Source: Bacteroidales bacterium Bact_22
Lineage (GTDB): Bacteria; Bacteroidota; Bacteroidia; Bacteroidales; F082
DNA length: 59,558 nucleotides
Reading direction: 5' to 3'
NCBI GenBank assembly: GCA_001603665.1
Contig: LUZN01000002.1
Location: 1 to 59,558 of the forward strand
Below are positions 1 through 59,558 of this stretch, one piece after another (position 1 is the first letter of the stretch; every line of letters begins with the position of its first letter). The notes beneath the pieces are model-generated. The model saw only the letters and a list, made by a program, of their open reading frames with translations. It was not told the DNA's origin and searched no databases. Made by a program: the position numbers and the translations under genes.

Positions 1-8
1 ATATTTCT

Positions 9-32
9 ATTTAAAATTTAAAATTCAAAATT
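9..32. repeat. ATTTAAA heptamer array
   Basis: Three to four near-perfect 7-bp units (ATTTAAA, ATTTAAA, ATTCAAA) in a row. It lies just downstream of the AGCS symporter stop on that gene's strand. The same word recurs near 15151-15194, 22143-22170, 32707-32777 and 40712-40742. Confidence 0.6.
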
Positions 33-48
33 GGTTTAATCCAAAACG

Positions 49-56
49 CAAAGATA
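49..56 (-). promoter_or_regulatory. Candidate -7 box pointing left
   Basis: On the minus strand this reads TATCTTTG, matching the Bacteroidetes TAnnTTTG element. It points toward the left edge of the window, so any gene it serves lies outside. No good -33 TTTG is visible at the right distance, so it may be a chance match. Confidence 0.3.
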
Positions 57-87
57 CTAAAAATATGTTGAATGTTATAATTTTTTA

Positions 88-1680
88 TCAAACATTATCT
101 TCTTTTTCCCAATAATCGGCGTTTTTGATGCCCAGATCTTTAGGGTTGAAACGTGGCTCGACGCCTTGTTTTTTCTGTCGTTCGTAGTCTTTCAAGGCAC
201 GCAGGGCTTTAGGCGAGAGCAGCAATATCGCCACTATGTTGATCCAAGCCATGGCGCCTACGCCGATGTCGCCCACCGTCCATGCCACGCCGCTGCCGGC
301 CATTGAGCCGATAAACACTGCTGTTATGGTACAGGTGCGCAAGATCCAAATCACTATCTTCTCGCCACGGTCGTCGCCGAAATACATGTCGGCTCTCTCA
401 AGTTCTTCGAGGCGTTCGGGATGTTTGCGATACTGCCGGCGTCGCCAGCGGTTGAACAGGTACACGAGGTTGGTCTCGGCATAGTAATAATATGCCATGA
501 TCGTCGTGAAGGCGAAGAAAAACAGGGCTATTGAGACGACCATGTCGCCTGCGCGACGTCCGAGCACCGTTCCCAATGCCGAAGATGTGTAAAACACCCC
601 TGGCTCGCCGGCTGGGGCGTTGGGGTTCTGCTGCAGGTATGTCACCACGGCTTCACCGCCGACCACCGGCTTGACAGTGTCGATGATGTTGTATGTCTTA
701 CAAGCCAGTATTATCAAGGCTGTAGCTGTGCACACCAGCAAGGTGTCGATATACACCGAGAAAGCCTGCACCAGTCCTTGTTTTATTGGATGGCTCACCT
801 TTGCTGCCGCCGCCACAATAGGCGCGGTGCCTTGTCCCGCCTCGTTGCTGTATATTCCGCGTTTCACGCCCCAGGCGATGGTAGTGCCGAGCAGGGCGCC
901 ACCGAACTCGTTGATGCCGACGGCACCGCGCAGCATCTGCATGAAGACGTCAGGCACCACACGGTAGTTGATGACAAGCACCACGATGGCCAGGATGATG
1001 TACAGCAACGCCATGAATGGAGCTACAATCTGCGCCACATTGGCGATACGTTTGACTCCGCCGATGATGACAAGAGCTATCAGCATAGCCACGACGAGGC
1101 CGACCATCCAGGGCTCGACGCCGAATGAGCGGGCACACGACAGCGCTATGCCGTTGCATTGCACAGGAGGCAGCAAGATGCCGCAGGCTACAGCCGCCAG
1201 CACTGCGAAGATACAGCCGAAGACGATGCTGTGCAGTCCGTTTTCGATATAATAGGCCGGACCGCCACGAAACTGTCCGTTATGATTCTCCTTATAAATC
1301 TGGGCAAGAGTGGCTTCAACCAAGGCGCTGCCGGCTCCGAAGAAGGCTATCACCCACATCCACACTATGGCACCCGGACCGCCAAAGCCGATGGCTGTGG
1401 CCACTCCGACGATGTTACCGGTGCCCACACGCCCCGAAAGAGCCATGGCGAAAGCCTGAAACGACGATATTCCTACCTTGTTTTTATTGCCGGTAGTGCC
1501 GAAGAGAAGACGAAACATCTCGCCGAAACGGCGTACCTGCACAAAACGAGTACGCAAAGAGAAATACAGTCCGGCAACGAGACACAATCCCACCAAGGCC
1601 GGGCTCCACACCAAATCATTGACGACGCCGACGGCTTCTGTCAGCCATTCGCCTATGCTATGAAGAGAATCGTTCATCAA
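88..1680 (-). CDS. Sodium:alanine (AGCS family) symporter
   Basis: A 530-residue polytopic inner-membrane protein of the alanine/glycine:cation symporter family, which imports small neutral amino acids with Na+. The family signature region is clear: a stretch reading SGRVGTGNIVGVATAI near residues 83-98, then repeated hydrophobic segments rich in Gly and Ala to about residue 490. Length is normal for the family (450-540). The start MMNDSLHSIGEWL is the first ATG after the promoter, and no SD is visible. A -7 box TACTTTTG lies at 1708-1715 and gives a leader of about 24 nt. The gene is divergent from the flavodoxin gene. Substrate (alanine, glycine or serine) cannot be decided from sequence. 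Confidence 0.93.
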   Translation of the reverse strand: MMNDSLHSIGEWLTEAVGVVNDLVWSPALVGLCLVAGLYFSLRTRFVQVRRFGEMFRLLFGTTGNKNKVGISSFQAFAMALSGRVGTGNIVGVATAIGFGGPGAIVWMWVIAFFGAGSALVEATLAQIYKENHNGQFRGGPAYYIENGLHSIVFGCIFAVLAAVACGILLPPVQCNGIALSCARSFGVEPWMVGLVVAMLIALVIIGGVKRIANVAQIVAPFMALLYIILAIVVLVINYRVVPDVFMQMLRGAVGINEFGGALLGTTIAWGVKRGIYSNEAGQGTAPIVAAAAKVSHPIKQGLVQAFSVYIDTLLVCTATALIILACKTYNIIDTVKPVVGGEAVVTYLQQNPNAPAGEPGVFYTSSALGTVLGRRAGDMVVSIALFFFAFTTIMAYYYYAETNLVYLFNRWRRRQYRKHPERLEELERADMYFGDDRGEKIVIWILRTCTITAVFIGSMAGSGVAWTVGDIGVGAMAWINIVAILLLSPKALRALKDYERQKKQGVEPRFNPKDLGIKNADYWEKEDNV

Positions 1681-1707
1681 AAAACAGTTTTGTTAAAATA
1701 TTAGTCG

Positions 1708-1739
1708 CAAAAGTATGAAAATTTTTGAGGATTTACAAC
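1708..1739 (-). promoter_or_regulatory. Promoter of AGCS symporter gene
   Basis: Minus strand: -33 GTTG (1736-1739), a 20-bp spacer, -7 TACTTTTG (1708-1715). This fits the Bacteroidetes housekeeping consensus. Transcription would start near 1704, some 24 nt before the ATG. Confidence 0.6.
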
Positions 1740-1759
1740 ATTTTTATTTCAAAAATTCA

Positions 1760-1767
1760 TAAATTTG
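1760..1767 (+). promoter_or_regulatory. -7 box of flavodoxin gene
   Basis: TAAATTTG is an exact TAnnTTTG match 30 nt before the ATG at 1798. No TTTG is seen at the -33 position. It faces the AGCS promoter, with 44 bp between the two -7 boxes. Confidence 0.5.
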
Positions 1768-1797
1768 CGGTGTTGAATACTCAAAATGATTGATAAC

Positions 1798-2625
1798 ATG
1801 AAAAGTTTAAAATTAATTCTAGCAGGTATGGCAGCAATGTTTTTAGCCGTTTCGTGCGGCGGTAAGAAGGCACAGAAAGTGCTGGTGCTTTATTATACAC
1901 AGACTGGCAACACTAAGTTGGTGGCCGAGCAGATTTCCGGAAAGATGCAAGCCGACATAGAAGAGATTGTGGCTGTGAATCCTTACGACGGCGACTTTAC
2001 TGAGACTATCGAGAGATGTCTGAAAGAACGCGAAGAGGGCGTGATTCCTGAGATTCAGCCTTTGAAAGCCGATTTGTCGAAGTATGACGTGATATTCATC
2101 GGTTATCCAGTGTGGTTTGGCACCTACGCGCCGCCCGTCATCAAATTTTTGCAGGATTATGACTTGAGCGGCAAGGAAGTGGTCCCATTCTGCACCTTTG
2201 GCAGCGGCGGCCTTGAGTCGAGCATGGCTGACATGAAGCTGGCGCAATCTAATGCCAAGATAGACTGCGGATTCGGCATACGGGCGGCGCGTTTGGATAA
2301 GGTTGGTGAAGAAGTCGGCATCTTCCTGAAAGAAAACGACTTCATCGAAGGAAAATACATCAAGTTGGATGCTTTCTCAGAGCAGCATGAGGTCACAGAA
2401 GAAGAGAATGCCATCTTTGAGGCGGCCACCGGCGATTATCCGATGTTGCACGCCAAAGCCAAGACAGTGGCAACGCGCGCCATTCATAATGGTACGGAGT
2501 ATTGTTTCATCGCTGTCGACATCCCACGCGTGCAAAGAGACGACATGCCTCCAGCGGGTGAGATACAAGTCTACGTAAACGTAGTCGGCGACGAAGCCCC
2601 GGTGTTTACAAGGGTTGTGAGATAA
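1798..2625 (+). CDS. Exported flavodoxin-family lipoprotein
   Basis: A 275-residue protein with a lipoprotein signal (MKSLKLILAGMAAMFLAVSC, lipobox AVSC) followed by a flavodoxin-like fold. The FMN phosphate loop is YYTQTGNTK, and there is a typical GYPVWFGTYAPPV aromatic loop near residue 108. After the flavodoxin domain (to about residue 190) comes an extra C-terminal beta-rich domain I do not recognise. The start at 1798 is preferred over the ATG 12 nt upstream because it begins the signal peptide cleanly. Flavodoxins are normally cytoplasmic electron carriers, so export as a lipoprotein is unusual. The redox partner is unknown. It converges on 2630-3049 with a 4-nt gap. Confidence 0.85.
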   Translation: MKSLKLILAGMAAMFLAVSCGGKKAQKVLVLYYTQTGNTKLVAEQISGKMQADIEEIVAVNPYDGDFTETIERCLKEREEGVIPEIQPLKADLSKYDVIFIGYPVWFGTYAPPVIKFLQDYDLSGKEVVPFCTFGSGGLESSMADMKLAQSNAKIDCGFGIRAARLDKVGEEVGIFLKENDFIEGKYIKLDAFSEQHEVTEEENAIFEAATGDYPMLHAKAKTVATRAIHNGTEYCFIAVDIPRVQRDDMPPAGEIQVYVNVVGDEAPVFTRVVR

Positions 2626-2629
2626 TTTA

Positions 2630-3049
2630 TTATATCTTGGTGAAGCGGAACGTCATGAGTTCGATCATGTCGCCGACTTCCTCGATTTCATGCCATGGTG
2701 AGACTTTCTCGCCAAGCACTTCGCCTTCTTCCTGGGTGTCGAAGTAGGCTTTGCCGTCTTCGGTCTTCCAGTCGTAGCACTCGGCATACATCATGCCGTC
2801 TTTGAGCTGTATCTCGCCTGATTTCACAGCCTCGTCGATCTCTTCTTGCGACACGCCTTCCGGAATTGGCACTAACATGAGAATCTTGTTGTCGGTGAAC
2901 TCCATTATGGTTTTCGCCGCATGGACGTAATCAGGGTCAATATCTGGTTTTGCAAGGAAATCCTCAACTTTAAGCCATTCAAAATCTTCTTTTTTGTCGT
3001 TATACCACAACATTTCGGCGACACGCCATTTTCCGATAAAATCTCTCAT
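2630..3049 (-). CDS. Small acidic hypothetical protein
   Basis: A 139-residue acidic protein, predicted cytoplasmic, with no signal peptide. I do not recognise a domain. The opening DFIGKWRVAEM and the alternating pattern (FDTQEEGEV, later MIELMTFRFTKI) resemble lipocalin-like or DUF4488-like beta-barrels that begin with a GxW motif, but this is a guess. It lies 27 nt downstream of the esterase gene on the same strand and has no promoter of its own, so the two are probably cotranscribed. Confidence 0.75.
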   Translation of the reverse strand: MRDFIGKWRVAEMLWYNDKKEDFEWLKVEDFLAKPDIDPDYVHAAKTIMEFTDNKILMLVPIPEGVSQEEIDEAVKSGEIQLKDGMMYAECYDWKTEDGKAYFDTQEEGEVLGEKVSPWHEIEEVGDMIELMTFRFTKI

Positions 3050-3076
3050 TATGATGATTGTTTAGTTTATTAAAAA

Positions 3077-4159
3077 TTATTCTAAAACGATTTTTTCTGT
3101 TAATCCGTTGGCTTTTACAAAATAAACACCGCTTTGGGTGCCTTTCAGGTCTATAAACACGACACAAGAATCCGTCTGCTGTTGTAATATTGTACGGCCT
3201 TGAATGTCAATAACTTCTACGGTAGTAGGGGAGCTTAATTCGATCTTTATCTGACCGTTGGTGGGATTGGGATACACCTTCAACTCACCTGTGGTCGGGT
3301 TGTTGACGTTGTTTACCGCGTTTTTACCCGTAAAGAAATCGTGAATATAATCGATATAGCTTATATCATATTGATTTGCATTGCGATACCAGCTGTGGGT
3401 GCCGCCGATGACCTTCAAAAAACGAAGCTCTTTGGTGCCGGGATAGACGTATTGCACAAACCTCAGGCCGTCGTTATGAGTGTCGGGCAATGAGTCGATA
3501 ATCGGCTCGTTGGTGCAGCCGTTGGCGTTTCTCCAGTAGTTGAGGATTGCGTCGACACCCAGTCCGAGGTTGGAACCGAAATACTGCGAGTAGCCGTTGT
3601 CGCCTACGACATTATCACTGGTTCCGTGGATATGCAGCAACCTCACCGGTGCCACTGGAGTTTGGTTTGCCATGGCGTAGGTTATCAGTCCGCTGACAGG
3701 CGCGGCAGCATTGATGCGGTCGCCGTGTTCGATGGCCATTCGGTGCGACATGAAACCGCCCATCGAGAAGCCGGTGAAGAACACACTGTCTTGATTTATC
3801 GGATATTGTACGGCCAGACTGTCGAGGAGAGCCATCAGAAAGCCAGAATCGTCGATTGTGCTGTTCATGAGGGCGGCGTTCCACATGGTTCCGTTGCCTT
3901 CGTTGATGGCTTGTGGTATGACGACCATCCAGTTGAAACGGTTTGCAACCTGCTGGAAATTATGCTCGCTGTTGACATGGTTGATGTTGTCGCCTAAACC
4001 ATGAAGGAAGAACAAAACCGGCAGCGATTCGTAGTTTTCAGGTGTTTTTACGAGATATTGCCTCTGCATGCCTTGCCATTCGATGGTTTGAATCTGCGCG
4101 AAGCATAGGTTACCGGTTAATAAGAAAAGGATGATTGGTAATAATTTGCAAATTTTCAT
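3077..4159 (-). CDS. Secreted PHB-depolymerase-like esterase with T9SS signal
   Basis: A 360-residue secreted alpha/beta-hydrolase. It has a signal peptide (about residues 1-21, ending CFAQ), an LpqC/polyhydroxybutyrate depolymerase-type catalytic domain with the nucleophile elbow GFSMGG (Ser132) and oxyanion region FFLHGLGD. An MWNAALMNSTIDD segment is consistent with the esterase lid. The last 75 residues are a type A T9SS sorting domain (LKVYPNPTNGQIKIEL and a GVYFVKANG-type ending), so the protein should be exported across the outer membrane. Homologues include feruloyl and acetyl-xylan esterases of CE1. The actual ester substrate is not deducible. A -7 box TATATTTG sits 25 nt upstream. 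Confidence 0.88.
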   Translation of the reverse strand: MKICKLLPIILFLLTGNLCFAQIQTIEWQGMQRQYLVKTPENYESLPVLFFLHGLGDNINHVNSEHNFQQVANRFNWMVVIPQAINEGNGTMWNAALMNSTIDDSGFLMALLDSLAVQYPINQDSVFFTGFSMGGFMSHRMAIEHGDRINAAAPVSGLITYAMANQTPVAPVRLLHIHGTSDNVVGDNGYSQYFGSNLGLGVDAILNYWRNANGCTNEPIIDSLPDTHNDGLRFVQYVYPGTKELRFLKVIGGTHSWYRNANQYDISYIDYIHDFFTGKNAVNNVNNPTTGELKVYPNPTNGQIKIELSSPTTVEVIDIQGRTILQQQTDSCVVFIDLKGTQSGVYFVKANGLTEKIVLE

Positions 4160-4183
4160 GATCGATCAAGTTAATTTATTCTG

Positions 4184-4191
4184 CAAATATA
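4184..4191 (-). promoter_or_regulatory. -7 box of esterase gene
   Basis: Minus-strand TATATTTG (exact TAnnTTTG), predicted start near 4180 and a 21-nt leader. No clear -33 element. It is separated by 21 bp from the opposing -7 box at 4213. Confidence 0.5.
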
Positions 4192-4212
4192 CAAATTTTT
4201 GGATGTTTTTCA

Positions 4213-4220
4213 TAAATTTG
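4213..4220 (+). promoter_or_regulatory. -7 box of DUF1905-ogt-dikinase operon
   Basis: TAAATTTG (exact TAnnTTTG) 19 nt before the ATG at 4240, giving a leader of about 16 nt. No consensus -33 TTTG at 19-21 bp. Confidence 0.55.
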
Positions 4221-4239
4221 CAGAAATTATCGTTGATAT

Positions 4240-4503
4240 ATGAGCAAAATGTTTGAATTTGATGCGATTATCATCCAAAATGAGGATATGGATGCCGCAT
4301 ACGTCGAGGTGCCATTTAACATCAAGGAAATATTTGATAAAGGCCGTTTGGCGGTTCATGCAACATTTGATGGCGAGCCTTATGACGGACAAATCGTGAA
4401 AATGGGAACACCTTGTTTTATTATAGGGATTCGGAAAGATATTCGAAAAAAGATAGGGAAGACGTTTGGCGATGTGGTTCATGTGACCTTTGAGGAACGA
4501 TAA
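4240..4503 (+). CDS. DUF1905 domain protein
   Basis: An 87-residue protein that is essentially one DUF1905 domain. The pattern matches the family: [12 protein letters not shown], then [17 protein letters not shown], then [28 protein letters not shown]1905 is a small beta-barrel, often fused to a YdeI/OmdA-like domain; its function is not established. It is the first gene of an operon. Its TAA is followed directly by the ATG of ogt, implying translational coupling. Confidence 0.88.
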
Positions 4504-5034
4504 ATGAAAAACAGGAATATTATAAATATCGTGCGCTATCTTTTTCCATGCGGGGAAATGATTTTGGGCTCGTTTGAAGGGAAACTGTGCCTTTGCGATT
4601 GGGCTGATGGTAAGCGGCGTGCTTCAGTTGACCAGCGTTTGCAAAGAATCTTGAATGCCAACTTTGTTGAGGGCTCTTCGGATGTTATAGAAAGGGCTAG
4701 CCAACAGCTAAACGAATATTTTTTGAATCAACGTCGTAATTTCGATATTCCTTTATTATTTGTCGGGACTGATTTTCAAAAGAAAGTTTGGAACGAATTA
4801 TTGAAAATCCCGTACGGGAAGACCATTTCGTATGGTGAACTGGCTCAACGAATTGGCAAGCCGAATTCAGTCCGTGCTGTCGCTAATACCAACGCAGTCA
4901 ATGCAATAAGCATCATAGCACCATGTCATCGCGTCATCGGCAGCGATGGCACTTTGACTGGCTACGGTGGAGGTTTGGAAAGGAAAAGATATTTATTGAA
5001 TATGGAGAAAAAACATTATCTTTGCAAAAAATAA
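4504..5034 (+). CDS. ogt: Methylated-DNA--[protein]-cysteine S-methyltransferase
   Basis: A 176-residue suicide repair protein that moves the methyl group from O6-methylguanine (or O4-methylthymine) to its own cysteine. The PCHRVIG active-site motif is present with acceptor Cys141, preceded by the helix-turn-helix region TISYGELAQRIGKPNSVRAV. The N-terminal 85 residues form the usual ribonuclease-like domain. Length fits Ogt/MGMT and there is no Ada regulatory domain. The ATG directly follows the DUF1905 stop. The C_GCAxxG_C_C gene follows after 4 nt. Confidence 0.95.
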   Translation: MKNRNIINIVRYLFPCGEMILGSFEGKLCLCDWADGKRRASVDQRLQRILNANFVEGSSDVIERASQQLNEYFLNQRRNFDIPLLFVGTDFQKKVWNELLKIPYGKTISYGELAQRIGKPNSVRAVANTNAVNAISIIAPCHRVIGSDGTLTGYGGGLERKRYLLNMEKKHYLCKK

Positions 5035-5038
5035 AATC

Positions 5039-5422
5039 ATGAAATCAAGAATTTCGGAAGCAGTGGAGAAGAAAAACTGCGGCTATAACTGCGCGCAGGC
5101 TTTGCTTTGCACGTATTGCGACCTCGCTGGTCTTGACGAAGAGACGGCAAGAAACCTCGGTAGCGCGTTCGGCCTCGGAATGGGTAACATGGAAGGCACT
5201 TGCGGAGCTATCACAGGCGCTGGAATGGTGCTGAGTCTGGCGTCCGACGACAGAGTGAAGTCTATCCGTGGCATGAAACAGATTATGAATAAGTTTCAGC
5301 TTCGAAACGGTGCCACGCAATGTAAGATGCTGAAAGGCGTCGGTACTGGCAGGGTGCTTCGCGAATGCTCCGACTGCGTGGCCGATGCCGCCGAATTTCT
5401 TGAAGAGGAGTTGGAAAAATAG
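5039..5422 (+). CDS. C_GCAxxG_C_C family protein
   Basis: A 127-residue cysteine-rich protein of the C_GCAxxG_C_C family (TIGR01909 type). The conserved pattern is seen: CGYNCAQALLC near residues 14-24, GTCGAITGAGMVLSL near 54-68, and a C-terminal pair in ECSDCVADAA. Members are small, presumably redox or metal binding, and common in anaerobes; the function is unknown. It sits 4 nt after ogt and 6 nt before the dikinase gene, so the four genes look like one transcription unit. Confidence 0.85.
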   Translation: MKSRISEAVEKKNCGYNCAQALLCTYCDLAGLDEETARNLGSAFGLGMGNMEGTCGAITGAGMVLSLASDDRVKSIRGMKQIMNKFQLRNGATQCKMLKGVGTGRVLRECSDCVADAAEFLEEELEK

Positions 5423-5428
5423 TTTATC

Positions 5429-8400
5429 ATGAGCGAGACATTCAAATCACAGGCGCTGGAGGCAAATTTGGCGCAGACTCGATACAAAGACATCTTCATT
5501 CCTGAAGAGCATCAGGCGTTTATTGCATTGAGCGCCAATTACTTCGGCATAAATAAGCGCGCTAAGGAGTGTGTCACAGAATACCATCATCCGCTGTCGA
5601 ACCACACCTTTGTGACTGAGGAACTGCGTAAGATTTTGATGGACGATTTCTGGTTTTATACCCGCGATGATGTTCCGGCCGACACGCTGAAGCTGCCTCT
5701 CGAGATGATGCGAAGTCTTCTGAAACCTGAAGTGGCGCTGAAATTGCGGCTTAATGTCGTTGTCACTTTGCTGGAATTCGCAGGTCAGGTTTACACCAAA
5801 TCACCAAAGCATTCCAATCTTATTGAATTGACATTCAATATCTTAGAAGATAAATTTGAATCGAATAAAGATTGTTATATTCTCGCAACGAAACATGCAG
5901 AGCGTTATCTGGATTGTGTAGCAAAAGATGAGAAATTCAGCAATTCGGCTTGCAGTCTGTTGAGAATGATGCTTCAGGAGAATTATCGTTATTGGCAGTC
6001 GACATCGGAGGTTGAAAAATGGGTTTCGGATAACGAAAAACTGCTTTCCGATGAGGAAAAAATAGTGATTATTGATGAGGTTGGAAAGCCGTATTTCGAT
6101 GATTTGAATAAAAATTTAAAGGCGGCCAAGACTTGGGACGTCCTTGCGGAAATGCCTCATTTTGAACAGGTTGCGAAGCGTTTTACCGAGTCGGAAAAGC
6201 TGTTCGGACACTTCATCACTAAGTTCCATTATGTGTTTTATCTGCTGCATCTTCCAGGGATGGAAAACCAGCGCGAGCGTCTGATTTGGAACATGGACCG
6301 CATGATGCGCGACGCCATCGATGAGATGCCGCAGGATGAGCTGATTCCGTTTATCGACACGATCTTCAGTCTGGCCAAGGAATTACGTAAGAATTACACC
6401 TCGGCGGTGCTCGATTTCCAGCTTACATTGGGTAAGAAAATCATCGACATCGACACTACCGAGATGAAGGAGATCGTCAATCATTTTGAGAAACGGTTGA
6501 TTGAATTCGGCTTCGTCACGCCAGGCAATGTGTTTGTAAATGAAGACTGGCAACTGTCAGTAAATACTGACCATATCAAGAATATTCGGGTGTGGCTTGA
6601 GCTCATCGAATACTCAAAGACACCTCTCGACAAGCTGCTTTCCTCGTTGATTGTCAACCTGAAACTCGGCGGCATCTTTATTAGCGATACCGACCTTTTC
6701 CAGAGGGAGATTACCAAGATTTTGAATTCCAACATCTCGCCTTATTATAAAAAGGTGAAACAGCTCTCGCGAATCTTCCCAGTGTATTTCAACGAGATAG
6801 GAGCGGAGGGCGAGATTCGTAACGTCACTACCAATATGGATGAGATCTCGCTTCGTCAGGATAAGCTGGTGCATTTCTTGAGGAAACAGGTTCACACCGA
6901 GAGCAACAACACTCTTATCGACTTGACTTTCAAGGTGTTCCAGTTCTGGAGCGACGGCAATCTCGACGATTTGAAGCCGATTTTGCCGAACAACGTGTTC
7001 GAGTCGATTGACATGGAGAGTCAATATTTCGTTCACGTCCATAACCTTGTGCAGACGATGTGCGAGATATCGTGTCTGAATCCCGAGGATATTCTGATGC
7101 TTTCGCGCGACGACTATGAAAATCTCATCAAAAAAGCAGCCGATAAGATAAGTCTCGATGAAGAGTCATATAAGCGTGAGCATCTGCGTTTGATGGATAT
7201 CCGCGACTTGTATGCTTATCTCCGTGAGAAATATAGCTTCGAAAGTGTCAATATTTTCGCGTATTTGCGCAATTTCCCGTTCATTCCCGACAAGGATATC
7301 GACGATTTCGAAAAGGTTTATAAGGAAAAGAATTTCGGCAAGTCGCTGAGCATGATTTACGCCTTCATGAACAAGCTGAAGGAGATAATTTTCAATCCGG
7401 AAGTCAGCGAGGGCTGGGAAAATATCTATCACAAACGTCATATCGCCATCGGAATCCCGTCGATGTACGGCACCTATCGTGAGAACAAATTCGAGGCAAT
7501 GGGCTTGACGTTCAGACTCGAACGTGTGGCGACGCAGCTCATGGAGCAGGTGGTGCAGAGCATCAACCTCGAGTACATCTCTGAGCGGACGCTGAATCAG
7601 ATTTACATCATTTTGCGTTATTTCCGCGACGGTCTGGCACTCGACGGCATCACCAACCAGAGTTTCAACTCGAAACTCGACATGCTGAGGTATTCGTTGA
7701 CCTCGCGAAGCTTCTCGTTTGGCCAGTATATCAACATCTTCCAGTTCATTGCGGAAGACGTCAGACGTATAATTATCAAGTACTTCCTGAAGTCGTACGA
7801 ATACCCGCTGAAGGTCGTCATTCCGCAGCTTTTCGACCCAGAAAACAAGCTCAGCGAGCGCGACATGGTGGCTCTTATCAGTAAGAAATCGGAGGAGTTC
7901 CATCGTGACATGCTCTCCGACGCTTTCCTGATGCAGCCGTTGGATAACTTCATCGGCCGAATCCTTAATTCCTTGAGGACTATGGAGGCCACGCTCGACC
8001 ACAAGCTCATCAGCGACATCATGACATACAACTCCGACATGCTGATAAGTCCGTTCTGGCGTTCGACGCCGAAGATCGACAACCAGGTGTTTATCGGCAA
8101 TAAGGCAAACAACCTGAAGACCTTGTATTTGAAGGGAATGCCGGTGCCTCCGGGCTTTGTCATCACCACCGAGGCTTTCCGTCGTAACGAGACTATCAAC
8201 GCTATCCCGGAGCTGCAGAACGAGATTCACGGGATGATCAAGAAATACATCGCCGAGCTGGAGCAGATCTCGGGCCGTAAGTTCAACAACCCGGAGGCAC
8301 CGCTGCTGGTCTCTGTGCGCTCGGGAACGGCTATCTCGATGCCGGGAGCCATGGATACGTTCCTCAATGTAGGCTTGAACGACGAGCTCGTCGAAAAAGT

Positions 8401-9571
8401 GGCGGAAAACCCTGAAAAAGCTTGGGCTATCTGGGATTCGTACCGTCGTTTCCTGCAGAGCTGGGGCATGGCGAAAGGCATTCATCGTGACTTTTTCGAT
8501 GAGGAGATAAACAGCTTTAAGCTGAAGTATAACGTCAAGCAGAAGGTCGACTTCAAGGTGGCTCAGATGCGCGAGATGGCTTATTCCTACAAGGAAATCC
8601 TGAAAGAACACGGCGTTGAGCTGGAGCAGGACCCGTTTAAGCAGATCATCGAATGCGTCAATATGGTGTTTGACTCATGGAACTCCGAGCGTGCACTGGC
8701 ATATCGCAGGCATCTGGGTATATCAGAGAACTGGGGAACGGCTGTCATCGTGCAGCAGATGATTTACGGTAACATCAGCGAGGTGTCGGGCACCGGCGTG
8801 GTGTTCACTCAGAACCCGCATCGTGAGCGTCCTGGCGTGCATCTGTATGGCGACTTCACCATGCGCAGTCAGGGTGAGGACATCGTGGGCGGCTTGGTGA
8901 AGCCGTTGCCGATAGGAGAGACGCAGCGTATTGCCGCTAACCTCGAGGGACCGTCAATGCAGACTGCACTTCCCGAGATTTACAAGAAGATTTATTCCAT
9001 TGCCACCACGCTGACCGAAGAGCTAGGTTACGCGCCGCAGGAGATGGAGTTTACGTTTGAGTCGGATAAGCCGGAAGACTTCCACATCCTGCAAATCCGC
9101 GACCAAGACCTAAAGCTTGAAGACACCGTCAACGCTTTCGTACAGTCGCCAACGGAGATGAACCAGATCGGTAGAGGCATGGGCATCGGAGGCGGCGCGA
9201 TGAACGGTCTTGTGGCATTTAATGAATTGGATATCAAGACTTTACGCAAAGAATACAAGAAAGAAAACGTTATTCTGGTGCGTCCTGACACCGTTCCTGA
9301 CGACATCGGCTTGATCTTCGACTGCGACGGATTGCTCACGGCTCGTGGTGGAGCTACATCGCATGCGGCTGTCACAGCGGTACGTCTCGGAAAAGTCTGT
9401 GTGGTGAGCTGTGTCGAGCTGATGGTCAACGATGAGAAACACTGCGCCGAGCTGAATGGTCATAAGATTCAGATGGGCGACAAGATCGCCATCGACGGCA
9501 ACCTCGGCTTGGTGTACCTCGGTCATTATCCGACCGAGAAGATGACAATGGGAAAGGGATATAATTATTAG
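5429..9571 (+). CDS. Large PPDK-like PEP/pyruvate-binding dikinase, no C-terminal barrel
   Basis: A 1380-residue protein. Residues 1 to about 885 form a long, mostly helical region I do not recognise. From about residue 888 there is a PPDK_N ATP-grasp domain: GNKANNLKTLYLKGMPVPPG, then SVRSGTAISMPGAMDTFLN near 957, and QEMEFTFE...ILQIRDQD near 1205-1222. A swivelling phosphohistidine domain closes the protein: GGATSHAAV with His1312 as the likely phospho-carrier. The PEP/pyruvate TIM barrel that follows in pyruvate phosphate dikinase and PEP synthase is missing; only about 60 residues follow the histidine motif. The order resembles rifampicin phosphotransferase, but the N-terminal region does not. 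It may phosphorylate an unknown acceptor. It is last in the DUF1905-ogt operon. Confidence 0.85.
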   Translation: MSETFKSQALEANLAQTRYKDIFIPEEHQAFIALSANYFGINKRAKECVTEYHHPLSNHTFVTEELRKILMDDFWFYTRDDVPADTLKLPLEMMRSLLKPEVALKLRLNVVVTLLEFAGQVYTKSPKHSNLIELTFNILEDKFESNKDCYILATKHAERYLDCVAKDEKFSNSACSLLRMMLQENYRYWQSTSEVEKWVSDNEKLLSDEEKIVIIDEVGKPYFDDLNKNLKAAKTWDVLAEMPHFEQVAKRFTESEKLFGHFITKFHYVFYLLHLPGMENQRERLIWNMDRMMRDAIDEMPQDELIPFIDTIFSLAKELRKNYTSAVLDFQLTLGKKIIDIDTTEMKEIVNHFEKRLIEFGFVTPGNVFVNEDWQLSVNTDHIKNIRVWLELIEYSKTPLDKLLSSLIVNLKLGGIFISDTDLFQREITKILNSNISPYYKKVKQLSRIFPVYFNEIGAEGEIRNVTTNMDEISLRQDKLVHFLRKQVHTESNNTLIDLTFKVFQFWSDGNLDDLKPILPNNVFESIDMESQYFVHVHNLVQTMCEISCLNPEDILMLSRDDYENLIKKAADKISLDEESYKREHLRLMDIRDLYAYLREKYSFESVNIFAYLRNFPFIPDKDIDDFEKVYKEKNFGKSLSMIYAFMNKLKEIIFNPEVSEGWENIYHKRHIAIGIPSMYGTYRENKFEAMGLTFRLERVATQLMEQVVQSINLEYISERTLNQIYIILRYFRDGLALDGITNQSFNSKLDMLRYSLTSRSFSFGQYINIFQFIAEDVRRIIIKYFLKSYEYPLKVVIPQLFDPENKLSERDMVALISKKSEEFHRDMLSDAFLMQPLDNFIGRILNSLRTMEATLDHKLISDIMTYNSDMLISPFWRSTPKIDNQVFIGNKANNLKTLYLKGMPVPPGFVITTEAFRRNETINAIPELQNEIHGMIKKYIAELEQISGRKFNNPEAPLLVSVRSGTAISMPGAMDTFLNVGLNDELVEKVAENPEKAWAIWDSYRRFLQSWGMAKGIHRDFFDEEINSFKLKYNVKQKVDFKVAQMREMAYSYKEILKEHGVELEQDPFKQIIECVNMVFDSWNSERALAYRRHLGISENWGTAVIVQQMIYGNISEVSGTGVVFTQNPHRERPGVHLYGDFTMRSQGEDIVGGLVKPLPIGETQRIAANLEGPSMQTALPEIYKKIYSIATTLTEELGYAPQEMEFTFESDKPEDFHILQIRDQDLKLEDTVNAFVQSPTEMNQIGRGMGIGGGAMNGLVAFNELDIKTLRKEYKKENVILVRPDTVPDDIGLIFDCDGLLTARGGATSHAAVTAVRLGKVCVVSCVELMVNDEKHCAELNGHKIQMGDKIAIDGNLGLVYLGHYPTEKMTMGKGYNY

Positions 9572-9592
9572 TGTAGAGTTTAGAGCTAAAAT
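9572..9592 (+). repeat. AGTTTAG-type heptamer array after dikinase stop
   Basis: Starting in the TAG stop of the dikinase gene, units TGTAGAG, TTTAGAG, CTAAAAT follow with a 7-bp period. It mirrors the array at the end of the rubrerythrin gene on the other strand. Confidence 0.5.
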
Positions 9593-9593
9593 G

Positions 9594-9630
9594 GAAAAAA
9601 GATAGGGGCGAAAAACGCCCCTAATCTTTA
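9594..9630. terminator. Intrinsic terminator between dikinase and rubrerythrin genes
   Basis: Stem AGGGGCG (9604-9610), loop AAAAA, CGCCCCT (9616-9622), extended by AGAT/ATCT across a bulge. On the minus strand a run of T follows, so it is a good terminator for the rubrerythrin transcript. For the plus strand the T tract is weak. Confidence 0.8.
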
Positions 9631-9655
9631 AACTGTAAACCGTAAACTATTTAAA
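9627..9655 (-). repeat. AGTTTAC heptamer array at rubrerythrin 3' end
   Basis: On the minus strand, units AGTTTAC, GGTTTAC, AGTTTAA, AGATTAG run with a 7-bp period starting in the TAG stop codon of the rubrerythrin gene. They lead directly into the terminator stem. Confidence 0.55.
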
Positions 9656-10192
9656 ATATCTGTTGTACAGTCCTTCAAAGCCTTTACCATGACGGGCTTC
9701 GTCTTTTGCCATCTCGTGCACTGTGTCGTGGATAGCGTCGAGGTTGCGTTCCTTTGCCACGCGGGCGATGCGCATCTTGTCTTCGCAGGCGCCGCATTCA
9801 GCCACCATACGTTTCTCGAGGTTGGTCTTGGTGTCCCAAACCACGTCGCCGAGCAGCTCTGCAAACTTAGCACAGTGATCTGCCTCTTCGAATGCATAAC
9901 GTCTGAATGCCTCAGCAATTTCTGGGTATCCCTCGCGGTCGGCCTGGCGGCTCATTGCGAGATACATACCCACCTCGGTGGCTTCTCCCATGAAATGAGC
10001 GTTCAAATCTTTTATCATGTCATCGCCGGTGCCTTTGGCAATACCGATGACGTGCTCGGTCACAAAGTTAAGTGCTGCACTCTCATCGAGGACCTTCCAT
10101 TCAACAACCTGTTTGCACTGTGGGCATCTTTCAGGAGCTTCTTCTCCTTCATAAACGAAGCCGCAAATTGGACATACGAATTTCTTTTTCAT
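9647..10192 (-). CDS. Reverse rubrerythrin (rubredoxin domain N-terminal)
   Basis: A 181-residue cytoplasmic non-haem iron peroxidase that reduces hydrogen peroxide in anaerobes. The domain order is reversed relative to classical rubrerythrin. A rubredoxin-like Fe(Cys)4 site comes first (C7-x2-C10, C23-x2-C26). The diiron four-helix bundle follows from about residue 50, with ligand motifs such as [22 protein letters not shown] and [11 protein letters not shown]. Length matches reverse rubrerythrins of clostridia and Bacteroidales. The start [11 protein letters not shown] is unambiguous. It lies 32 nt downstream of the GH109-like gene on the same strand and could be cotranscribed with it. Confidence 0.93.
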
Positions 10193-10224
10193 GATGATTT
10201 ATTTTTAGTTTAGAATTGTATTTT

Positions 10225-11646
10225 TTACTTTAAAGCATGTTTATAACCTTGGATCTTATCCCAGTCACCACGAGTAAAATCAGGCATTTTCACTGGCATG
10301 CCGTGATTTTCGATAGAAGCAGCGCTGAGCTCGCCGATGCATGACCATTCAGCGGCATCGTAAACGTCCTCATCGAGCGGCAGACCGTTCTGCAAGCAGT
10401 AAATCAGACGGTAATCCATGATGAAGTCCATGCCGCCGTGACCGCCGACCTGCTTTGCCAGCTCTTCGATATCTTTCGCGATAGGATGGAGGTATTCTGC
10501 TAAAATCTTGTCGCGGACCTCTTTCGGAACAAAACCGTGTACGTTGAGCTGTTGACCTTCTTCGAGGAATCCTTCAGGCAGATTCTTTTCCATCAAAGTG
10601 AAGCCTTCGACAGGATATTTGTTTGCAAAGCCTTCAGTACCAGTGAGTTGGAATAATCTGTTGTAAGGACGATAGGTGTAGACGTTGTGTTCAATCAAGA
10701 TGGTCTTGCCTTTGTGAGTCTCAATCATGGTGGTGGTCATGTCGCCATTGGCAAACTGGTCGGTGCCCATCATCTTTTCGGCGATTTTCTTGCCGTTATA
10801 CGAAGGTGTGCTCATCGAGACGAGATAATCCATCTTATCGCCGCGGTGGATATCCAACACCTGACAGATTGGTCCGAGTCCGTGGGTGGCATACACGTCG
10901 CCGCTGTGTTTTTGGTTGTAGTCGAGACGCCAATTGTCTTGATACTCAGCCCAATACGGCTCGAGGTTGTGGATGTAGGCGCCTTCGCCGTGAATCACCT
11001 CGCCGAACATTCCGAGTTTAGCCATGTTTAAAGCCGTCATCTCGAAGAAGTCGTAGGTGCAGTTCTCGAGCATCATGCAGTGTTTGCGGGTCTGCTCAGA
11101 GACGTCGACGAGCTTCCAGCAGTCGGCAACCGATGTGGCGGCTGGCACTTCAACGGCTACGTGTTTGCCGTGTTGCATAGCATAAACAGCCATCTCGACG
11201 TGCGTCTGCCAGTTGGTGCAGATATAAACGAGGTCGATGTCGTCGCGCTCGCAAAGTTCTTTATACGCTGTAGGACCAACATATTCAGCGGCTCGCGGCA
11301 ATCCTTTGGCTTCCAGAATGCCGCTCTGAACCTTCTCCACATTTTCCGGAAGGAGGTCGCACAAAGCCACAATCTCAACGCCGTCGATGAAAGTCATACG
11401 ATAAACGGCATCCGGACCGCGCATGCCTAATCCGATGAAGCCGATGCGGACATTCTCAATCGGCTCGGCAGCAAATTCAAGCATACTCGTCTGACCTTCA
11501 ACACGTTGCGGCTCGTCGAAGACGATAAAGTTATCTTCAATTATGTAGTTTTTCCCTGAATTACAGTCGCTTTTACAACCGCTCATCACGACGATGAGAA
11601 GCAAAATCATCGCTGTGATCGAAATAGTTAGTTTTTTGTTTTTCAT
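10225..11646 (-). CDS. GH109-type Gfo/Idh/MocA lipoprotein (alpha-N-acetylgalactosaminidase-like)
   Basis: A 473-residue exported lipoprotein (signal MKNKKLTISITAMILLLIVV, lipobox VMSGC) with an NAD-binding Rossmann fold (GFIGLGMRG near residue 70) and a Gfo/Idh/MocA C-terminal domain. The segment ENCTYDFFEMTALNMAKLG followed by GEGAYIHNLEPYW is characteristic of GH109. GH109 uses tightly bound NAD+ in an oxidation-elimination mechanism to remove alpha-GalNAc, for example from blood-group A or mucin-type glycans. I chose the ATG at 11646 over an upstream in-frame start at 11967, because the latter would overlap the divergent kinase gene and bury the signal peptide. A kinase, permease and galK nearby support a role in hexosamine salvage. 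Confidence 0.88.
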   Translation of the reverse strand: MKNKKLTISITAMILLLIVVMSGCKSDCNSGKNYIIEDNFIVFDEPQRVEGQTSMLEFAAEPIENVRIGFIGLGMRGPDAVYRMTFIDGVEIVALCDLLPENVEKVQSGILEAKGLPRAAEYVGPTAYKELCERDDIDLVYICTNWQTHVEMAVYAMQHGKHVAVEVPAATSVADCWKLVDVSEQTRKHCMMLENCTYDFFEMTALNMAKLGMFGEVIHGEGAYIHNLEPYWAEYQDNWRLDYNQKHSGDVYATHGLGPICQVLDIHRGDKMDYLVSMSTPSYNGKKIAEKMMGTDQFANGDMTTTMIETHKGKTILIEHNVYTYRPYNRLFQLTGTEGFANKYPVEGFTLMEKNLPEGFLEEGQQLNVHGFVPKEVRDKILAEYLHPIAKDIEELAKQVGGHGGMDFIMDYRLIYCLQNGLPLDEDVYDAAEWSCIGELSAASIENHGMPVKMPDFTRGDWDKIQGYKHALK

Positions 11647-11727
11647 AGCAAATGTATTAAACATGTAAAAGTACAAAATTTTTTCATTCGTACGATATTT
11701 ATTTCTATTTTTACAAAAAATTTTAAC

Positions 11728-12777
11728 ATGAAAAAGCTGAACGATATTGTCGAAAAGTTCGAAATCACTGGGAAAGTGACCGATGTGAAACCGATGGGCG
11801 AGGGCTTGATTAACGACACTTTTAAAGTGTTTATTGATGGTTCTGATAAGCCGAAATATGTGCTGCAACGCATCAATAACGCCATTTTTCAGGATGTCGA
11901 CATGCTCATGGACAATATTAATAAGGTGACTGATCATATCCGGAAGAAAGGCAAGAATACTCTTCAATTTTTAAAGACAAAAGCTGGAAAATCGTATTAT
12001 TTCGATGGAGAAAAGTATTGGAGAGTGATGGTATTTGTTCCCGATTCGATTACATATCAAGCAGTTACGCCTGAATATTCATATATCGCAGGCAAATCGT
12101 TCGGTGAGTTTGAGTCGCTTTTAGCTGATTTAAAAGAGCCACTTGGCGAGATCATTCCTGATTTTCATAATATCGAATTCCGTTTGAAACAGCTTCGCGA
12201 TGCTGTGGCTGAAGATAGGGTAGGGCGTGTGAAAGAAGTGCAGTACTATCTTGATGAAATCTTCAAACGTGAAGAAAAAATGACTCTCGGCGAGCGTCTT
12301 TTCCGTGAAGGTAAGCTGCCGAAGCGTGTATGTCATTGCGATACGAAAGTAAATAATATGCTTTTTGACAATGAAGGTAATGTTTTGTGTATCATTGACT
12401 TAGATACGGTTATGCCGAGTTTTGTCTTCTCCGATTATGGCGATTTCTTGAGAACTGCAGCAAATACTAGTGCTGAGGATGACCAGAATCTCGACAATGT
12501 CGATTTCAATATGGAGATTTACAATGCTTTTTCTAAGGGTTACCTTGAAGGCACGAAAGGTTTCCTCCTTCCAATCGAAAAAGAAAACCTTCCGTATGCG
12601 GCGTTGCTGTTTCCATACATGCAAACCGTCAGATTTCTAGCGGATTACATCAACGGCGACACCTATTATAAAATCAAATATCCCGAGCATAACCTCGTCC
12701 GCACCATGGCCCAATGGCGATTATTTGAAAAAGCTGAAGAAAAAGAGGAATTAATGAAGAAAAACATTGGCTATTAG
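11728..12777 (+). CDS. N-acetylhexosamine 1-kinase-like APH-fold kinase
   Basis: A 349-residue cytoplasmic kinase of the aminoglycoside phosphotransferase fold. The catalytic loop HCDTKVNN carries H203, D205 and N210. The metal-binding IDLD follows, with D224 and D226. The N-lobe opening KPMGEGLINDTFKVF is the nucleotide-binding loop. This subgroup resembles NahK, which phosphorylates GlcNAc or GalNAc at O1; relatives in Bacteroidetes are sometimes labelled mucin desulfatase MdsC, which I think is a legacy name. It is divergent from the GH109-like gene, which should release GalNAc, and convergent with a sugar permease. The last codons lie inside a TTGGC heptamer array. The sugar specificity is inferred from context. 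Confidence 0.82.
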   Translation: MKKLNDIVEKFEITGKVTDVKPMGEGLINDTFKVFIDGSDKPKYVLQRINNAIFQDVDMLMDNINKVTDHIRKKGKNTLQFLKTKAGKSYYFDGEKYWRVMVFVPDSITYQAVTPEYSYIAGKSFGEFESLLADLKEPLGEIIPDFHNIEFRLKQLRDAVAEDRVGRVKEVQYYLDEIFKREEKMTLGERLFREGKLPKRVCHCDTKVNNMLFDNEGNVLCIIDLDTVMPSFVFSDYGDFLRTAANTSAEDDQNLDNVDFNMEIYNAFSKGYLEGTKGFLLPIEKENLPYAALLFPYMQTVRFLADYINGDTYYKIKYPEHNLVRTMAQWRLFEKAEEKEELMKKNIGY

Positions 12778-12835
12778 CCGTTGGCCATTGGATTATAAAT
12801 CCATGATAGCCAAAAGCCAATAGCCAACTGCCAAA
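12766..12835. repeat. Two facing TTGGC heptamer arrays
   Basis: Left array on the plus strand: ATTGGCT, ATTAGCC, GTTGGCC, ATTGGAT, starting inside the last codons of the kinase gene. Right array, read on the minus strand after the permease stop: CTTTGGC, AGTTGGC, TATTGGC, TTTTGGC. Both have a 7-bp period, and together they form a long imperfect inverted repeat between convergent genes. Confidence 0.65.
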
Positions 12836-12838
12836 GTA

Positions 12839-14128
12839 TTATTCCGTAGGAATATCCTTATTCACATTCTTATGTCCGAGCAGTGCATAATATAAGATGT
12901 ATGCTGCGCAGAACAACACCACGACGTAGCTCGTCATGTAGCTGCCTGTCCAGTCGGCGACGAGGCCTTGCAGACCTACCATGATGGCGAAGCCGAACAC
13001 CATCGTCATGAAGATGCCCGATGCCATGGCGGTGTATTTGCCCAGACCTTCAGTTGCGAGGTTGAAGATGCTGCCCCACATCACTGAAGTGCAGAGACCG
13101 ACCAGGATGAAGGCGAAGATTCCAACCGGCACTTCAGCCCAGATGACGGAGACGTTGGCCCAGTCGATGCCTGGAACCTTGACCATGAGGCTTGTAGGGG
13201 CGAACATTCCGAACAAAACGAGCACTATCGAAGCGATGGAAACCGTTGTCACCATTGCCTTTGACGACACTTTGCCTCCGATGGCGCCGCCCACGAAACG
13301 ACCGACGAGCATCATCAGCCAGTAGACTGCCACGATGAGACCCACGATGGTTCCGTTCATGCCGAAACCGGGTGTAGCAGCATCAGGCTGAGCCGTGAGA
13401 TACTGCATGATGTAAGTTGGCGTTCCCACCTCGATGCCGCCGTACAGGAAGATGGCGAGAATGCCGAGCTTGAAGTGACGGAACGAGAAGGCGCTGTATT
13501 TATCCTTGACTTCCGATTTGACCTCGACCGGCTGGGCAGGCTCCTCGATCTTCGTGAAGAGGATGACGATGAAACCGATGACGAAGATGGCTAAGGCTAT
13601 CATCAGAGCAGGGGTGGCGTCGGAAATCTTAGCTTTTGTGGCCTCTCCGATGAGTGCGCCCATGATGATGTAGACCGCCACTGCAGCCGCTGAGTTAAAC
13701 ACGCCGCCTATCTGGATGAGCTGGTTGCCCTTATTTCCGCCGCCACCCAGAAGGTTAAGCATAGGGTTGACGACTGTGTTGAGCATGCACATGCAGAATC
13801 CTGCGATGAAAGCGCCGATGAGATACACACCGAAGCCTGCCCAGCCGCTGGCCCACTGCACCAAAATACCAATAATACCTACTGCTAACGCTATCAGCGA
13901 GGTCTTTTTATAACCATATCTCTTGATGAGCATGCCCGAAGGGATTCCCATGACGAGATAAGCGATGAAGTTGCCGTAATTGCCAATCTGCGAAAGGAAA
14001 TTGCTCGCGCCGTACTGGTTTTTGACGATAACTGCCATTGGCGAACAGAGGTTCGTCACGAAGGCTATCATCGCGAAGAGGGCTATCATCACTATGATTG
14101 CGCCCCATTGTTTTGCTTTTTCTGCCAT
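12839..14128 (-). CDS. MFS sugar permease (FHS/fucose:H+ symporter-like)
   Basis: A 429-residue inner-membrane protein with about 12 hydrophobic segments. It belongs to the fucose/glucose/galactose:H+ symporter group of the major facilitator superfamily. The hallmark is the segment NPMLNLLGGGGNKGNQLIQ near residues 128-146, resembling the NPY/xLGP-type motif after TM4 in FucP-like transporters. MLIKRYGYKK is the TM2-TM3 loop. A charged cytoplasmic loop (KIEEPAQPVEVKSEVKDK) divides the two halves. It is the last gene of the operon with T9SS adhesin, galK and nucleotidyltransferase genes, so galactose, GalNAc, GlcNAc or fucose are plausible substrates. A 66-nt inverted repeat lies just upstream. 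Confidence 0.87.
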   Translation of the reverse strand: MAEKAKQWGAIIVMIALFAMIAFVTNLCSPMAVIVKNQYGASNFLSQIGNYGNFIAYLVMGIPSGMLIKRYGYKKTSLIALAVGIIGILVQWASGWAGFGVYLIGAFIAGFCMCMLNTVVNPMLNLLGGGGNKGNQLIQIGGVFNSAAAVAVYIIMGALIGEATKAKISDATPALMIALAIFVIGFIVILFTKIEEPAQPVEVKSEVKDKYSAFSFRHFKLGILAIFLYGGIEVGTPTYIMQYLTAQPDAATPGFGMNGTIVGLIVAVYWLMMLVGRFVGGAIGGKVSSKAMVTTVSIASIVLVLFGMFAPTSLMVKVPGIDWANVSVIWAEVPVGIFAFILVGLCTSVMWGSIFNLATEGLGKYTAMASGIFMTMVFGFAIMVGLQGLVADWTGSYMTSYVVVLFCAAYILYYALLGHKNVNKDIPTE

Positions 14129-14152
14129 AATTCGAAATTATTTTTGAACTCC

Positions 14153-14218
14153 AAACTATGCAAAATCACTTTAGGGCGAGCCCTCGAGGTTTCGCAGGCG
14201 TGATTTTTTGCATAGTTT
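14153..14218. repeat. 66-nt imperfect inverted repeat in operon
   Basis: Arms AAACTATGCAAAATCAC (14153-14169) and GTGATTTTTTGCATAGTTT (14200-14218) pair over 17 bp with a 2-nt bulge, around a 30-nt loop that contains GGGCGAGCCC. It lies between the nucleotidyltransferase and permease genes of one operon. It lacks a T tract after the stem, so it looks more like an mRNA processing or stability element, or a REP-like palindrome, than a terminator. Confidence 0.7.
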
Positions 14219-14238
14219 TTCGTAATATTATTTAATGA

Positions 14239-15141
14239 TTATTTCCATAATTCTTTAGGATACACGCCCTTGTCAATCAGATTCTGAATCTTCTTCACCA
14301 CATCCGGCTTATCTTCCTTATAAGTCACACCAAACCACACGGCATCGCTTGACAAAACTTTGAGTTTTGCTTTCTTGTCATTGATTAAATTGTTGACCAT
14401 CAATGGAATATAAAACTCGGCTTTGATGTTGGTCTGTGCCGGACCATCCAAGAATGTCTTGAATCCGTCTTCGAGGTAACCCAAGAAATCAGGGGTGAAG
14501 CCGAAGAAATTCATCGATACCAAGGTGTCAAGTGGGAGAGAGTGCTCGCCAGTCTCGTCAGTGTAGGCTGCACCGTCCTTTGTCTTGGCGATAGAAGTGC
14601 GCTCCACAATCGTCTGAAGGTAGTTGCATCTGTTGCTTGTGCAAACGCCTCTTGACACTGTACCGAAGTCTGACAAGGTGTTTTGGAGCTTATAAGCCAC
14701 CATCGAATAAGCGCCTTTCTTGCCTTCGCATTCCACGAGATATTTTGCCATCACCTCGAATGCCTCTTTGCCATAGAAATCGTCAGCGTTGATCACTGCG
14801 AACGGCTCTTTGATGACGTTGGCCGCCATCAGCACTGCGTGACCTGTTCCCCAAGGTTTTACACGACCTTCAGGCACTTTATAGCCCTTCGGGAGGCATT
14901 CCAGTCCTTGGTAGACATATTCTACCGGGATTCCGAACTTCGCGCTGCTGTTTACTTTCTCGAAAGCCTCAGCAAAGTCTTTACGAATCACAAACACGAC
15001 CTTTCCGAATCCTGCGCGCTTTGCGTCGTAAATCGAATAATCCAAAATCGCTTCATTGTTTGGACCTACACCGTCCATCTGCTTCAGGGCTCCATATCGT
15101 GAACCCATTCCAGCTGCTAAAACTAATAATGTTGGTTTCAT
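14239..15141 (-). CDS. Sugar-1-phosphate nucleotidyltransferase
   Basis: A 300-residue cytoplasmic NTP_transferase-fold protein. The nucleotide loop is LAAGMGSRYGALKQ at residues 7-20, and the metal-binding motif is NADDFYG near 117. Such enzymes join a sugar-1-phosphate with UTP (or another NTP) to make an NDP-sugar and pyrophosphate. It lies directly downstream of galK. With the HexNAc kinase nearby it could make UDP-Gal, UDP-GalNAc or UDP-GlcNAc from the 1-phosphates. No galT or galE is in the window. The family match to GalU/RfbA-like enzymes is clear; the sugar and base are inference. Confidence 0.85.
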   Translation of the reverse strand: MKPTLLVLAAGMGSRYGALKQMDGVGPNNEAILDYSIYDAKRAGFGKVVFVIRKDFAEAFEKVNSSAKFGIPVEYVYQGLECLPKGYKVPEGRVKPWGTGHAVLMAANVIKEPFAVINADDFYGKEAFEVMAKYLVECEGKKGAYSMVAYKLQNTLSDFGTVSRGVCTSNRCNYLQTIVERTSIAKTKDGAAYTDETGEHSLPLDTLVSMNFFGFTPDFLGYLEDGFKTFLDGPAQTNIKAEFYIPLMVNNLINDKKAKLKVLSSDAVWFGVTYKEDKPDVVKKIQNLIDKGVYPKELWK

Positions 15142-15150
15142 GTATCTATA

Positions 15151-15194
15151 GATTTAAAATTCAAAGATTTAAAGATTTAAAATTTAAAATTCAA
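15151..15194. repeat. ATTTAAA(G) heptamer/octamer array
   Basis: Units GATTTAAA, ATTCAAA, GATTTAAA, GATTTAAA, ATTTAAA, ATTCAAG with a 7-8 bp period. The array includes the last codons of galK (Leu-Glu-Phe-stop) and fills the gap to the nucleotidyltransferase start. Confidence 0.6.
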
Positions 15195-16335
15195 GGCGAC
15201 GAGCTCCATCTGAGATTACCACATCATAAACTTTTGGCTCATGTCCGAATTTCTTATTAAACTTATTTTTCGCTGTGGCGATAAACTTGTCGTAAAGTCC
15301 TTCTTTTACAAGGTTTATCGTGCATCCGCCGAAGCCGCCGCCCATCACTCGCGAGCCTGTAACACCGCATTCTTTTGCGATGTCGTTCAGGAAATCGAGC
15401 TCTTCACAGCTGACTTCATATTCCTTGCTCATGCCGTAATGTGTGCCGTACATACGGTCGCCGACAGTGGCGTAATCTCCATTTTCAAGGGCATCGCAGA
15501 CGTCCAAAACACGCTGTTTCTCGCCGATGACGTACTTGGCGCGCATGTAATCTTCTTGCGGAATCTCGTTTTTAACCTCATCGAGCATCGCCATCGTAGC
15601 GTCGCTGAGATATTTCACCTCGGTATGACGTTTCGCAATGTGAGCGCAAGCATTTTCGCACGATTCACGACGTTTGTTGTAGGCTGATGATGCCAACTCA
15701 TGTTTCACGACAGTGTCGAGCAAAACAACTTTGTAGCCTTTGGGGTCAAACTGGAAATACTCGAACTCCATTGTAGCGCAGTTTAGGCGCATAAGGTGAC
15801 CTTTTTTGCCAAAAATAGAGGCGAATTGGTCCATTATACCGCATTTCACACCACAATAGTTGTGCTCAGTCGATTGCCCGATTCTCGCAAGCTCAAATTT
15901 ATCGATACCTAAGTTATAAATATCATTCAAAGCGAAGGCAAAGGTACTCTCCAAGGCCGCTGACGACGACATTCCAGCACCAAGCGGTACATCGCCTGCA
16001 AATACTGTGTCGAATCCCCTAGGCTGGAAACCGCGTTTCTGCATCTCGCGAACCACACCAAAGATATATCTTGCCCAAGGCTCTTTCGGAGCGTCTTCTT
16101 CGCGCATTCCAAACTCACTTTTAGCTTGATAATCAATAGAGTAGGCCCTGATTTTGTCAGTTCCGTTAGGATTTATCGCTGCATAGATGCCTTTATCGAT
16201 AGCTCCCGGAAACACGAAGCCGCCGTTATAGTCGGTATGCTCACCGATCAGATTAACTCGACCAGGCGAGGTGTAAATGCGTAACTCATTGCCAAACAAC
16301 GAGTTAAACTTTTCTTTTATAGCTTTTATATCCAT
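15184..16335 (-). CDS. galK: Galactokinase
   Basis: A 383-residue GHMP-family kinase that phosphorylates galactose at O1 with ATP. All three motifs are visible: the galactokinase signature GRVNLIGEHTDYNGGFVFPG near residues 25-44, the ATP loop PLGAGMSSSAALE near 118-130, and the C-terminal GSRVMGGGFGGCTINLV near 330-346. Length is typical. The start is 1 nt after the stop of the T9SS adhesin gene, and the stop lies in an ATTTAAA array. The usual partner galT is absent; a nucleotidyltransferase follows instead. Confidence 0.96.
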   Translation of the reverse strand: MDIKAIKEKFNSLFGNELRIYTSPGRVNLIGEHTDYNGGFVFPGAIDKGIYAAINPNGTDKIRAYSIDYQAKSEFGMREEDAPKEPWARYIFGVVREMQKRGFQPRGFDTVFAGDVPLGAGMSSSAALESTFAFALNDIYNLGIDKFELARIGQSTEHNYCGVKCGIMDQFASIFGKKGHLMRLNCATMEFEYFQFDPKGYKVVLLDTVVKHELASSAYNKRRESCENACAHIAKRHTEVKYLSDATMAMLDEVKNEIPQEDYMRAKYVIGEKQRVLDVCDALENGDYATVGDRMYGTHYGMSKEYEVSCEELDFLNDIAKECGVTGSRVMGGGFGGCTINLVKEGLYDKFIATAKNKFNKKFGHEPKVYDVVISDGARRLEF

Positions 16336-16336
16336 C

Positions 16337-18814
16337 TTATTTCTTTATAAAAGTCTTAATACTCTTCTCGTCTTTGCCAATGATTTCAATGAAATACATT
16401 CCCGATTCAAAATTTGTGAGGTCGATGACAGCTTCCTTATTATTAATAACCATCTCCATCATCTTCACGGAAAGAATGTTATAGATGCTGATGTTTTGTA
16501 TCTCTTCTTCTGCATTGATAGTCAAGATGTTATCAGCTGGATTCGGGTATATATTGGTCTCAAGATAATTCTCGTTTACCGAAGTGATAGTATCTGTAGC
16601 CACGACCTTCACCTTGTCGATGAACCAAGAATATGTTAAGATATCTGTGCCGTTGTTGTGGCCGCGCCATCTCAGCCTGATGTTATTGCCCTGATACTGC
16701 GAAAGATCGATGCTGACCGGCTCGTCGAAGTTGTTAAGCATAGGCGGCAGATTCACTGCATCCCAAAGTGTGGTCCAGGTGCCGGTATTTGTATTCAAAA
16801 CATCGACTTTATAATGGTCTTGGTAATCTGGAACGCCATACACGCACGATGTCTCAAATGTCAGCACTGTCGGGCGGTTGATGGCAATCAAAGGTGTCAC
16901 GAGAGCCTCATCCTGCGGGCCCCATTCTTCCGACTCATCCCATTCGAGAGCGGCCATCTTGGTGCCTTGAGGCGGTGTCACCAGATATTCATCACCGAAG
17001 TAGGTTGTAGCCCATTCAGCACTTGCTCTGTACCATGTAAACCAGCTAATGTTGAGCGATTGTATCGACCATCCCGCTGGCGGGAACTGCTGTCCTTCAA
17101 AGCCTTCGAGAAGGATAGGCGCCTGCCAGTCCCAATGCAACTCGAAAGGATCCGAATCGGCTGAATGTCCGAGATCGTCGACCATGTGGAACACAATGCT
17201 TGCCGTGGTGTGGTTAGGCTGTGCCGGCACTGTAGCCGTGAAGTCGTAGTTGGCCTTAGCGTTCTTATTTAATGTGATGTTATATGATTGACCGTCAATG
17301 GTATACGTGGCTTCCATCTGGCTAGGAACGCCAGTTTCGTCGTACACTCTCAAGGTGATATCCATTGGAGTGTCGGCCCAGGTCTGCGTGCCTCTCAGAT
17401 ACACCACTGTAGGCGGGTCGTTGTCGACAGATGTGGAGTTGATGTAGATATCGTCGATACAGAGGTTCCAGCCGTAGCCGCTCACTGCCTCGAAGATCAC
17501 GAAACCATAGCCTTCCGGACTGTCGAAGGTGTAGTTGTATTCGTACCAGTCGCTGACGTCGCCGACAACTGGCTCGAGCATGGTGTTACGGTGCACGGTG
17601 CCGAGCAAGGTGCCATCGTTGATGTTGGTGGTCGGGGAGTAGTAAACATTGATTCTATCCGGACCCATGATGTTATTGTTGTAGTTACGGAAGATCCAGT
17701 AACGAACAGTGTTGTCGGTGGCGCTGAGCTGCAGTTTGGGTGAAACTAAGTTGCATGAACTGCCCGATGGACTGGTGTAGCAGTAAAAACGAGCCATAGC
17801 GGCGCTTTCGTCGTGTGGCAGACAACTTGGCCAGTCGTTGGAAGTCTTGCGTTCATACACATAATTGCCGTTTGTGGCCACGTTTTGCCAGCCTACAGGA
17901 GGGAAGGTAACGTCCTCAAAGCCTTCTGTCAACGGGAAGGTGCTGACAGGTGCAGCGGCAGTGATGGTGAAGTCGGCCGACTGCGTAGGTGCTGAATGCG
18001 ACGATGTGACATCGAAGGTTGCATGCAAAACCTCGCCATTAGTAAGATTCATCGGCAAAGTCGCTTTGGCAATCATCTCAACGGAAGTGTTGTATGCTAA
18101 GCTTACCTGACTTACCTGCGAACCGTTCTGATAAAACTCTATCGGCAATGAGCTTGTATTTGTGAACTGATAAGTATCGGCCTGTTCGCCTGTGTTGCTG
18201 AGGCGGAAACGCAGATATGCCGACTCGCCGAAATATGCCGTGGTGTCGGCTGTAAGTTGTTCAATATCAAAGCAATATTGCGCTGTATGCTCAATCACTA
18301 CATCGTCGATCGACAGATACCATGCGAAATTATTGGCAGAGCTGTGGAATCCGACATAATAATTGCCCGTGCTTGTGGCCTGGAAAACTCCTGAGGTCTG
18401 CTGATATTCTGTGTTATCGATAACAAACAGCGGAACAACATTTGTTGTCATTGTCGCCGGATTGGCACTTGGACCGGCTTTGACTTCAAGGTTGAAGTGG
18501 TCGGTATGCCAAGTCACATACCAAAACGAAACGCGATAGTATTCGCCAGCAGTCACGCTGATCTCCTTGTAAGTCCAAACATCGGTGTTATAGGTAGCAT
18601 ACATGTACCAGTCGCCAGTGTGCGGCTTACGTCCGCGGGCTTCGTTATCATCCGGAATGGTGATGCCGGCTTTCCAACCGTTATCGCTGCAAATCCAGCC
18701 GACGGGCGTCTGGCCCACTGTGTTACCAGTCTCAAATCCTTCATTAACAATGACTTGCGAAAAAGCCAATGTAGTGATCATCAATGCTAAAAGCGTCAAG
18801 TAAAATTTTCTCAT
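16337..18814 (-). CDS. Secreted multidomain T9SS protein with cleaved-adhesin/choice-of-anchor J domains
   Basis: An 825-residue secreted protein. It has a signal peptide (about 1-20, ending AFSQ) and at least three beta-sandwich modules. Each starts with an EGFE or EGFEDVTFPPVGW motif typical of cleaved-adhesin (gingipain adhesin-like) domains: near residues 24, 300 and 575. The C-terminal type A T9SS sorting signal is TNIYPNPADNILTINAE with the ending GMYFIEI...KTFIKK. Such modules bind glycans or proteins at the cell surface. It is the first gene of an operon with galK, the nucleotidyltransferase and the permease, so a glycan-binding surface role is plausible. A -7 box TAATTTTG at 18860-18867 gives a leader of about 40 nt. 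Confidence 0.88.
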   Translation of the reverse strand: MRKFYLTLLALMITTLAFSQVIVNEGFETGNTVGQTPVGWICSDNGWKAGITIPDDNEARGRKPHTGDWYMYATYNTDVWTYKEISVTAGEYYRVSFWYVTWHTDHFNLEVKAGPSANPATMTTNVVPLFVIDNTEYQQTSGVFQATSTGNYYVGFHSSANNFAWYLSIDDVVIEHTAQYCFDIEQLTADTTAYFGESAYLRFRLSNTGEQADTYQFTNTSSLPIEFYQNGSQVSQVSLAYNTSVEMIAKATLPMNLTNGEVLHATFDVTSSHSAPTQSADFTITAAAPVSTFPLTEGFEDVTFPPVGWQNVATNGNYVYERKTSNDWPSCLPHDESAAMARFYCYTSPSGSSCNLVSPKLQLSATDNTVRYWIFRNYNNNIMGPDRINVYYSPTTNINDGTLLGTVHRNTMLEPVVGDVSDWYEYNYTFDSPEGYGFVIFEAVSGYGWNLCIDDIYINSTSVDNDPPTVVYLRGTQTWADTPMDITLRVYDETGVPSQMEATYTIDGQSYNITLNKNAKANYDFTATVPAQPNHTTASIVFHMVDDLGHSADSDPFELHWDWQAPILLEGFEGQQFPPAGWSIQSLNISWFTWYRASAEWATTYFGDEYLVTPPQGTKMAALEWDESEEWGPQDEALVTPLIAINRPTVLTFETSCVYGVPDYQDHYKVDVLNTNTGTWTTLWDAVNLPPMLNNFDEPVSIDLSQYQGNNIRLRWRGHNNGTDILTYSWFIDKVKVVATDTITSVNENYLETNIYPNPADNILTINAEEEIQNISIYNILSVKMMEMVINNKEAVIDLTNFESGMYFIEIIGKDEKSIKTFIKK

Positions 18815-18859
18815 TTCTATAATTTTTATATGATTATTTTCAATAAATGATTTAACCTA

Positions 18860-18909
18860 CAAAATTAGAAATGATTTTTGAAAAAAACAAGAAAAAATTT
18901 GTATTTTTG
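18860..18909. promoter_or_regulatory. Interleaved divergent promoters: T9SS adhesin / fucosidase
   Basis: Plus strand: -33 TTTG (18877-18880), 21-bp spacer, -7 TATTTTTG (18902-18909). Transcription should start next to the ATG at 18914. Minus strand: -7 TAATTTTG (18860-18867) with CTTG at 18888-18891 (20-bp spacer). Each -33 lies inside the spacer of the other promoter, so both cannot be occupied at once. Confidence 0.7.
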
Positions 18910-18913
18910 TGAC

Positions 18914-20293
18914 ATGAAAAGAATAATTCTGAGTGCGATAATAGCTCTGACTTTGGCTTCGTGCACCAAAGCTCCGTCGCCGATTTATCCAGTGCCTACT
19001 GATGCTCAGCTCGAATGGCAGGAGCTTGAGACCTATGCTTTTATCCATTTCGGACTTAACACTTTCAACGATTTGGAATGGGGCTATGGCGATACTCCGG
19101 CGACTACTTTCAATCCTACCGATCTCGATTGTGACCAATGGGCTGCAACTCTGAAAAATGCAGGCATGAAGGGCGTTATTCTTACTGCTAAGCATCACGA
19201 TGGATTCTGTCTTTGGCCAACAAAATCAACCGATTACAACATTTCTAAATCGCCTTATAAAAATGGGGAAGGAGATGTCGTAAAAGAACTTTCCGAGGCA
19301 TGTAAGATATATGGTCTTAAGTTCGGAATCTATTGTTCGCCTTGGGATAGGCACAATTCTTTCTATGCTTTTCCTGAATATGTTGAGACATATCATCAAC
19401 AGATTCAAGAACTTACGAATAATTATGGCCCGCTTTTCGAGTTTTGGTTCGATGGTGCTAACGGTGGTGACGGCTATTATGGCGGCGCTTGTGAGACTCG
19501 TCAGATTGATCATAATAAATACTATGATTATCAACGCGCTAAGGATACAGTGCTGGCTCATAATCCCACAGCAATGATATTTGGCGGTCCATTCCAGGCG
19601 GTTCGCTGGATAGGCAATGAAAAGGGCTATTCTGAGCCCACAAATTGGTGTAATGAGACGGAAAATGGCACTGAATGGGTCCCTGCAGAGGTTGATGTTT
19701 CAATTCGTCCGGGTTGGTTTTATCATGAAAATGAAGATGATAAAGTAAAGACCGTCAACGAGTTATGCGATATTTATTACAATAGCGTCGGACATAATTC
19801 CAACCTGCTGCTTAACTTCCCGGTTGCCCTTAACGGAAAGATTCATCCGATCGATTCGATTCGTGCAATTGAGTTTTATAATACAATCACTAACGAATTG
19901 AGTAATAATAAGTTATATGACGCAAAAGTTAAGGCAGATAATGAACGTGGCAGGCGTTTCTCGGCTTCAAAAGTAAATGATAATAATTCTGAAACGTATT
20001 GGGCTACCGACGACGATTATCCTTACGGAACTATCTCATTTTCATTTGAAAAGGCAGTTACGCTTAGCAAAGTGATGATTCAGGAATATGTAAAACTCGG
20101 GCAGCGCGTTAAATCGTTTTATCTGGAAGGTTGTAAAGATGGTAAATGGTTCAGAATCAATACTTTCGATGAGACAACAACTGTTGGTTACAAACGAATA
20201 GTTCGCTTTAATCCTGTTGAACTCGATAAACTTGTGATAAACTTTGAGGAGAGTCGCGGACCGTTGTGTATCAGCAACATAGAAGCTTATTGA
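18914..20293 (+). CDS. GH29 alpha-L-fucosidase lipoprotein
   Basis: A 459-residue exported lipoprotein (signal MKRIILSAIIALTLASC) of glycoside hydrolase family 29, a retaining alpha-L-fucosidase. Visible motifs are IHFGLNTFND, AKHHDGFCLW (substrate-binding His pair region), GIYCSPWDRH, and FWFDGANGG with the likely nucleophile Asp180. After the barrel (to about residue 330) comes a discoidin/CBM32-like domain (NDNNSETYWATDDDYPYGTI). It would remove alpha-fucose from host glycans at the cell surface or periplasm. An in-frame ATG 36 nt upstream lies before the -7 box, so the start at 18914 is used and the mRNA is probably leaderless. Its 3' end overlaps coaE by 23 nt. Confidence 0.92.
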   Translation: MKRIILSAIIALTLASCTKAPSPIYPVPTDAQLEWQELETYAFIHFGLNTFNDLEWGYGDTPATTFNPTDLDCDQWAATLKNAGMKGVILTAKHHDGFCLWPTKSTDYNISKSPYKNGEGDVVKELSEACKIYGLKFGIYCSPWDRHNSFYAFPEYVETYHQQIQELTNNYGPLFEFWFDGANGGDGYYGGACETRQIDHNKYYDYQRAKDTVLAHNPTAMIFGGPFQAVRWIGNEKGYSEPTNWCNETENGTEWVPAEVDVSIRPGWFYHENEDDKVKTVNELCDIYYNSVGHNSNLLLNFPVALNGKIHPIDSIRAIEFYNTITNELSNNKLYDAKVKADNERGRRFSASKVNDNNSETYWATDDDYPYGTISFSFEKAVTLSKVMIQEYVKLGQRVKSFYLEGCKDGKWFRINTFDETTTVGYKRIVRFNPVELDKLVINFEESRGPLCISNIEAY

Positions 20294-20849
20294 CGGCTTC
20301 AACCTGTGGCTCTACAGCCTTATTCCCATCGTTATAAATAACGTAATCGGCTTTCGAAATCTTGGTTTCTTCGCGCATTTGCAGGCGCATCCTTGAGCGG
20401 ACATTCTCTTCAGAGCATTCGTCGCGAAGCATAACTCGTTGTAAACGAAGGTCTTCGGGCGCCGAAACGAATATTATCTTATCGAAAAACTTCTGATAAT
20501 TCTTTTCAAATAAAATTGCCGATTCATAAAGAACATAAGGCGATTTCTGCTCATCGCACCATTCGTCGAAACGCTTGTCCAGAGCGGGATAAAGCACCGA
20601 CTCGATAAACCGCATAGCTTCTTCGTTTTTGAAAAGATGATAGGAGAGAAGCTTCTTGTTTAAGGTGCCGTCTTCGAAATACACTTCTTCTCCAAATCTA
20701 TTGATTATCAATTCTTTAACGGAAGGAATCAAATATAGTTTTTTAGTCTCATCATCGGAATAAAACACCGGGATGCCGAGCTTTTCGAACATCTTGCACA
20801 CGTAGCTCTTGCCACTGCCGATGTTGCCGGTGATGCCTATTCTTTTCAT
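20271..20849 (-). CDS. coaE: Dephospho-CoA kinase
   Basis: A 192-residue cytoplasmic P-loop kinase for the last step of CoA synthesis, ATP-dependent phosphorylation of the 3'-hydroxyl of dephospho-CoA. The P-loop GITGNIGSGKS is at residues 4-14. PVFYSDDETKKLY, YESAILFE and VSAPEDLRLQRVMLRD fit the family. Its ATG overlaps the ybbR stop (TAATG). It is the last gene of the DUF1573-yajC-ybbR-coaE block. Its last 23 nt overlap the convergent fucosidase gene. Confidence 0.95.
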   Translation of the reverse strand: MKRIGITGNIGSGKSYVCKMFEKLGIPVFYSDDETKKLYLIPSVKELIINRFGEEVYFEDGTLNKKLLSYHLFKNEEAMRFIESVLYPALDKRFDEWCDEQKSPYVLYESAILFEKNYQKFFDKIIFVSAPEDLRLQRVMLRDECSEENVRSRMRLQMREETKISKADYVIYNDGNKAVEPQVEAVNKLLCC

Positions 20850-21790
20850 TATTTCACGATGATGTATTCCACCTCTTTCGGGTCGATGTCGATGATCTGC
20901 GTGTTGTTGGGGAACAGCACGAGTTTTACGGGCAGCACATCGCTCAAAAACATGTCGGTGGTATCAGCTATTGCCTTGAATGACATATTGTTGATGATGG
21001 CGTAATCTTTCATCGCCACGATGTAACGCACGTTGGCCTTGTTAGGGTAGAGGTGCATGTTGAGATTCTCCGGAATCTCTATCGGGACAACAACCTCCGA
21101 TTCGGTGTATTTCTCAACGTTTACTGACACTTCCACCTCTTCGATGTCGGCCGTGAGCGCCTCGTCCAAATCAATTTCAGCCGTGGTCACGACATTTTGG
21201 TTCACGTTTTTGCGCGTGATGACTTTGGTTCTTATCTCTTTAGTCCTATTGACATCGTCCACCGAGCCGTAAATGGTAATGGAATCAGGCGTTGACGTAG
21301 GTTCGCCGTAGTAGTTGTACTGCTTTTCGAACACGAAACTGGTCTCAGGCACAATCTTCACCTTCTTCGAAGCCAAGCGGCTCATGTTGAAATACTGCAC
21401 GTCATCGGTCAGCTGTATGTCGTTGGCGCTCGACGCAAGGAAATCGGCTATTGCGTCGATGATGAAACGGCTGCTGTACGAATACACTCTGTCTTCGATT
21501 TTCTTGTATTTCACCTCCTTCAACGAGATGTCGATGCCACGGTTTTTCTTGTCTTTGAAATAATAATTCAGCAACTTAAAACCACTCGTCGTCACCGTCG
21601 CATTGACCTCCTGGTCGTTGTCTTCAACCAGCATCGAAGCGGGGATGTCGACATAATTAATGGCAAAAGGAACGGTCACGGTGTATGTGTCCGACAGCTT
21701 GATGATAAGCCACAATGTGGCTGCCACCAGGATGAAAATTATCATCCCGCTGAAGCGCCTAATTCCTTGAGACTGTTCTACTTTTGCCAT
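20849..21790 (-). CDS. YbbR/CdaR-like membrane-anchored protein
   Basis: A 313-residue protein with a short N-terminal cytoplasmic stretch, one membrane segment (about residues 16-30, FIILVAATLWLIIKL-like) and an extracytoplasmic part of YbbR-like beta domains (for example SITIYGSVDDVNRTKEIRT, a typical YbbR repeat core). In Firmicutes, YbbR (CdaR) regulates the diadenylate cyclase CdaA; in Bacteroidetes the role is unproven. It is encoded between yajC and coaE, a common Bacteroidetes order. Confidence 0.85.
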   Translation of the reverse strand: MAKVEQSQGIRRFSGMIIFILVAATLWLIIKLSDTYTVTVPFAINYVDIPASMLVEDNDQEVNATVTTSGFKLLNYYFKDKKNRGIDISLKEVKYKKIEDRVYSYSSRFIIDAIADFLASSANDIQLTDDVQYFNMSRLASKKVKIVPETSFVFEKQYNYYGEPTSTPDSITIYGSVDDVNRTKEIRTKVITRKNVNQNVVTTAEIDLDEALTADIEEVEVSVNVEKYTESEVVVPIEIPENLNMHLYPNKANVRYIVAMKDYAIINNMSFKAIADTTDMFLSDVLPVKLVLFPNNTQIIDIDPKEVEYIIVK

Positions 21791-21803
21791 CTTACATAAA
21801 GTA

Positions 21804-22136
21804 TTACTTTAAGGTATTATTTTGAGGTGTTTGAGTTGGAGCAGCCACTAATGCTGACTTCTCGACCTCGATTTTCACGTTGTTGTCGATTGATACCAAA
21901 ACGGTGGTTGGCTTCACTTCGACCACTTTGCCGTGGATGCCGCCAACGGTGACAACGTCGTCGCCTTTCTGCAATGACTCACGGAATCTCTGTTCCTCTT
22001 TCTGTTTCTTGTTTTGTGGACGGATGAAGAAAAGCCAGAACACCACGAAGATCAAAGCGATCATGATAAGTCCTGACCAGCTGCCGCCTTGCTGTTGTGG
22101 CTGAGCTGCCTGAAGTAAAATGCTTAATGTGTTCAT
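21804..22136 (-). CDS. yajC: Preprotein translocase accessory protein YajC
   Basis: A 110-residue single-pass membrane protein that associates with SecDF. A short Gln-rich N-terminus precedes the membrane segment (about 22-41) ending in the conserved FFIRPQNKKQKEEQ. The soluble part has the YajC core KGDDVVTVGGIHGKVVEV. The ATG at 22136 is chosen over a TTG 6 nt upstream. It is 13 nt from ybbR. Confidence 0.93.
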   Translation of the reverse strand: MNTLSILLQAAQPQQQGGSWSGLIMIALIFVVFWLFFIRPQNKKQKEEQRFRESLQKGDDVVTVGGIHGKVVEVKPTTVLVSIDNNVKIEVEKSALVAAPTQTPQNNTLK

Positions 22137-22140
22137 ATTC

Positions 22141-22183
22141 AATAATTTAAAATTTAAAATTCAAAATTTAATAATTAAAAATT
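22141..22183. repeat. ATTTAAA heptamer array
   Basis: AATTTAA, AATTTAA, AATTCAA, AATTTAA-type units with a 7-bp period fill the gap between DUF1573 and yajC genes and run into the last codons of the DUF1573 gene. Confidence 0.55.
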
Positions 22184-22624
22184 GTCGACGGTCTGCACTT
22201 GAGCCTTGAATTTCAAGATGGTCTCGGAAGGGTTGGTGTTGGCCTTCACTATGACGCGTTTGTTCTGAAATCCTTTATGACCTTTGCTGTCGTAGGTGAT
22301 TGTAATGCCGCCTTCTTCGCCAGGTTTTAAAGGCTCTCTCGGGAATTTGGTGTCGGTGCATCCGCAGGTCTTCTCAACCGCTGTGATGATCAACGGGGCG
22401 TTGCCGGTGTTCTTGAATTTGAAGGTAAACGACACCTGTTCGCCTTGTATCATCTTTCCGAAATCGTGCTCATAGACTGCGAACTCGATCTTCGGCTCCT
22501 TCGAGTTGGCACTCTCAGTCGCCGAAGCCGGATTGTTCACCAAACCGGTGCTGATCTTGCTTTCATCATCACCGCAAGACCACATCAAAATCGCAATCAA
22601 TATTGATAGTAAAAATCTTCTCAT
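22175..22624 (-). CDS. DUF1573 lipoprotein
   Basis: A 149-residue lipoprotein (signal MRRFLLSILIAILMWSC) with a single DUF1573 Ig-like domain. Family motifs are HDFGKMIQGEQVSFTFKFKN, then VEKTCGCTDTKFP, then GITITYDSKGHKGFQNK. These periplasmic beta-sandwich proteins are abundant in Bacteroidetes, usually next to yajC; the function is unknown. The neighbour order agrees. It starts 40 nt after the CHU_C gene stop, the gap being filled by an octamer array. Confidence 0.9.
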   Translation of the reverse strand: MRRFLLSILIAILMWSCGDDESKISTGLVNNPASATESANSKEPKIEFAVYEHDFGKMIQGEQVSFTFKFKNTGNAPLIITAVEKTCGCTDTKFPREPLKPGEEGGITITYDSKGHKGFQNKRVIVKANTNPSETILKFKAQVQTVDNF

Positions 22625-22667
22625 CTATTAAACTTATAAACTATTAAACTATTAAACTATTAAACTA
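22625..22667 (-). repeat. AGTTTAAT octamer array
   Basis: On the minus strand four to five copies of AGTTTAAT (one as AGTTTATA) run from the TAG stop of the CHU_C gene to the start of the DUF1573 gene. The period is 8 bp. Confidence 0.75.
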
Positions 22668-23837
22668 ACGTCCTGAGTTCCAAATCATTACGCTTCCTTT
22701 ATAATTATAATTCTGCGTATGTCCTTTGCAGTCCAAAACGTAGAAATATGTGCCATCCGGGAGCTTGCCGCCGTCCCAGTCGTTTTTGTAATCGTTTGAT
22801 TCATAAACGATTTTACCCCATCTGTTGAAAATCACCAGCTTGTGACTCTCAAAATATTTGTTCAAGTCGTTGATAGGCTTTCCGTCGTCGCCGTAACCGA
22901 TCTCAAAATAGTCGTTAATGCCGTCGCCATTAGGGGTGAAGATGTTCGGAACCTTAAGTTTTACTGGCATCACCGTCACATAGTCGCGATAAGTGGTGTC
23001 GCAGCCTTGCTCGTTGGTGACCGTCAGCATGGCGTTGCCTTGACCTTCTTCCGAGAATGCAATCTTAGGTCGTGAACTCGTGAAAGTGTGGTCATAACCG
23101 TCGAATTCCCAGAAGAAATTGTCGATCTCGATTGGTCCTTCGTGACCTTCATACACAGTGTCGTTGTTGTTGAACCACCACGTAACGTACGGATTATCAA
23201 GGTAAACGGTGTCGCTAGGGTCGGATATAATCTCGATATTCGGGTTCATATAAGCCCTCAGGCTCACCGTATCGGTCTGCGAGCAGCCGTATTCGTTGGT
23301 CACCGTCATGGTGTAGTTGGTATAAGCGCTGAGGCCTATCGCCACCTGCGGGTCGTCCATGTACTGAATCGGCAGGATAGGAGCGTTCCAATGATAGGTA
23401 AAGCTGGTGTAGCCGCCTCCCGATGCTGTCGCTCTGACGCGTGCTGTCTTGCCGTTGTCGTCGTTTTTATCCGAACACGTCAACGCAAGTTGCTCAAAAT
23501 CAATGTCAAACTTCGGCCTCATCGTTACTGTGATGCTGTTGTCGCAGACCGGTGCGCTAGTCACCGTGTTGTACACGAAAACGCTGTAAACAGAGTTGTT
23601 TTCGGTGATTTTCACCAATGCCGAAGGACCTTCGCTGATGGTGTCGCCTTCGTGCACCCAGGCATACGAGTAGTTGACGTTGAGGTCGACGCTCAGCAGC
23701 AGCTCGCTGTTCCAGCAAACCGGCATCGTCACCCCATCTTCGAGATGGATCTCGCACTGTGCCTTTATCTCATTGATAGAGAATAAGATAGCGACGGCTA
23801 AAACGATGAATTTATATGTCGAAGACAGTTTTTTCAT
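22665..23837 (-). CDS. Secreted PKD-like protein with gliding-type CHU_C C-terminus
   Basis: A 390-residue secreted protein with a signal peptide (about 1-26, ending IKAQ). Beta-rich PKD/SprB-like repeats follow, for example TYHWNAP... and CSQTDTVSLRAY, and again GCDTTYRDYVTV. The last 85 residues are a CHU_C or gliding-motility-associated C-terminal domain: PNIFTPNGDGINDYFEIG, VIFNRWGKIVYES, DGTYFYVLD. This is a type B T9SS cargo signal. It is probably a cell-surface protein; the ligand is unknown. A -7 box TATCTTTG lies at 23858-23865. Confidence 0.9.
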   Translation of the reverse strand: MKKLSSTYKFIVLAVAILFSINEIKAQCEIHLEDGVTMPVCWNSELLLSVDLNVNYSYAWVHEGDTISEGPSALVKITENNSVYSVFVYNTVTSAPVCDNSITVTMRPKFDIDFEQLALTCSDKNDDNGKTARVRATASGGGYTSFTYHWNAPILPIQYMDDPQVAIGLSAYTNYTMTVTNEYGCSQTDTVSLRAYMNPNIEIISDPSDTVYLDNPYVTWWFNNNDTVYEGHEGPIEIDNFFWEFDGYDHTFTSSRPKIAFSEEGQGNAMLTVTNEQGCDTTYRDYVTVMPVKLKVPNIFTPNGDGINDYFEIGYGDDGKPINDLNKYFESHKLVIFNRWGKIVYESNDYKNDWDGGKLPDGTYFYVLDCKGHTQNYNYKGSVMIWNSGR

Positions 23838-23857
23838 TTTCCAATGAGTTTAATTTG

Positions 23858-23865
23858 CAAAGATA
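23858..23865 (-). promoter_or_regulatory. -7 box of CHU_C protein gene
   Basis: Minus-strand TATCTTTG, exact consensus, giving a leader of about 17 nt. No -33 TTTG at the right distance. Confidence 0.5.
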
Positions 23866-23912
23866 GTAAATTTTCTTTATTAATGAATAAAAATAATAAT
23901 TATTGTGAAAAG

Positions 23913-24001
23913 TGTCAAAATGTCATTTGTTATGTCAAAATTTCCGATTTTACTCTTTGGAGTACTTTTTGATGTATTTCAAGAAAAACGATAGAAAGGA
24001 G
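23913..24001 (+). promoter_or_regulatory. clpB control region: direct repeats, variant promoter, strong SD
   Basis: Direct repeats TGTCAAAAT at 23913-23921 and 23933-23941 are 20 bp apart, with TGTCATTTG between. TTTG (23926-23929) is followed after 21 bp by TACTCTTTG (23951-23959), a -7 box with one extra base. AAAGGAG (23995-24001) lies 7 nt before the ATG, the clearest Shine-Dalgarno in the window. The layout suggests special regulation, perhaps heat shock (inference). Confidence 0.5.
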
Positions 24002-24008
24002 AAAAACA

Positions 24009-26090
24009 ATGAATAACAACCAATTTAACAATCAACAGAACGGACAGGAGAAAGCTTTGGACAAGTTCGCGCGAAACCTCAACGAGCTCGCGGCTCAAGG
24101 CAAGCTCGACCCGGTCATAGGCCGTGACGAGGAGATCCGTCGTGTGCTTCAGATTCTGTCGCGACGCACCAAGAACAACCCTATATTAATAGGTGAGCCT
24201 GGCGTGGGTAAGACAGCAATCGCTGAGGGTTTGGCGCAGCGTATCGTGAGCGGCGACGTGCCCGAGAACTTGAAGTCGAAGAAGGTGTATTCCCTTGATA
24301 TGGGCGCACTTATCGCGGGTGCAATGTACAAGGGCGAGTTTGAGGAACGTCTGAAATCGGTCATCAAAGAGGTGGTCGAGAGCGATGGCGAGGTGATACT
24401 TTTCATCGATGAGATTCACACTTTGGTGGGCGCTGGCGGCGGTCAGGGCGCTATGGATGCCGCAAACATCCTGAAGCCAGCTCTGGCGCGTGGCGAGTTG
24501 CGTGCTATCGGTGCTACAACCCTCAACGAATATCAGAAATATTTCGAGCAGGATAAGGCTCTGGAGCGTCGTTTCCAGATCGTGATGATCGACGAGCCTG
24601 ACGAGCAGTCGGCAATATCGATTTTGCGTGGTCTGAAAGAGAAATACGAGACACATCACCAGGTTCGTATCCTCGATGAAGCTATCATCGCCGCTGTGGA
24701 TTTGTCGATTCGTTACATTTCCGACCGTTTCTTGCCGGATAAGGCTATCGACTTGATTGATGAGGCGGCTTCGCGTCTGCGTCTGCAGATAAATTCGGTT
24801 CCTGAGGAACTTGAAGACGTGCAGCGTAAGATTCGTCAGTTGGAGATTGAGCGCGAGGCCATTAAACGTGAGAACGACAAGAAGAAGGTTGATGAGTTGA
24901 CTAAAAGTATCAATGAGTTGAATAAGGAACGCGAGGGAATCCAGCAACGCTGGGAGACCGAGCGTGGCTTCGTGGAGAAGATTCAGCGCGAGAAGAAGAA
25001 TATCGAGCAATACAAATATCAGGCAACGGTGGCCGAGCGCGAAGGTAACTACGGAAAAGTTGCAGAGCTGCGTTATGGTAAGATTGCCGAATCTGAAGCA
25101 GCTATTGCCAAAGCAAAGGAGCAACTCATTAAGGTTCAGGGCGATAACCCATTAGTCGACGAGGAAGTCTCGGCCGACGATGTTGCTGAAATCGTGTCAC
25201 GTTGGACTGGCATCCCGGTTCACAAGATGATGCAAAGTGAGCGTGAAAAACTCTTGAATCTTGAGACGGAGCTTCACAAGCGTGTCGTTGGACAAGACGA
25301 TGCTATAGCCGCTGTTTCCGATGCTATCAGAAGGAGCAGGGCAGGCTTGCAGGACTCTAAACGACCAATCGGCTCGTTCATATTCTTGGGAACCACCGGT
25401 GTCGGTAAAACCGAGCTGGCAAAGGCCTTGGCGGAGTTTTTGTTCGACAATGAGAATAACATGGTTCGTATCGATATGTCCGAATATCAGGAACGTCACA
25501 CCGTGTCGCGTTTGATCGGTGCGCCTCCAGGATATGTGGGCTACGAAGAGAGCGGCCAACTCACTGAGGCTGTGCGTCGTAAGCCATATTCGGTGGTGCT
25601 TCTCGACGAGATTGAAAAGGCGCATCCTGACGTGTTCAACATCTTGTTGCAGGTGCTCGACGATGGCCGTCTGACTGACAACAAAGGCCGTTTGGTGGAT
25701 TTCAAGAACACCATCATCATCATGACTTCAAACGTGCCTGAAGGCGAGCTTCGTAACCACTTCCGTCCTGAGTTTTTGAATCGTATCGACGACATCATCG
25801 TGTTTAAGCAACTCACTGAGGAGCAGATAGTTAGCGTTGTTGCAATGCAGTTCAACAAAGTCAAGGAAATGCTCAAACCAAACGGCATCGACATCAACAT
25901 GACTGACGCTGCAATGAAGTACATGGCAAAGATCAGCTACGACCCTCAATACGGCGCCCGTCCAGTGAAACGTATGATGCAGCGTGAAATGCTGAATGAG
26001 TTGTCACGAATGATCATCGCCGATAAGGTTAATAAGGATAAACCGATTACGGTCGATTACGACGGGAATGGGTTAGTGTTCAAGAACTAA
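24009..26090 (+). CDS. clpB: ClpB-type disaggregase lacking the N-domain
   Basis: A 693-residue AAA+ unfoldase, which with DnaK threads aggregated protein through a hexameric ring. The usual Clp_N domain (about 150 residues) is absent: a short Asn/Gln-rich leader [13 protein letters not shown] goes straight to NBD1 (Walker A GEPGVGKT 62-69, Walker [11 protein letters not shown]). The coiled-coil M-domain (about 262-390) is kept, which favours ClpB over ClpA or ClpC. NBD2 has Walker A GTTGVGKT (461-468) and [24 protein letters not shown]. The region between IMTSN and [10 protein letters not shown] is about 20-25 residues shorter than usual. No ClpP-binding IGF/L loop was noticed. A strong SD precedes it. 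Confidence 0.92.
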
Positions 26091-26093
26091 ACT

Positions 26094-26123
26094 AAAAAAG
26101 CACCGATCTCTCGGTGCTTTTTT
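26094..26123. terminator. Bidirectional terminator clpB / rpsP
   Basis: AAAAAA, stem GCACCGA (26100-26106), loop TCTC, TCGGTGC (26111-26117), TTTTTT. The A and T tracts on both sides make it work in both directions between these convergent genes. Confidence 0.92.
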
Positions 26124-26131
26124 GTTGTTTT

Positions 26132-26150
26132 TTAAGATTTTGAATCTTAA
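26132..26150. repeat. Perfect palindrome at rpsP 3' end
   Basis: TTAAGATT, TTG, AATCTTAA: an 8-bp stem with a 3-nt loop that includes the rpsP stop codon. It may add to termination of rpsP. Confidence 0.5.
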
Positions 26151-26719
26151 GCCTCTGTGGCTGGTGCTTCTTCAGTTGCTGGAGCCTCTTCTGCTGCTGG
26201 AGCTTCCTCTGCGTTTTCTGCATTCTCAGCTGCTGCTTCTGCTGCTTCCTTGGCTGCGAGCTCGGCCTGCTTCTTGGCGATAGCTTCGGCGCGTGCTGCG
26301 TTCACCTTGCTTTCAGCTTCGATTCTAGCCTTCTGGTCAGCTTTCTTCTTCTCGGCTTTTGCCTTGATTTCGCTAGCTAACTTAGCTTCTTTTTCTTTCA
26401 TCCATGTCTGGAATTTGACCTCAGCCTGTTCAGCTGTCATAGCGCCCTTCTGGACACCAATCATCAAATGCTTCTTCAACATGACACCTTTCTTCGAAAG
26501 GATTGAACGGACTGTGTCGGTTGGCTGAGCACCCTTGTTTAACCAATCAAGAGCTTTGTCAAAATTCAAATTGATCTCAGCTGGAACTGTTACAGGATTG
26601 TAAGTTCCGATTTTTTCAATAAATCTACCATCACGAGGTGCACGACCGTCTGCAATTACAATGTGATAGAAAGGCTGACCCTTCTTACCATGTCTCTGTA
26701 ATCTGATTTTTGCTGGCAT
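26147..26719 (-). CDS. rpsP: 30S ribosomal protein S16 with long Ala/Glu tail
   Basis: A 190-residue ribosomal protein. The S16 core occupies about residues 1-85 ([20 protein letters not shown], then [14 protein letters not shown]). The rest is a Lys/Ala/Glu-rich helical extension ending in repeated [14 protein letters not shown]. Such tails are common in Bacteroidetes S16, and the function is unknown. It has its own promoter (TACTTTTG at 26782-26789) and a leader of about 59 nt. It is separate from trmD-rplS, which in many bacteria share its operon. Confidence 0.96.
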
Positions 26720-26781
26720 AAAATTACTTTTTTAATTGATTTATAATTAGTTAACCCAAATCTACCCGAGATTTGCGGGTG

Positions 26782-26789
26782 CAAAAGTA
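26782..26789 (-). promoter_or_regulatory. -7 box of rpsP
   Basis: Minus-strand TACTTTTG, exact consensus, opposite the dnaE -7 box with 41 bp between. No -33 TTTG is visible. Confidence 0.5.
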
Positions 26790-26830
26790 CAAAAAATTTC
26801 AATATCTTAAAATTTTATTGAAAAAAATAT

Positions 26831-26838
26831 TATTTTTG
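26831..26838 (+). promoter_or_regulatory. -7 box of dnaE
   Basis: TATTTTTG, exact consensus, 11 nt before the first ATG of dnaE. No consensus -33 element. Confidence 0.5.
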
Positions 26839-26849
26839 TATTCCAAAAA

Positions 26850-29800
26850 ATGTACGATATGTTTTTGATTTTCGACACTGAGACCACAGGCTTGCCGCTG
26901 CTGTATAACGCCCCGCTGACCAACTTCAACAACTGGCCGCGGATGGTACAGATTGCATGGCAACTGCACGACGAGCTGGGTAACTTCGTCGAAGCTCAGA
27001 ATCATATCGTGCGCCCCGAAGGCTTTGAGATTCCTATCAACGCCAAGATGGTGCACGGCATCTCCACGGAATACGCTCTCGAGCACGGTGAACCATTGGG
27101 CGATGTGCTCGATATGTTCCTCGAAGCTGCAAAGAAGGCGAAATATCTCGTCGGACATAATATAAACTTCGATTTAAGCATCGTTGGCTGCGAATTTCTG
27201 CGTAATCGTGACGAGAATCCGCTTCCCGAATGGAAAATAATAGATACCTGTACCGAGAAAACCGCTGAGTTTTGTCAATTTCCAGGTGGCAAAAACGGCA
27301 AATTTAAATTACCTAAACTCATTGATTTTCACAAACTTCTGTTTGACGAAGACTTCAGCTCGGCTCATAACGCCTGCGCCGATGTGGAGGCTACAGCACG
27401 CGTGTTCCTGGAATGTGTTCGTCGCGGAGTGCTTGATAATACTGATATTCCGGAAGGAGAGGAGTTCTTCAAAAAGTTCCGTGAGGCAAATCCTGATGTG
27501 ATTAAAGCAGCAGGAATCGAAATCAAGCCGAATTATGAGGTTAAAGAAGAGCCCAAAATAGAAGAGAAGGTTGAAGAAAAACCTGCGGAAACGCCAGAAA
27601 ATGCTGACACTATCCAGTTTACGCATCTTCATGTGCACTCGCATTTTTCCATCCTCGACGGAATGTCGAAGATCCCGGATCTGGTCGACAAATGTCTGAA
27701 AAACGGCATGCACGCCATGGCTCTTACCGATCATGGTAACATGTTTGGAATCAAAGAGTTGGCCGATTATGCCGATAAGGTGAATAAAGACGGGGCCAAC
27801 TTCAAGCCGATATTCGGTACTGAAGCCTATTGCGCTCCCGTGAGCATCGATAAACGAGAAGGTCGTAACGACCGCGGCTGGCATCTTATCTTATTGGCGA
27901 AAAACAAGACGGGCTACAAAAACCTCTGTAAGCTCGCATCTATAGCATATACTGACGGTTTCTATTATAATCCGCGTATCGACCACGCGCTTCTCGAGAA
28001 ATATCATGAGGGAATAATCGCCACTTCGGCTTGTCTGGGTGGCGAGGTGCCGCAGAAGATCATGAACGGTGACATCAAAGGCGCGGAAGAGACTATCAAA
28101 TGGTTTAAATCGTTGTTCGGCGACGACTATTACCTTGAGGTTCAGCGACATAAGACCGACAAACCGGGCGGCGATCAAGAAGTGTATGCCCGTCAGGTGG
28201 AGGTCAATAAAGTGATTTTTGAGCTGGCTAAAAAGACGAAAACCAAAGTGATTGCTACCAACGACGCGCATTTCGTGGAAGAAGAGCACGGCGAGGCTCA
28301 CGACCGTCTGATATGCTTAAGCACAGGCAAAGACCTCGACGATCCTTCACGTCTGCACTACACTAAGCAGGAATGGCTCAAGACGCCTGAAGAGATGTAC
28401 AAGATATTCTCCGATGTGCCGGAAGTGCTAGCAAACACTATGGAAATCGCCGATAAGGTGGAGGCATATTCCATCAATTCCGACCCGATAATGCCGGAGT
28501 TCAGCATCCCTGAAGACTTCGGAACTGTTGAGGAATACAAGAAAAAATACACCGAAGAGGATCTTTACAATGAGTTTACGCGTGATGAGCACGGCAACGA
28601 GGTGATGAGTCGCGAGGCAGGCGAGAAGAAGATCAAGAAAATGGGCGGCTACGAGAAGCTGTACCGTATAAAACTTGAGGCCGATTACCTTGCGAAACTG
28701 GCTTGGGAAGGCGCTAAGATGCGCTACGGCGATAACCTCACCGACGAGCAGAATGAGCGTATCAACTTCGAGCTGCATACCATGAAATCCATGGGATTCC
28801 CAGGATACTTCCTTATCGTGGCCGACTATATCCGCGGTGCACGTGAAGAACTAGGCGTCTCGGTCGGTCCGGGCCGTGGCTCGGCGGCAGGCTCTGTGGT
28901 GGCTTACTGCTTGAAAATCACCGACGTAGACCCACTTAAGTACGACTTACTTTTCGAGCGTTTCCTTAACCCTGACCGTATCTCGTTGCCTGATATCGAC
29001 GTTGACTTTGATGACGATGGTCGTGGCAAGGTTCTCGAATGGATCACCAATAAATACGGCAAGGAGAAGGTGGCGCATATCATCACCTACGGCACCATGG
29101 CTGCTAAATCGGCAATCCAGGACGTGAGCCGCGTGCAGAAGATTCCGCTGTCGGATGTCGCGACAATCAAGAGTTTCATTCCCGACAGGAGTTTCCCTGA
29201 TAACATCAAGGATGAGAAGGGCAAGTCGCCAAAGGTGAATCTTAAAAACTGCTACAAATACGTTCCTGAGCTCAAGAAACTGCTCGAAGGCGACGATGAG
29301 AATGTGTCGTCAATGCTAACGTACGCTGAAGAACTCGAAGATACTAACCGTCAGGTGGGCATTCATGCCTGCGGCGTCATCATCGGTGCCGACGACCTGA
29401 CGAAATTCGCACCAGTCTGTACTATCAAAGATAAGGATTCGGGCGAGGATGTGCTTGTTACTCAATACGATGGACACGTAGTTGAGAACGTCGGTCTCAT
29501 CAAGATGGACTTCCTTGGCTTGAAGACGTTGACGCAGATTAAGGATGCTCTTGCGAATATCAAGAAGACGCGCGGCATCGACCTTGACATCGACCATATT
29601 CCGATTGACGATAAGGAGACATTTGCCTTGTTCAGTTCTGGTAACACCATCGGCACGTTCCAGTTTGAATCGCCTGGCATGCAGAAATACCTGAAGGAGC
29701 TGCAACCAACAGTGTTTGAGGACCTTATCGCTATGAACGCGCTTTACCGTCCGGGTCCGATGGATTACATCCCGAAGTTTATCGCTCGAAAGCAAGGACG

Positions 29801-31355
29801 CGAGCCTATTTCGTACGACTTCCCGGAGATGGAGAAATACCTCAAAGATACTTACGGCGTTACGGTGTATCAGGAGCAAGTGATGCTTCTGTCGCGACAG
29901 CTGGCCAACTTCACACGTGGCGAGTCGGATACCCTGCGTAAAGCTATGGGTAAGAAGCAGATAGCTAAGATGATGGAGCTTAAGGACAAGTTCATGAAAC
30001 AAGGTCAGGAGCTCGGTCACGACGCTAAGATTCTCGAAAAGATATGGAACGACTGGGAGAAATTCGCTTCGTACGCTTTCAATAAGTCGCACGCCACCTG
30101 TTATTCGTGGATTGCTTACCAGACTGCATACTTAAAAGCCCATTATCCGGCCGAGTTTATGGCGGCAGTGTTGAATTCGAGCATTCGCGACGCTGAAGAG
30201 GTTATTTTTATGCTTGATGAATGTAAACGAATGAAAATCAATGTGTTGCCACCGAATGTCAATAGGTCGGAATACAAGTTTACTGTCGACGAGCAAGGCG
30301 ATATTTGCTATGGAATGGGTGGCATCAAGGGCATTGGCGAGGTGGCCGATGTCATCAAGGAGGAACGCGAGGCTAACGGTCGTTTCACGAGTTTTGCCGA
30401 TTTCATGGCGAGGGTGGGAGCGAAGCAGCTTAACAGGAAAGTGTTGGAACAGCTAGCAAGAGCTGGTGCTTTCAGCGATTTCACAGAGCTGCATCGTGCC
30501 GCATATTTCTATATCGCTCCAGGCGAGAAGATGAATTTCATCGAGAAGTCGATAAAGCAAGTAAATGCTAGCAATGAGCGCAAAAACAACGCTCAAATCG
30601 ACCTCTTCGGAGAACTTGAGGCAGCTGGCGGTGACGACCTGTTTAAACTCGACATTCCTGAATGCGAACACTGGTCGAACGTGAAGATGCTCGACGAGGA
30701 GAAGGAAGCCATCGGTTTCTATCTGAGTTCGCATCCTCTCGACGCTTACGAATATACGATAAAGTATTTTACCGATGCGAAACTCGAAAATTTGCCCGAC
30801 ATTATTAGAAATAAGAAAGGCACCACTGTACATGTGGCCGGAATCGTCACCAATGTTGCCGAATTGACTTCGAAAAATGGTAAGCCATACGGCAAGTATA
30901 CCATTGAGGATCAGACGAGTAGCTATTCGTTTGCCCTCTTCGGCGAGGCATATATGAAATGTAATTACAAGCATCTGTTCGTAGTCGGGACGCCGTTGAT
31001 GATTACCGGAATCGTTCAGGAACCATACGGAAATAGAGATTTGCCGGATGAAAAGAAACGTCCGAATGAGTTGAAGGTTCAAGAGGTTGCATTGCTTGAC
31101 GATGTCTTCAGTAAATCGACACGCGAAGCTAAGTTTAGATTGAATATCAATAAGTTAGATGGTGAAAATGTTAAAGCTATCATTGATATAATTAAAGAAA
31201 ACCCTGGCAATCAGCCGTACTCGATGCTTCTTATCGATAAAAAGAATAACATGACTTGCTCGACGCATCCTGAGAAAGGCAAGATCAATGCTGAGGCGGT
31301 TTTCAAAAAGATGAATGAATACAAAGATTTAGTAACTTACGAATTATCAAAATAA
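26850..31355 (+). CDS. dnaE: DNA polymerase III alpha subunit fused to DnaQ-like exonuclease
   Basis: A 1501-residue replicative polymerase. Residues 1-190 are a DEDDh 3'-5' proofreading exonuclease (DTETTG with D9 and E11, then HNINFDLSIVG, then HNACADVEATARVF). A charged linker (about 215-250) follows. The PHP domain begins with FTHLHVHSHFSILDG near residue 257, and the polymerase core has PDIDVDF at 714-720. An OB-fold lies near the C-terminus (TVHVAGIVTNVAELTSKNGK). The fusion puts proofreading in cis, as I recall from other Bacteroidetes such as Flavobacterium. An alternative start is Met4 (26859). trxA follows after 10 nt, then DUF58, a common Bacteroidetes order. Confidence 0.95.
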   Translation: MYDMFLIFDTETTGLPLLYNAPLTNFNNWPRMVQIAWQLHDELGNFVEAQNHIVRPEGFEIPINAKMVHGISTEYALEHGEPLGDVLDMFLEAAKKAKYLVGHNINFDLSIVGCEFLRNRDENPLPEWKIIDTCTEKTAEFCQFPGGKNGKFKLPKLIDFHKLLFDEDFSSAHNACADVEATARVFLECVRRGVLDNTDIPEGEEFFKKFREANPDVIKAAGIEIKPNYEVKEEPKIEEKVEEKPAETPENADTIQFTHLHVHSHFSILDGMSKIPDLVDKCLKNGMHAMALTDHGNMFGIKELADYADKVNKDGANFKPIFGTEAYCAPVSIDKREGRNDRGWHLILLAKNKTGYKNLCKLASIAYTDGFYYNPRIDHALLEKYHEGIIATSACLGGEVPQKIMNGDIKGAEETIKWFKSLFGDDYYLEVQRHKTDKPGGDQEVYARQVEVNKVIFELAKKTKTKVIATNDAHFVEEEHGEAHDRLICLSTGKDLDDPSRLHYTKQEWLKTPEEMYKIFSDVPEVLANTMEIADKVEAYSINSDPIMPEFSIPEDFGTVEEYKKKYTEEDLYNEFTRDEHGNEVMSREAGEKKIKKMGGYEKLYRIKLEADYLAKLAWEGAKMRYGDNLTDEQNERINFELHTMKSMGFPGYFLIVADYIRGAREELGVSVGPGRGSAAGSVVAYCLKITDVDPLKYDLLFERFLNPDRISLPDIDVDFDDDGRGKVLEWITNKYGKEKVAHIITYGTMAAKSAIQDVSRVQKIPLSDVATIKSFIPDRSFPDNIKDEKGKSPKVNLKNCYKYVPELKKLLEGDDENVSSMLTYAEELEDTNRQVGIHACGVIIGADDLTKFAPVCTIKDKDSGEDVLVTQYDGHVVENVGLIKMDFLGLKTLTQIKDALANIKKTRGIDLDIDHIPIDDKETFALFSSGNTIGTFQFESPGMQKYLKELQPTVFEDLIAMNALYRPGPMDYIPKFIARKQGREPISYDFPEMEKYLKDTYGVTVYQEQVMLLSRQLANFTRGESDTLRKAMGKKQIAKMMELKDKFMKQGQELGHDAKILEKIWNDWEKFASYAFNKSHATCYSWIAYQTAYLKAHYPAEFMAAVLNSSIRDAEEVIFMLDECKRMKINVLPPNVNRSEYKFTVDEQGDICYGMGGIKGIGEVADVIKEEREANGRFTSFADFMARVGAKQLNRKVLEQLARAGAFSDFTELHRAAYFYIAPGEKMNFIEKSIKQVNASNERKNNAQIDLFGELEAAGGDDLFKLDIPECEHWSNVKMLDEEKEAIGFYLSSHPLDAYEYTIKYFTDAKLENLPDIIRNKKGTTVHVAGIVTNVAELTSKNGKPYGKYTIEDQTSSYSFALFGEAYMKCNYKHLFVVGTPLMITGIVQEPYGNRDLPDEKKRPNELKVQEVALLDDVFSKSTREAKFRLNINKLDGENVKAIIDIIKENPGNQPYSMLLIDKKNNMTCSTHPEKGKINAEAVFKKMNEYKDLVTYELSK

Positions 31356-31365
31356 ATTTAAAATT

Positions 31366-31683
31366 ATGGCAGTACATATCACAGAAGAAAACTTCGAGGC
31401 TGAAGTCTTGAAGTCGGAACTCCCAGTAATGGTTGACTTTGGCGCAACATGGTGCGGTCCGTGCCGCATGATTGCTCCTTATATGGATCAGCTTTCAGAC
31501 GAATTCGCCGGCAAGGCAAAAGTGGCAAAAGTCGACGTCGACGAATGCCCGGGAATATCAGCAAAATATGGCATTAGAAACGTCCCGACCGTGCTCTTCT
31601 TCAAGAATGGCGAGATCGTCGACAAGAATGTCGGAGCAGCTCCAAAGGCATCGTTTGAAGAGAAGCTGAAGAAGTTGTTGTAG
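31366..31683 (+). CDS. trxA: Thioredoxin
   Basis: A 105-residue cytoplasmic dithiol oxidoreductase with the active site W29-C-G-P-C33 and the cis-Pro loop RNVPTVLFFKNG. Length and sequence are classical. It follows dnaE by 10 nt and is probably on the same transcript. A large inverted repeat begins a few bases after its stop. Confidence 0.96.
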   Translation: MAVHITEENFEAEVLKSELPVMVDFGATWCGPCRMIAPYMDQLSDEFAGKAKVAKVDVDECPGISAKYGIRNVPTVLFFKNGEIVDKNVGAAPKASFEEKLKKLL

Positions 31684-31686
31684 TGC

Positions 31687-31756
31687 TTTTAGTCGTCATT
31701 TTTCGGCTGACCACCTTTCTTCGAAAGCTGAAGGCCTTCAAAATTGACGACTAAAA
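31687..31756. repeat. 70-nt imperfect inverted repeat after trxA
   Basis: Left arm TTTTAGTCGTCATTTT (31687-31702) and right arm AAAATTGACGACTAAAA (31740-31756) pair with a single bulged base. The interior holds CTTTC-TTC-GAAAG and GAAGGCCTTC palindromes, so a branched fold is possible. It fills the gap between trxA and the DUF58 gene and ends 4 nt before the likely start codon of that gene. Confidence 0.75.
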
Positions 31757-31760
31757 CTAT

Positions 31761-32699
31761 TTGATTATCAAGGTGCTGAATAAAAACAACATTGCGCCTC
31801 TTGGGAGTCTTGAGTTTCACGCTCGGCAGATTGTCGAAGGTTTTATCACGGGACTTCACAAGAGTCCGTTTCATGGGTTTTCAGTCGAGTTTGCGGAACA
31901 TCGTTTGTATAACACTGGCGAGCCGATCCGTAATATCGACTGGAAGCTTTATGGCCGGACCGAAAAGCTGTTTGTGAAACGTTATGAGGAGGAGACCAAC
32001 CTCCGTTGCCAGCTTGTGGTGGATACAAGCTCGAGCATGTATTTCCCTGTGCGTCAACATCTTGATTATCAGCATCCTAACAAGCTGTGGTTTGCAGTTT
32101 ACAGCGCAGCTTCGCTTATGGAGCTGATGCGTCGTCAACGTGATGCGGTGGGTTTGGATCTGTTTGACGACGACGTTACGATTCACACCGAGGCGAAGCT
32201 TGCTCCAGTTCATATCAATATGATTTACAATGAGTTGGAGAAGCTATTGTTGCCTTACGACAAAAATGAAAAGAAAGAAACCAACGCCACGGCTTGTCTG
32301 CACAAGATTGCCGAGATGACGCACAAACGCTCGCTGGTCATAATCTTCAGCGATATGCTTGAAAACATGGCATCTTACGATGATTTGTTTGCCGCTCTCG
32401 AGCATCTGCGTTACAACAAGCACGAGGTTGTGTTGTTCCATGTGCACGACGGACTCCTTGAGCAAAGGCTGGAGTTTGAGAACCGTCCGTATCGTTTTGT
32501 CGACCTCGAGTCGGGCGATGTGGTGAAGCTCAACCCGACGGAGGTTAAGGAGAAATACGAACAGATCATGAAGGCGCGTAAAGACGAGCTGCTGCGCCAC
32601 TGCTACCAATACCAGATTGACTACGTCGAAGCCGACATCAACAAGCTGTACGATCAGGTGTTGACTGCATATCTCATCAAACGCCAAAAACTGTATTAG
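31761..32699 (+). CDS. DUF58 (vWA-like) protein
   Basis: A protein of about 312 residues with the DUF58 core: VEGFITGLHKSPFHGFSVEF, then EHRLYNTGEPIRNIDWKLYG, then a vWA-like segment with a MIDAS-type DTSSSM. DUF58 proteins often work with MoxR ATPases, but no moxR is seen here. There is no in-frame ATG before the conserved core: after the upstream TAA at 31752 the first possible starts are TTG (31761) and GTG (31773). I use TTG at 31761 with low certainty. It is the third gene after dnaE and trxA. Confidence 0.85.
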   Translation: MIIKVLNKNNIAPLGSLEFHARQIVEGFITGLHKSPFHGFSVEFAEHRLYNTGEPIRNIDWKLYGRTEKLFVKRYEEETNLRCQLVVDTSSSMYFPVRQHLDYQHPNKLWFAVYSAASLMELMRRQRDAVGLDLFDDDVTIHTEAKLAPVHINMIYNELEKLLLPYDKNEKKETNATACLHKIAEMTHKRSLVIIFSDMLENMASYDDLFAALEHLRYNKHEVVLFHVHDGLLEQRLEFENRPYRFVDLESGDVVKLNPTEVKEKYEQIMKARKDELLRHCYQYQIDYVEADINKLYDQVLTAYLIKRQKLY

Positions 32700-32705
32700 A
32701 ATTAT

Positions 32706-32777
32706 TGATTTAAAGATTTAAAATTTAAAATTCAAAATTAGTTTTAAATCTTAAATTTTTAAATTTTGAATTTACAG
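32706..32777. repeat. Facing ATTTAAA arrays between convergent genes
   Basis: Plus-strand units GATTTAAA, GATTTAAA, ATTTAAA, ATTCAAA follow the DUF58 stop. A second set (minus strand: ATTCAAA, ATTTAAA, AATTTAAG, ATTTAAA) follows the stop of the convergent barrel gene. Together they can form a long AT-rich hairpin that may act as terminator. Confidence 0.6.
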
Positions 32778-34778
32778 TTTCCAAATCAGCTGTAGTTTTC
32801 CCTCAGTTTTCACATTTCCTTCAATTTTTTCCAGCCCACTGCCTATTTCGTTGACGTCGCTGTAGATTGTGCAGCCGATTTTCGCGTTGATGGCGAGTCC
32901 CCATCGGAGTTTTACCTTGCCTAGAAGGTAGATTCTCACACCTTTGTGGTAAAAACTGCCGATGGCGAAGGCGTTGAGCACGTCGTTTTCGTAAGCGTAG
33001 ACGGCGCCTATGGGACTATCGAATAGCGCATAGCGGAAGGCGAGGCTGTAAGGATGATTCTCCGGATTGTACAGTATATCCTGATATATCAGATAACATG
33101 TGCCATTTTTCGGCACATCTTTGCTGACGATGTATTCGACTCGGTTTTTCAGTGTAAAATCGGGGCCGACAGGGTAGGTGACATGAAAACGGAGCGACAT
33201 CTTGCGATCGTGAATCAGGGAGCGCATGTAGGTATTCTCGCTGGAGCCGTTTTTCTCTTTGTCTTTATATCGTAACTGGATGAAAAACAATGATTTGCTA
33301 TTGATTTGATGTTCAATCTGAAGGTTGTAATCCTGCGCGCGGCTTGGTGCGTAGGCCGATGTCTTGACCCAGTCGGACTGAGGATAATCGGCGGTAGCGA
33401 TTAGTCGCCAACGAGGTGCGAACGTGATTGACGTTGAAAGATAAAGCCCTCTTTCGTTACGCGCGCCACCCGAGGCGAAGGCGTTACAGTAAAAGTTCTG
33501 ATATTTTTTGTCGTAATATCTGTAAAGTACAGTAAAATCGATATATCCCGCAGGTTGAACCGTTGTCCCGATCAATGCTGCAGGCGCTTTGTTGTCGCTG
33601 ATTGCAGCTTCACCGTAAAATGCTATCTTTCGCAATACATAATAGAAGTCAACTCCTTGATTTACAAGTGATTTGCCACGAAAATAAAAGGTGTTGTAAA
33701 GTCGAGGATCGGGATTCAGTTCACAGCTTAAAAGTGTTTTATGGATTGTATATCCGATTTGAAAATTTGAGCCTCGATAGCTGAGATTTCCACCATATAA
33801 TTGTTGTGTAATCGCGTGACGGTCAGCGAGTTCGCTCTCGGTACGATGCAGGCCTGACTGTTGCAGCGAAGTCACTACCAAAGGCTCACCAAGACTGTCG
33901 ATGACGCTGACGTTGGCATCGGCTTTTTTATTTGAATAAAAAATAGTCAAGTCGAGATTTTTGTAATTCAAAGTGGTTGCAACGCCTCGCAGATATCTCA
34001 CTTCATTGGCTGATTTAGAGGCACGAATCTTCTTACTTTTTCTCAAGAGAGAGCCTCCGCTGGCCGCGAATGCCATGCCCGAGCCCAATGTAACCCCTTG
34101 ACCGAAAGCAAGTTGGTAGTCGCCAAGAGCCAGAGTCTTCACAAATTTTAAGTCATGAAGAACGCAGTGAAACGACACGAAATCGAGCATGTTTTTCTCG
34201 CCGGCGTCTTTCTCCATGGCAAAGCCGAATTCAAGTTTATTATGAGATGTAAAGCTGTATCTTAGCAGCATTTTCTGCGGACTTCCGAGATATTTATCCT
34301 CTTTGTAACCCGCTTTTTCGTTAAAACACTGCTCAACTTGAAATATAGTCTGATGCTTGCCAAATTTCCATAAATCTTTAACTCGTAATATCTCTTTTTC
34401 CGACGGTTTTTCAAAGCAAATCAGTGGTTTTAGTATGTTGAGAGTCATCTCGTCGATGCCTTCAATCATAGTCAATTCGTTGAGCATCATTATATTGCCG
34501 AAATTCTTTCTATATGAATTGATATTTTCAATAATAAAAACGTTAACTAAATGTAACTCAATGAGTTGATTCAATTCTTCGGCATTGTTGATATTGATTT
34601 TATTCTCGCAGATATTCCAATAGTTCTCGATAAGATCGGTGAAATCGAGTTCGTCGGCATTATCGTCGTTTTCAAGCATCCGTTCAATCTGGTCAATAAT
34701 GATTTCATCGGTAATATCGCTTTGCGTGAAAGCCAGTAAAGGAAACATTATTAATAAAGGTGTCAGAATGCGTTTCAT
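32772..34778 (-). CDS. Helix-hairpin-helix protein with C-terminal beta-barrel
   Basis: A 668-residue exported protein (signal MKRILTPLLIMFPLLAFTQ). Residues about 45-135 carry paired ComEA-like helix-hairpin-helix motifs (INNAEELNQLIELHLVNVF; MLNELTMIEGIDEMTLNIL). The remaining 500 residues are alternating hydrophobic/aromatic strands of an outer-membrane barrel ending LQLIWKL. Its ATG overlaps the stop of the upstream PorV-like gene by 4 nt. HhH motifs usually bind DNA without sequence specificity, so a periplasm-facing DNA-binding plug on a barrel is possible, but unproven. Similar proteins are widespread in Bacteroidetes and uncharacterised to my knowledge. Confidence 0.82.
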   Translation of the reverse strand: MKRILTPLLIMFPLLAFTQSDITDEIIIDQIERMLENDDNADELDFTDLIENYWNICENKININNAEELNQLIELHLVNVFIIENINSYRKNFGNIMMLNELTMIEGIDEMTLNILKPLICFEKPSEKEILRVKDLWKFGKHQTIFQVEQCFNEKAGYKEDKYLGSPQKMLLRYSFTSHNKLEFGFAMEKDAGEKNMLDFVSFHCVLHDLKFVKTLALGDYQLAFGQGVTLGSGMAFAASGGSLLRKSKKIRASKSANEVRYLRGVATTLNYKNLDLTIFYSNKKADANVSVIDSLGEPLVVTSLQQSGLHRTESELADRHAITQQLYGGNLSYRGSNFQIGYTIHKTLLSCELNPDPRLYNTFYFRGKSLVNQGVDFYYVLRKIAFYGEAAISDNKAPAALIGTTVQPAGYIDFTVLYRYYDKKYQNFYCNAFASGGARNERGLYLSTSITFAPRWRLIATADYPQSDWVKTSAYAPSRAQDYNLQIEHQINSKSLFFIQLRYKDKEKNGSSENTYMRSLIHDRKMSLRFHVTYPVGPDFTLKNRVEYIVSKDVPKNGTCYLIYQDILYNPENHPYSLAFRYALFDSPIGAVYAYENDVLNAFAIGSFYHKGVRIYLLGKVKLRWGLAINAKIGCTIYSDVNEIGSGLEKIEGNVKTEGKLQLIWKL

Positions 34779-35602
34779 AGTCCGACCTCCTTGATTTTAA
34801 ATATCAGACTGCTTTGAAACGACACGCCTGTGTATTGGTTCATATTTGCGGAAACATCAATAACGACGCGGTTTAGCGTGTATCCGACGCCAACGCTTGC
34901 CGTCGCAGGATTTGTATGTACTCCAACACGGATGTAAAACTCGTTTAGGGTGTGATATTCCAGTCCGAAACGGTAGTCGATACGACTTTCCGAATTGTAT
35001 TCCACCTCCGATGTCGCCAAGAAATCTTTAGTCACTCGATAAGCGAATCCAAAGCGGAAAACGACCGGAACCCGTTCATTATGAATGGTTTTCAGCTTTA
35101 CATTGATTGGGTTGAAGACATAGACTCCAATTCGCAAATTGTCGGTGATGTCCGACTGAATTCCCAACTCAAACGTGGCCGTTTGTCGTTTTTCGTAGTC
35201 ATCGGAAAAGTTAAATAGCAGATAGTCAAGCTTCAAGCCCATCTTTAGATATGGGCCGAAATCTCTCGCGTAAGCCAATCCGAGTTTGTTTTCGTTGAAA
35301 TCTTCAAACCCGAAACGACTCATCGAAAGTCCGAAAGTACCAATTTTTACTGGCATCACGAAGGCTGTGTTGTAATAGCTAAGCTCCTTCATGAAGAATC
35401 GGTTTTCGTAGGAAAAACCTACGCCGAGAAAAGGATAGTCGGCCATACCGGCCGGATTGTTTTGAATGCTCCAGAAGTCGTTGAACGACACCGAACAATT
35501 ACCCGTCGCATTGCTGCGACCGCCTGCAACACCTGATAAATCCCAGGAAAAGCAATGATTGCAAAATAGGCACAGGCCTATTAGGAAAAGGCTTCTTCTC
35601 AT
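34775..35602 (-). CDS. PorV/PorQ-like outer-membrane beta-barrel protein
   Basis: A 275-residue exported protein with a signal peptide (about 1-19) and FadL/PorV-like barrel strands. The early segment GGRSNATGNCSVSFNDFWSIQNNPAGMA is typical of PorV/PorQ family proteins, which in T9SS organisms shuttle or anchor cargo. It lacks a clear type IX signal of its own. It is the first gene of a two-gene unit with the HhH barrel. A -7 box TATTTTTG (35634-35641) gives a leader of about 28 nt. The family assignment is by pattern only. Confidence 0.75.
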   Translation of the reverse strand: MRRSLFLIGLCLFCNHCFSWDLSGVAGGRSNATGNCSVSFNDFWSIQNNPAGMADYPFLGVGFSYENRFFMKELSYYNTAFVMPVKIGTFGLSMSRFGFEDFNENKLGLAYARDFGPYLKMGLKLDYLLFNFSDDYEKRQTATFELGIQSDITDNLRIGVYVFNPINVKLKTIHNERVPVVFRFGFAYRVTKDFLATSEVEYNSESRIDYRFGLEYHTLNEFYIRVGVHTNPATASVGVGYTLNRVVIDVSANMNQYTGVSFQSSLIFKIKEVGL

Positions 35603-35633
35603 GATATTCAGTTTTTAAGTCCTTAAATTTTCG

Positions 35634-35681
35634 CAAAAATACAAAAAATTTGTGAAATGTCAACAAAAATTATTAACTTTG
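35634..35681. promoter_or_regulatory. Interleaved divergent promoters: PorV-like / DUF456 operon
   Basis: Plus: -33 TTTG (35649-35652), 21 bp, -7 TAACTTTG (35674-35681), ATG at 35697. Minus: -7 TATTTTTG (35634-35641), 19 bp, -33 GTTG (35661-35664). The -33 boxes lie inside each other's spacers. Confidence 0.7.
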
Positions 35682-35696
35682 TGCAAAATTTTTGAC

Positions 35697-36221
35697 ATGG
35701 ATTATTTGTTGTTTATTTCAGCAATAGTGGTGCTGATCATCGGCTTGATTGGCGATATAATACCAGGAATTCCTGGCACTCCCGTGAGTTATCTCGCGCT
35801 GCTTCTGGTGCATTGGACCGACAGATACAGCTATTCACCTAAGTTTTTGGTGATAGCTGGCTTGATTTGCGCTGTGATAACGGTTCTCGACTATGTAGTG
35901 CCTGTTTGGGGTACCAAGAAATTCGGCGGCACCAAAGCTGGAGTGCGAGGCAGCACCATTGGTTTGATAGTGGGAATATTGGTACTTCCGATGCTTGGCA
36001 TAGTGCTCGGACCATTTGGAATTCTTGGTATTCTCGGTGGACCGTTTGTTGGGGCATATGTAGGAGAGAAAATGGGCGGCACGCCTGATGAGAAGGCTTG
36101 GCGTTCGGCTTTCGGTTCATTTATAGGCTTCCTCGCTGGCACTTTTATGAAGATCGTTTATACCGTTGTTATCGGTTTTTATGTGGTAAGAGCCATTATT
36201 GAAGTCGCTGTTAATCAATGA
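35697..36221 (+). CDS. DUF456 membrane protein
   Basis: A 174-residue membrane protein made of one DUF456 domain. It is rich in Gly and Pro between four or five hydrophobic segments: IIGLIGDIIPGIPGTPVSYL near the start, then GTKKFGGTKAGVRGSTIGL, then GPFVGAYVGE. The function is unknown. I take the ATG at 35697, not the in-frame GTG at 35652, because the promoter lies between them. It is the first gene of an overlapping operon; its TGA overlaps the rarA ATG. Confidence 0.88.
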   Translation: MDYLLFISAIVVLIIGLIGDIIPGIPGTPVSYLALLLVHWTDRYSYSPKFLVIAGLICAVITVLDYVVPVWGTKKFGGTKAGVRGSTIGLIVGILVLPMLGIVLGPFGILGILGGPFVGAYVGEKMGGTPDEKAWRSAFGSFIGFLAGTFMKIVYTVVIGFYVVRAIIEVAVNQ

Positions 36222-37501
36222 GAAACACCATACCTTTAGCGGAACGGCTGCGTCCGACATCGTTGGACGGCTACATCGGTCAGGAGCATCTGATTGGTCA
36301 GAATGCCGTGCTGCGTCGCGCCATTGAAAGTGGTCACATCCCTTCGATGATATTCTGGGGACCTCCAGGAGTAGGTAAGACTACGTTGGCTTACATCATC
36401 TCGAAGCAGGTGCAGCGCCAGTTTTTTGTGCTTAGCGCAGTCAGCAGTGGGGTGAAGGATGTGCGCGAGGTCTACGACCGAGCGCGCATGGCGCCCGAAC
36501 CGCCGATACTGTTTATCGATGAAATCCATAGATTTTCAAAGGCGCAGCAAGACTCGCTGCTCGGCGCCGTCGAGAAGGGACTGGTGACGCTGATAGGCGC
36601 CACCACAGAGAACCCGAGCTTCGAGGTGATATCGCCGTTGCTGTCGCGCTGTCAGGTGTATATTCTGAAAGAACTCGAGAAAGACGACCTTAAGAAGCTG
36701 ATAGTCAGCGCGGTAGCTGTGTTGAGAGAGGATTTCAAGAAGGAGATAGTGGTGAAGGAAGACGAGGCTCTAATGCAGATCAGCGGCGGCGATGCACGCA
36801 AGCTGCTCAACGCCATCGACCTTGTGGTAGGAATGCTCGACGACGCCGAGCCGAAAGCCAAAAAACTGGTGGTAACAAACGAAGTTACAACGAAATACAT
36901 ACAGAGCAACCTGCTGAAATATGACCGTCTGGGTGAGATGCATTACGACATCATCTCGGCCTTCATCAAGTCGATACGCGGCAGCGATCCTAACGCGGCG
37001 GTTTATTACCTCGCCAGGATGATTGAGGCAGGTGAGGATCCGCTGTTCATTGCTCGCAGAATGCTGATTTTGGCTTCCGAAGACATCGGAAATGCCAATC
37101 CTAACGCGCTTTTGCTTGCGAATGCATGCTTCGACGCTGTGAACAAGATAGGATGGCCTGAGAGTAGGATAATCCTTTCACAGACAGTGACTTACCTTGC
37201 TTCGTCGGCTAAGAGCAACGCTGCAGTTATGGCTATCGACGCAGCTCAGGCTTTGGTGAAGAAGACAGGTAACCTCAGCGTGCCTCTGCACCTGCGCAAC
37301 GCCCCGACAAAACTGATGAAAGACCTTGGATATCACGATGGTTACAAATATGCACACAGCTATCCGGGTAACTTCGTTGAACAGGAGTTTATGCCTGAAG
37401 AGATTTCGGGAGTGCGTTTATATTCGCCTCAAGATAACCCAAAGGAGCTTGAATTACGACGCTCGTTAAAAGCTAAATGGAAAGATAAATATGGCTACTG
37501 A
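36218..37501 (+). CDS. rarA: Replication-associated recombination protein A (RarA/MgsA)
   Basis: A 427-residue AAA+ ATPase related to clamp-loader subunits that acts at stalled replication forks. The opening PLAERLRPTSLDGYIGQEHL is diagnostic. Walker A GPPGVGKT is near residue 46, Walker B is [16 protein letters not shown], and a TTENPSFEV sensor is present. The C-terminal cluster includes NLSVPLHLRNAPTKLMKDLG. The start overlaps the DUF456 stop by 4 nt, and the 3' end overlaps menG by 11 nt. Confidence 0.95.
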   Translation: MRNTIPLAERLRPTSLDGYIGQEHLIGQNAVLRRAIESGHIPSMIFWGPPGVGKTTLAYIISKQVQRQFFVLSAVSSGVKDVREVYDRARMAPEPPILFIDEIHRFSKAQQDSLLGAVEKGLVTLIGATTENPSFEVISPLLSRCQVYILKELEKDDLKKLIVSAVAVLREDFKKEIVVKEDEALMQISGGDARKLLNAIDLVVGMLDDAEPKAKKLVVTNEVTTKYIQSNLLKYDRLGEMHYDIISAFIKSIRGSDPNAAVYYLARMIEAGEDPLFIARRMLILASEDIGNANPNALLLANACFDAVNKIGWPESRIILSQTVTYLASSAKSNAAVMAIDAAQALVKKTGNLSVPLHLRNAPTKLMKDLGYHDGYKYAHSYPGNFVEQEFMPEEISGVRLYSPQDNPKELELRRSLKAKWKDKYGY

Positions 37502-38222
37502 TAACGAGCATATCGCATTGATGTTCAACGATATAGCTCCGACTTACGACAAGCTGAACCATATCCTCTCGCTGAATGTCGACAAATCGTGGAGACGTAA
37601 GGCTGTGAGACGTCTTAAAAAATCCTTGATTGATGTCGAAAATCCGTTGATTCTCGATGTCGCATGCGGTACGGCAGATTCTACGGTAAAAATCGCGGAA
37701 AAGGTAGAAAACGCTAAGGTTTTCGGCATTGATATTTCAACAAAAATGCTTGAAATAGGGAAGGAGAAGACCGAGAAAAAAGGCCTGCAAGATAGAATAA
37801 GTTTCTCAATTTCCAGTGCTGAAAATATTGGTTTTAAAGATGATACATTCGACGCCGCTATGGTCGCTTTTGGGGTCCGTAACTTCTCCGATCGAGAAAA
37901 AGGATTGAAAGAGATTCTTCGCGTTTTAAAACCTGAAGGAACTTTGATAATTTTGGAACTCTCTGAGCCTCAGAATGTTATGGTGCGTTGGTTTTATAAT
38001 CTTTATTTTAAAAACATACTACCTCATATCGGAAAACGTGTCTCGGGCAATGCCAATGCTTATCGTTATCTTCAGCAGACAGTTGAAAAGTTTCCGATGC
38101 CGGAAGAGTTTATGGCAATGTTGAGTGATTGCGGTTTTAAAGAATTGAAACACAAGGCATTAAGCTGTGGCTTATGCCGTATTTATCAAGCGAAAAAACA
38201 AAATGAGCAAGGTGTCATTTAA
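37491..38222 (+). CDS. menG: Demethylmenaquinone methyltransferase
   Basis: A 243-residue SAM-dependent methyltransferase of the UbiE/MenG family that makes menaquinone from demethylmenaquinone. Visible are MFNDIAPTYDKLNHILSLNV, motif I LDVACGTADS, VAFGVRNFSDREKGLKEI and the UbiE signature near GNANAYRYLQQTVEKFP. It overlaps rarA upstream and menA downstream (20 nt). Adjacency to menA supports MenG over UbiE activity. Confidence 0.95.
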   Translation: MATDNEHIALMFNDIAPTYDKLNHILSLNVDKSWRRKAVRRLKKSLIDVENPLILDVACGTADSTVKIAEKVENAKVFGIDISTKMLEIGKEKTEKKGLQDRISFSISSAENIGFKDDTFDAAMVAFGVRNFSDREKGLKEILRVLKPEGTLIILELSEPQNVMVRWFYNLYFKNILPHIGKRVSGNANAYRYLQQTVEKFPMPEEFMAMLSDCGFKELKHKALSCGLCRIYQAKKQNEQGVI

Positions 38223-39081
38223 ATATTGGATAAAAGCGGCTCGACCAAAGACTTTGTTGGTCTCGATAGCTCCCGTCGTCATGTCGGTGGCTTTCGCTTC
38301 TATTTATTTGAAAATCAATTGGTTACCAGCTGCAATTTGCCTCATTTTTGCTGTTATGTCACAAGTCTTATCCAATTTTGCCAACGACTACGCTGATGGA
38401 ATTAAAGGTGCTGACGATCAACGACTTGGACCTCAACGGATGGTGGCTTCAGGACTGATTTCTCCACAAAAAATGCTTCGTGGAATAATAGTTTGGGGCA
38501 TTTTGACCTTTATGTTGGGCTGTACCTTATTATATTGGGGAGGCTGGATACTTCTGCCGTTCGGAATCGTCATATTATTAAGCGCTTTTGCATATTCCGC
38601 CGGCCCGTTTCCGCTTTCACGCCATGCGCTTGGAGACGTGGCAGTTGTCCTGTTTTATGGCATAGCACCAGTAATTTTTACATTTTTCATACAAACAGGT
38701 TTTGTTAACTGGCAGATATTAGTTATAGGTATCGCTATCGGTCTTGTCGCTAATAACTTGTTGATAGTCAATAATTATCGCGATGCTGAACAGGACGAGG
38801 CAAACGGCAAAAAGACGACAGTAACGGTTTTCGGCAAGCGATTCATGCGAAACGTTTTTTATCTGAATCCAATAATCGCAATAGCATTGATTTATCTGAT
38901 ATTTAAAAACTTGATGATATTGGCTTATTTTATTCCATTTTTAGCTTATTCAATACTGATCAGTGCTAGATTTTCAAAAGCTAAAGGTATGGAATTCAAT
39001 AAGTTAATAGGATTATCATCGATGGAATCTATAATTTTTGCAATAACAATAATCATTGAGATATTATGTCTGAAAATTTAA
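38203..39081 (+). CDS. menA: 1,4-dihydroxy-2-naphthoate polyprenyltransferase
   Basis: A 292-residue polytopic membrane prenyltransferase that attaches the isoprenoid tail in menaquinone synthesis. It opens with YWIKAARPKTLLVSIAPVV. The first Asp-rich motif is seen in NFANDYADGIKGADDQR, and the second region in NNYRDAEQDEANGKKT. The ATG at 38203 is preferred over an upstream in-frame start at 38167 because it matches MenA N-termini. It overlaps menG by 20 nt and msrC by 16 nt. Confidence 0.93.
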   Translation: MSKVSFKYWIKAARPKTLLVSIAPVVMSVAFASIYLKINWLPAAICLIFAVMSQVLSNFANDYADGIKGADDQRLGPQRMVASGLISPQKMLRGIIVWGILTFMLGCTLLYWGGWILLPFGIVILLSAFAYSAGPFPLSRHALGDVAVVLFYGIAPVIFTFFIQTGFVNWQILVIGIAIGLVANNLLIVNNYRDAEQDEANGKKTTVTVFGKRFMRNVFYLNPIIAIALIYLIFKNLMILAYFIPFLAYSILISARFSKAKGMEFNKLIGLSSMESIIFAITIIIEILCLKI

Positions 39082-39536
39082 TAATAAAAGGTGATTCGAA
39101 GAAAGAATTATACGAAAATCTAATTCCTCAAATCGCAGCTTTGATTGAAGGCGAGACTGACGTAATCGCCAATATGGCCAACGTCTCAGCGTGTTTGAAA
39201 GACACATTTAACTTCTGGTGGGTAGGTTTCTACCGTGTCCTCGGTGATGCGCTTGTTCTCGGTCCTTTCCAAGGTCCGTTAGCCTGCACACGTATCAGTA
39301 AAGGTAAAGGAGTTTGTGGCACTGCTTGGCAGCAGGCTAAAACCGTTATCGTTCCTGATGTCGACGCTTTCCCGGGACATATTGCCTGCAGCAGTCTTAC
39401 AAAATCGGAGATTGTGGTGCCAATAATTAATAAAGGTGTAGTGACAGCGGTTCTCGACATCGACAGTGAGAGAGCCGGCAATTTCGATGAAACCGATAAG
39501 TTTTATCTTGAAAAGATGGCGGACTTATTCGCCTAA
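39066..39536 (+). CDS. msrC: Free methionine-(R)-sulfoxide reductase (GAF domain)
   Basis: A 156-residue cytoplasmic GAF-domain enzyme that reduces free methionine-R-sulfoxide. The three conserved cysteines are C74, C84 and C108 (ACTRI, GVCGTAW, HIACSS), with the same spacing as I recall in E. coli fRMsr. Length is normal. It is the last gene of the DUF456-rarA-menG-menA operon, overlapping menA by 16 nt. It overlaps the convergent sigma-factor gene by 12 nt, so no terminator fits between them. Confidence 0.93.
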   Translation: MSENLIIKGDSKKELYENLIPQIAALIEGETDVIANMANVSACLKDTFNFWWVGFYRVLGDALVLGPFQGPLACTRISKGKGVCGTAWQQAKTVIVPDVDAFPGHIACSSLTKSEIVVPIINKGVVTAVLDIDSERAGNFDETDKFYLEKMADLFA

Positions 39537-40625
39537 GACCCTAAGGAAATCGGCAGGAAGCCACACGTTGTGCATGCGCACTGCTTCTTTGAACAAAGGA
39601 GCGATCTCGGCTGCCGTAAAGCCTGCAATGCCGCATCCGATGCGCGTCACGAGGAAGTCCTTCTCGGGATGATCAGCAGCAAAAGCAATAAATTTGTCAA
39701 CATAAGGTTTGATTGTCTCCACACCGCCTTGCATCGTCGGGATGGCGTACGACTGTCCCTGAATACCATCGCCATTGCCCATCACAGCGCCGAATTTCAC
39801 GCGAGCCGTAAAAGCGGCGCCACCTGCGTGATAACCCTGAAGATTGCTGCCAAAAACAAAAATCTCATTCGGCTTGAGCGCGATGATTTCGTCCGGAGTG
39901 ATTCTTCTGGTTCCCATATATACCGATTTTTCTGACATAAATTTCGCACCACCAAAGCTGAATCTGGCTTTTGCGCCACATTTCGGAGCCGGCATGTATT
40001 CCGCCTCTGTTTCTCCGGCCTCAATTTCGTACATTGCTCCTTGATAGAGGCCTTCCGAATAATTTTCGACCACATAAGGAGTGATGAACTCGTCCATCAT
40101 TTTCTTATAACGCTGGTTTACAGCAGCCGGCGTCATGTGAATCATCTCAGCCACCTCTTTCTGCGGATAGCCGGAAAACAGCACCAACTGCACTATTTGC
40201 TGCATGATTTCGTCGTTTTTATAATGTAACGACGCCGCATCGGCTACCTGCTGCATCATGCCTTCCTCATAATCAGTAGAGCGAATGTATTCCAAAACAT
40301 CGTCTGCTGAAGAGTCGCTAAGCTGCGCAAACTCCTTGTTATACGCCTTAAGCGCATCAAGCACGACATATCTGAAGCCATTGATCATCCAAGTCGAAAG
40401 TTTCATGCCTCTCGGACGGTCGAGAAGCGGCTTGAACTCATGAACAAGCAAACTGATGTAATATTCGTGCGCCAATGAATAAAAATCAAGGCCGGTCTTG
40501 TTGCAAAGCTGGTATTTATGGTCGAAAATATCATACGCTTTGCGACAATAACCGTAAAAATATTCCTTCGTGATGTATTCGTCAAAGGAACAGAAACCGT
40601 TGATAATCAATTCATCATCTATCAT
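39525..40625 (-). CDS. Sigma-70-like protein fused to A1S_2505/macro-like domain
   Basis: A 366-residue two-part protein. Residues 1-180 look like an ECF-type sigma factor: a region 2-like helical segment (about 20-95, with KLSTWMINGFRYVVLDALKAY near its end) and a region 4-like HTH (YPQKEVAEMIHMTPAAVNQR, 153-172). An Ala/Glu linker follows. Residues 250-350 match the A1S_2505-type domain: VFGSNLQGYHAGGAA, GIQGQSYAIPT, VTRIGCGIAGF. I recall this domain from phage-associated proteins, and it resembles macro (ADP-ribose binding) folds. The -7 box lies only 4 nt before the ATG, so the mRNA is probably leaderless. It is divergent from a vWA gene. The joint function is unknown. Confidence 0.8.
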   Translation of the reverse strand: MIDDELIINGFCSFDEYITKEYFYGYCRKAYDIFDHKYQLCNKTGLDFYSLAHEYYISLLVHEFKPLLDRPRGMKLSTWMINGFRYVVLDALKAYNKEFAQLSDSSADDVLEYIRSTDYEEGMMQQVADAASLHYKNDEIMQQIVQLVLFSGYPQKEVAEMIHMTPAAVNQRYKKMMDEFITPYVVENYSEGLYQGAMYEIEAGETEAEYMPAPKCGAKARFSFGGAKFMSEKSVYMGTRRITPDEIIALKPNEIFVFGSNLQGYHAGGAAFTARVKFGAVMGNGDGIQGQSYAIPTMQGGVETIKPYVDKFIAFAADHPEKDFLVTRIGCGIAGFTAAEIAPLFKEAVRMHNVWLPADFLRVLGE

Positions 40626-40629
40626 ATTG

Positions 40630-40637
40630 CAAAATTA
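40630..40637 (-). promoter_or_regulatory. -7 box of sigma/macro-like gene
   Basis: Minus-strand TAATTTTG, exact consensus, ending 4 nt before the ATG at 40625. It implies a leaderless mRNA. No -33 TTTG is found. Confidence 0.5.
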
Positions 40638-40711
40638 ATAAAAATTTTTTACAGTTCTGCTTAATTTTTTTTGAAAATCGTCTTCTTAATGATAAAAGAT
40701 GATTGAAATTC

Positions 40712-40742
40712 AAATTTAATATTCACAATTTAAAATTTAAAG
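40712..40742 (+). repeat. AT-rich ATTTAAA-type array upstream of vWA gene
   Basis: Degenerate units AAATTCA, AATTTAA, ATTCACA, ATTTAAA, ATTTAAA lie directly before the vWA start codon. This is the only copy of the word found at a 5' end. Confidence 0.4.
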
Positions 40743-40744
40743 AC

Positions 40745-41395
40745 ATGGAAAACACAACAAAAACAACACAAACAAAGAAAGTTTACAACTTAATCATCGT
40801 CGACGAATCAGGATCGATGAGCATTATCCGCGAACAGGCCTTGGCCGGACTTAACGAGACAATCGAGACATGCCAGAAGATGCAGGAATTGCATCCTGAA
40901 CTTGAACAGCGTATCACCTTGATTTCCTTTGACAGCAATCATTTTAAGATTCATCTCGACAATGAACCTGCCGGAAAGGCCCGCAAACTTACAACCGATG
41001 ACTATCGTCCGAATGCAGCCACACCGCTCTACGACGCGATAGGCAAAGGAATAGCCAAACTCAACGCCCAGACTGGCACTGACGACAATGTCCTCGTAAC
41101 CATAATCACCGACGGTGAAGAGAACTGCAGTCAGGAATACAACCTGAAACTCGTGAAAAACCTCATCGAGAAACAGAAACAGCAGGGATGGACGTTTACC
41201 TTGATCGGCACAGATAATCTTGACGTTGAAGGAATGGCTGGTAGCTTGTCAATCGACAACCATCTGGCGTTCACCGAAGACGCGCCGTCGACAGCAAAGA
41301 TGTTTGCAAAGGAACGCAAGGCCAGAGCAAGATACTACGCAAGTGTGGCTTGCGGTAAGGCGATGGAAGAAGGTAGCTATTTCAGCGAAAGCTAA
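40745..41395 (+). CDS. vWA-domain protein (TerY-like)
   Basis: A 216-residue cytoplasmic von Willebrand A domain protein with an intact MIDAS motif D20-x-S22-x-S24 (DESGSMS), a following TPLYDAIGKG and TIITDGEENC. Single-domain cytoplasmic vWA proteins of this type occur in tellurite/stress (TerY) clusters and with MoxR ATPases, as metal-dependent protein-binding modules. The ATG at 40745 is used; an upstream in-frame ATG at 40703 would translate the AT-rich array. It is divergent from the sigma/macro-like gene, and its stop codon overlaps that of the convergent transporter gene. Confidence 0.88.
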   Translation: MENTTKTTQTKKVYNLIIVDESGSMSIIREQALAGLNETIETCQKMQELHPELEQRITLISFDSNHFKIHLDNEPAGKARKLTTDDYRPNAATPLYDAIGKGIAKLNAQTGTDDNVLVTIITDGEENCSQEYNLKLVKNLIEKQKQQGWTFTLIGTDNLDVEGMAGSLSIDNHLAFTEDAPSTAKMFAKERKARARYYASVACGKAMEEGSYFSES

Positions 41396-43107
41396 ACAGT
41401 AAGCTTCTTGTGAATATGGGCTTCGACTACGTTAATGACGTAGTCGCCCAGTTTTTCACACTCACAGATAATATCCATATACTGCACTCCAGCTTGATAG
41501 TTATAGAGGTGTTCGTTGATGTCGTTGACATTCGCCTCTTTAAGCTGGGTGCGGTAGTTGTTGATCTCATTCTCAATGTTCAACGATTCGTTGATGTCGA
41601 CAATTCCTTGATTATCGTCAAGGACTTTTTGCATATGATCTAAAGCCTTGTTACAGAGTTTGAACATATGGCGGATGTGGACCTTCTGCTCGTCTGTAAA
41701 ATGCTCATTCTTAGTGTGTTTCTGGTTGATCGTACGTGCCAGGTTATAGCAACTGTCGCCAATACTCTCGAGCTCTCCGACCTCACGAAGCATGTAGCGG
41801 ATCTTTGTCTTACTTTCAGGACTCAGACGGCCTTCAGTCACTTTGTTGAGGTAATTAGCGATCTCAATCTCCATATGGTCGGAAATCTGCTCATATTTCT
41901 CAATCCTGGTAAAGAGTTTGCTGAAATCCTCTTCATTTTTGGTGTTGAAAAGCAGGGTAGGGATGAAGTTGAACATCCTGTTGGTACGTGTCGAGAATAA
42001 GCTGATCTCTTTCTGTGCCTCGAAAATCGAGAGCTCAGCAGTGGAGAGCAATCCACCGGAGATGAATTTCAGCTTGCCTTCTTCGTCTTCTTCCTTCTGT
42101 CTTATAACATGGCAGACAAACTTTTCGATAGGTTTGATAAACCATATGAGTATCAATACGTTACAAAGGTTGAATGCAGTGTGGAAGGCCGAAAGCCCGT
42201 ATGTGACCTTGACCTGCGCTGTGGCGATGTCTTCAGGCGTCTCAGGCACGAAATCAGGGTCGAAGCCGACGAATCTGCAGACCAGTTTCACCAGTGGACG
42301 GAATACGATAAGAACCCAAATCACACCGAAAACGTTGAACACCATGTGCGCCAAAGCAGCTCTGCGGGCATTTGTCGAAGCGTTGAGTGCCGCGATATTA
42401 GATGTGACTGTGGTACCGATATTTTCACCCAAGACGAGCGCAATACCTTGATGTATAGGAAGTACGCCGCTGGAGCATAAAATCAAGGTGATAGCCATGA
42501 TTGCAGCTGACGACTGCACGCACATTGTCATAATGCTACCGACAAGGAGGTATAACAAGGTCGTCAAGAAGCCCCACTGGCCTGTGACGGTGAAGAAATG
42601 GACGACACTCTCATTTTCCGGGAGATTCATCGCTATTGCGTTTTCACGCAAGGTGACGAGACCGAGGAACATGAACGAGAAACCGAAGATAAACTCGCCG
42701 AATGACTTGCCTGCAGGCCGTTTTTGGAATATCAAAGCGATAGCTAATGCAAACAGAGGGAATACGACATTACTCATGTTCATCTGGAAGCCGAACACCG
42801 ACATGATCCAGGCTGTTACTGTGGTACCGATGTTAGCACCCATGATGACCGAGATAGCTTGCGCCAGCGTGAGAAGTCCGGCATTTACGAAGCTGACAGT
42901 CATAACTGTGGTGGCCGTTGACGACTGCACCGCCGCGGTCACAAAAACACCTGTAAGCAACCCTGTGAAACGGTTTTTGGTCATGGCTCCCATGATGTTG
43001 CGGAGATGTCCGCCACTCAGTTTCTGCAAACCCTCACTCATGGTTTTCATACCATACATGAGAAGAGCGAGGCATCCTAATAGCTTTAAAAACAAGTAAA
43101 TGCTCAT
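41392..43107 (-). CDS. Na+/phosphate cotransporter (NptA-like) with PhoU-like tail
   Basis: A 571-residue membrane protein of the Na/Pi-cotransporter family. Two similar halves contain the QSSTATT (near residue 61) and QSSAAIM (near 200) signatures, each followed by a GANIGTT or GENIGTT motif. From about residue 355 a cytoplasmic helical PhoU-like domain follows (EKYEQISDHMEIEIANYLNK). Imports phosphate with Na+. The C-terminal part probably regulates uptake. A good promoter lies upstream (-7 TATTTTTG at 43143-43150). Confidence 0.93.
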   Translation of the reverse strand: MSIYLFLKLLGCLALLMYGMKTMSEGLQKLSGGHLRNIMGAMTKNRFTGLLTGVFVTAAVQSSTATTVMTVSFVNAGLLTLAQAISVIMGANIGTTVTAWIMSVFGFQMNMSNVVFPLFALAIALIFQKRPAGKSFGEFIFGFSFMFLGLVTLRENAIAMNLPENESVVHFFTVTGQWGFLTTLLYLLVGSIMTMCVQSSAAIMAITLILCSSGVLPIHQGIALVLGENIGTTVTSNIAALNASTNARRAALAHMVFNVFGVIWVLIVFRPLVKLVCRFVGFDPDFVPETPEDIATAQVKVTYGLSAFHTAFNLCNVLILIWFIKPIEKFVCHVIRQKEEDEEGKLKFISGGLLSTAELSIFEAQKEISLFSTRTNRMFNFIPTLLFNTKNEEDFSKLFTRIEKYEQISDHMEIEIANYLNKVTEGRLSPESKTKIRYMLREVGELESIGDSCYNLARTINQKHTKNEHFTDEQKVHIRHMFKLCNKALDHMQKVLDDNQGIVDINESLNIENEINNYRTQLKEANVNDINEHLYNYQAGVQYMDIICECEKLGDYVINVVEAHIHKKLTV

Positions 43108-43142
43108 ATTCCTGTTGTGTATGAATGCAAATATTTATCTTG

Positions 43143-43173
43143 CAAAAATAAAAAAATATTTTCTTTTTACAAA
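43143..43173 (-). promoter_or_regulatory. Promoter of Na/Pi cotransporter gene
   Basis: Minus strand: -33 TTTG (43170-43173), 19 bp, -7 TATTTTTG (43143-43150). The leader is about 31 nt. Confidence 0.7.
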
Positions 43174-43183
43174 GAATAAAAAA

Positions 43184-43546
43184 TTATTTCTTTTTAGTGA
43201 TTTTCAAATTGTTTCCAGCATTGCTGAAGCTGCAGTTTTTGCTGGGAAGTTCGATGCATGTCTCATAATTGTCGTAATACATCTCGACAACCTTCAACGC
43301 GTCGTAGACAAGTTCTTTGTTGATCTTCATCAAGTCGTAGATATTGTCGGCCATCCAGAATTTCTCGACTATTCTTTCATTCAAATCAAGAATCTCAGCC
43401 ATTTTTCTTGCCTCATTCAAACTTATTTTCGCTTGCCCGTTTTCCTTTCTGTTGTATTGCGCTTCCGAGAGAAACAACGTCTTGGCCATCTGAGCCTGCG
43501 TTATTCCCGAGTACATCCTTGTTCGTTTTATAGTTTCACTTAACAT
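43184..43546 (-). CDS. XRE-family helix-turn-helix protein
   Basis: A 120-residue putative DNA-binding protein with an HTH_3 domain at about residues 5-60 (TRMYSGITQAQMAKTLFLSE, then YNRKENGQAKISL). A helical C-terminal part of about 60 residues follows, ending in a Lys-rich tail. The target is unknown. I start at the ATG 43546, one base after the M64 gene stop; an in-frame ATG at 43576 would add ten residues and overlap that gene. It is the last gene after rho and the M64 gene, and probably on the same transcript. Confidence 0.8.
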   Translation of the reverse strand: MLSETIKRTRMYSGITQAQMAKTLFLSEAQYNRKENGQAKISLNEARKMAEILDLNERIVEKFWMADNIYDLMKINKELVYDALKVVEMYYDNYETCIELPSKNCSFSNAGNNLKITKKK

Positions 43547-43547
43547 T

Positions 43548-44594
43548 TTATCTGGTATGAAGGTCCAAGATTTCATTTAATAATTCATTGAAATCGTAGT
43601 AATACAATGAGACTCCAGTTGTGTCGGCTATGTTTTCGTTTGAGTAGTATTTGTCGGCCAGCCCCACAATCTGATGCCCAAGCTCATGTCGAATCATGTA
43701 ATCGTCTGATTGTGAACGAATTGCAGCGGTAGTGTAAAGGTTGTAAAGACTTCCACCGCCGTTTTTATCATCGTTCATCAAGATGATGATATAATCGTAT
43801 GGCGCCTGTGCTGCAAATTCTCGTATCACCCAGTCATCGCTGGCAAGAGCGTATCTGTCGTGACCAAAAGCGCCATATTTTGTGCCGAGGCTGTTACGAC
43901 CGCCATAAGGAGGCACCTGGATAGCATGCACATTGAAATCCGTTTTTCTGCTTTTAAACGGCTCGGTGTTAATCAAGCTGTTGTAAAAATGCAGCACGTC
44001 AGCGTCAAAACGCTTGATTTCATTGAGGGTGTAGCCATCGCCCATGATCAAAATGTCGACTTTCTCCTTCGGATCGCCACTGTCGAGCAGACGCACTATG
44101 CGGTTGTTGTTATTCTTCGAAGGCTCCATCAGCGATTTTGTCTGCCGGTCGATGATATACTCCCAGACTGGCTCCATAATATCAAGAGTATCAATCTTAT
44201 ACATCATCAGCTTAGCGTTGCGGATAGGGTAAGGCACGCGTATCGACTCGTTGAACGACATTTTGCCTTTCGATGCTGCTGCCGTACGTCGCCATTCGCT
44301 GAAAACAGTGCTGATTCCGTCGGAATATAGCAGCTCATCGGTTTCCACATCTCTCAACTCGTAGTGATAAGCGCCCAAACGATAAGGATTAACCATGTTT
44401 TTGGTGCGTCCATACCACAATCCGTCGTCGTAAATCTTGTCGAGCTTAAACGATTCGGTGGATGAGTCGCCGGTGTGTATAAGATTGATTCTTAATGTCT
44501 TATCTGTAAAATGCTTCTCAAAACCATTCTTTTCGCTTCTGTTGCAAGAAACGAATAAGGCTATGATTATCAATAAGAAAGCAATTCTTTTCAT
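43548..44594 (-). CDS. M64 (IgA peptidase-like) metallopeptidase lipoprotein, C-terminally short
   Basis: A 348-residue lipoprotein (signal MKRIAFLLIIIALFVSC) with an M64 N-terminal beta domain and a metallopeptidase domain. The zinc site HELGHQIVGLAD (H303, E304, H307, D314) is intact and preceded by DILIMGDGYT and PPYGGRNSLGTKYGAFG. Family members I know are about 420-430 residues; here only 34 residues follow the zinc motif, so the usual C-terminal part is lost. The stop abuts the XRE gene start, as expected from a deletion junction or a naturally short form. It begins 1 nt after the rho stop. The substrate is not known. Confidence 0.85.
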   Translation of the reverse strand: MKRIAFLLIIIALFVSCNRSEKNGFEKHFTDKTLRINLIHTGDSSTESFKLDKIYDDGLWYGRTKNMVNPYRLGAYHYELRDVETDELLYSDGISTVFSEWRRTAAASKGKMSFNESIRVPYPIRNAKLMMYKIDTLDIMEPVWEYIIDRQTKSLMEPSKNNNNRIVRLLDSGDPKEKVDILIMGDGYTLNEIKRFDADVLHFYNSLINTEPFKSRKTDFNVHAIQVPPYGGRNSLGTKYGAFGHDRYALASDDWVIREFAAQAPYDYIIILMNDDKNGGGSLYNLYTTAAIRSQSDDYMIRHELGHQIVGLADKYYSNENIADTTGVSLYYYDFNELLNEILDLHTR

Positions 44595-44595
44595 C

Positions 44596-46299
44596 TTATT
44601 TGTCTATTGTAGCCAAAAATTCTTCGTTGGAGATAGTCTTCGAGATCCTATCTTTAAGGAATTCCATTGCCTCGACTGGTGTCATGTCGGCGAAGTGGTT
44701 ACGCAGCGCCCAGACACGTGCCAGAGTGCGTTCGTCGACGAGAAGGTCGTCGCGACGTGTACCAGATGCCACGATGTCGATAGCAGGGTAGATGCGTTTG
44801 TTCGAGAGTCGGCGGTCGAGCTGGAGCTCCATGTTACCTGTGCCCTTGAACTCTTCGAAGATCACCTCATCCATCTTAGAACCAGTGTCGATCAAGGCTG
44901 TTGCGAGAATCGTCAGTGAGCCGCCGCCTTCGATGTTACGTGCGGCACCGAAGAAACGTTTAGGTTTCTGCAAGGCGTTGGCTTCGACACCGCCCGAGAG
45001 CACCTTACCTGATGCAGGCGACACTGTGTTGTAGGCACGCGCCAGACGGGTGATGGAGTCGAGGAGGATAACCACGTCGTGACCGCATTCTGTCAAACGT
45101 TTTGCCTTCTCCAGCACGATATTCGCGATCTTAACGTGTTTCTCAGCCGGCTCGTCGAAGGTCGAGGAGATGACTTCAGCTTTAACGCTGCGGGCCATGT
45201 CGGTAACCTCTTCAGGACGCTCGTCGATTAACAATATAATAAGGTATACATCCGGGTGGTTGGCCGCGATGGCGTTAGCCACTTCCTTAAGCAATACTGT
45301 CTTACCGGTCTTAGGCTGTGCCACGATAAGTCCACGCTGACCTTTTCCGATAGGAGCGAAGAGGTCCATAATACGGGTGGATACCGTGCCTCCCTGATGG
45401 CCGGTGAGTTTGAATTTCTCATCCGGGAAGAGAGGAGTGAGGAAATCGAACGGGATACGGTCGCGCACCTCATCAGGGTTACGTCCGTTGATCTTGTCGA
45501 CCTTCACCAATGGGAAGTATTTCTCGCCGTTCTTTGGCGGACGGATCATTCCGAGGATGGTATCGCCGGTCTTGAGGCCAAACAGCTTGATTTGTGACTG
45601 TGACACGTAGATGTCGTCAGGGGAGTTGAGGTAGTTGTAGTCGGCCGAACGCAGGAAACCATAGCCGTCAGGCATGATTTCGAGCACGCCTTCAGCTTGC
45701 ACCACGCCATCAAACTCGCTGATGAGCTCGTCGCGTTTCTGTGGACGAACCTCGTAAACCGCCTGTTTTTCCTCAAACATAGGCTCTTCATGCTCGACAT
45801 TCTCGATGTGCTCAACATGCTCGACATGTTCAACACTCTCAATCGGTTCAATCTCAGGAATCTCTGTCTCTTCCTCGTTATTCTCGTTGAGAATCTCGTT
45901 GGCGACGTCGACAACAGCCGGCTTCGGCTTAGGATACGACACATGATGCGTCTTTTCGCTTTCGTCGCTGATATTTTCGAATGAGGTCTTGATCACATCG
46001 GTACGCTTGCCGATTCTCGGGCGACGGCCGCGACGCGGAGCCTCAACTTCTTGATTCTCTTCTGGTTTGTGCTCTGCAGCCATTTCTTGGGCTGCAACTG
46101 GCTCAGCTTCAACGACTTTCTTCTTTCTGCCTGGTCTTCCTTTAGGTTTGACTTCAGGAGTGTTGCTTTCGGCTTGTTTGTTGATGATGCTGTAAACAAG
46201 GTTTTCTTTTGGCTGGTTGACATCTTCCAAACCGAGTTTCTTGGCGATTCCCTTGAGCTCAGTCATGGATTTGTCGTTTAATTCAAAAATGTCATACAT
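44596..46299 (-). CDS. rho: Transcription termination factor Rho with disordered insert
   Basis: A 567-residue hexameric RNA helicase that terminates transcription. The N-terminal Rho_N ([17 protein letters not shown]) is followed by a charged, low-complexity insert from about residue 48 to 205. It contains basic patches ([22 protein letters not shown]) and a repeat [15 protein letters not shown] near 157-171. The RNA-binding cold-shock domain ([15 protein letters not shown]) and ATPase domain ([41 protein letters not shown]) are intact. In Bacteroides, the Rho insert has been linked to phase separation. A promoter at 46413-46443 gives a leader of about 110 nt with a small hairpin. Confidence 0.95.
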
Positions 46300-46349
46300 A
46301 ATTAGTCGATTGATTTAGACTGACTTTCAATAATTTCTTCTGATAATTT

Positions 46350-46367
46350 GAGGGACGACTTGCCCTC
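46350..46367 (-). other. Hairpin in rho leader
   Basis: GAGGG and CCCTC form a 5-bp stem around an 8-nt loop in the 5' leader of rho mRNA, some 50 nt before the ATG. It could take part in autoregulation, as rho leaders do elsewhere; the stem is short. Confidence 0.35.
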
Positions 46368-46412
46368 TAAAAGCGAACAAAAACGGATTGGCTTTTTGTT
46401 CAATTGACGATG

Positions 46413-46459
46413 CAAAGATACGATTTTTTTTCATACAACCAAAAATTTTGTTAATTTTG
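46413..46459. promoter_or_regulatory. Divergent promoters: rho / DUF4293
   Basis: Minus (rho): -33 TTTG (46440-46443), 19 bp, -7 TATCTTTG (46413-46420). Plus (DUF4293): -7 TAATTTTG (46452-46459) with a weaker TTTC at 46429-46432. The -7 boxes are 31 bp apart and the promoters overlap. Confidence 0.65.
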
Positions 46460-46475
46460 CAGAAAAATTTTGAAT

Positions 46476-46964
46476 ATGATTCAGCGAAGACAGACCATTT
46501 TCATGCTTTTATCAGCAATTATCAGTGCTTTATTATTTTTTATGCCTCTTGCTTCGTTTTATGACGGCACTACAGTGATGAAGTTCACCATTTTCGGCAT
46601 AGAGAACCCTATTGATACGCTAACTCTTTCACAATCATACACTTGGCCATTGGTTGTCTTGACGGTTTTGATGACAATTTTGCCAATCTACACCTTATTA
46701 AGATATAAGAAACGTAAGCATCAAGTGAAGATGTGTCAGCTGGATATGCTTTTGAATATTGTTTTCATCGGCGTGGTGTTTTTATACTATGAAGCTGATA
46801 TTCAGGAAGTTATAGCTGCTGTCGAAGGCGATGAATATCAACTCGAGGTTGCTTATTTCATCGGAATGGCTATCCCGTTGGTAAATCTCGTTCTTGAGAT
46901 TCTCGCCATCAGAGGCATTAAGAAAGATATTGAATTGTTGAAATCTATCGACAGACTGAGATAA
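46476..46964 (+). CDS. DUF4293 membrane protein
   Basis: A 162-residue protein with four hydrophobic segments (about 8-25, 56-73, 88-106, 128-147) matching DUF4293, a Bacteroidetes family with unknown role that I recall next to rho in other genomes. It starts MIQRRQTIFM; the ATG at 46476 is preferred over a TTG 6 nt upstream. It converges on the phosphodiesterase gene with 22 nt between them. Confidence 0.85.
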   Translation: MIQRRQTIFMLLSAIISALLFFMPLASFYDGTTVMKFTIFGIENPIDTLTLSQSYTWPLVVLTVLMTILPIYTLLRYKKRKHQVKMCQLDMLLNIVFIGVVFLYYEADIQEVIAAVEGDEYQLEVAYFIGMAIPLVNLVLEILAIRGIKKDIELLKSIDRLR

Positions 46965-46986
46965 AACCGACGATTAAAGGTTATCG

Positions 46987-47478
46987 TCAACGTTTCTTCT
47001 CATAAAGCTCCATATTTTTTATTTCGCTTCCATCAATCTGGAAACGTAACATTGTTATAACCTTGTGAAATCCGGTGTTTCCTGCGGCTCCCGGGTTGAT
47101 ATGGAGCAAGTTGAGGTTATGGTCGTTCATCACCTTCAGGATATGTGAGTGTCCACTGATGAAGATGTTAGGTTTCTCTTTGATTATCAGTTCTTTAATT
47201 CCAGGTTCATAATGGTTTGGGTATCCGCCGATGTGTGTCATCATCACCTTCACGTTTTCGATTGTAAAGATGTTGATTTTCGGGAACATCAGTCGGATCT
47301 TTTGGTCGTCGACGTTGCCATACACTGCGCGCAACGGCTTAAAAGACGACAAAGAGTCGGCGACATCGGTGGAACCGATGTCGCCGACATGCCATATCTC
47401 GTCGCAGTCCTTGAAGAAGTCAAAGACTGCAGGATTAAGCCATCCGTGTGTGTCTGACAGTAATCCTATCCGTTTCAT
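46987..47478 (-). CDS. YfcE/MJ0936-family phosphodiesterase
   Basis: A 163-residue cytoplasmic calcineurin-like metallophosphoesterase. All metal motifs are present: SDTHG (D8, H10), HVGDIG, GNVDD, THIGGYP and SGHSH. Enzymes of this type hydrolyse phosphodiesters with Mn2+ or Ni2+; the physiological substrate is unknown. Its ATG overlaps the DUF3078 stop (CATTA on the plus strand), so the two are cotranscribed. Confidence 0.92.
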   Translation of the reverse strand: MKRIGLLSDTHGWLNPAVFDFFKDCDEIWHVGDIGSTDVADSLSSFKPLRAVYGNVDDQKIRLMFPKINIFTIENVKVMMTHIGGYPNHYEPGIKELIIKEKPNIFISGHSHILKVMNDHNLNLLHINPGAAGNTGFHKVITMLRFQIDGSEIKNMELYEKKR

Positions 47479-48428
47479 TACGGCAGTTTGTACGAAATAC
47501 CGAGGCTCAACACTTCTTTAAACTGACGGAAGGTGGTGCCTTCAACCGGGCTCAATGGGGCAATATCCTCATCGTAGACCAGACGTGCAGTGAGATTGCA
47601 GGTCAACCAGTCGTTAACCTTCATAATCAATGCGTTATCCCAGTCAAAGTCGACAGGGCAGGTGTATTTCTCGCCGATAGCGTTCAAATCGGAAGATTTA
47701 ATCAGATAGTTGTAGAAAGCGATGAGTTTCGATGAGAATGTCACGTTCTCCACAATCTGATAGTTGAACTCAGCTGTGAGTTGTGCACCAAGCTCCCAAC
47801 GGATGTTCTCGCCGTGCTTGATGAGAACGCCTGCTGTGTCGTATTCAGCGTGTTTCACGCCGAAAGCGCCAGCGTCAGCAAGTCTCTGGTCGTTGACGAT
47901 GGTCATACGGGCTGTGAGAGGGGCGAAGTTTACTTTGAAATGCTCATTCGGAACCCACTGAACACCAAGACCTAATGTCACATAGCCAGGATTCATGAAA
48001 CCTGAAATACGGTTGGTGCTGTCCACTCCGTAGTTGTAACCGTTGGTAAACTGGCTCTGGAATGTCAGGTTGGCTGTGGCAAACCATTTCTCATTCTTAA
48101 GATTATAACCATACAACGAGCTGAAGAAGATACGGTCGTCAGTCTTGATAGGATCTTTGTCCATGTCGTAGTAGCTGTAGCCAAGCTGCAGGTCTAAACC
48201 ATTGTCCCACTTGTGATTACCGTTTTTGTAGTTCATGTCATACTTGAGCATTCCGAGGAAGTTGACATTGTCCTGTCCGCCCGGTGCCCAGTTGTCGAAA
48301 TGGCTCTGAGCCATGTTAAAACCGACGTTTCCGCCGTGAGTCCAATTTGATGCCGGAGCATCGTCCTGAGCAAATGCCACGTTCAATGAAAGCAGCAATG
48401 CAATCAAAGGAAATAATAATTTTTTCAT
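47478..48428 (-). CDS. DUF3078 outer-membrane protein
   Basis: A 316-residue exported protein (signal about 1-20, ending AFAQ) with a DUF3078 beta-barrel. Hallmarks are NWTHGGNVGFNMAQSHFDNWAPGG near residue 28 (tryptophan-rich) and repeated amphipathic strands ending VLSLGISYKLP with a C-terminal hydrophobic residue pattern. It is a Bacteroidetes-specific outer-membrane protein of unknown function. It is cotranscribed with the phosphodiesterase gene. No clear -7 box upstream, only a 7/8 match TAAAGTTG at 48462-48469. Confidence 0.88.
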   Translation of the reverse strand: MKKLLFPLIALLLSLNVAFAQDDAPASNWTHGGNVGFNMAQSHFDNWAPGGQDNVNFLGMLKYDMNYKNGNHKWDNGLDLQLGYSYYDMDKDPIKTDDRIFFSSLYGYNLKNEKWFATANLTFQSQFTNGYNYGVDSTNRISGFMNPGYVTLGLGVQWVPNEHFKVNFAPLTARMTIVNDQRLADAGAFGVKHAEYDTAGVLIKHGENIRWELGAQLTAEFNYQIVENVTFSSKLIAFYNYLIKSSDLNAIGEKYTCPVDFDWDNALIMKVNDWLTCNLTARLVYDEDIAPLSPVEGTTFRQFKEVLSLGISYKLP

Positions 48429-48473
48429 ATTATAAAATTTTAGTTAAACTTTATATCTTGTCAACTTTAAACT

Positions 48474-49265
48474 TTAATAATTATTTCCATCATGATAGTT
48501 TCGCTCTCCAATCTGGAAAGTGATATCCTGCGTCATTCTCGTCCTCACAAGACTGTCGTTCTTCACTCCCGGAGTCCATACCAGATTCTGTATCAATCGG
48601 ATAGCCTCATTGTCGCAACCGCCTCCAACGCTGTTTTCCACAAGGATATTCGATGCTCTGCCGTCGGTCTCAACGATGAAACTGAGCTTCACAGTGCCTT
48701 GAATCTCAAACTGCTTGGCCTGATCGGGGAACTGCAGATTGGTGCGCAGATATGCCGCCATAGTCACCTGAGGATTGGCAAAATAAGGCTGCGGGCCCTG
48801 ATGTAACTCCTTGACATTGTATACGTTATTGCTTTTTTGAGCCGGATGAGGCTGCTCGGGAAGCATCAGACGCGGATTCTTCTCTTCGGCTTTTTTATAG
48901 CTCTTCGGCGAGAATTCAATTGTGTAATAATCATTGACTTTCACTGCCTTACCGTTCTTCATCGCAGGGTTCCATTCAATCATCTTCACCAGACGTACTG
49001 CCTCAGCCGCACATTCCTCGTCGAATGCGTTCTCGACCTTGTAGTTGCTGGCGTTTCCCATCTCATCGACGTCGTAATAAACGGTGATTTTACCGCCTTT
49101 TTTATCAAGAGCCGACTGAGGATAAATGAGGTGATTCTGTATGATTTTCTTTGTTAACGGGAATCCCGATTTCGGCTCCGGCGATTTCGTCTGAGCGTTA
49201 AGATTTAAACTTAATAAACTGATTATCAATATGATAAAGAAGGATGTAACTTTGAAGATTTTCAT
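48474..49265 (-). CDS. Periplasmic protein with two TonB C-terminal domains
   Basis: A 263-residue protein with a cleavable-looking signal peptide (about 1-24, ending LNAQ). Two TonB_C-like domains follow: about 45-118 (IYPQSALDKKGGKITVYYDV, AVRLVKMIEWNPAMKNGKAV) and about 170-250 (LQFPDQAKQFEIQGTVKLSF, AIRLIQNLVWTPGVKND). Classical TonB keeps an N-terminal membrane anchor that contacts ExbBD and a proline-rich spacer; both are absent, so this may be a free periplasmic or lipid-free scaffold rather than an energy transducer. The promoter is TAAATTTG at 49298-49305. Confidence 0.85.
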   Translation of the reverse strand: MKIFKVTSFFIILIISLLSLNLNAQTKSPEPKSGFPLTKKIIQNHLIYPQSALDKKGGKITVYYDVDEMGNASNYKVENAFDEECAAEAVRLVKMIEWNPAMKNGKAVKVNDYYTIEFSPKSYKKAEEKNPRLMLPEQPHPAQKSNNVYNVKELHQGPQPYFANPQVTMAAYLRTNLQFPDQAKQFEIQGTVKLSFIVETDGRASNILVENSVGGGCDNEAIRLIQNLVWTPGVKNDSLVRTRMTQDITFQIGERNYHDGNNY

Positions 49266-49297
49266 ATTTTTTTATCTAAAATTAGGATTAAACACCG

Positions 49298-49344
49298 CAA
49301 ATTTACAAAAATTTTAAATGATAAACAATTTTTTTATAATTTTG
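49298..49344. promoter_or_regulatory. Divergent promoters: TonB_C protein / rlmB
   Basis: Minus: -7 TAAATTTG (49298-49305), 20 bp, -33 ATTG (49326-49329). Plus: -7 TAATTTTG (49337-49344), only 7 nt before the first ATG of rlmB; no TTTG upstream of it. The -7 boxes are 31 bp apart. Confidence 0.55.
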
Positions 49345-49351
49345 TACCATT

Positions 49352-50104
49352 ATGATAAATACTAGAAAAGAAGATTCCAATATGGTCTTCGGCGTGCATC
49401 CCGTCGAGGAAGTTATCAAGGCAGGGAAGGAGCTCGAGAAGGTTTTTGTGCAGTCGGGACTGCGTTCGCAGCAGATCTCCGAAATCGTAAAATATGCTAA
49501 GGAACACGAGGTTCCTGTTCAGTTTGTTCCAATCGAGAAGCTAAACCGCTTGACGCGTAAAAACCATCAGGGCATTGTGGCTTTTGTGTGCCCGATTTCG
49601 TATCAGACAATAGAAAATGTCATCCCGATGGTCTACGACGAAGGCCGTATGCCGTTTGTCGTCATCCTAGACCGTGTCACCGACGTGCGTAACTTTGGCG
49701 CCATTGCCCGTACTTGCTACGCTGCAGGTGTCGACGCCATTGTGATACCTTCGCGTGGAAGCGCTCTCATCAACGGCGATGCGATGAAGACCTCGGCAGG
49801 CGCATTATCATTAATTAATGTATGCCGAGTTGAGAATATCAAAGATACTATCGATTTCCTGAAAGCCAGCGGCTTGAAAGTGATAGCGTTTTCTGAGAAA
49901 GGCAAGCAGACCATCTGGCAGGCCGATCTTACAGGACCTATCGCCATCATGATGGGATCGGAGGAAGACGGCATCAGTGAGGCTTATCTGAAACGCGTCG
50001 ACGACCATCTCGTCATCCCGATGCCTGGCGACATCGACTCGCTTAACGTCAGCGTAGCCACGGGAATAGTGACATTTGAGGTTGTTCGACAAAGACAAAT
50101 GTAA
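49352..50104 (+). CDS. rlmB: 23S rRNA (guanosine-2'-O)-methyltransferase RlmB-like (SpoU family)
   Basis: A 250-residue SPOUT RNA methyltransferase. An N-terminal substrate-binding domain (VFGVHPVEEVIKAGKELEKV) precedes the trefoil-knot domain with ILDRVTDVRNFGAIARTC, IAIMMGSEEDGIS and SLNVSVATGI. It probably 2'-O-methylates G in 23S rRNA; TrmH-type tRNA activity cannot be excluded. The first ATG leaves only about 3 nt of leader; Met11 at 49382 is an alternative start that fits homologues well. Confidence 0.88.
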   Translation: MINTRKEDSNMVFGVHPVEEVIKAGKELEKVFVQSGLRSQQISEIVKYAKEHEVPVQFVPIEKLNRLTRKNHQGIVAFVCPISYQTIENVIPMVYDEGRMPFVVILDRVTDVRNFGAIARTCYAAGVDAIVIPSRGSALINGDAMKTSAGALSLINVCRVENIKDTIDFLKASGLKVIAFSEKGKQTIWQADLTGPIAIMMGSEEDGISEAYLKRVDDHLVIPMPGDIDSLNVSVATGIVTFEVVRQRQM

Positions 50105-50123
50105 GGACAGACCGCGTCTGTCC
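50105..50123 (+). repeat. GGACAGAC hairpin after rlmB
   Basis: GGACAGAC, CGC, GTCTGTCC: an 8-bp perfect stem 1 nt after the rlmB stop. It lacks a T tract. It may be an mRNA 3' stabiliser in front of the terminator at 50148-50183. Confidence 0.55.
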
Positions 50124-50147
50124 GTCAGACTGTAACAATCCGCATAA

Positions 50148-50183
50148 AAAAATATCGCCCCGCTGCAGCAAGGCGATATTTTT
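50148..50183. terminator. Bidirectional terminator rlmB / rplS
   Basis: AAAAATATCGCC (50148-50159) and GGCGATATTTTT (50172-50183) form a perfect 12-bp stem with A/T tracts on both sides, around a loop containing GCTGCAGC. It separates convergent rlmB and rplS. Confidence 0.9.
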
Positions 50184-50199
50184 CATTGTCAAGTACCAA

Positions 50200-50562
50200 T
50201 TAGTTTTCTTTCTTCTTAAGAACTTCCTTGATACGGGCTTTCTTACCGCGGAGACCTCTGAGGTAGTAGATTCTAGCTCTGCGGACAGCGCCTTCCTTGT
50301 TGAGCTCAATGCTCTCAATCATTGGGTCAGCGATAGGGAAGATTCTCTCAACACCGATGTTGTTCGATATCTTTCTAACTGTGAAAGTTGCACTCTTGCC
50401 CTGACCTGCACGCTGTAACACAACACCCTGGAATTTCTGCAAACGTTCCTTGTTTCCCTCAACAATCTTATAAGTAACGGTGATGGTGTCACCTGACTTG
50501 AACTGTGGGAACTCCTTTACTTGTACTTGATCTTCAACGAATTGAATTAACGCGTTTTTCAT
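50200..50562 (-). CDS. rplS: 50S ribosomal protein L19
   Basis: A 120-residue ribosomal protein at the 30S-50S interface. It matches L19 throughout: FPQFKSGDTITVTYKIVEGN, RLQKFQGVVLQR, GVERIFPIADPMIESIELN and RARIYYLRGLRGKKARIKE. The ATG at 50562 is used, because the in-frame TTG upstream lies inside the -7 box TATTTTTG (50605-50612). It is 75 nt downstream of trmD, with its own promoter between. Confidence 0.96.
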   Translation of the reverse strand: MKNALIQFVEDQVQVKEFPQFKSGDTITVTYKIVEGNKERLQKFQGVVLQRAGQGKSATFTVRKISNNIGVERIFPIADPMIESIELNKEGAVRRARIYYLRGLRGKKARIKEVLKKKEN

Positions 50563-50604
50563 TTCTATTGTATTTATCTTATTTTTATCCTCTAAATTGG
50601 CTTG

Positions 50605-50612
50605 CAAAAATA
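50605..50612 (-). promoter_or_regulatory. -7 box of rplS
   Basis: Minus-strand TATTTTTG, exact consensus, leader of about 36 nt to the rplS ATG. Confidence 0.5.
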
Positions 50613-50637
50613 CAAAACTTTTGAATACCTACAACAA

Positions 50638-51330
50638 TTATTTTATTTTTTTTATTTTTTCGTACATCTCGGGACGACGAATCTTTGTTCTCTCCAGTGC
50701 CTGCTGATATTTCCAATCATTGATAACTTGGTCATTTCCTGACAAAAGCACCTCTGGAACGGCCCATCCTTTGTATTCTCGAGGCCTTGTATACACCGGA
50801 GGCGACACCATTCCGTCCTGAAATGAGTCGGAAAGTGCCGAAGTTTCATCACTCAGAGCACCCGGAATAAGTCTCACCAGACTGTCGGTCAACACCGCTG
50901 CGGCGAGCTCTCCACCCGACAAGACATAGTCGCCAATCGAAATCTCTTTCGTGATGAGATGCTCGCGTATGCGCTCGTCGATGCCTTTGTAATGACCGCA
51001 AAGCATAATCAGATTCTCGTTTAAAGAAAGCTTATTTACGACAGGCTGCGTCAGTAATTCCCCATCAGGACTCATATAAATAACTTCGTCGTAGTTGCGC
51101 TCCGACTTCAGCTTTGTGATGCAGTTGTCGACAGGCTCTATCATCATCACCATGCCCGCACCGGCCGAAAAAGGGTAGTCGTCGACACGCTTGTGCTTGT
51201 CGGTGCTGTAATCGCGAAGGTTGTGAAGGTGAATCTCCACAAGACCTTTGTTGATGGCTCGCTTCACTATCGACTCGGTGAATGGACCCTCAAACATTTC
51301 AGGGAAAATTGTGATGATATCTATACGCAT
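50638..51330 (-). CDS. trmD: tRNA (guanine-N1-)-methyltransferase
   Basis: A 230-residue SPOUT enzyme that makes m1G37 in tRNAs including Leu. Motifs are [42 protein letters not shown] and [13 protein letters not shown]. Length is typical. It precedes rplS, a common pair. The -7 box (51338-51345) lies 7 nt before the ATG, so the leader is about 3 nt. It is near two tRNA-Leu genes, which are substrates of TrmD (established for some Leu isoacceptors). Confidence 0.96.
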
Positions 51331-51337
51331 AACGCCG

Positions 51338-51345
51338 CAAAATTA
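51338..51345 (-). promoter_or_regulatory. -7 box of trmD
   Basis: Minus-strand TAATTTTG, exact consensus, 7 nt before the ATG. No -33 TTTG at 19-21 bp. Confidence 0.5.
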
Positions 51346-51441
51346 CTAAAAATTCTTGAAATTAGAATAAAAATGCTTAAAAATTCTTGAATGTTTTACC
51401 TTAATCTATTGATTATCAATTTGCAAAAATTTTTTAAAAAT

Positions 51442-51475
51442 TTTGTTCATCGTATTGAAAAATGCTGTAATTTTG
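51442..51475 (+). promoter_or_regulatory. Promoter of tRNA-Leu genes
   Basis: -33 TTTG (51442-51445), 22 bp, -7 TAATTTTG (51468-51475). Transcription should start about 21 nt before the first tRNA. Confidence 0.6.
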
Positions 51476-51500
51476 CAACGCTTTTCAAAAAGCAACCCTT

Positions 51501-51587
51501 GCCCAGGTGGTGAAATTGGTAGACACGCTACTTTGAGGGGGTAGTGACGAATGCGTCGTGCAAGTTCGACTCTTGTCCTGGGCACCA
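51501..51587 (+). tRNA. tRNA-Leu(GAG), CCA encoded
   Basis: Class II tRNA with acceptor stem GCCCAGG/CCTGGGC, D-loop GGTGAAATTGGTAGACAC, anticodon stem CTACT/GGTAG around loop TTGAGGG (anticodon GAG), long variable arm and T-loop GTTCGACTC. The 3' CCA is present in the DNA (51585-51587). Confidence 0.95.
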
Positions 51588-51612
51588 AGGAATCCAAGAA
51601 ATTCCACCCAAA

Positions 51613-51696
51613 GCCCATGTGGTGAAATTGGTAAACACGCTACATTCAGGGTGTAGTGAGCGGACGCTCTTGGAAGTTCGAGTCTTCTCATGGGCA
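51613..51696 (+). tRNA. tRNA-Leu(CAG), CCA not encoded
   Basis: Acceptor GCCCATG/CATGGGC, anticodon stem CTACA/TGTAG around TTCAGGG (anticodon CAG), long variable arm, T-loop GTTCGAGTC. The discriminator A (51696) is followed by CGA, so the CCA must be added after transcription. It lies 25 nt after tRNA-Leu(GAG), in tandem. Confidence 0.95.
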
Positions 51697-51703
51697 CGAG
51701 ACA

Positions 51704-51742
51704 TAAAAAAAGAACCGGTTGTTAACAATCGGTTCTTTTTTG
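51704..51742. terminator. Terminator of tRNA-Leu operon
   Basis: AAAAAAA, AGAACCG (51711-51717), CGGTTCT (51730-51736), TTTTT. The interior TTGTTAACAA is itself a perfect palindrome, so the stem extends through one mismatch. Works on both strands. Confidence 0.9.
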
Positions 51743-51812
51743 CTATTAGCTATAGGCATTTGGCCATTGGCTAATGTTGATTCTCCCAACAGCCAACGGC
51801 TAAAAGCCAAAG
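51742..51812. repeat. Two facing GCCAA/TTGGC heptamer arrays
   Basis: Left, plus strand, after the tRNA terminator: GCTATTA, GCTATAG, GCATTTG, GCCATTG, GCTAATG (51742-51776, exact 7-bp period). Right, minus strand, directly after the DPP5 stop: CTTTGGC, TTTTAGC, CGTTGGC, TGTTGGG (51812-51785). The layout is the same as at 12766-12835. Confidence 0.7.
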
Positions 51813-53885
51813 TTACTTCAGGTAAGTGTCAAGCCAGTTCTTGAAGCGTCTCTGCCAAAGAATTCCGTTTTGCGGCTGCAGCACCCAGTGGTTCTCATCA
51901 GGGAAGTAGAGGAACTCGGCAGGAACGCCGTTAAGCACCGCCGCGTTGAAGGCTTGCATGCCCTGAGTATAAGAGATACGGTAGTCCAAACCGCCGTGAA
52001 TCACAAGGATCGGCGCTGTCCACTTGTCGACAAACAGATGCGGCGAATTGGCATACGACCACTGCACCACAGGATTGTCTTTATCCCAGTAAGGACCACC
52101 TAAATCCCAGTTCACAAACCACATCTCTTCAGTCTCAAGATATTGAGCATCAAGGTTAAACATGCCGTCGTGGGCAATTAAAGCCTTGAAGCGACCGTCG
52201 TGATGTCCGGCAAGCCAGAACACCGAGAAACCGCCGAAACTCGCGCCAACAGCGCCTAAACGTGTCTCATCGACGAATGATTCCTGTGCCATGGCATCGA
52301 TAGCCGAAAGATAGTCTCTCATGCACTGTCCGCCATAGTCGCCGCTGATCTCCTCGTTCCACTCCTGTCCGAAGCCCGGCAAACCGCGTCTGTTAGGAGC
52401 CACGATGATGTAGCCGTTAGCCGCCATCTGCTGGAAGTTCCAACGATATGACCAGAACTGGCTCACAGTGCTCTGCGGACCGCCTTCACAGTAAAGAAGG
52501 GTAGGATATTTCTTGTTTTTATCGAAATGAGGCGGGTAGATGACCCAAGTAAGCATCAGCTTGTCGTCGGTGGTTTTGATCCATCTTTCTTCGACTTCAG
52601 CCGTGGTTAACTGCTTGAAAATGTTATCGTTAACATGTGTAATCTGCTCAAAGGCGCCTGTCTTCGGGTCGACAGAATAGAGCTCTGTGGGATGACTCAT
52701 CGACTGCATGCCTCCGATGAGTTTGTCGCCTGCCACAGCCAACGAAACAAAGTTATGCGTGCCAGTGGTGATCTTACGGATTGTGCCGGTATTCAAGCTC
52801 AACTCATAGATTTGGTCTGTAGCGTTTTTATCGCTGATAAAGTAGACCTTTGTTCCGTCGGCCGACCATGTCAGACTTGTCGAGTTCTGGTCGAAGCCGA
52901 TGCTGTAGTCGGTCTTCTCGCCAGTAGCGAGGTCCATCACGTAAAGTCGCTGTTTATCAGCCTCATAGCCGTCACGTTCCATGCTCTCCCAAGCCATCTT
53001 GTTGCCTGTTGGAGCCACGCTGATATTGAGGTCGTAACCCATCATGCCTTCGGTGATGTTGGCGGTCATGTCGGCAGCGATGTTGTATCTGTAAACGTCA
53101 GTGTTTGTTGATGTTGCATAGTCTTTACCTTCTTTCTTGCGGCAGCAGTAGAGGATGGCAGTGTTGTCTTCGCTCCAGGCTACCTGTTCCATGCCGCCCC
53201 AAGGTCTCACCGGTGACTCCCAAGGCTCACCTTTGAGGATGTCTTTACCATTGGTAATCAATCCGTTACCAAGTGGTGCGACAAAAAGATGACTGTAAGT
53301 ATCAACCCACTGATCCCAATGGCGATACATCAGGTCGTTGTTGATTCTTCCTGACGAAAGCTGGAGGTCAGGGTAGAGGTCGGCAACGGTTTCTTTGATT
53401 TTTACTTCAGCAGAGTAAACGAGCTGACTGCCGTCCGGACTGTATTTGAAACCGGTGATACCATCAGGAATATCGGTGATTTGCTTGTGGTTCTTGCCTT
53501 TGGCATCCATCTCCCAAAGCTGCATGTCGCCGCTCTTGGCCGTCATATAAGCGATTTTGCCCTCAGGAGTCCAGGTTGGACTGTATTCGCTGAAGGTGCC
53601 GTCGCTGAGGCATTTCACGTTCTTTCCATCGGCATCCATGATGTAAATCCTCGAGAAGCCCTTGTTTTGCTCGACATAGTAGTCGGTGACGTTGTAAACG
53701 ACTTTGGTGCCGTCGTCGTTGACTGAAAACTCGCCAATGCGTCCCATGCTCCAAAGCACTTCAGGTGTCTGGATGTCTGATTCAAGTTTGATTTTCTCGC
53801 GCACCGGAGCCTTCTGCTTCGAGGCGTCACCGCACGACTGTAACATTAACAGTATCAATGCGATAGGAAGTAAGAATCTTTTCAT
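51813..53885 (-). CDS. S9 prolyl-oligopeptidase family peptidase, DPP5-like lipoprotein
   Basis: A 690-residue exported serine peptidase (lipoprotein signal MKRFLLPIALILLMLQSC). Residues about 45-400 form a WD40-like beta-propeller. The alpha/beta-hydrolase domain has GASFGGF with nucleophile Ser549, an acidic residue region GGLDYRISYTQG and the catalytic His in DENHWVLQPQN. Length and pattern match Porphyromonas gingivalis DPP5, which removes dipeptides from peptides with Ala or hydrophobic P1 residues. It is divergent from PNGase F through an interleaved promoter, which suggests joint use of host glycoproteins (inference). An heptamer array follows its stop. Confidence 0.9.
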   Translation of the reverse strand: MKRFLLPIALILLMLQSCGDASKQKAPVREKIKLESDIQTPEVLWSMGRIGEFSVNDDGTKVVYNVTDYYVEQNKGFSRIYIMDADGKNVKCLSDGTFSEYSPTWTPEGKIAYMTAKSGDMQLWEMDAKGKNHKQITDIPDGITGFKYSPDGSQLVYSAEVKIKETVADLYPDLQLSSGRINNDLMYRHWDQWVDTYSHLFVAPLGNGLITNGKDILKGEPWESPVRPWGGMEQVAWSEDNTAILYCCRKKEGKDYATSTNTDVYRYNIAADMTANITEGMMGYDLNISVAPTGNKMAWESMERDGYEADKQRLYVMDLATGEKTDYSIGFDQNSTSLTWSADGTKVYFISDKNATDQIYELSLNTGTIRKITTGTHNFVSLAVAGDKLIGGMQSMSHPTELYSVDPKTGAFEQITHVNDNIFKQLTTAEVEERWIKTTDDKLMLTWVIYPPHFDKNKKYPTLLYCEGGPQSTVSQFWSYRWNFQQMAANGYIIVAPNRRGLPGFGQEWNEEISGDYGGQCMRDYLSAIDAMAQESFVDETRLGAVGASFGGFSVFWLAGHHDGRFKALIAHDGMFNLDAQYLETEEMWFVNWDLGGPYWDKDNPVVQWSYANSPHLFVDKWTAPILVIHGGLDYRISYTQGMQAFNAAVLNGVPAEFLYFPDENHWVLQPQNGILWQRRFKNWLDTYLK

Positions 53886-53913
53886 ATTGCTTGAAATTTA
53901 ATTTTCGAATTGT

Positions 53914-53948
53914 TTTGCAAATTTACGAATAAGTTTTAACTTTGCAAA
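53914..53948. promoter_or_regulatory. Fully interleaved divergent promoters: DPP5 / PNGase F
   Basis: Plus: -33 TTTG (53914-53917), 19 bp, -7 TAACTTTG (53937-53944). Minus: -33 TTTG (53945-53948), 19 bp, -7 TAAATTTG (53918-53925). Each -33 box touches the -7 box of the other strand, giving TTTGCAAATTTA at one end and TAACTTTGCAAA at the other. The two promoters fill the same 35 bp and must exclude each other. Confidence 0.85.
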
Positions 53949-53958
53949 AATTTTCGTC

Positions 53959-55650
53959 ATGAAACGCACATTATTAATATTGGTTCTCATCATTTTGGGA
54001 ATGACTGCTGGAGCCCAGCAACGTCTTGTTTATCAATCATATATGCTTGGCTCGGATAGCGGTGATACTACTTTCCGTGAGGTTAATAGATATAAAAACC
54101 AATTGAAAATCAACGATATACAAGAGTTTAAAGGAAAACTCATCGATGGTGTTTCAACCGATTTCACTTTCGTGGATTATGATGCCGATTCGGCTTATTT
54201 CCAGATGAATTACCCTGACGGAGAATCGTATTTTTATGCTTATTCATTGAAAAACAATGACATAGAGTTTAAAGAGGTTAGTTCTGAAAAGATTAAAGGC
54301 TATAATTGTAAGAAATATAAGACTTCGATTAACTCAAACACTATCGAGGTTTGGATGACGGAAAGCCTAGGTTTTGATGCGTCTCCCGTGACTTCTCGCG
54401 GTTACCTGAAGGGTGTGATGGTGAAGCAGGCGATTAACGGTAATCGGATTATGGATTTGAAATCAATTAAGAAAGATAAGAAGCTGAAGAAGGCTTTAAT
54501 ACCTGACTATCTTGGAGTTAGGAAGACGGGGAAGGATCTGAACCAGATAAACAAGGATAAACTGATTGTTAGGACGAAGATTTTCGATGACGACCAGATT
54601 CATTTTGCAAAAATTGAGAAATTTAAAGGCGAGATTCCGTTCGACACTGTGATTCATTATTCGTGGGGAACCATCATATTGAAGCGCGTCAACCTGCCGG
54701 TTTTGCCGGAACATTATCAGATTTTTGCCGAGCTTCATCAGCGCTCAAATGGCGACGCTTACGACCGTACAGGCTCGGTTTTTGTCATTCCTTTGGACAG
54801 AAAATTATCTTTAAGTAATGCTTTAAATGACAGCATTGAAGTCATTCCTTATCAATTAGATAGAAACGGCAAAAAGTATCAAGGAATAAGTCTTACCGAC
54901 GACTATATGCCCGTTGTAGAGCTGATGCGATTCTTTACGCCTTTCGGTGTGAATCATTTCAACGACAGGGTGCAAATTGATGGTCTGGAATGGGAGGATG
55001 AGTCCTATTACAAGATGGAGGTTTCGGAGCTTTCCGACCGTCTCTCGGGAGATGTTTTGATTGGCGCTTTCATTGGTAATTATGATGGAGGTGGACATAA
55101 GGTCTCGCTCGATTTGGTAGCATATCCGCAGGATTATGACGGCGATGTGTCGAAAAACAGTCGCTGGAGCCTGCCGTTGTTCAACACCTGCAACGTGATG
55201 GAGATGTCGGGACAAAACTATGGTCGTCTGTTCCAGACAGACAGTTTAACTATTGAGTTCGATATTCCAGAAGGCGTTGATAATGTTAGACTTAGATATA
55301 TCACCACTGGTCACGGTGGCTGGGATGGAGGCGATGAGTTCAATCCGAAGGAAAACACTATTATCATTGATGGCGACTTGGTGTTTAAATACACTCCATG
55401 GCGTTGTGACTGTGCCACTTACCGCGAGTTTAACCCTGTTTCGGGCAACTTCTGGAATGGAGTGTCATCGTCAGATTTGTCGCGCTCTGGCTGGTGTCCG
55501 GGAACGGCAACAAATCCTGTTTATTTCGACTTAAGTGGCTTAAAACCCGGACATCACACCATTACCCTTGCTATTCCGCAAGGTGCCGACGAAGGTGGTA
55601 GTTTCTCACACTGGATGGTCAGCGGAGTGCTGCTGGGCAATAAGAAATAA
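53959..55650 (+). CDS. Type II PNGase F (peptide-N-glycosidase)
   Basis: A 563-residue exported amidase (signal MKRTLLILVLIILGMTAGAQ) that releases intact N-glycans from asparagine. The C-terminal half carries PNGase F features: FTPFGVNHFNDRVQ, FIGNYDGGGHKVSLDL, TTGHGGWDGGDEFNPKEN, VFKYTPWRCDCATYR, RSGWCPGTATNPVYF and GHHTITLAIPQG. The N-terminal 290 residues match the extra bowl-like domain I recall from type II PNGases (Elizabethkingia PNGF-II), and the total length fits. It is divergent from the DPP5-like gene and ends 2 nt from the stop of GH20, a hexosaminidase that could trim the released glycans. Confidence 0.9.
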   Translation: MKRTLLILVLIILGMTAGAQQRLVYQSYMLGSDSGDTTFREVNRYKNQLKINDIQEFKGKLIDGVSTDFTFVDYDADSAYFQMNYPDGESYFYAYSLKNNDIEFKEVSSEKIKGYNCKKYKTSINSNTIEVWMTESLGFDASPVTSRGYLKGVMVKQAINGNRIMDLKSIKKDKKLKKALIPDYLGVRKTGKDLNQINKDKLIVRTKIFDDDQIHFAKIEKFKGEIPFDTVIHYSWGTIILKRVNLPVLPEHYQIFAELHQRSNGDAYDRTGSVFVIPLDRKLSLSNALNDSIEVIPYQLDRNGKKYQGISLTDDYMPVVELMRFFTPFGVNHFNDRVQIDGLEWEDESYYKMEVSELSDRLSGDVLIGAFIGNYDGGGHKVSLDLVAYPQDYDGDVSKNSRWSLPLFNTCNVMEMSGQNYGRLFQTDSLTIEFDIPEGVDNVRLRYITTGHGGWDGGDEFNPKENTIIIDGDLVFKYTPWRCDCATYREFNPVSGNFWNGVSSSDLSRSGWCPGTATNPVYFDLSGLKPGHHTITLAIPQGADEGGSFSHWMVSGVLLGNKK

Positions 55651-55652
55651 GC

Positions 55653-57959
55653 TTAATAAACCTCGATTTCATCAACGAAGATCCAAGCCGGATAGCCGTA
55701 GCCGGAATGTCCTTCAGGGCAGTCATATGGCTCGACTATAAGCTCGACAAAGCGAGTATTTACTGGCTCAAACGCGATTTCGACAGGGAAGTAGCTGCTC
55801 GCGTAATCGGCAGGTAATAGGTCGAAATCTTGTGATGCAATCTCATTGAAATTCTTGCCGTCGTCTGATACCAGAACCTTGACTGATTTCGCGTTGAAAA
55901 TCCAGTCTTTCATGTTGATGAGAAGGTTGAACTTAACCTCTCTAATCTCTGTAACTTCCTGTAAATCAATAGTTGCATCGAGATTCTTACCATACCAACC
56001 AATCCAGCGGCCGCTGCGGTAATTGGAACCACCGTGAAGTCCGTCGATGAGAGTCCGGGCTCCATCGTAGGCATAGTTACGATGCGGCTGATCCTTCAAA
56101 CTGATAGGTTTCATTGAGGCCTTGCTGAACTCGAAGTCGGTCCGGAAGCAGCGGCCGCTGGTGCCGTCGGGATACAGAACATAAGCCTCAAGATGACTGT
56201 TTTTGTCTATTTTAAGCGGTTCAACATATTCTACAAACCGCTGATTGTCAATGGAATACATTATTTTCCCGTCGACTTGCTTCGACATAGTGACATCGAG
56301 AACTCCATCTTGCACATTTGGCGTGATTTTCACGTCGATGTCGAAGATGTGATGAGCATAACGCCAGTGGTAGAGGTCGTAAAGTTTTGTGAGGCGATAT
56401 TCACGTTTCACAAAGTCGTCGTAGTCCTTCTGCTCAGGGTTACACCATTGCACTTCGGCCAAGGCTCCAATGCGAGGTAACATTCTGTATAACAACACGT
56501 TAAACTCGCTAGAGTATTCGGTCCAGAGGTTAGCCTGAGGTCCTAAGATGTACTTTTCTTCGTCTTCAGTCAAACCTTCTGGGATAGGCTCGAGCGAGTA
56601 GACTTTTTTCACAGAATTATAGCCACCGCCGGCCTCGGGCTCGCTTTCGGTGTCGAGCGACTGATAATAGTCGAAATACAAGTAATCATTGGGCGTCATG
56701 ATGACGTTGTGGTGCATCTTGGCCGCTTTGTAGCCGCCCGTGCTGCCTCTCCAGCTCATCACTGTGGCGTTTGGTGCCAGCTCGCCGTCGAGCATCTCAT
56801 CCCAGCCGATGATATGGCGGCCATGACTCTCAACGAACTGTTCCATGCGCGACATCACATAGCTTTGAAGGTAATCTTCGGCCGAGTGTTTGTCGTCGCC
56901 TTTAATGCCGAGTTCTTTAATTTTTGCTTGGCATTTCGGACATTGCTGCCAGCGGTCGCGCGGCACCTCGTCGCCTCCGATATGGATGTATTCGCTGGGA
57001 AAGATGTCCATCACCTCGAGCAGCACATCCTCAAGAAACTGCATTGCTTCTTCGTTTCCTGCGCAAATCACGTCCTCCGAGACACCCCATTGACGCCAAA
57101 CTTCGTAGGGACCGCCTGTGCAGCCGAGTTCAGGATAAGAAGCTAAAGCGGCTAGCATGTGACCAGGGAGGTCGATCTCGGGAATTATGGTGATATTTCT
57201 GTCAGCGGCATATTTTACTAGGTCTTTGAGCTCTTCTTGGGTGTAAAAACCACCGTGACGTATGGTGTCGAATGCCATGGTCTTGCCGATAAGCGTGCCT
57301 GAACGCCAAGCCCCGATTTCAGTGAGCTTCGGGTATTTTTTTATCTCAATTCTCCAACCTTGGTCATCGGTGATGTGGATATGGAACCTGTTGAGGTTAT
57401 GCAGCGCCATGGCGTCGATGTAAACCTTCACGGAATCGATAGGGAAGAAGTAACGGCTCACGTCAAGATGCATGCCACGATAGCCAAAACGCGGCCAGTC
57501 GTTGATAATGCCGGCGGGAAATGCTATTTTCGACGCTTTTCCGCCCACGGGAAGGCTTTTTCTTAATGTTTGAATGCCGTAGAATATCCCGGCGGAAGTA
57601 CTCGCAGAAAGCTTTATAAAGTGCTCTGTGACAATGATTTGATAAGCCTCTGAGAAGCTCTGGGTACTCTCAAGCCTAATAGAGTTATCAATTTCATCTT
57701 CAGTGCAGATCACATTCAAACGGAAGCCCAATATATCTTCAAAATAATCAGCTAAAAATTCAGCCTCTTTTACCAGTTCTGCTTGCGATTTCGAATATGT
57801 GACGACTGTATTTTTATCTAAAATGAATGGCTTTTCATCGTTTAGATTTATCTCTTTTGGCAATGGAACCACCTGATAATCAGCGGTTTGCATTGATTTC
57901 TGACAAGAGAATAGCGATAACGTCACTATTCCGATAACGGCGAAAATGATGTTTTTCAT
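55653..57959 (-). CDS. GH20 beta-N-acetylhexosaminidase lipoprotein
   Basis: A 768-residue exported lipoprotein (signal MKNIIFAVIGIVTLSLFSC). Domains: GH20b (about 25-150), GH20 catalytic barrel from about 160 (GYRGMHLDVSRYF, DQGWRIEIKKYPKL, IIPEIDLPGHM, HIGGDEV with D330-E331 as the catalytic pair), and a C-terminal discoidin-like domain (GWYGKNLDATIDLQEV). It removes terminal beta-GlcNAc or beta-GalNAc by substrate-assisted catalysis. The ATG at 57959 is used; an upstream in-frame ATG at 58052 lies inside rmuC. It follows rmuC by 16 nt and is convergent with PNGase F. Confidence 0.94.
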   Translation of the reverse strand: MKNIIFAVIGIVTLSLFSCQKSMQTADYQVVPLPKEINLNDEKPFILDKNTVVTYSKSQAELVKEAEFLADYFEDILGFRLNVICTEDEIDNSIRLESTQSFSEAYQIIVTEHFIKLSASTSAGIFYGIQTLRKSLPVGGKASKIAFPAGIINDWPRFGYRGMHLDVSRYFFPIDSVKVYIDAMALHNLNRFHIHITDDQGWRIEIKKYPKLTEIGAWRSGTLIGKTMAFDTIRHGGFYTQEELKDLVKYAADRNITIIPEIDLPGHMLAALASYPELGCTGGPYEVWRQWGVSEDVICAGNEEAMQFLEDVLLEVMDIFPSEYIHIGGDEVPRDRWQQCPKCQAKIKELGIKGDDKHSAEDYLQSYVMSRMEQFVESHGRHIIGWDEMLDGELAPNATVMSWRGSTGGYKAAKMHHNVIMTPNDYLYFDYYQSLDTESEPEAGGGYNSVKKVYSLEPIPEGLTEDEEKYILGPQANLWTEYSSEFNVLLYRMLPRIGALAEVQWCNPEQKDYDDFVKREYRLTKLYDLYHWRYAHHIFDIDVKITPNVQDGVLDVTMSKQVDGKIMYSIDNQRFVEYVEPLKIDKNSHLEAYVLYPDGTSGRCFRTDFEFSKASMKPISLKDQPHRNYAYDGARTLIDGLHGGSNYRSGRWIGWYGKNLDATIDLQEVTEIREVKFNLLINMKDWIFNAKSVKVLVSDDGKNFNEIASQDFDLLPADYASSYFPVEIAFEPVNTRFVELIVEPYDCPEGHSGYGYPAWIFVDEIEVY

Positions 57960-57975
57960 AGTAAAGTAGTAGTTT

Positions 57976-59358
57976 TTAGATTGACTCGGTATCTGTCGGA
58001 GTCCAATCCGATGGTTCGGGCAACTGCTTGTTATTACTCGTTTTAGCGCCAAGTTTTTCCATGTCGTTGGCGGCTTTTATTATGCTTTGCTGACCACTAT
58101 AGAGCTTGTCTTTAGCGCTAGTGTAAGCGTCGCTTGCCTTTCCGATTTGATCTCCGATTTTATTGAATCTTTCAACGAAATCAGCAACTCTGTCAAGCAG
58201 TTTGCGGGCTTTATCGAACACTTCCTGCTGATTCTGAGCCTGTCGCACCTGCGTCCAAGCTATCTTAATCATTCTCAATAAGATAAGAAGATTCTGCTCC
58301 GAAGTTATGCAAATACCTTTGTCGTATGCCTCAATCCACAGTTTGCTGTCGTTTTGCAATGCCAGTTGCATGGCCGAATCGTTTGGCACAAACATAATGA
58401 CATAGTTCAACGCGGTACGTGGCGGCTTGATATATGAGGCGTAATCTTTAGAATAAAGCTCTTTTACGTGTTTTCTGACGCTTGCGATATGTCTTGCCAG
58501 GGCTTTCTCTTTTTCCTCTGGATCTTGCGCGTTGCAATAATCGACGTAGTCGTTAAGCGAAACCTTTGAATCTATTATGCAATCCTTACCGTCAGGGTAG
58601 TGAACAATGACATCAGGGACCAGTTTCTTGCCGGTATCATCGTTAGTGACAGCCTTTCCCGACGCATCACGCAATGTCGTCTGCAATTCATAGTGAACAT
58701 CCTTTTCGAGACCGCTTTTTTCAAGCAGTTGATCCAAAATCATCTCGCCCCAGTTTCCTTGAGTTTTCGATTCATTTCTAAGAGCTCTTGTGAGGTTGTT
58801 GGCATCGTCGCTGATGGTTTTTGTTTGCACCATGAGGTCTTTGATAGCCTGCTCGAGAGATGCCTTATTATCGGTAGTTGTTTTTATACTTTCGTTAACT
58901 TGCTTTTGTATGGCTTGAAGTTGCTCTTTCAGAGGATTTACTACATTTCCGATCTGTTCCACATTGGTTTTGCTCAATGTTTCCTCACGCTGTTTCAGAA
59001 TCTCTTGAGTGGCGTTTTGCAGCTGTTCCTTGGCCATTGCCAGCTGTTGTTGAAGAGCTTTGGCTTGCTCTTCTTTGTATTGCTGCATTTGTTCCTTAAG
59101 GATAACAACCTCTTTCTGGGCTGTGTCGCGTTGCGCCTGAATATTAGCATTTTCAGCGACTTTCGTATCGATATCCTTTCGAAGCTGTTCTATAGTGTTT
59201 TTTAACTCATTCTGCGATTCAAGGTTCTTCTGTTCCTGCTGTTTGGTCAATTCCAGTTCCTTCTCCAATGAAGCGTTTTTTGCCTTCATTATAAAATAAG
59301 TCACCAAGCATCCTATGCCCAATGCGACGATTGCGATTACGATAGTTACGATATACAT
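57976..59358 (-). CDS. rmuC: RmuC-like DNA recombination protein
   Basis: A 460-residue protein with an N-terminal membrane segment (about 3-24), a long coiled coil (about 25-190, rich in Gln/Glu/Lys) and a nuclease-like RmuC domain: GNWGEMILDQLLEKSGL, VPDVIVHYPDGKDCIIDSKV, and ITSEQNLLILLRMI. E. coli RmuC limits recombination at inverted repeats; the catalytic activity is presumed. I start at ATG 59358, two codons after a TTG. The promoter is -7 TATATTTG (59378-59385) with CTTG at 59406-59409. GH20 follows after 16 nt. Confidence 0.92.
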   Translation of the reverse strand: MYIVTIVIAIVALGIGCLVTYFIMKAKNASLEKELELTKQQEQKNLESQNELKNTIEQLRKDIDTKVAENANIQAQRDTAQKEVVILKEQMQQYKEEQAKALQQQLAMAKEQLQNATQEILKQREETLSKTNVEQIGNVVNPLKEQLQAIQKQVNESIKTTTDNKASLEQAIKDLMVQTKTISDDANNLTRALRNESKTQGNWGEMILDQLLEKSGLEKDVHYELQTTLRDASGKAVTNDDTGKKLVPDVIVHYPDGKDCIIDSKVSLNDYVDYCNAQDPEEKEKALARHIASVRKHVKELYSKDYASYIKPPRTALNYVIMFVPNDSAMQLALQNDSKLWIEAYDKGICITSEQNLLILLRMIKIAWTQVRQAQNQQEVFDKARKLLDRVADFVERFNKIGDQIGKASDAYTSAKDKLYSGQQSIIKAANDMEKLGAKTSNNKQLPEPSDWTPTDTESI

Positions 59359-59377
59359 TTTCAATATTTTTACGCTG

Positions 59378-59409
59378 CAAATATATAAAAAATGAAATAA
59401 AAAAGCAAG
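59378..59409 (-). promoter_or_regulatory. Promoter of rmuC-GH20 operon
   Basis: Minus: -33 CTTG (59406-59409), 20 bp, -7 TATATTTG (59378-59385). Leader about 16 nt. Confidence 0.6.
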
Positions 59410-59431
59410 ATGAAGAGGGAAGAAATATAAA

Positions 59432-59474
59432 AGAAAAACGTCAACTCTTGATAATCAATAAGTTGACGTTTCTT
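59432..59474 (-). terminator. Terminator of tRNA-Arg
   Basis: AAACGTCAACT (59436-59446) and AGTTGACGTTT (59461-59471) form an 11-bp perfect stem; the loop holds the palindrome TTGATAATCAA. On the minus strand a T tract follows the stem, as needed for the tRNA transcript. Confidence 0.85.
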
Positions 59475-59476
59475 TG

Positions 59477-59550
59477 TGAACTAGGCGGGAGTCGAACCCA
59501 CAACCGCCTGATCCGTAGTCAGGGACTCTATCCAATTGAGCTACTAGTCC
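59477..59550 (-). tRNA. tRNA-Arg(ACG), CCA not encoded
   Basis: Minus strand: acceptor GGACTAG/CTAGTTC with a G-U pair, anticodon stem CCTGA/TCAGG around CTACGGA (anticodon ACG, probably read as ICG), T-loop GGTTCGACTCC. The discriminator A (59477) is followed by CAA, so CCA is not encoded. Confidence 0.95.
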
Positions 59551-59558
59551 ATTGCGAT

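Follow-up and report, generated by a model that had tools for sequence, protein, structure and literature searches.

NrtR, a Nudix-HTH repressor that responds to ADP-ribose (for background, the AraR paper PMC4666351), and the ADP-ribosylglycohydrolase-centred (ARG) systems are among the closest described counterparts of the locus reported here. ARG systems, described from actinobacteria, planctomycetes and proteobacteria, are suggested in PMC9503650 (section 3.8) to reverse viral ADP-ribosylation, and alternative repressor-type sensors, Nudix or WYL, occupy the same role in them; the words "sigma" and "Bacteroid" are absent from the main text of that paper. ECF factors with C-terminal sensor domains have also been reviewed (PMC8999054), and the available part of that review mentions no macro or ADP-ribose extension.

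We analyzed a stretch of 59,558 nucleotides (the window) from a Bacteroidales genome of 2.06 Mb that is 99% complete. The first-pass annotation had described a gene fusing an N-terminal sigma-70-like part to a C-terminal macro-like domain, divergent from a vWA gene, and this observation was confirmed (Table 1). In an AlphaFold2 model of the fusion (66-sequence alignment, mean pLDDT 78), the low-confidence residues 190-238 are flanked by two confident parts. Like NrtR, the fusion unites a sensor fold related to NAD or ADP-ribose and a transcription module in one polypeptide; unlike NrtR, its sensor is a macro and not a Nudix fold, and its sigma-like part would activate rather than repress. With the reviewed ECF factors it shares a sigma2-sigma4 core and a C-terminal domain expected to exert control, and no anti-sigma gene is required (PMC8999054). 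A vWA gene and a macro domain in the window, and ARG, Nudix-HTH regulator and phosphatase fusions in relatives, recall the ARG systems of PMC9503650. However, an ARG gene, present in the relative L035, is missing from the window locus, and for this reason we did not class the locus as a member of these systems.

Table 1. Features of the sigma-macro/vWA locus in the window and of two candidate target genes in other genomes
Feature	Position	Strand	Evidence or detail
Sigma-macro fusion gene, 366 aa	39525..40625	-	ORF list, domain search, AlphaFold2 model
Sigma-70/ECF-like part, residues 1-190, sigma2/sigma4-like helices	40056..40625	-	TIGR02937, Sigma70_r4_2, model
Linker, residues 191-239, low confidence	39909..40055	-	pLDDT < 50 for 190-238
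A1S_2505/macro-fold domain, residues 240-366	39528..39908	-	domain search, structure comparison
vWA gene, 216 aa, likely ATG start, MIDAS residues intact	40745..41395	+	
Promoter-like element conserved before the vWA gene	40655..40702	+	CTTAATT 40660-40666; TCTTCTTAATGATAAA 40681-40696
TAnnTTTG box, 5-12 bases 5' of the sigma start codon	40630..40637	-	
SIMPL/DUF541 genes	L175 3078-3476, L176 2623-3300	-	Hallella mizrahii, Prevotella AGR2160

The sigma fold proposed for the N-terminal part was supported by model matches across the family and by the predicted structure. TIGR02937 matched the window protein alone under its cut-off (E 8e-6), and it matched all 26 family members (best 2.3e-10), as did Sigma70_r4_2; together with the predicted models, these matches place the sigma2 and sigma4 domains in order. 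The Pfam family of sigma region 2 (PF04542) was absent from the window protein's matches and from among the 25 of 42 alignment families listed. In structure comparison, the matches listed for the model of the sigma part were mostly sigma factors. The helix-turn-helix of region 4 is the best conserved match and region 2 is divergent, and the C-terminal helices of the sigma part were also matched by KorA-type regulators. These features would suit a sigma-derived DNA-binding regulator that is no longer a sigma factor and for which the conserved element upstream of the vWA gene is an operator, that is, an activator or repressor site. Against this, the TIGR02937 match extends over both sigma parts in all 26 members and region 2 of SigK could be aligned with residues 3-95 (rmsd 2.7); with the promoter-like spacing described below also weighing against it, we consider an operator-bound regulator distinctly unlikely.

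For the C-terminal part, the domain search gave an A1S_2505 match (E 1.3e-41), and structure comparison of the predicted model supported the macro fold that the first reading had assigned; the sequence search with Pfam Macro (PF01661) matched one of 27 sequences, at E 0.26. Neither Asn261 nor His266 varies in any of the 66 sequences of one alignment (A2) or the 27 of another (A4), viral sequences included. This invariance would agree with a macrodomain that is an enzyme and not a sensor, with both residues acting on an ADP-ribose compound and with the expression or location of this activity tied to the sigma factor by the fusion. The domain also occurs alone or fused to ADP-ribosylglycohydrolase or PARG, suggesting an activity of its own, and four loci retain a macro ORF without the sigma part. 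However, the positions of TARG1 Lys84 and Asp125, which we take to be the catalytic residues of this nearest known class, are Met298 and Ala334 in the window protein, and Met in 65 and Ala in all 66 of the A2 rows. Because both positions are replaced, catalysis by the macro domain, and thus ligand removal, appears less likely than binding, and an enzymatic role is in our judgment unlikely. These replacements and the fusion to a sigma part set the domain apart from TARG1 and DarG-type macrodomains.

A tree of the macro domain (119 rows and 128 columns, with L001, L034, L114, L124 and L015 excluded) needed eight changes to account for the sigma-fused rows and placed the window's row in a starred set of seven, three of them sigma-fused and four stand-alone; its label rule scored just 10 of the 14 vWA fusions. 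The mixing of sigma-fused and stand-alone rows indicates that the domain was separated from or joined to sigma more than once, in a tree whose columns are too few to resolve the branching. The A1S_2505 domain carries only the label "phage non-structural protein", and Macro domains in phages have been described in general terms in a jumbo-phage survey (PMC7824862, section 3.4.8). It matched 407 of 50,697 phage records, none of them over 80% of the query, and we did not adopt a phage origin of the whole fusion. The phage record that covers the largest share of the sigma part is unannotated, comes from faeces and is 4,012 bases long, with 38.5% identity over residues 2-283. In the viral contigs L121, L122 and L123, the macro domain lies (around 4986-5440) within open frames of 2280-2836 aa and has Lys at the position of TARG1 Lys84.

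The linkage to the vWA gene, on which the earlier reading relied, proved to be conserved. We counted 29 distinct sigma loci (the window, L003, L004, L031-L036, L037 and L038-L056, with L002 and L033 counted as one locus), and a divergent vWA gene was found at 28 of them, or at 27 of 28 when only sigma-macro loci are considered. The vWA gene is of the window's type at 26 of the 29; at L035 (Pfam VWA, E 6.6e-9) and L036, another vWA family takes the divergent position, with no detectable similarity to the window's vWA (E 34), and L040 has no vWA gene at that position. This conservation, including the substitution by another family at two loci, rules out chance neighbours. The distance from the sigma gene to the start of the vWA match is mostly ~60-115 bases, reaching ~265 in L054 and ~870 in L041 and L045. 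The window's vWA protein, which the first reading took to be TerY-like, matched only VWA_2 (E 0.0043) and, weakly, a cobaltochelatase vWA.

The macro domain is present at 28 of the 29 sigma loci. One chromosomal site, beside GAF and MenA genes, holds the full arrangement in L031-L034, the sigma and vWA genes without a macro domain in L037, and a macro ORF with neither sigma nor vWA in L005, L006, L007 and L057; the macro domain and the sigma-vWA pair are therefore separable. In L037 (5239-6810), the sigma gene (an open frame of 271 aa), the vWA gene and the promoter are kept, and regulation there would be expected to be constitutive or otherwise different. L037 and the macro-only variants are what weighs most against the macro domain being tightly required, and L037 slightly lowers our confidence in the main reading. 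L037 would be accounted for if sigma and vWA formed a self-contained stress pair responding to a signal unrelated to ADP-ribose, with the macro domain as an optional passenger; the near-constant presence of the macro domain at sigma loci argues against such a pair, to which we return with the ADP-ribose enzymes.

A two-block element on the vWA strand, (G/C/A)CTTAATTTTT followed by a TCTTTAAAGA-like block, recurred at every one of the 27 loci examined, where it was recognized by pattern at 24 and by eye at three (L031, L032 and L035). The blocks lie 23-24 bases apart from start to start (GCTT to the CTT of the second block), or ~21-22 bases from CTTAATT to TCTT, and the element precedes the start of the vWA match by 43-106 bases; this fixed offset and the resemblance to -35/-10 boxes speak for a promoter and against an operator. 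The element stays near the vWA gene even where DNA is inserted between the two genes (L036, L041, L045 and L054), and also before the unrelated vWA of L036. Such a two-box element near its own gene is expected of an ECF factor, and the sigma factor itself would read it. Upstream of the sigma gene lies a TAnnTTTG box that resembles the -7 element of Bacteroides housekeeping promoters and suggests that the sigma gene itself may be under housekeeping transcription; similar boxes precede the gene in many relatives.

A sequence-only model of the element built from 26 sites (R1) found one strong site in the window's whole genome, at 39.3 bits, with the next at 14.4 bits. A matrix made from 20 sites outside the window's clade, which avoids circularity, scored the window site at 41.1 bits and the next at 15.8, and ranked the element first in L002, L031, L032, L033, L034 and L037; conversely, with a matrix from six near sites the element came first in 12 of 13 far loci (marginally in L038), and L041 was missed. 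In a scan of 42 genomes, every one of the 28 that carry the sigma gene showed a site scoring 24.7 bits or more. Of the 14 genomes with a vWA-macro fusion, 12 gave no site at E <= 0.01 and the other two gave weak ones, of 17.6 and 18.6 bits; an R1 search of the 14 fusion loci returned nothing at E <= 1. Single additional good sites, of 26.9 bits in Hallella mizrahii and 25.2 bits in Prevotella sp. AGR2160, lie just 5' of SIMPL/DUF541 genes that are homologous to each other (63% identity over 67 residues) and are a possible second regulon member. In G350, another strong site of 34.8 bits (L174 1204-1247) has no clear target gene. The regulon is therefore small and not always limited to a single gene. 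ECF factors with C-terminal extensions often have private targets, and the vWA gene is likely a near-private target of this sigma factor. The first-pass annotation had proposed the vWA protein as a partner; the promoter element makes the vWA gene a likely target of sigma and not only a partner.

Links to ADP-ribose enzymes were found in relatives. Fusions of the macro domain join it to ADP-ribosylglycohydrolase-like proteins, assigned by sequence similarity, in L027, L059, L081, L083 and L093, and to microbial-type PARG in L074, L091 and L105, with PF10021 and TIGR02452 confirmed on L105. In 14 ORFs of other Bacteroidales (L009, L010, L014, L016-L020, L022-L025, L028 and L063), vWA and macro form one polypeptide, with a NUDIX gene upstream in all 14 and an ADP-ribosylglycohydrolase downstream in 10 in the DNA around the locus. 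Pfam identifies the NUDIX protein of L063 as NrtR (PF21906, E 2e-18), and this protein also resembles, under the cut-off, the NCBIfam model of the ADP-ribose-responsive repressor. Within the genus, the NrtR winged-helix domain lies no more than ~0.5 kb from the vWA-macro ORF in 14 of 14 such genomes and ADP-ribosylglycohydrolase no more than ~1.5 kb away in 10 of 14; NrtR controls this sister operon with the vWA-macro fusion. The link to ADP-ribose is clearest in L035, where genes for vWA, NUDIX and ADP-ribosylglycohydrolase follow one another (744-2885, minus strand), on the strand opposite to sigma-macro and behind the same promoter element. The idea of an ADP-ribose-like ligand, put forward in the first reading, gains independent backing from these fusions and operons, and removal of such a ligand became less likely with the replaced TARG1 positions.

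In the window's genome (G000), neither ADP-ribosylglycohydrolase (PF03747) nor the NrtR winged-helix domain was found, and the sigma-macro gene occupies the place of the latter. We compared 24 of the 36 genomes of the genus, mostly those with a macro match: the NrtR winged-helix domain occurs in 0/4 sigma-macro genomes vs 14/14 vWA-macro-fusion genomes (hypergeometric 3e-4, the genomes not being independent), and ADP-ribosylglycohydrolase in 0/4 vs 12/14. Among the genomes reached through other sigma loci, however, 17 of 24 carry the NrtR domain and 20 of 24 ADP-ribosylglycohydrolase, so that the exclusion is not general, and a strict swap of sigma-macro with NrtR was dropped as a main argument. 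This failure outside the genus, and the lack of both domains in the window's own genome, would fit a stress pair indifferent to ADP-ribose, but the 14 vWA-macro fusions adjoining NUDIX or ADP-ribosylglycohydrolase genes do not, and we regard such a pair as very unlikely.

On balance, it is somewhat probable that the fusion is an ECF-like sigma factor of the one-component type, under the control of a ligand related to ADP-ribose and serving a near-private target. None of the three findings that the first reading named as contrary to its interpretation (no sigma fold, no nucleotide-ligand pocket, no conserved vWA linkage) was made outright, and that interpretation is supported in part. Both domain types, the conserved pairing, the promoter element accompanying the vWA gene and the fusion and operon links to ADP-ribose enzymes were shown computationally; from here on we infer the ligand, RNA polymerase binding, the sign of control and vWA function. 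The macrodomain would bind ADP-ribose or a close relative (free ADP-ribose, a derivative or an ADP-ribosylated macromolecule), and its occupancy, transmitted through the flexible linker, would release or restrain the sigma part; we favor an inhibition that the ligand would lift. Active sigma would bring RNA polymerase to the CTTAATT/TCTT-type promoter of the divergent vWA gene, and the vWA protein would then handle ADP-ribosylated proteins or ADP-ribose, joined in some relatives by the NUDIX enzyme and ADP-ribosylglycohydrolase encoded behind it. As a more specific version, to which we give very little weight, the macrodomain would read ADP-ribosylation on proteins such as RNA polymerase or its partners, placed there by ADP-ribosyltransferases of phages, and the fusion would act as a guard that mounts a repair response through its private promoter; the modification by which a phage seizes host transcription would then itself recruit sigma for host repair.

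To call this an undescribed system, as was done at first, is too strong for its kind, since ADP-ribose-handling modules of which it is a variant have been published (PMC9503650); by analogy it resembles the Nudix- or WYL-regulated versions, with a sigma factor used instead. New are the divergent vWA gene including a second vWA family, the promoter element that accompanies it, and the vWA-macro single polypeptides; a macro-fused sigma factor appeared in none of the papers listed by literature searches, whose coverage excludes most subscription journals and preprints. If the proposed control holds, a macrodomain-fused sigma factor would join the known one-component NAD/ADP-ribose regulators and bring activating rather than derepressing logic to ADP-ribose-handling modules, suggesting a new way of sensing NAD or ADP-ribose chemistry in some gut and rumen bacteria, and the A1S_2505 domain would gain a function-bearing context. 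Since the target looks nearly private, with one strong genomic site, two genes and one promoter would be enough for tests of ligand, promoter and output.

Some relatives show further features around the fusion gene. In L036, from a strain of the cultured commensal Prevotella pectinovora, tandem units of ~78 bases (5713-5990) lie 5' of the sigma-macro gene and inside its longest open frame. In L073 (6463-6909), a domain without a Pfam match is fused behind the macro domain and resembles parts of L093, L105 and L111. Two related genes lie directly 3' of sigma-macro in L041 (7202-8283) and L045 (7244-8318), the first of which, in L041, matches DUF488.
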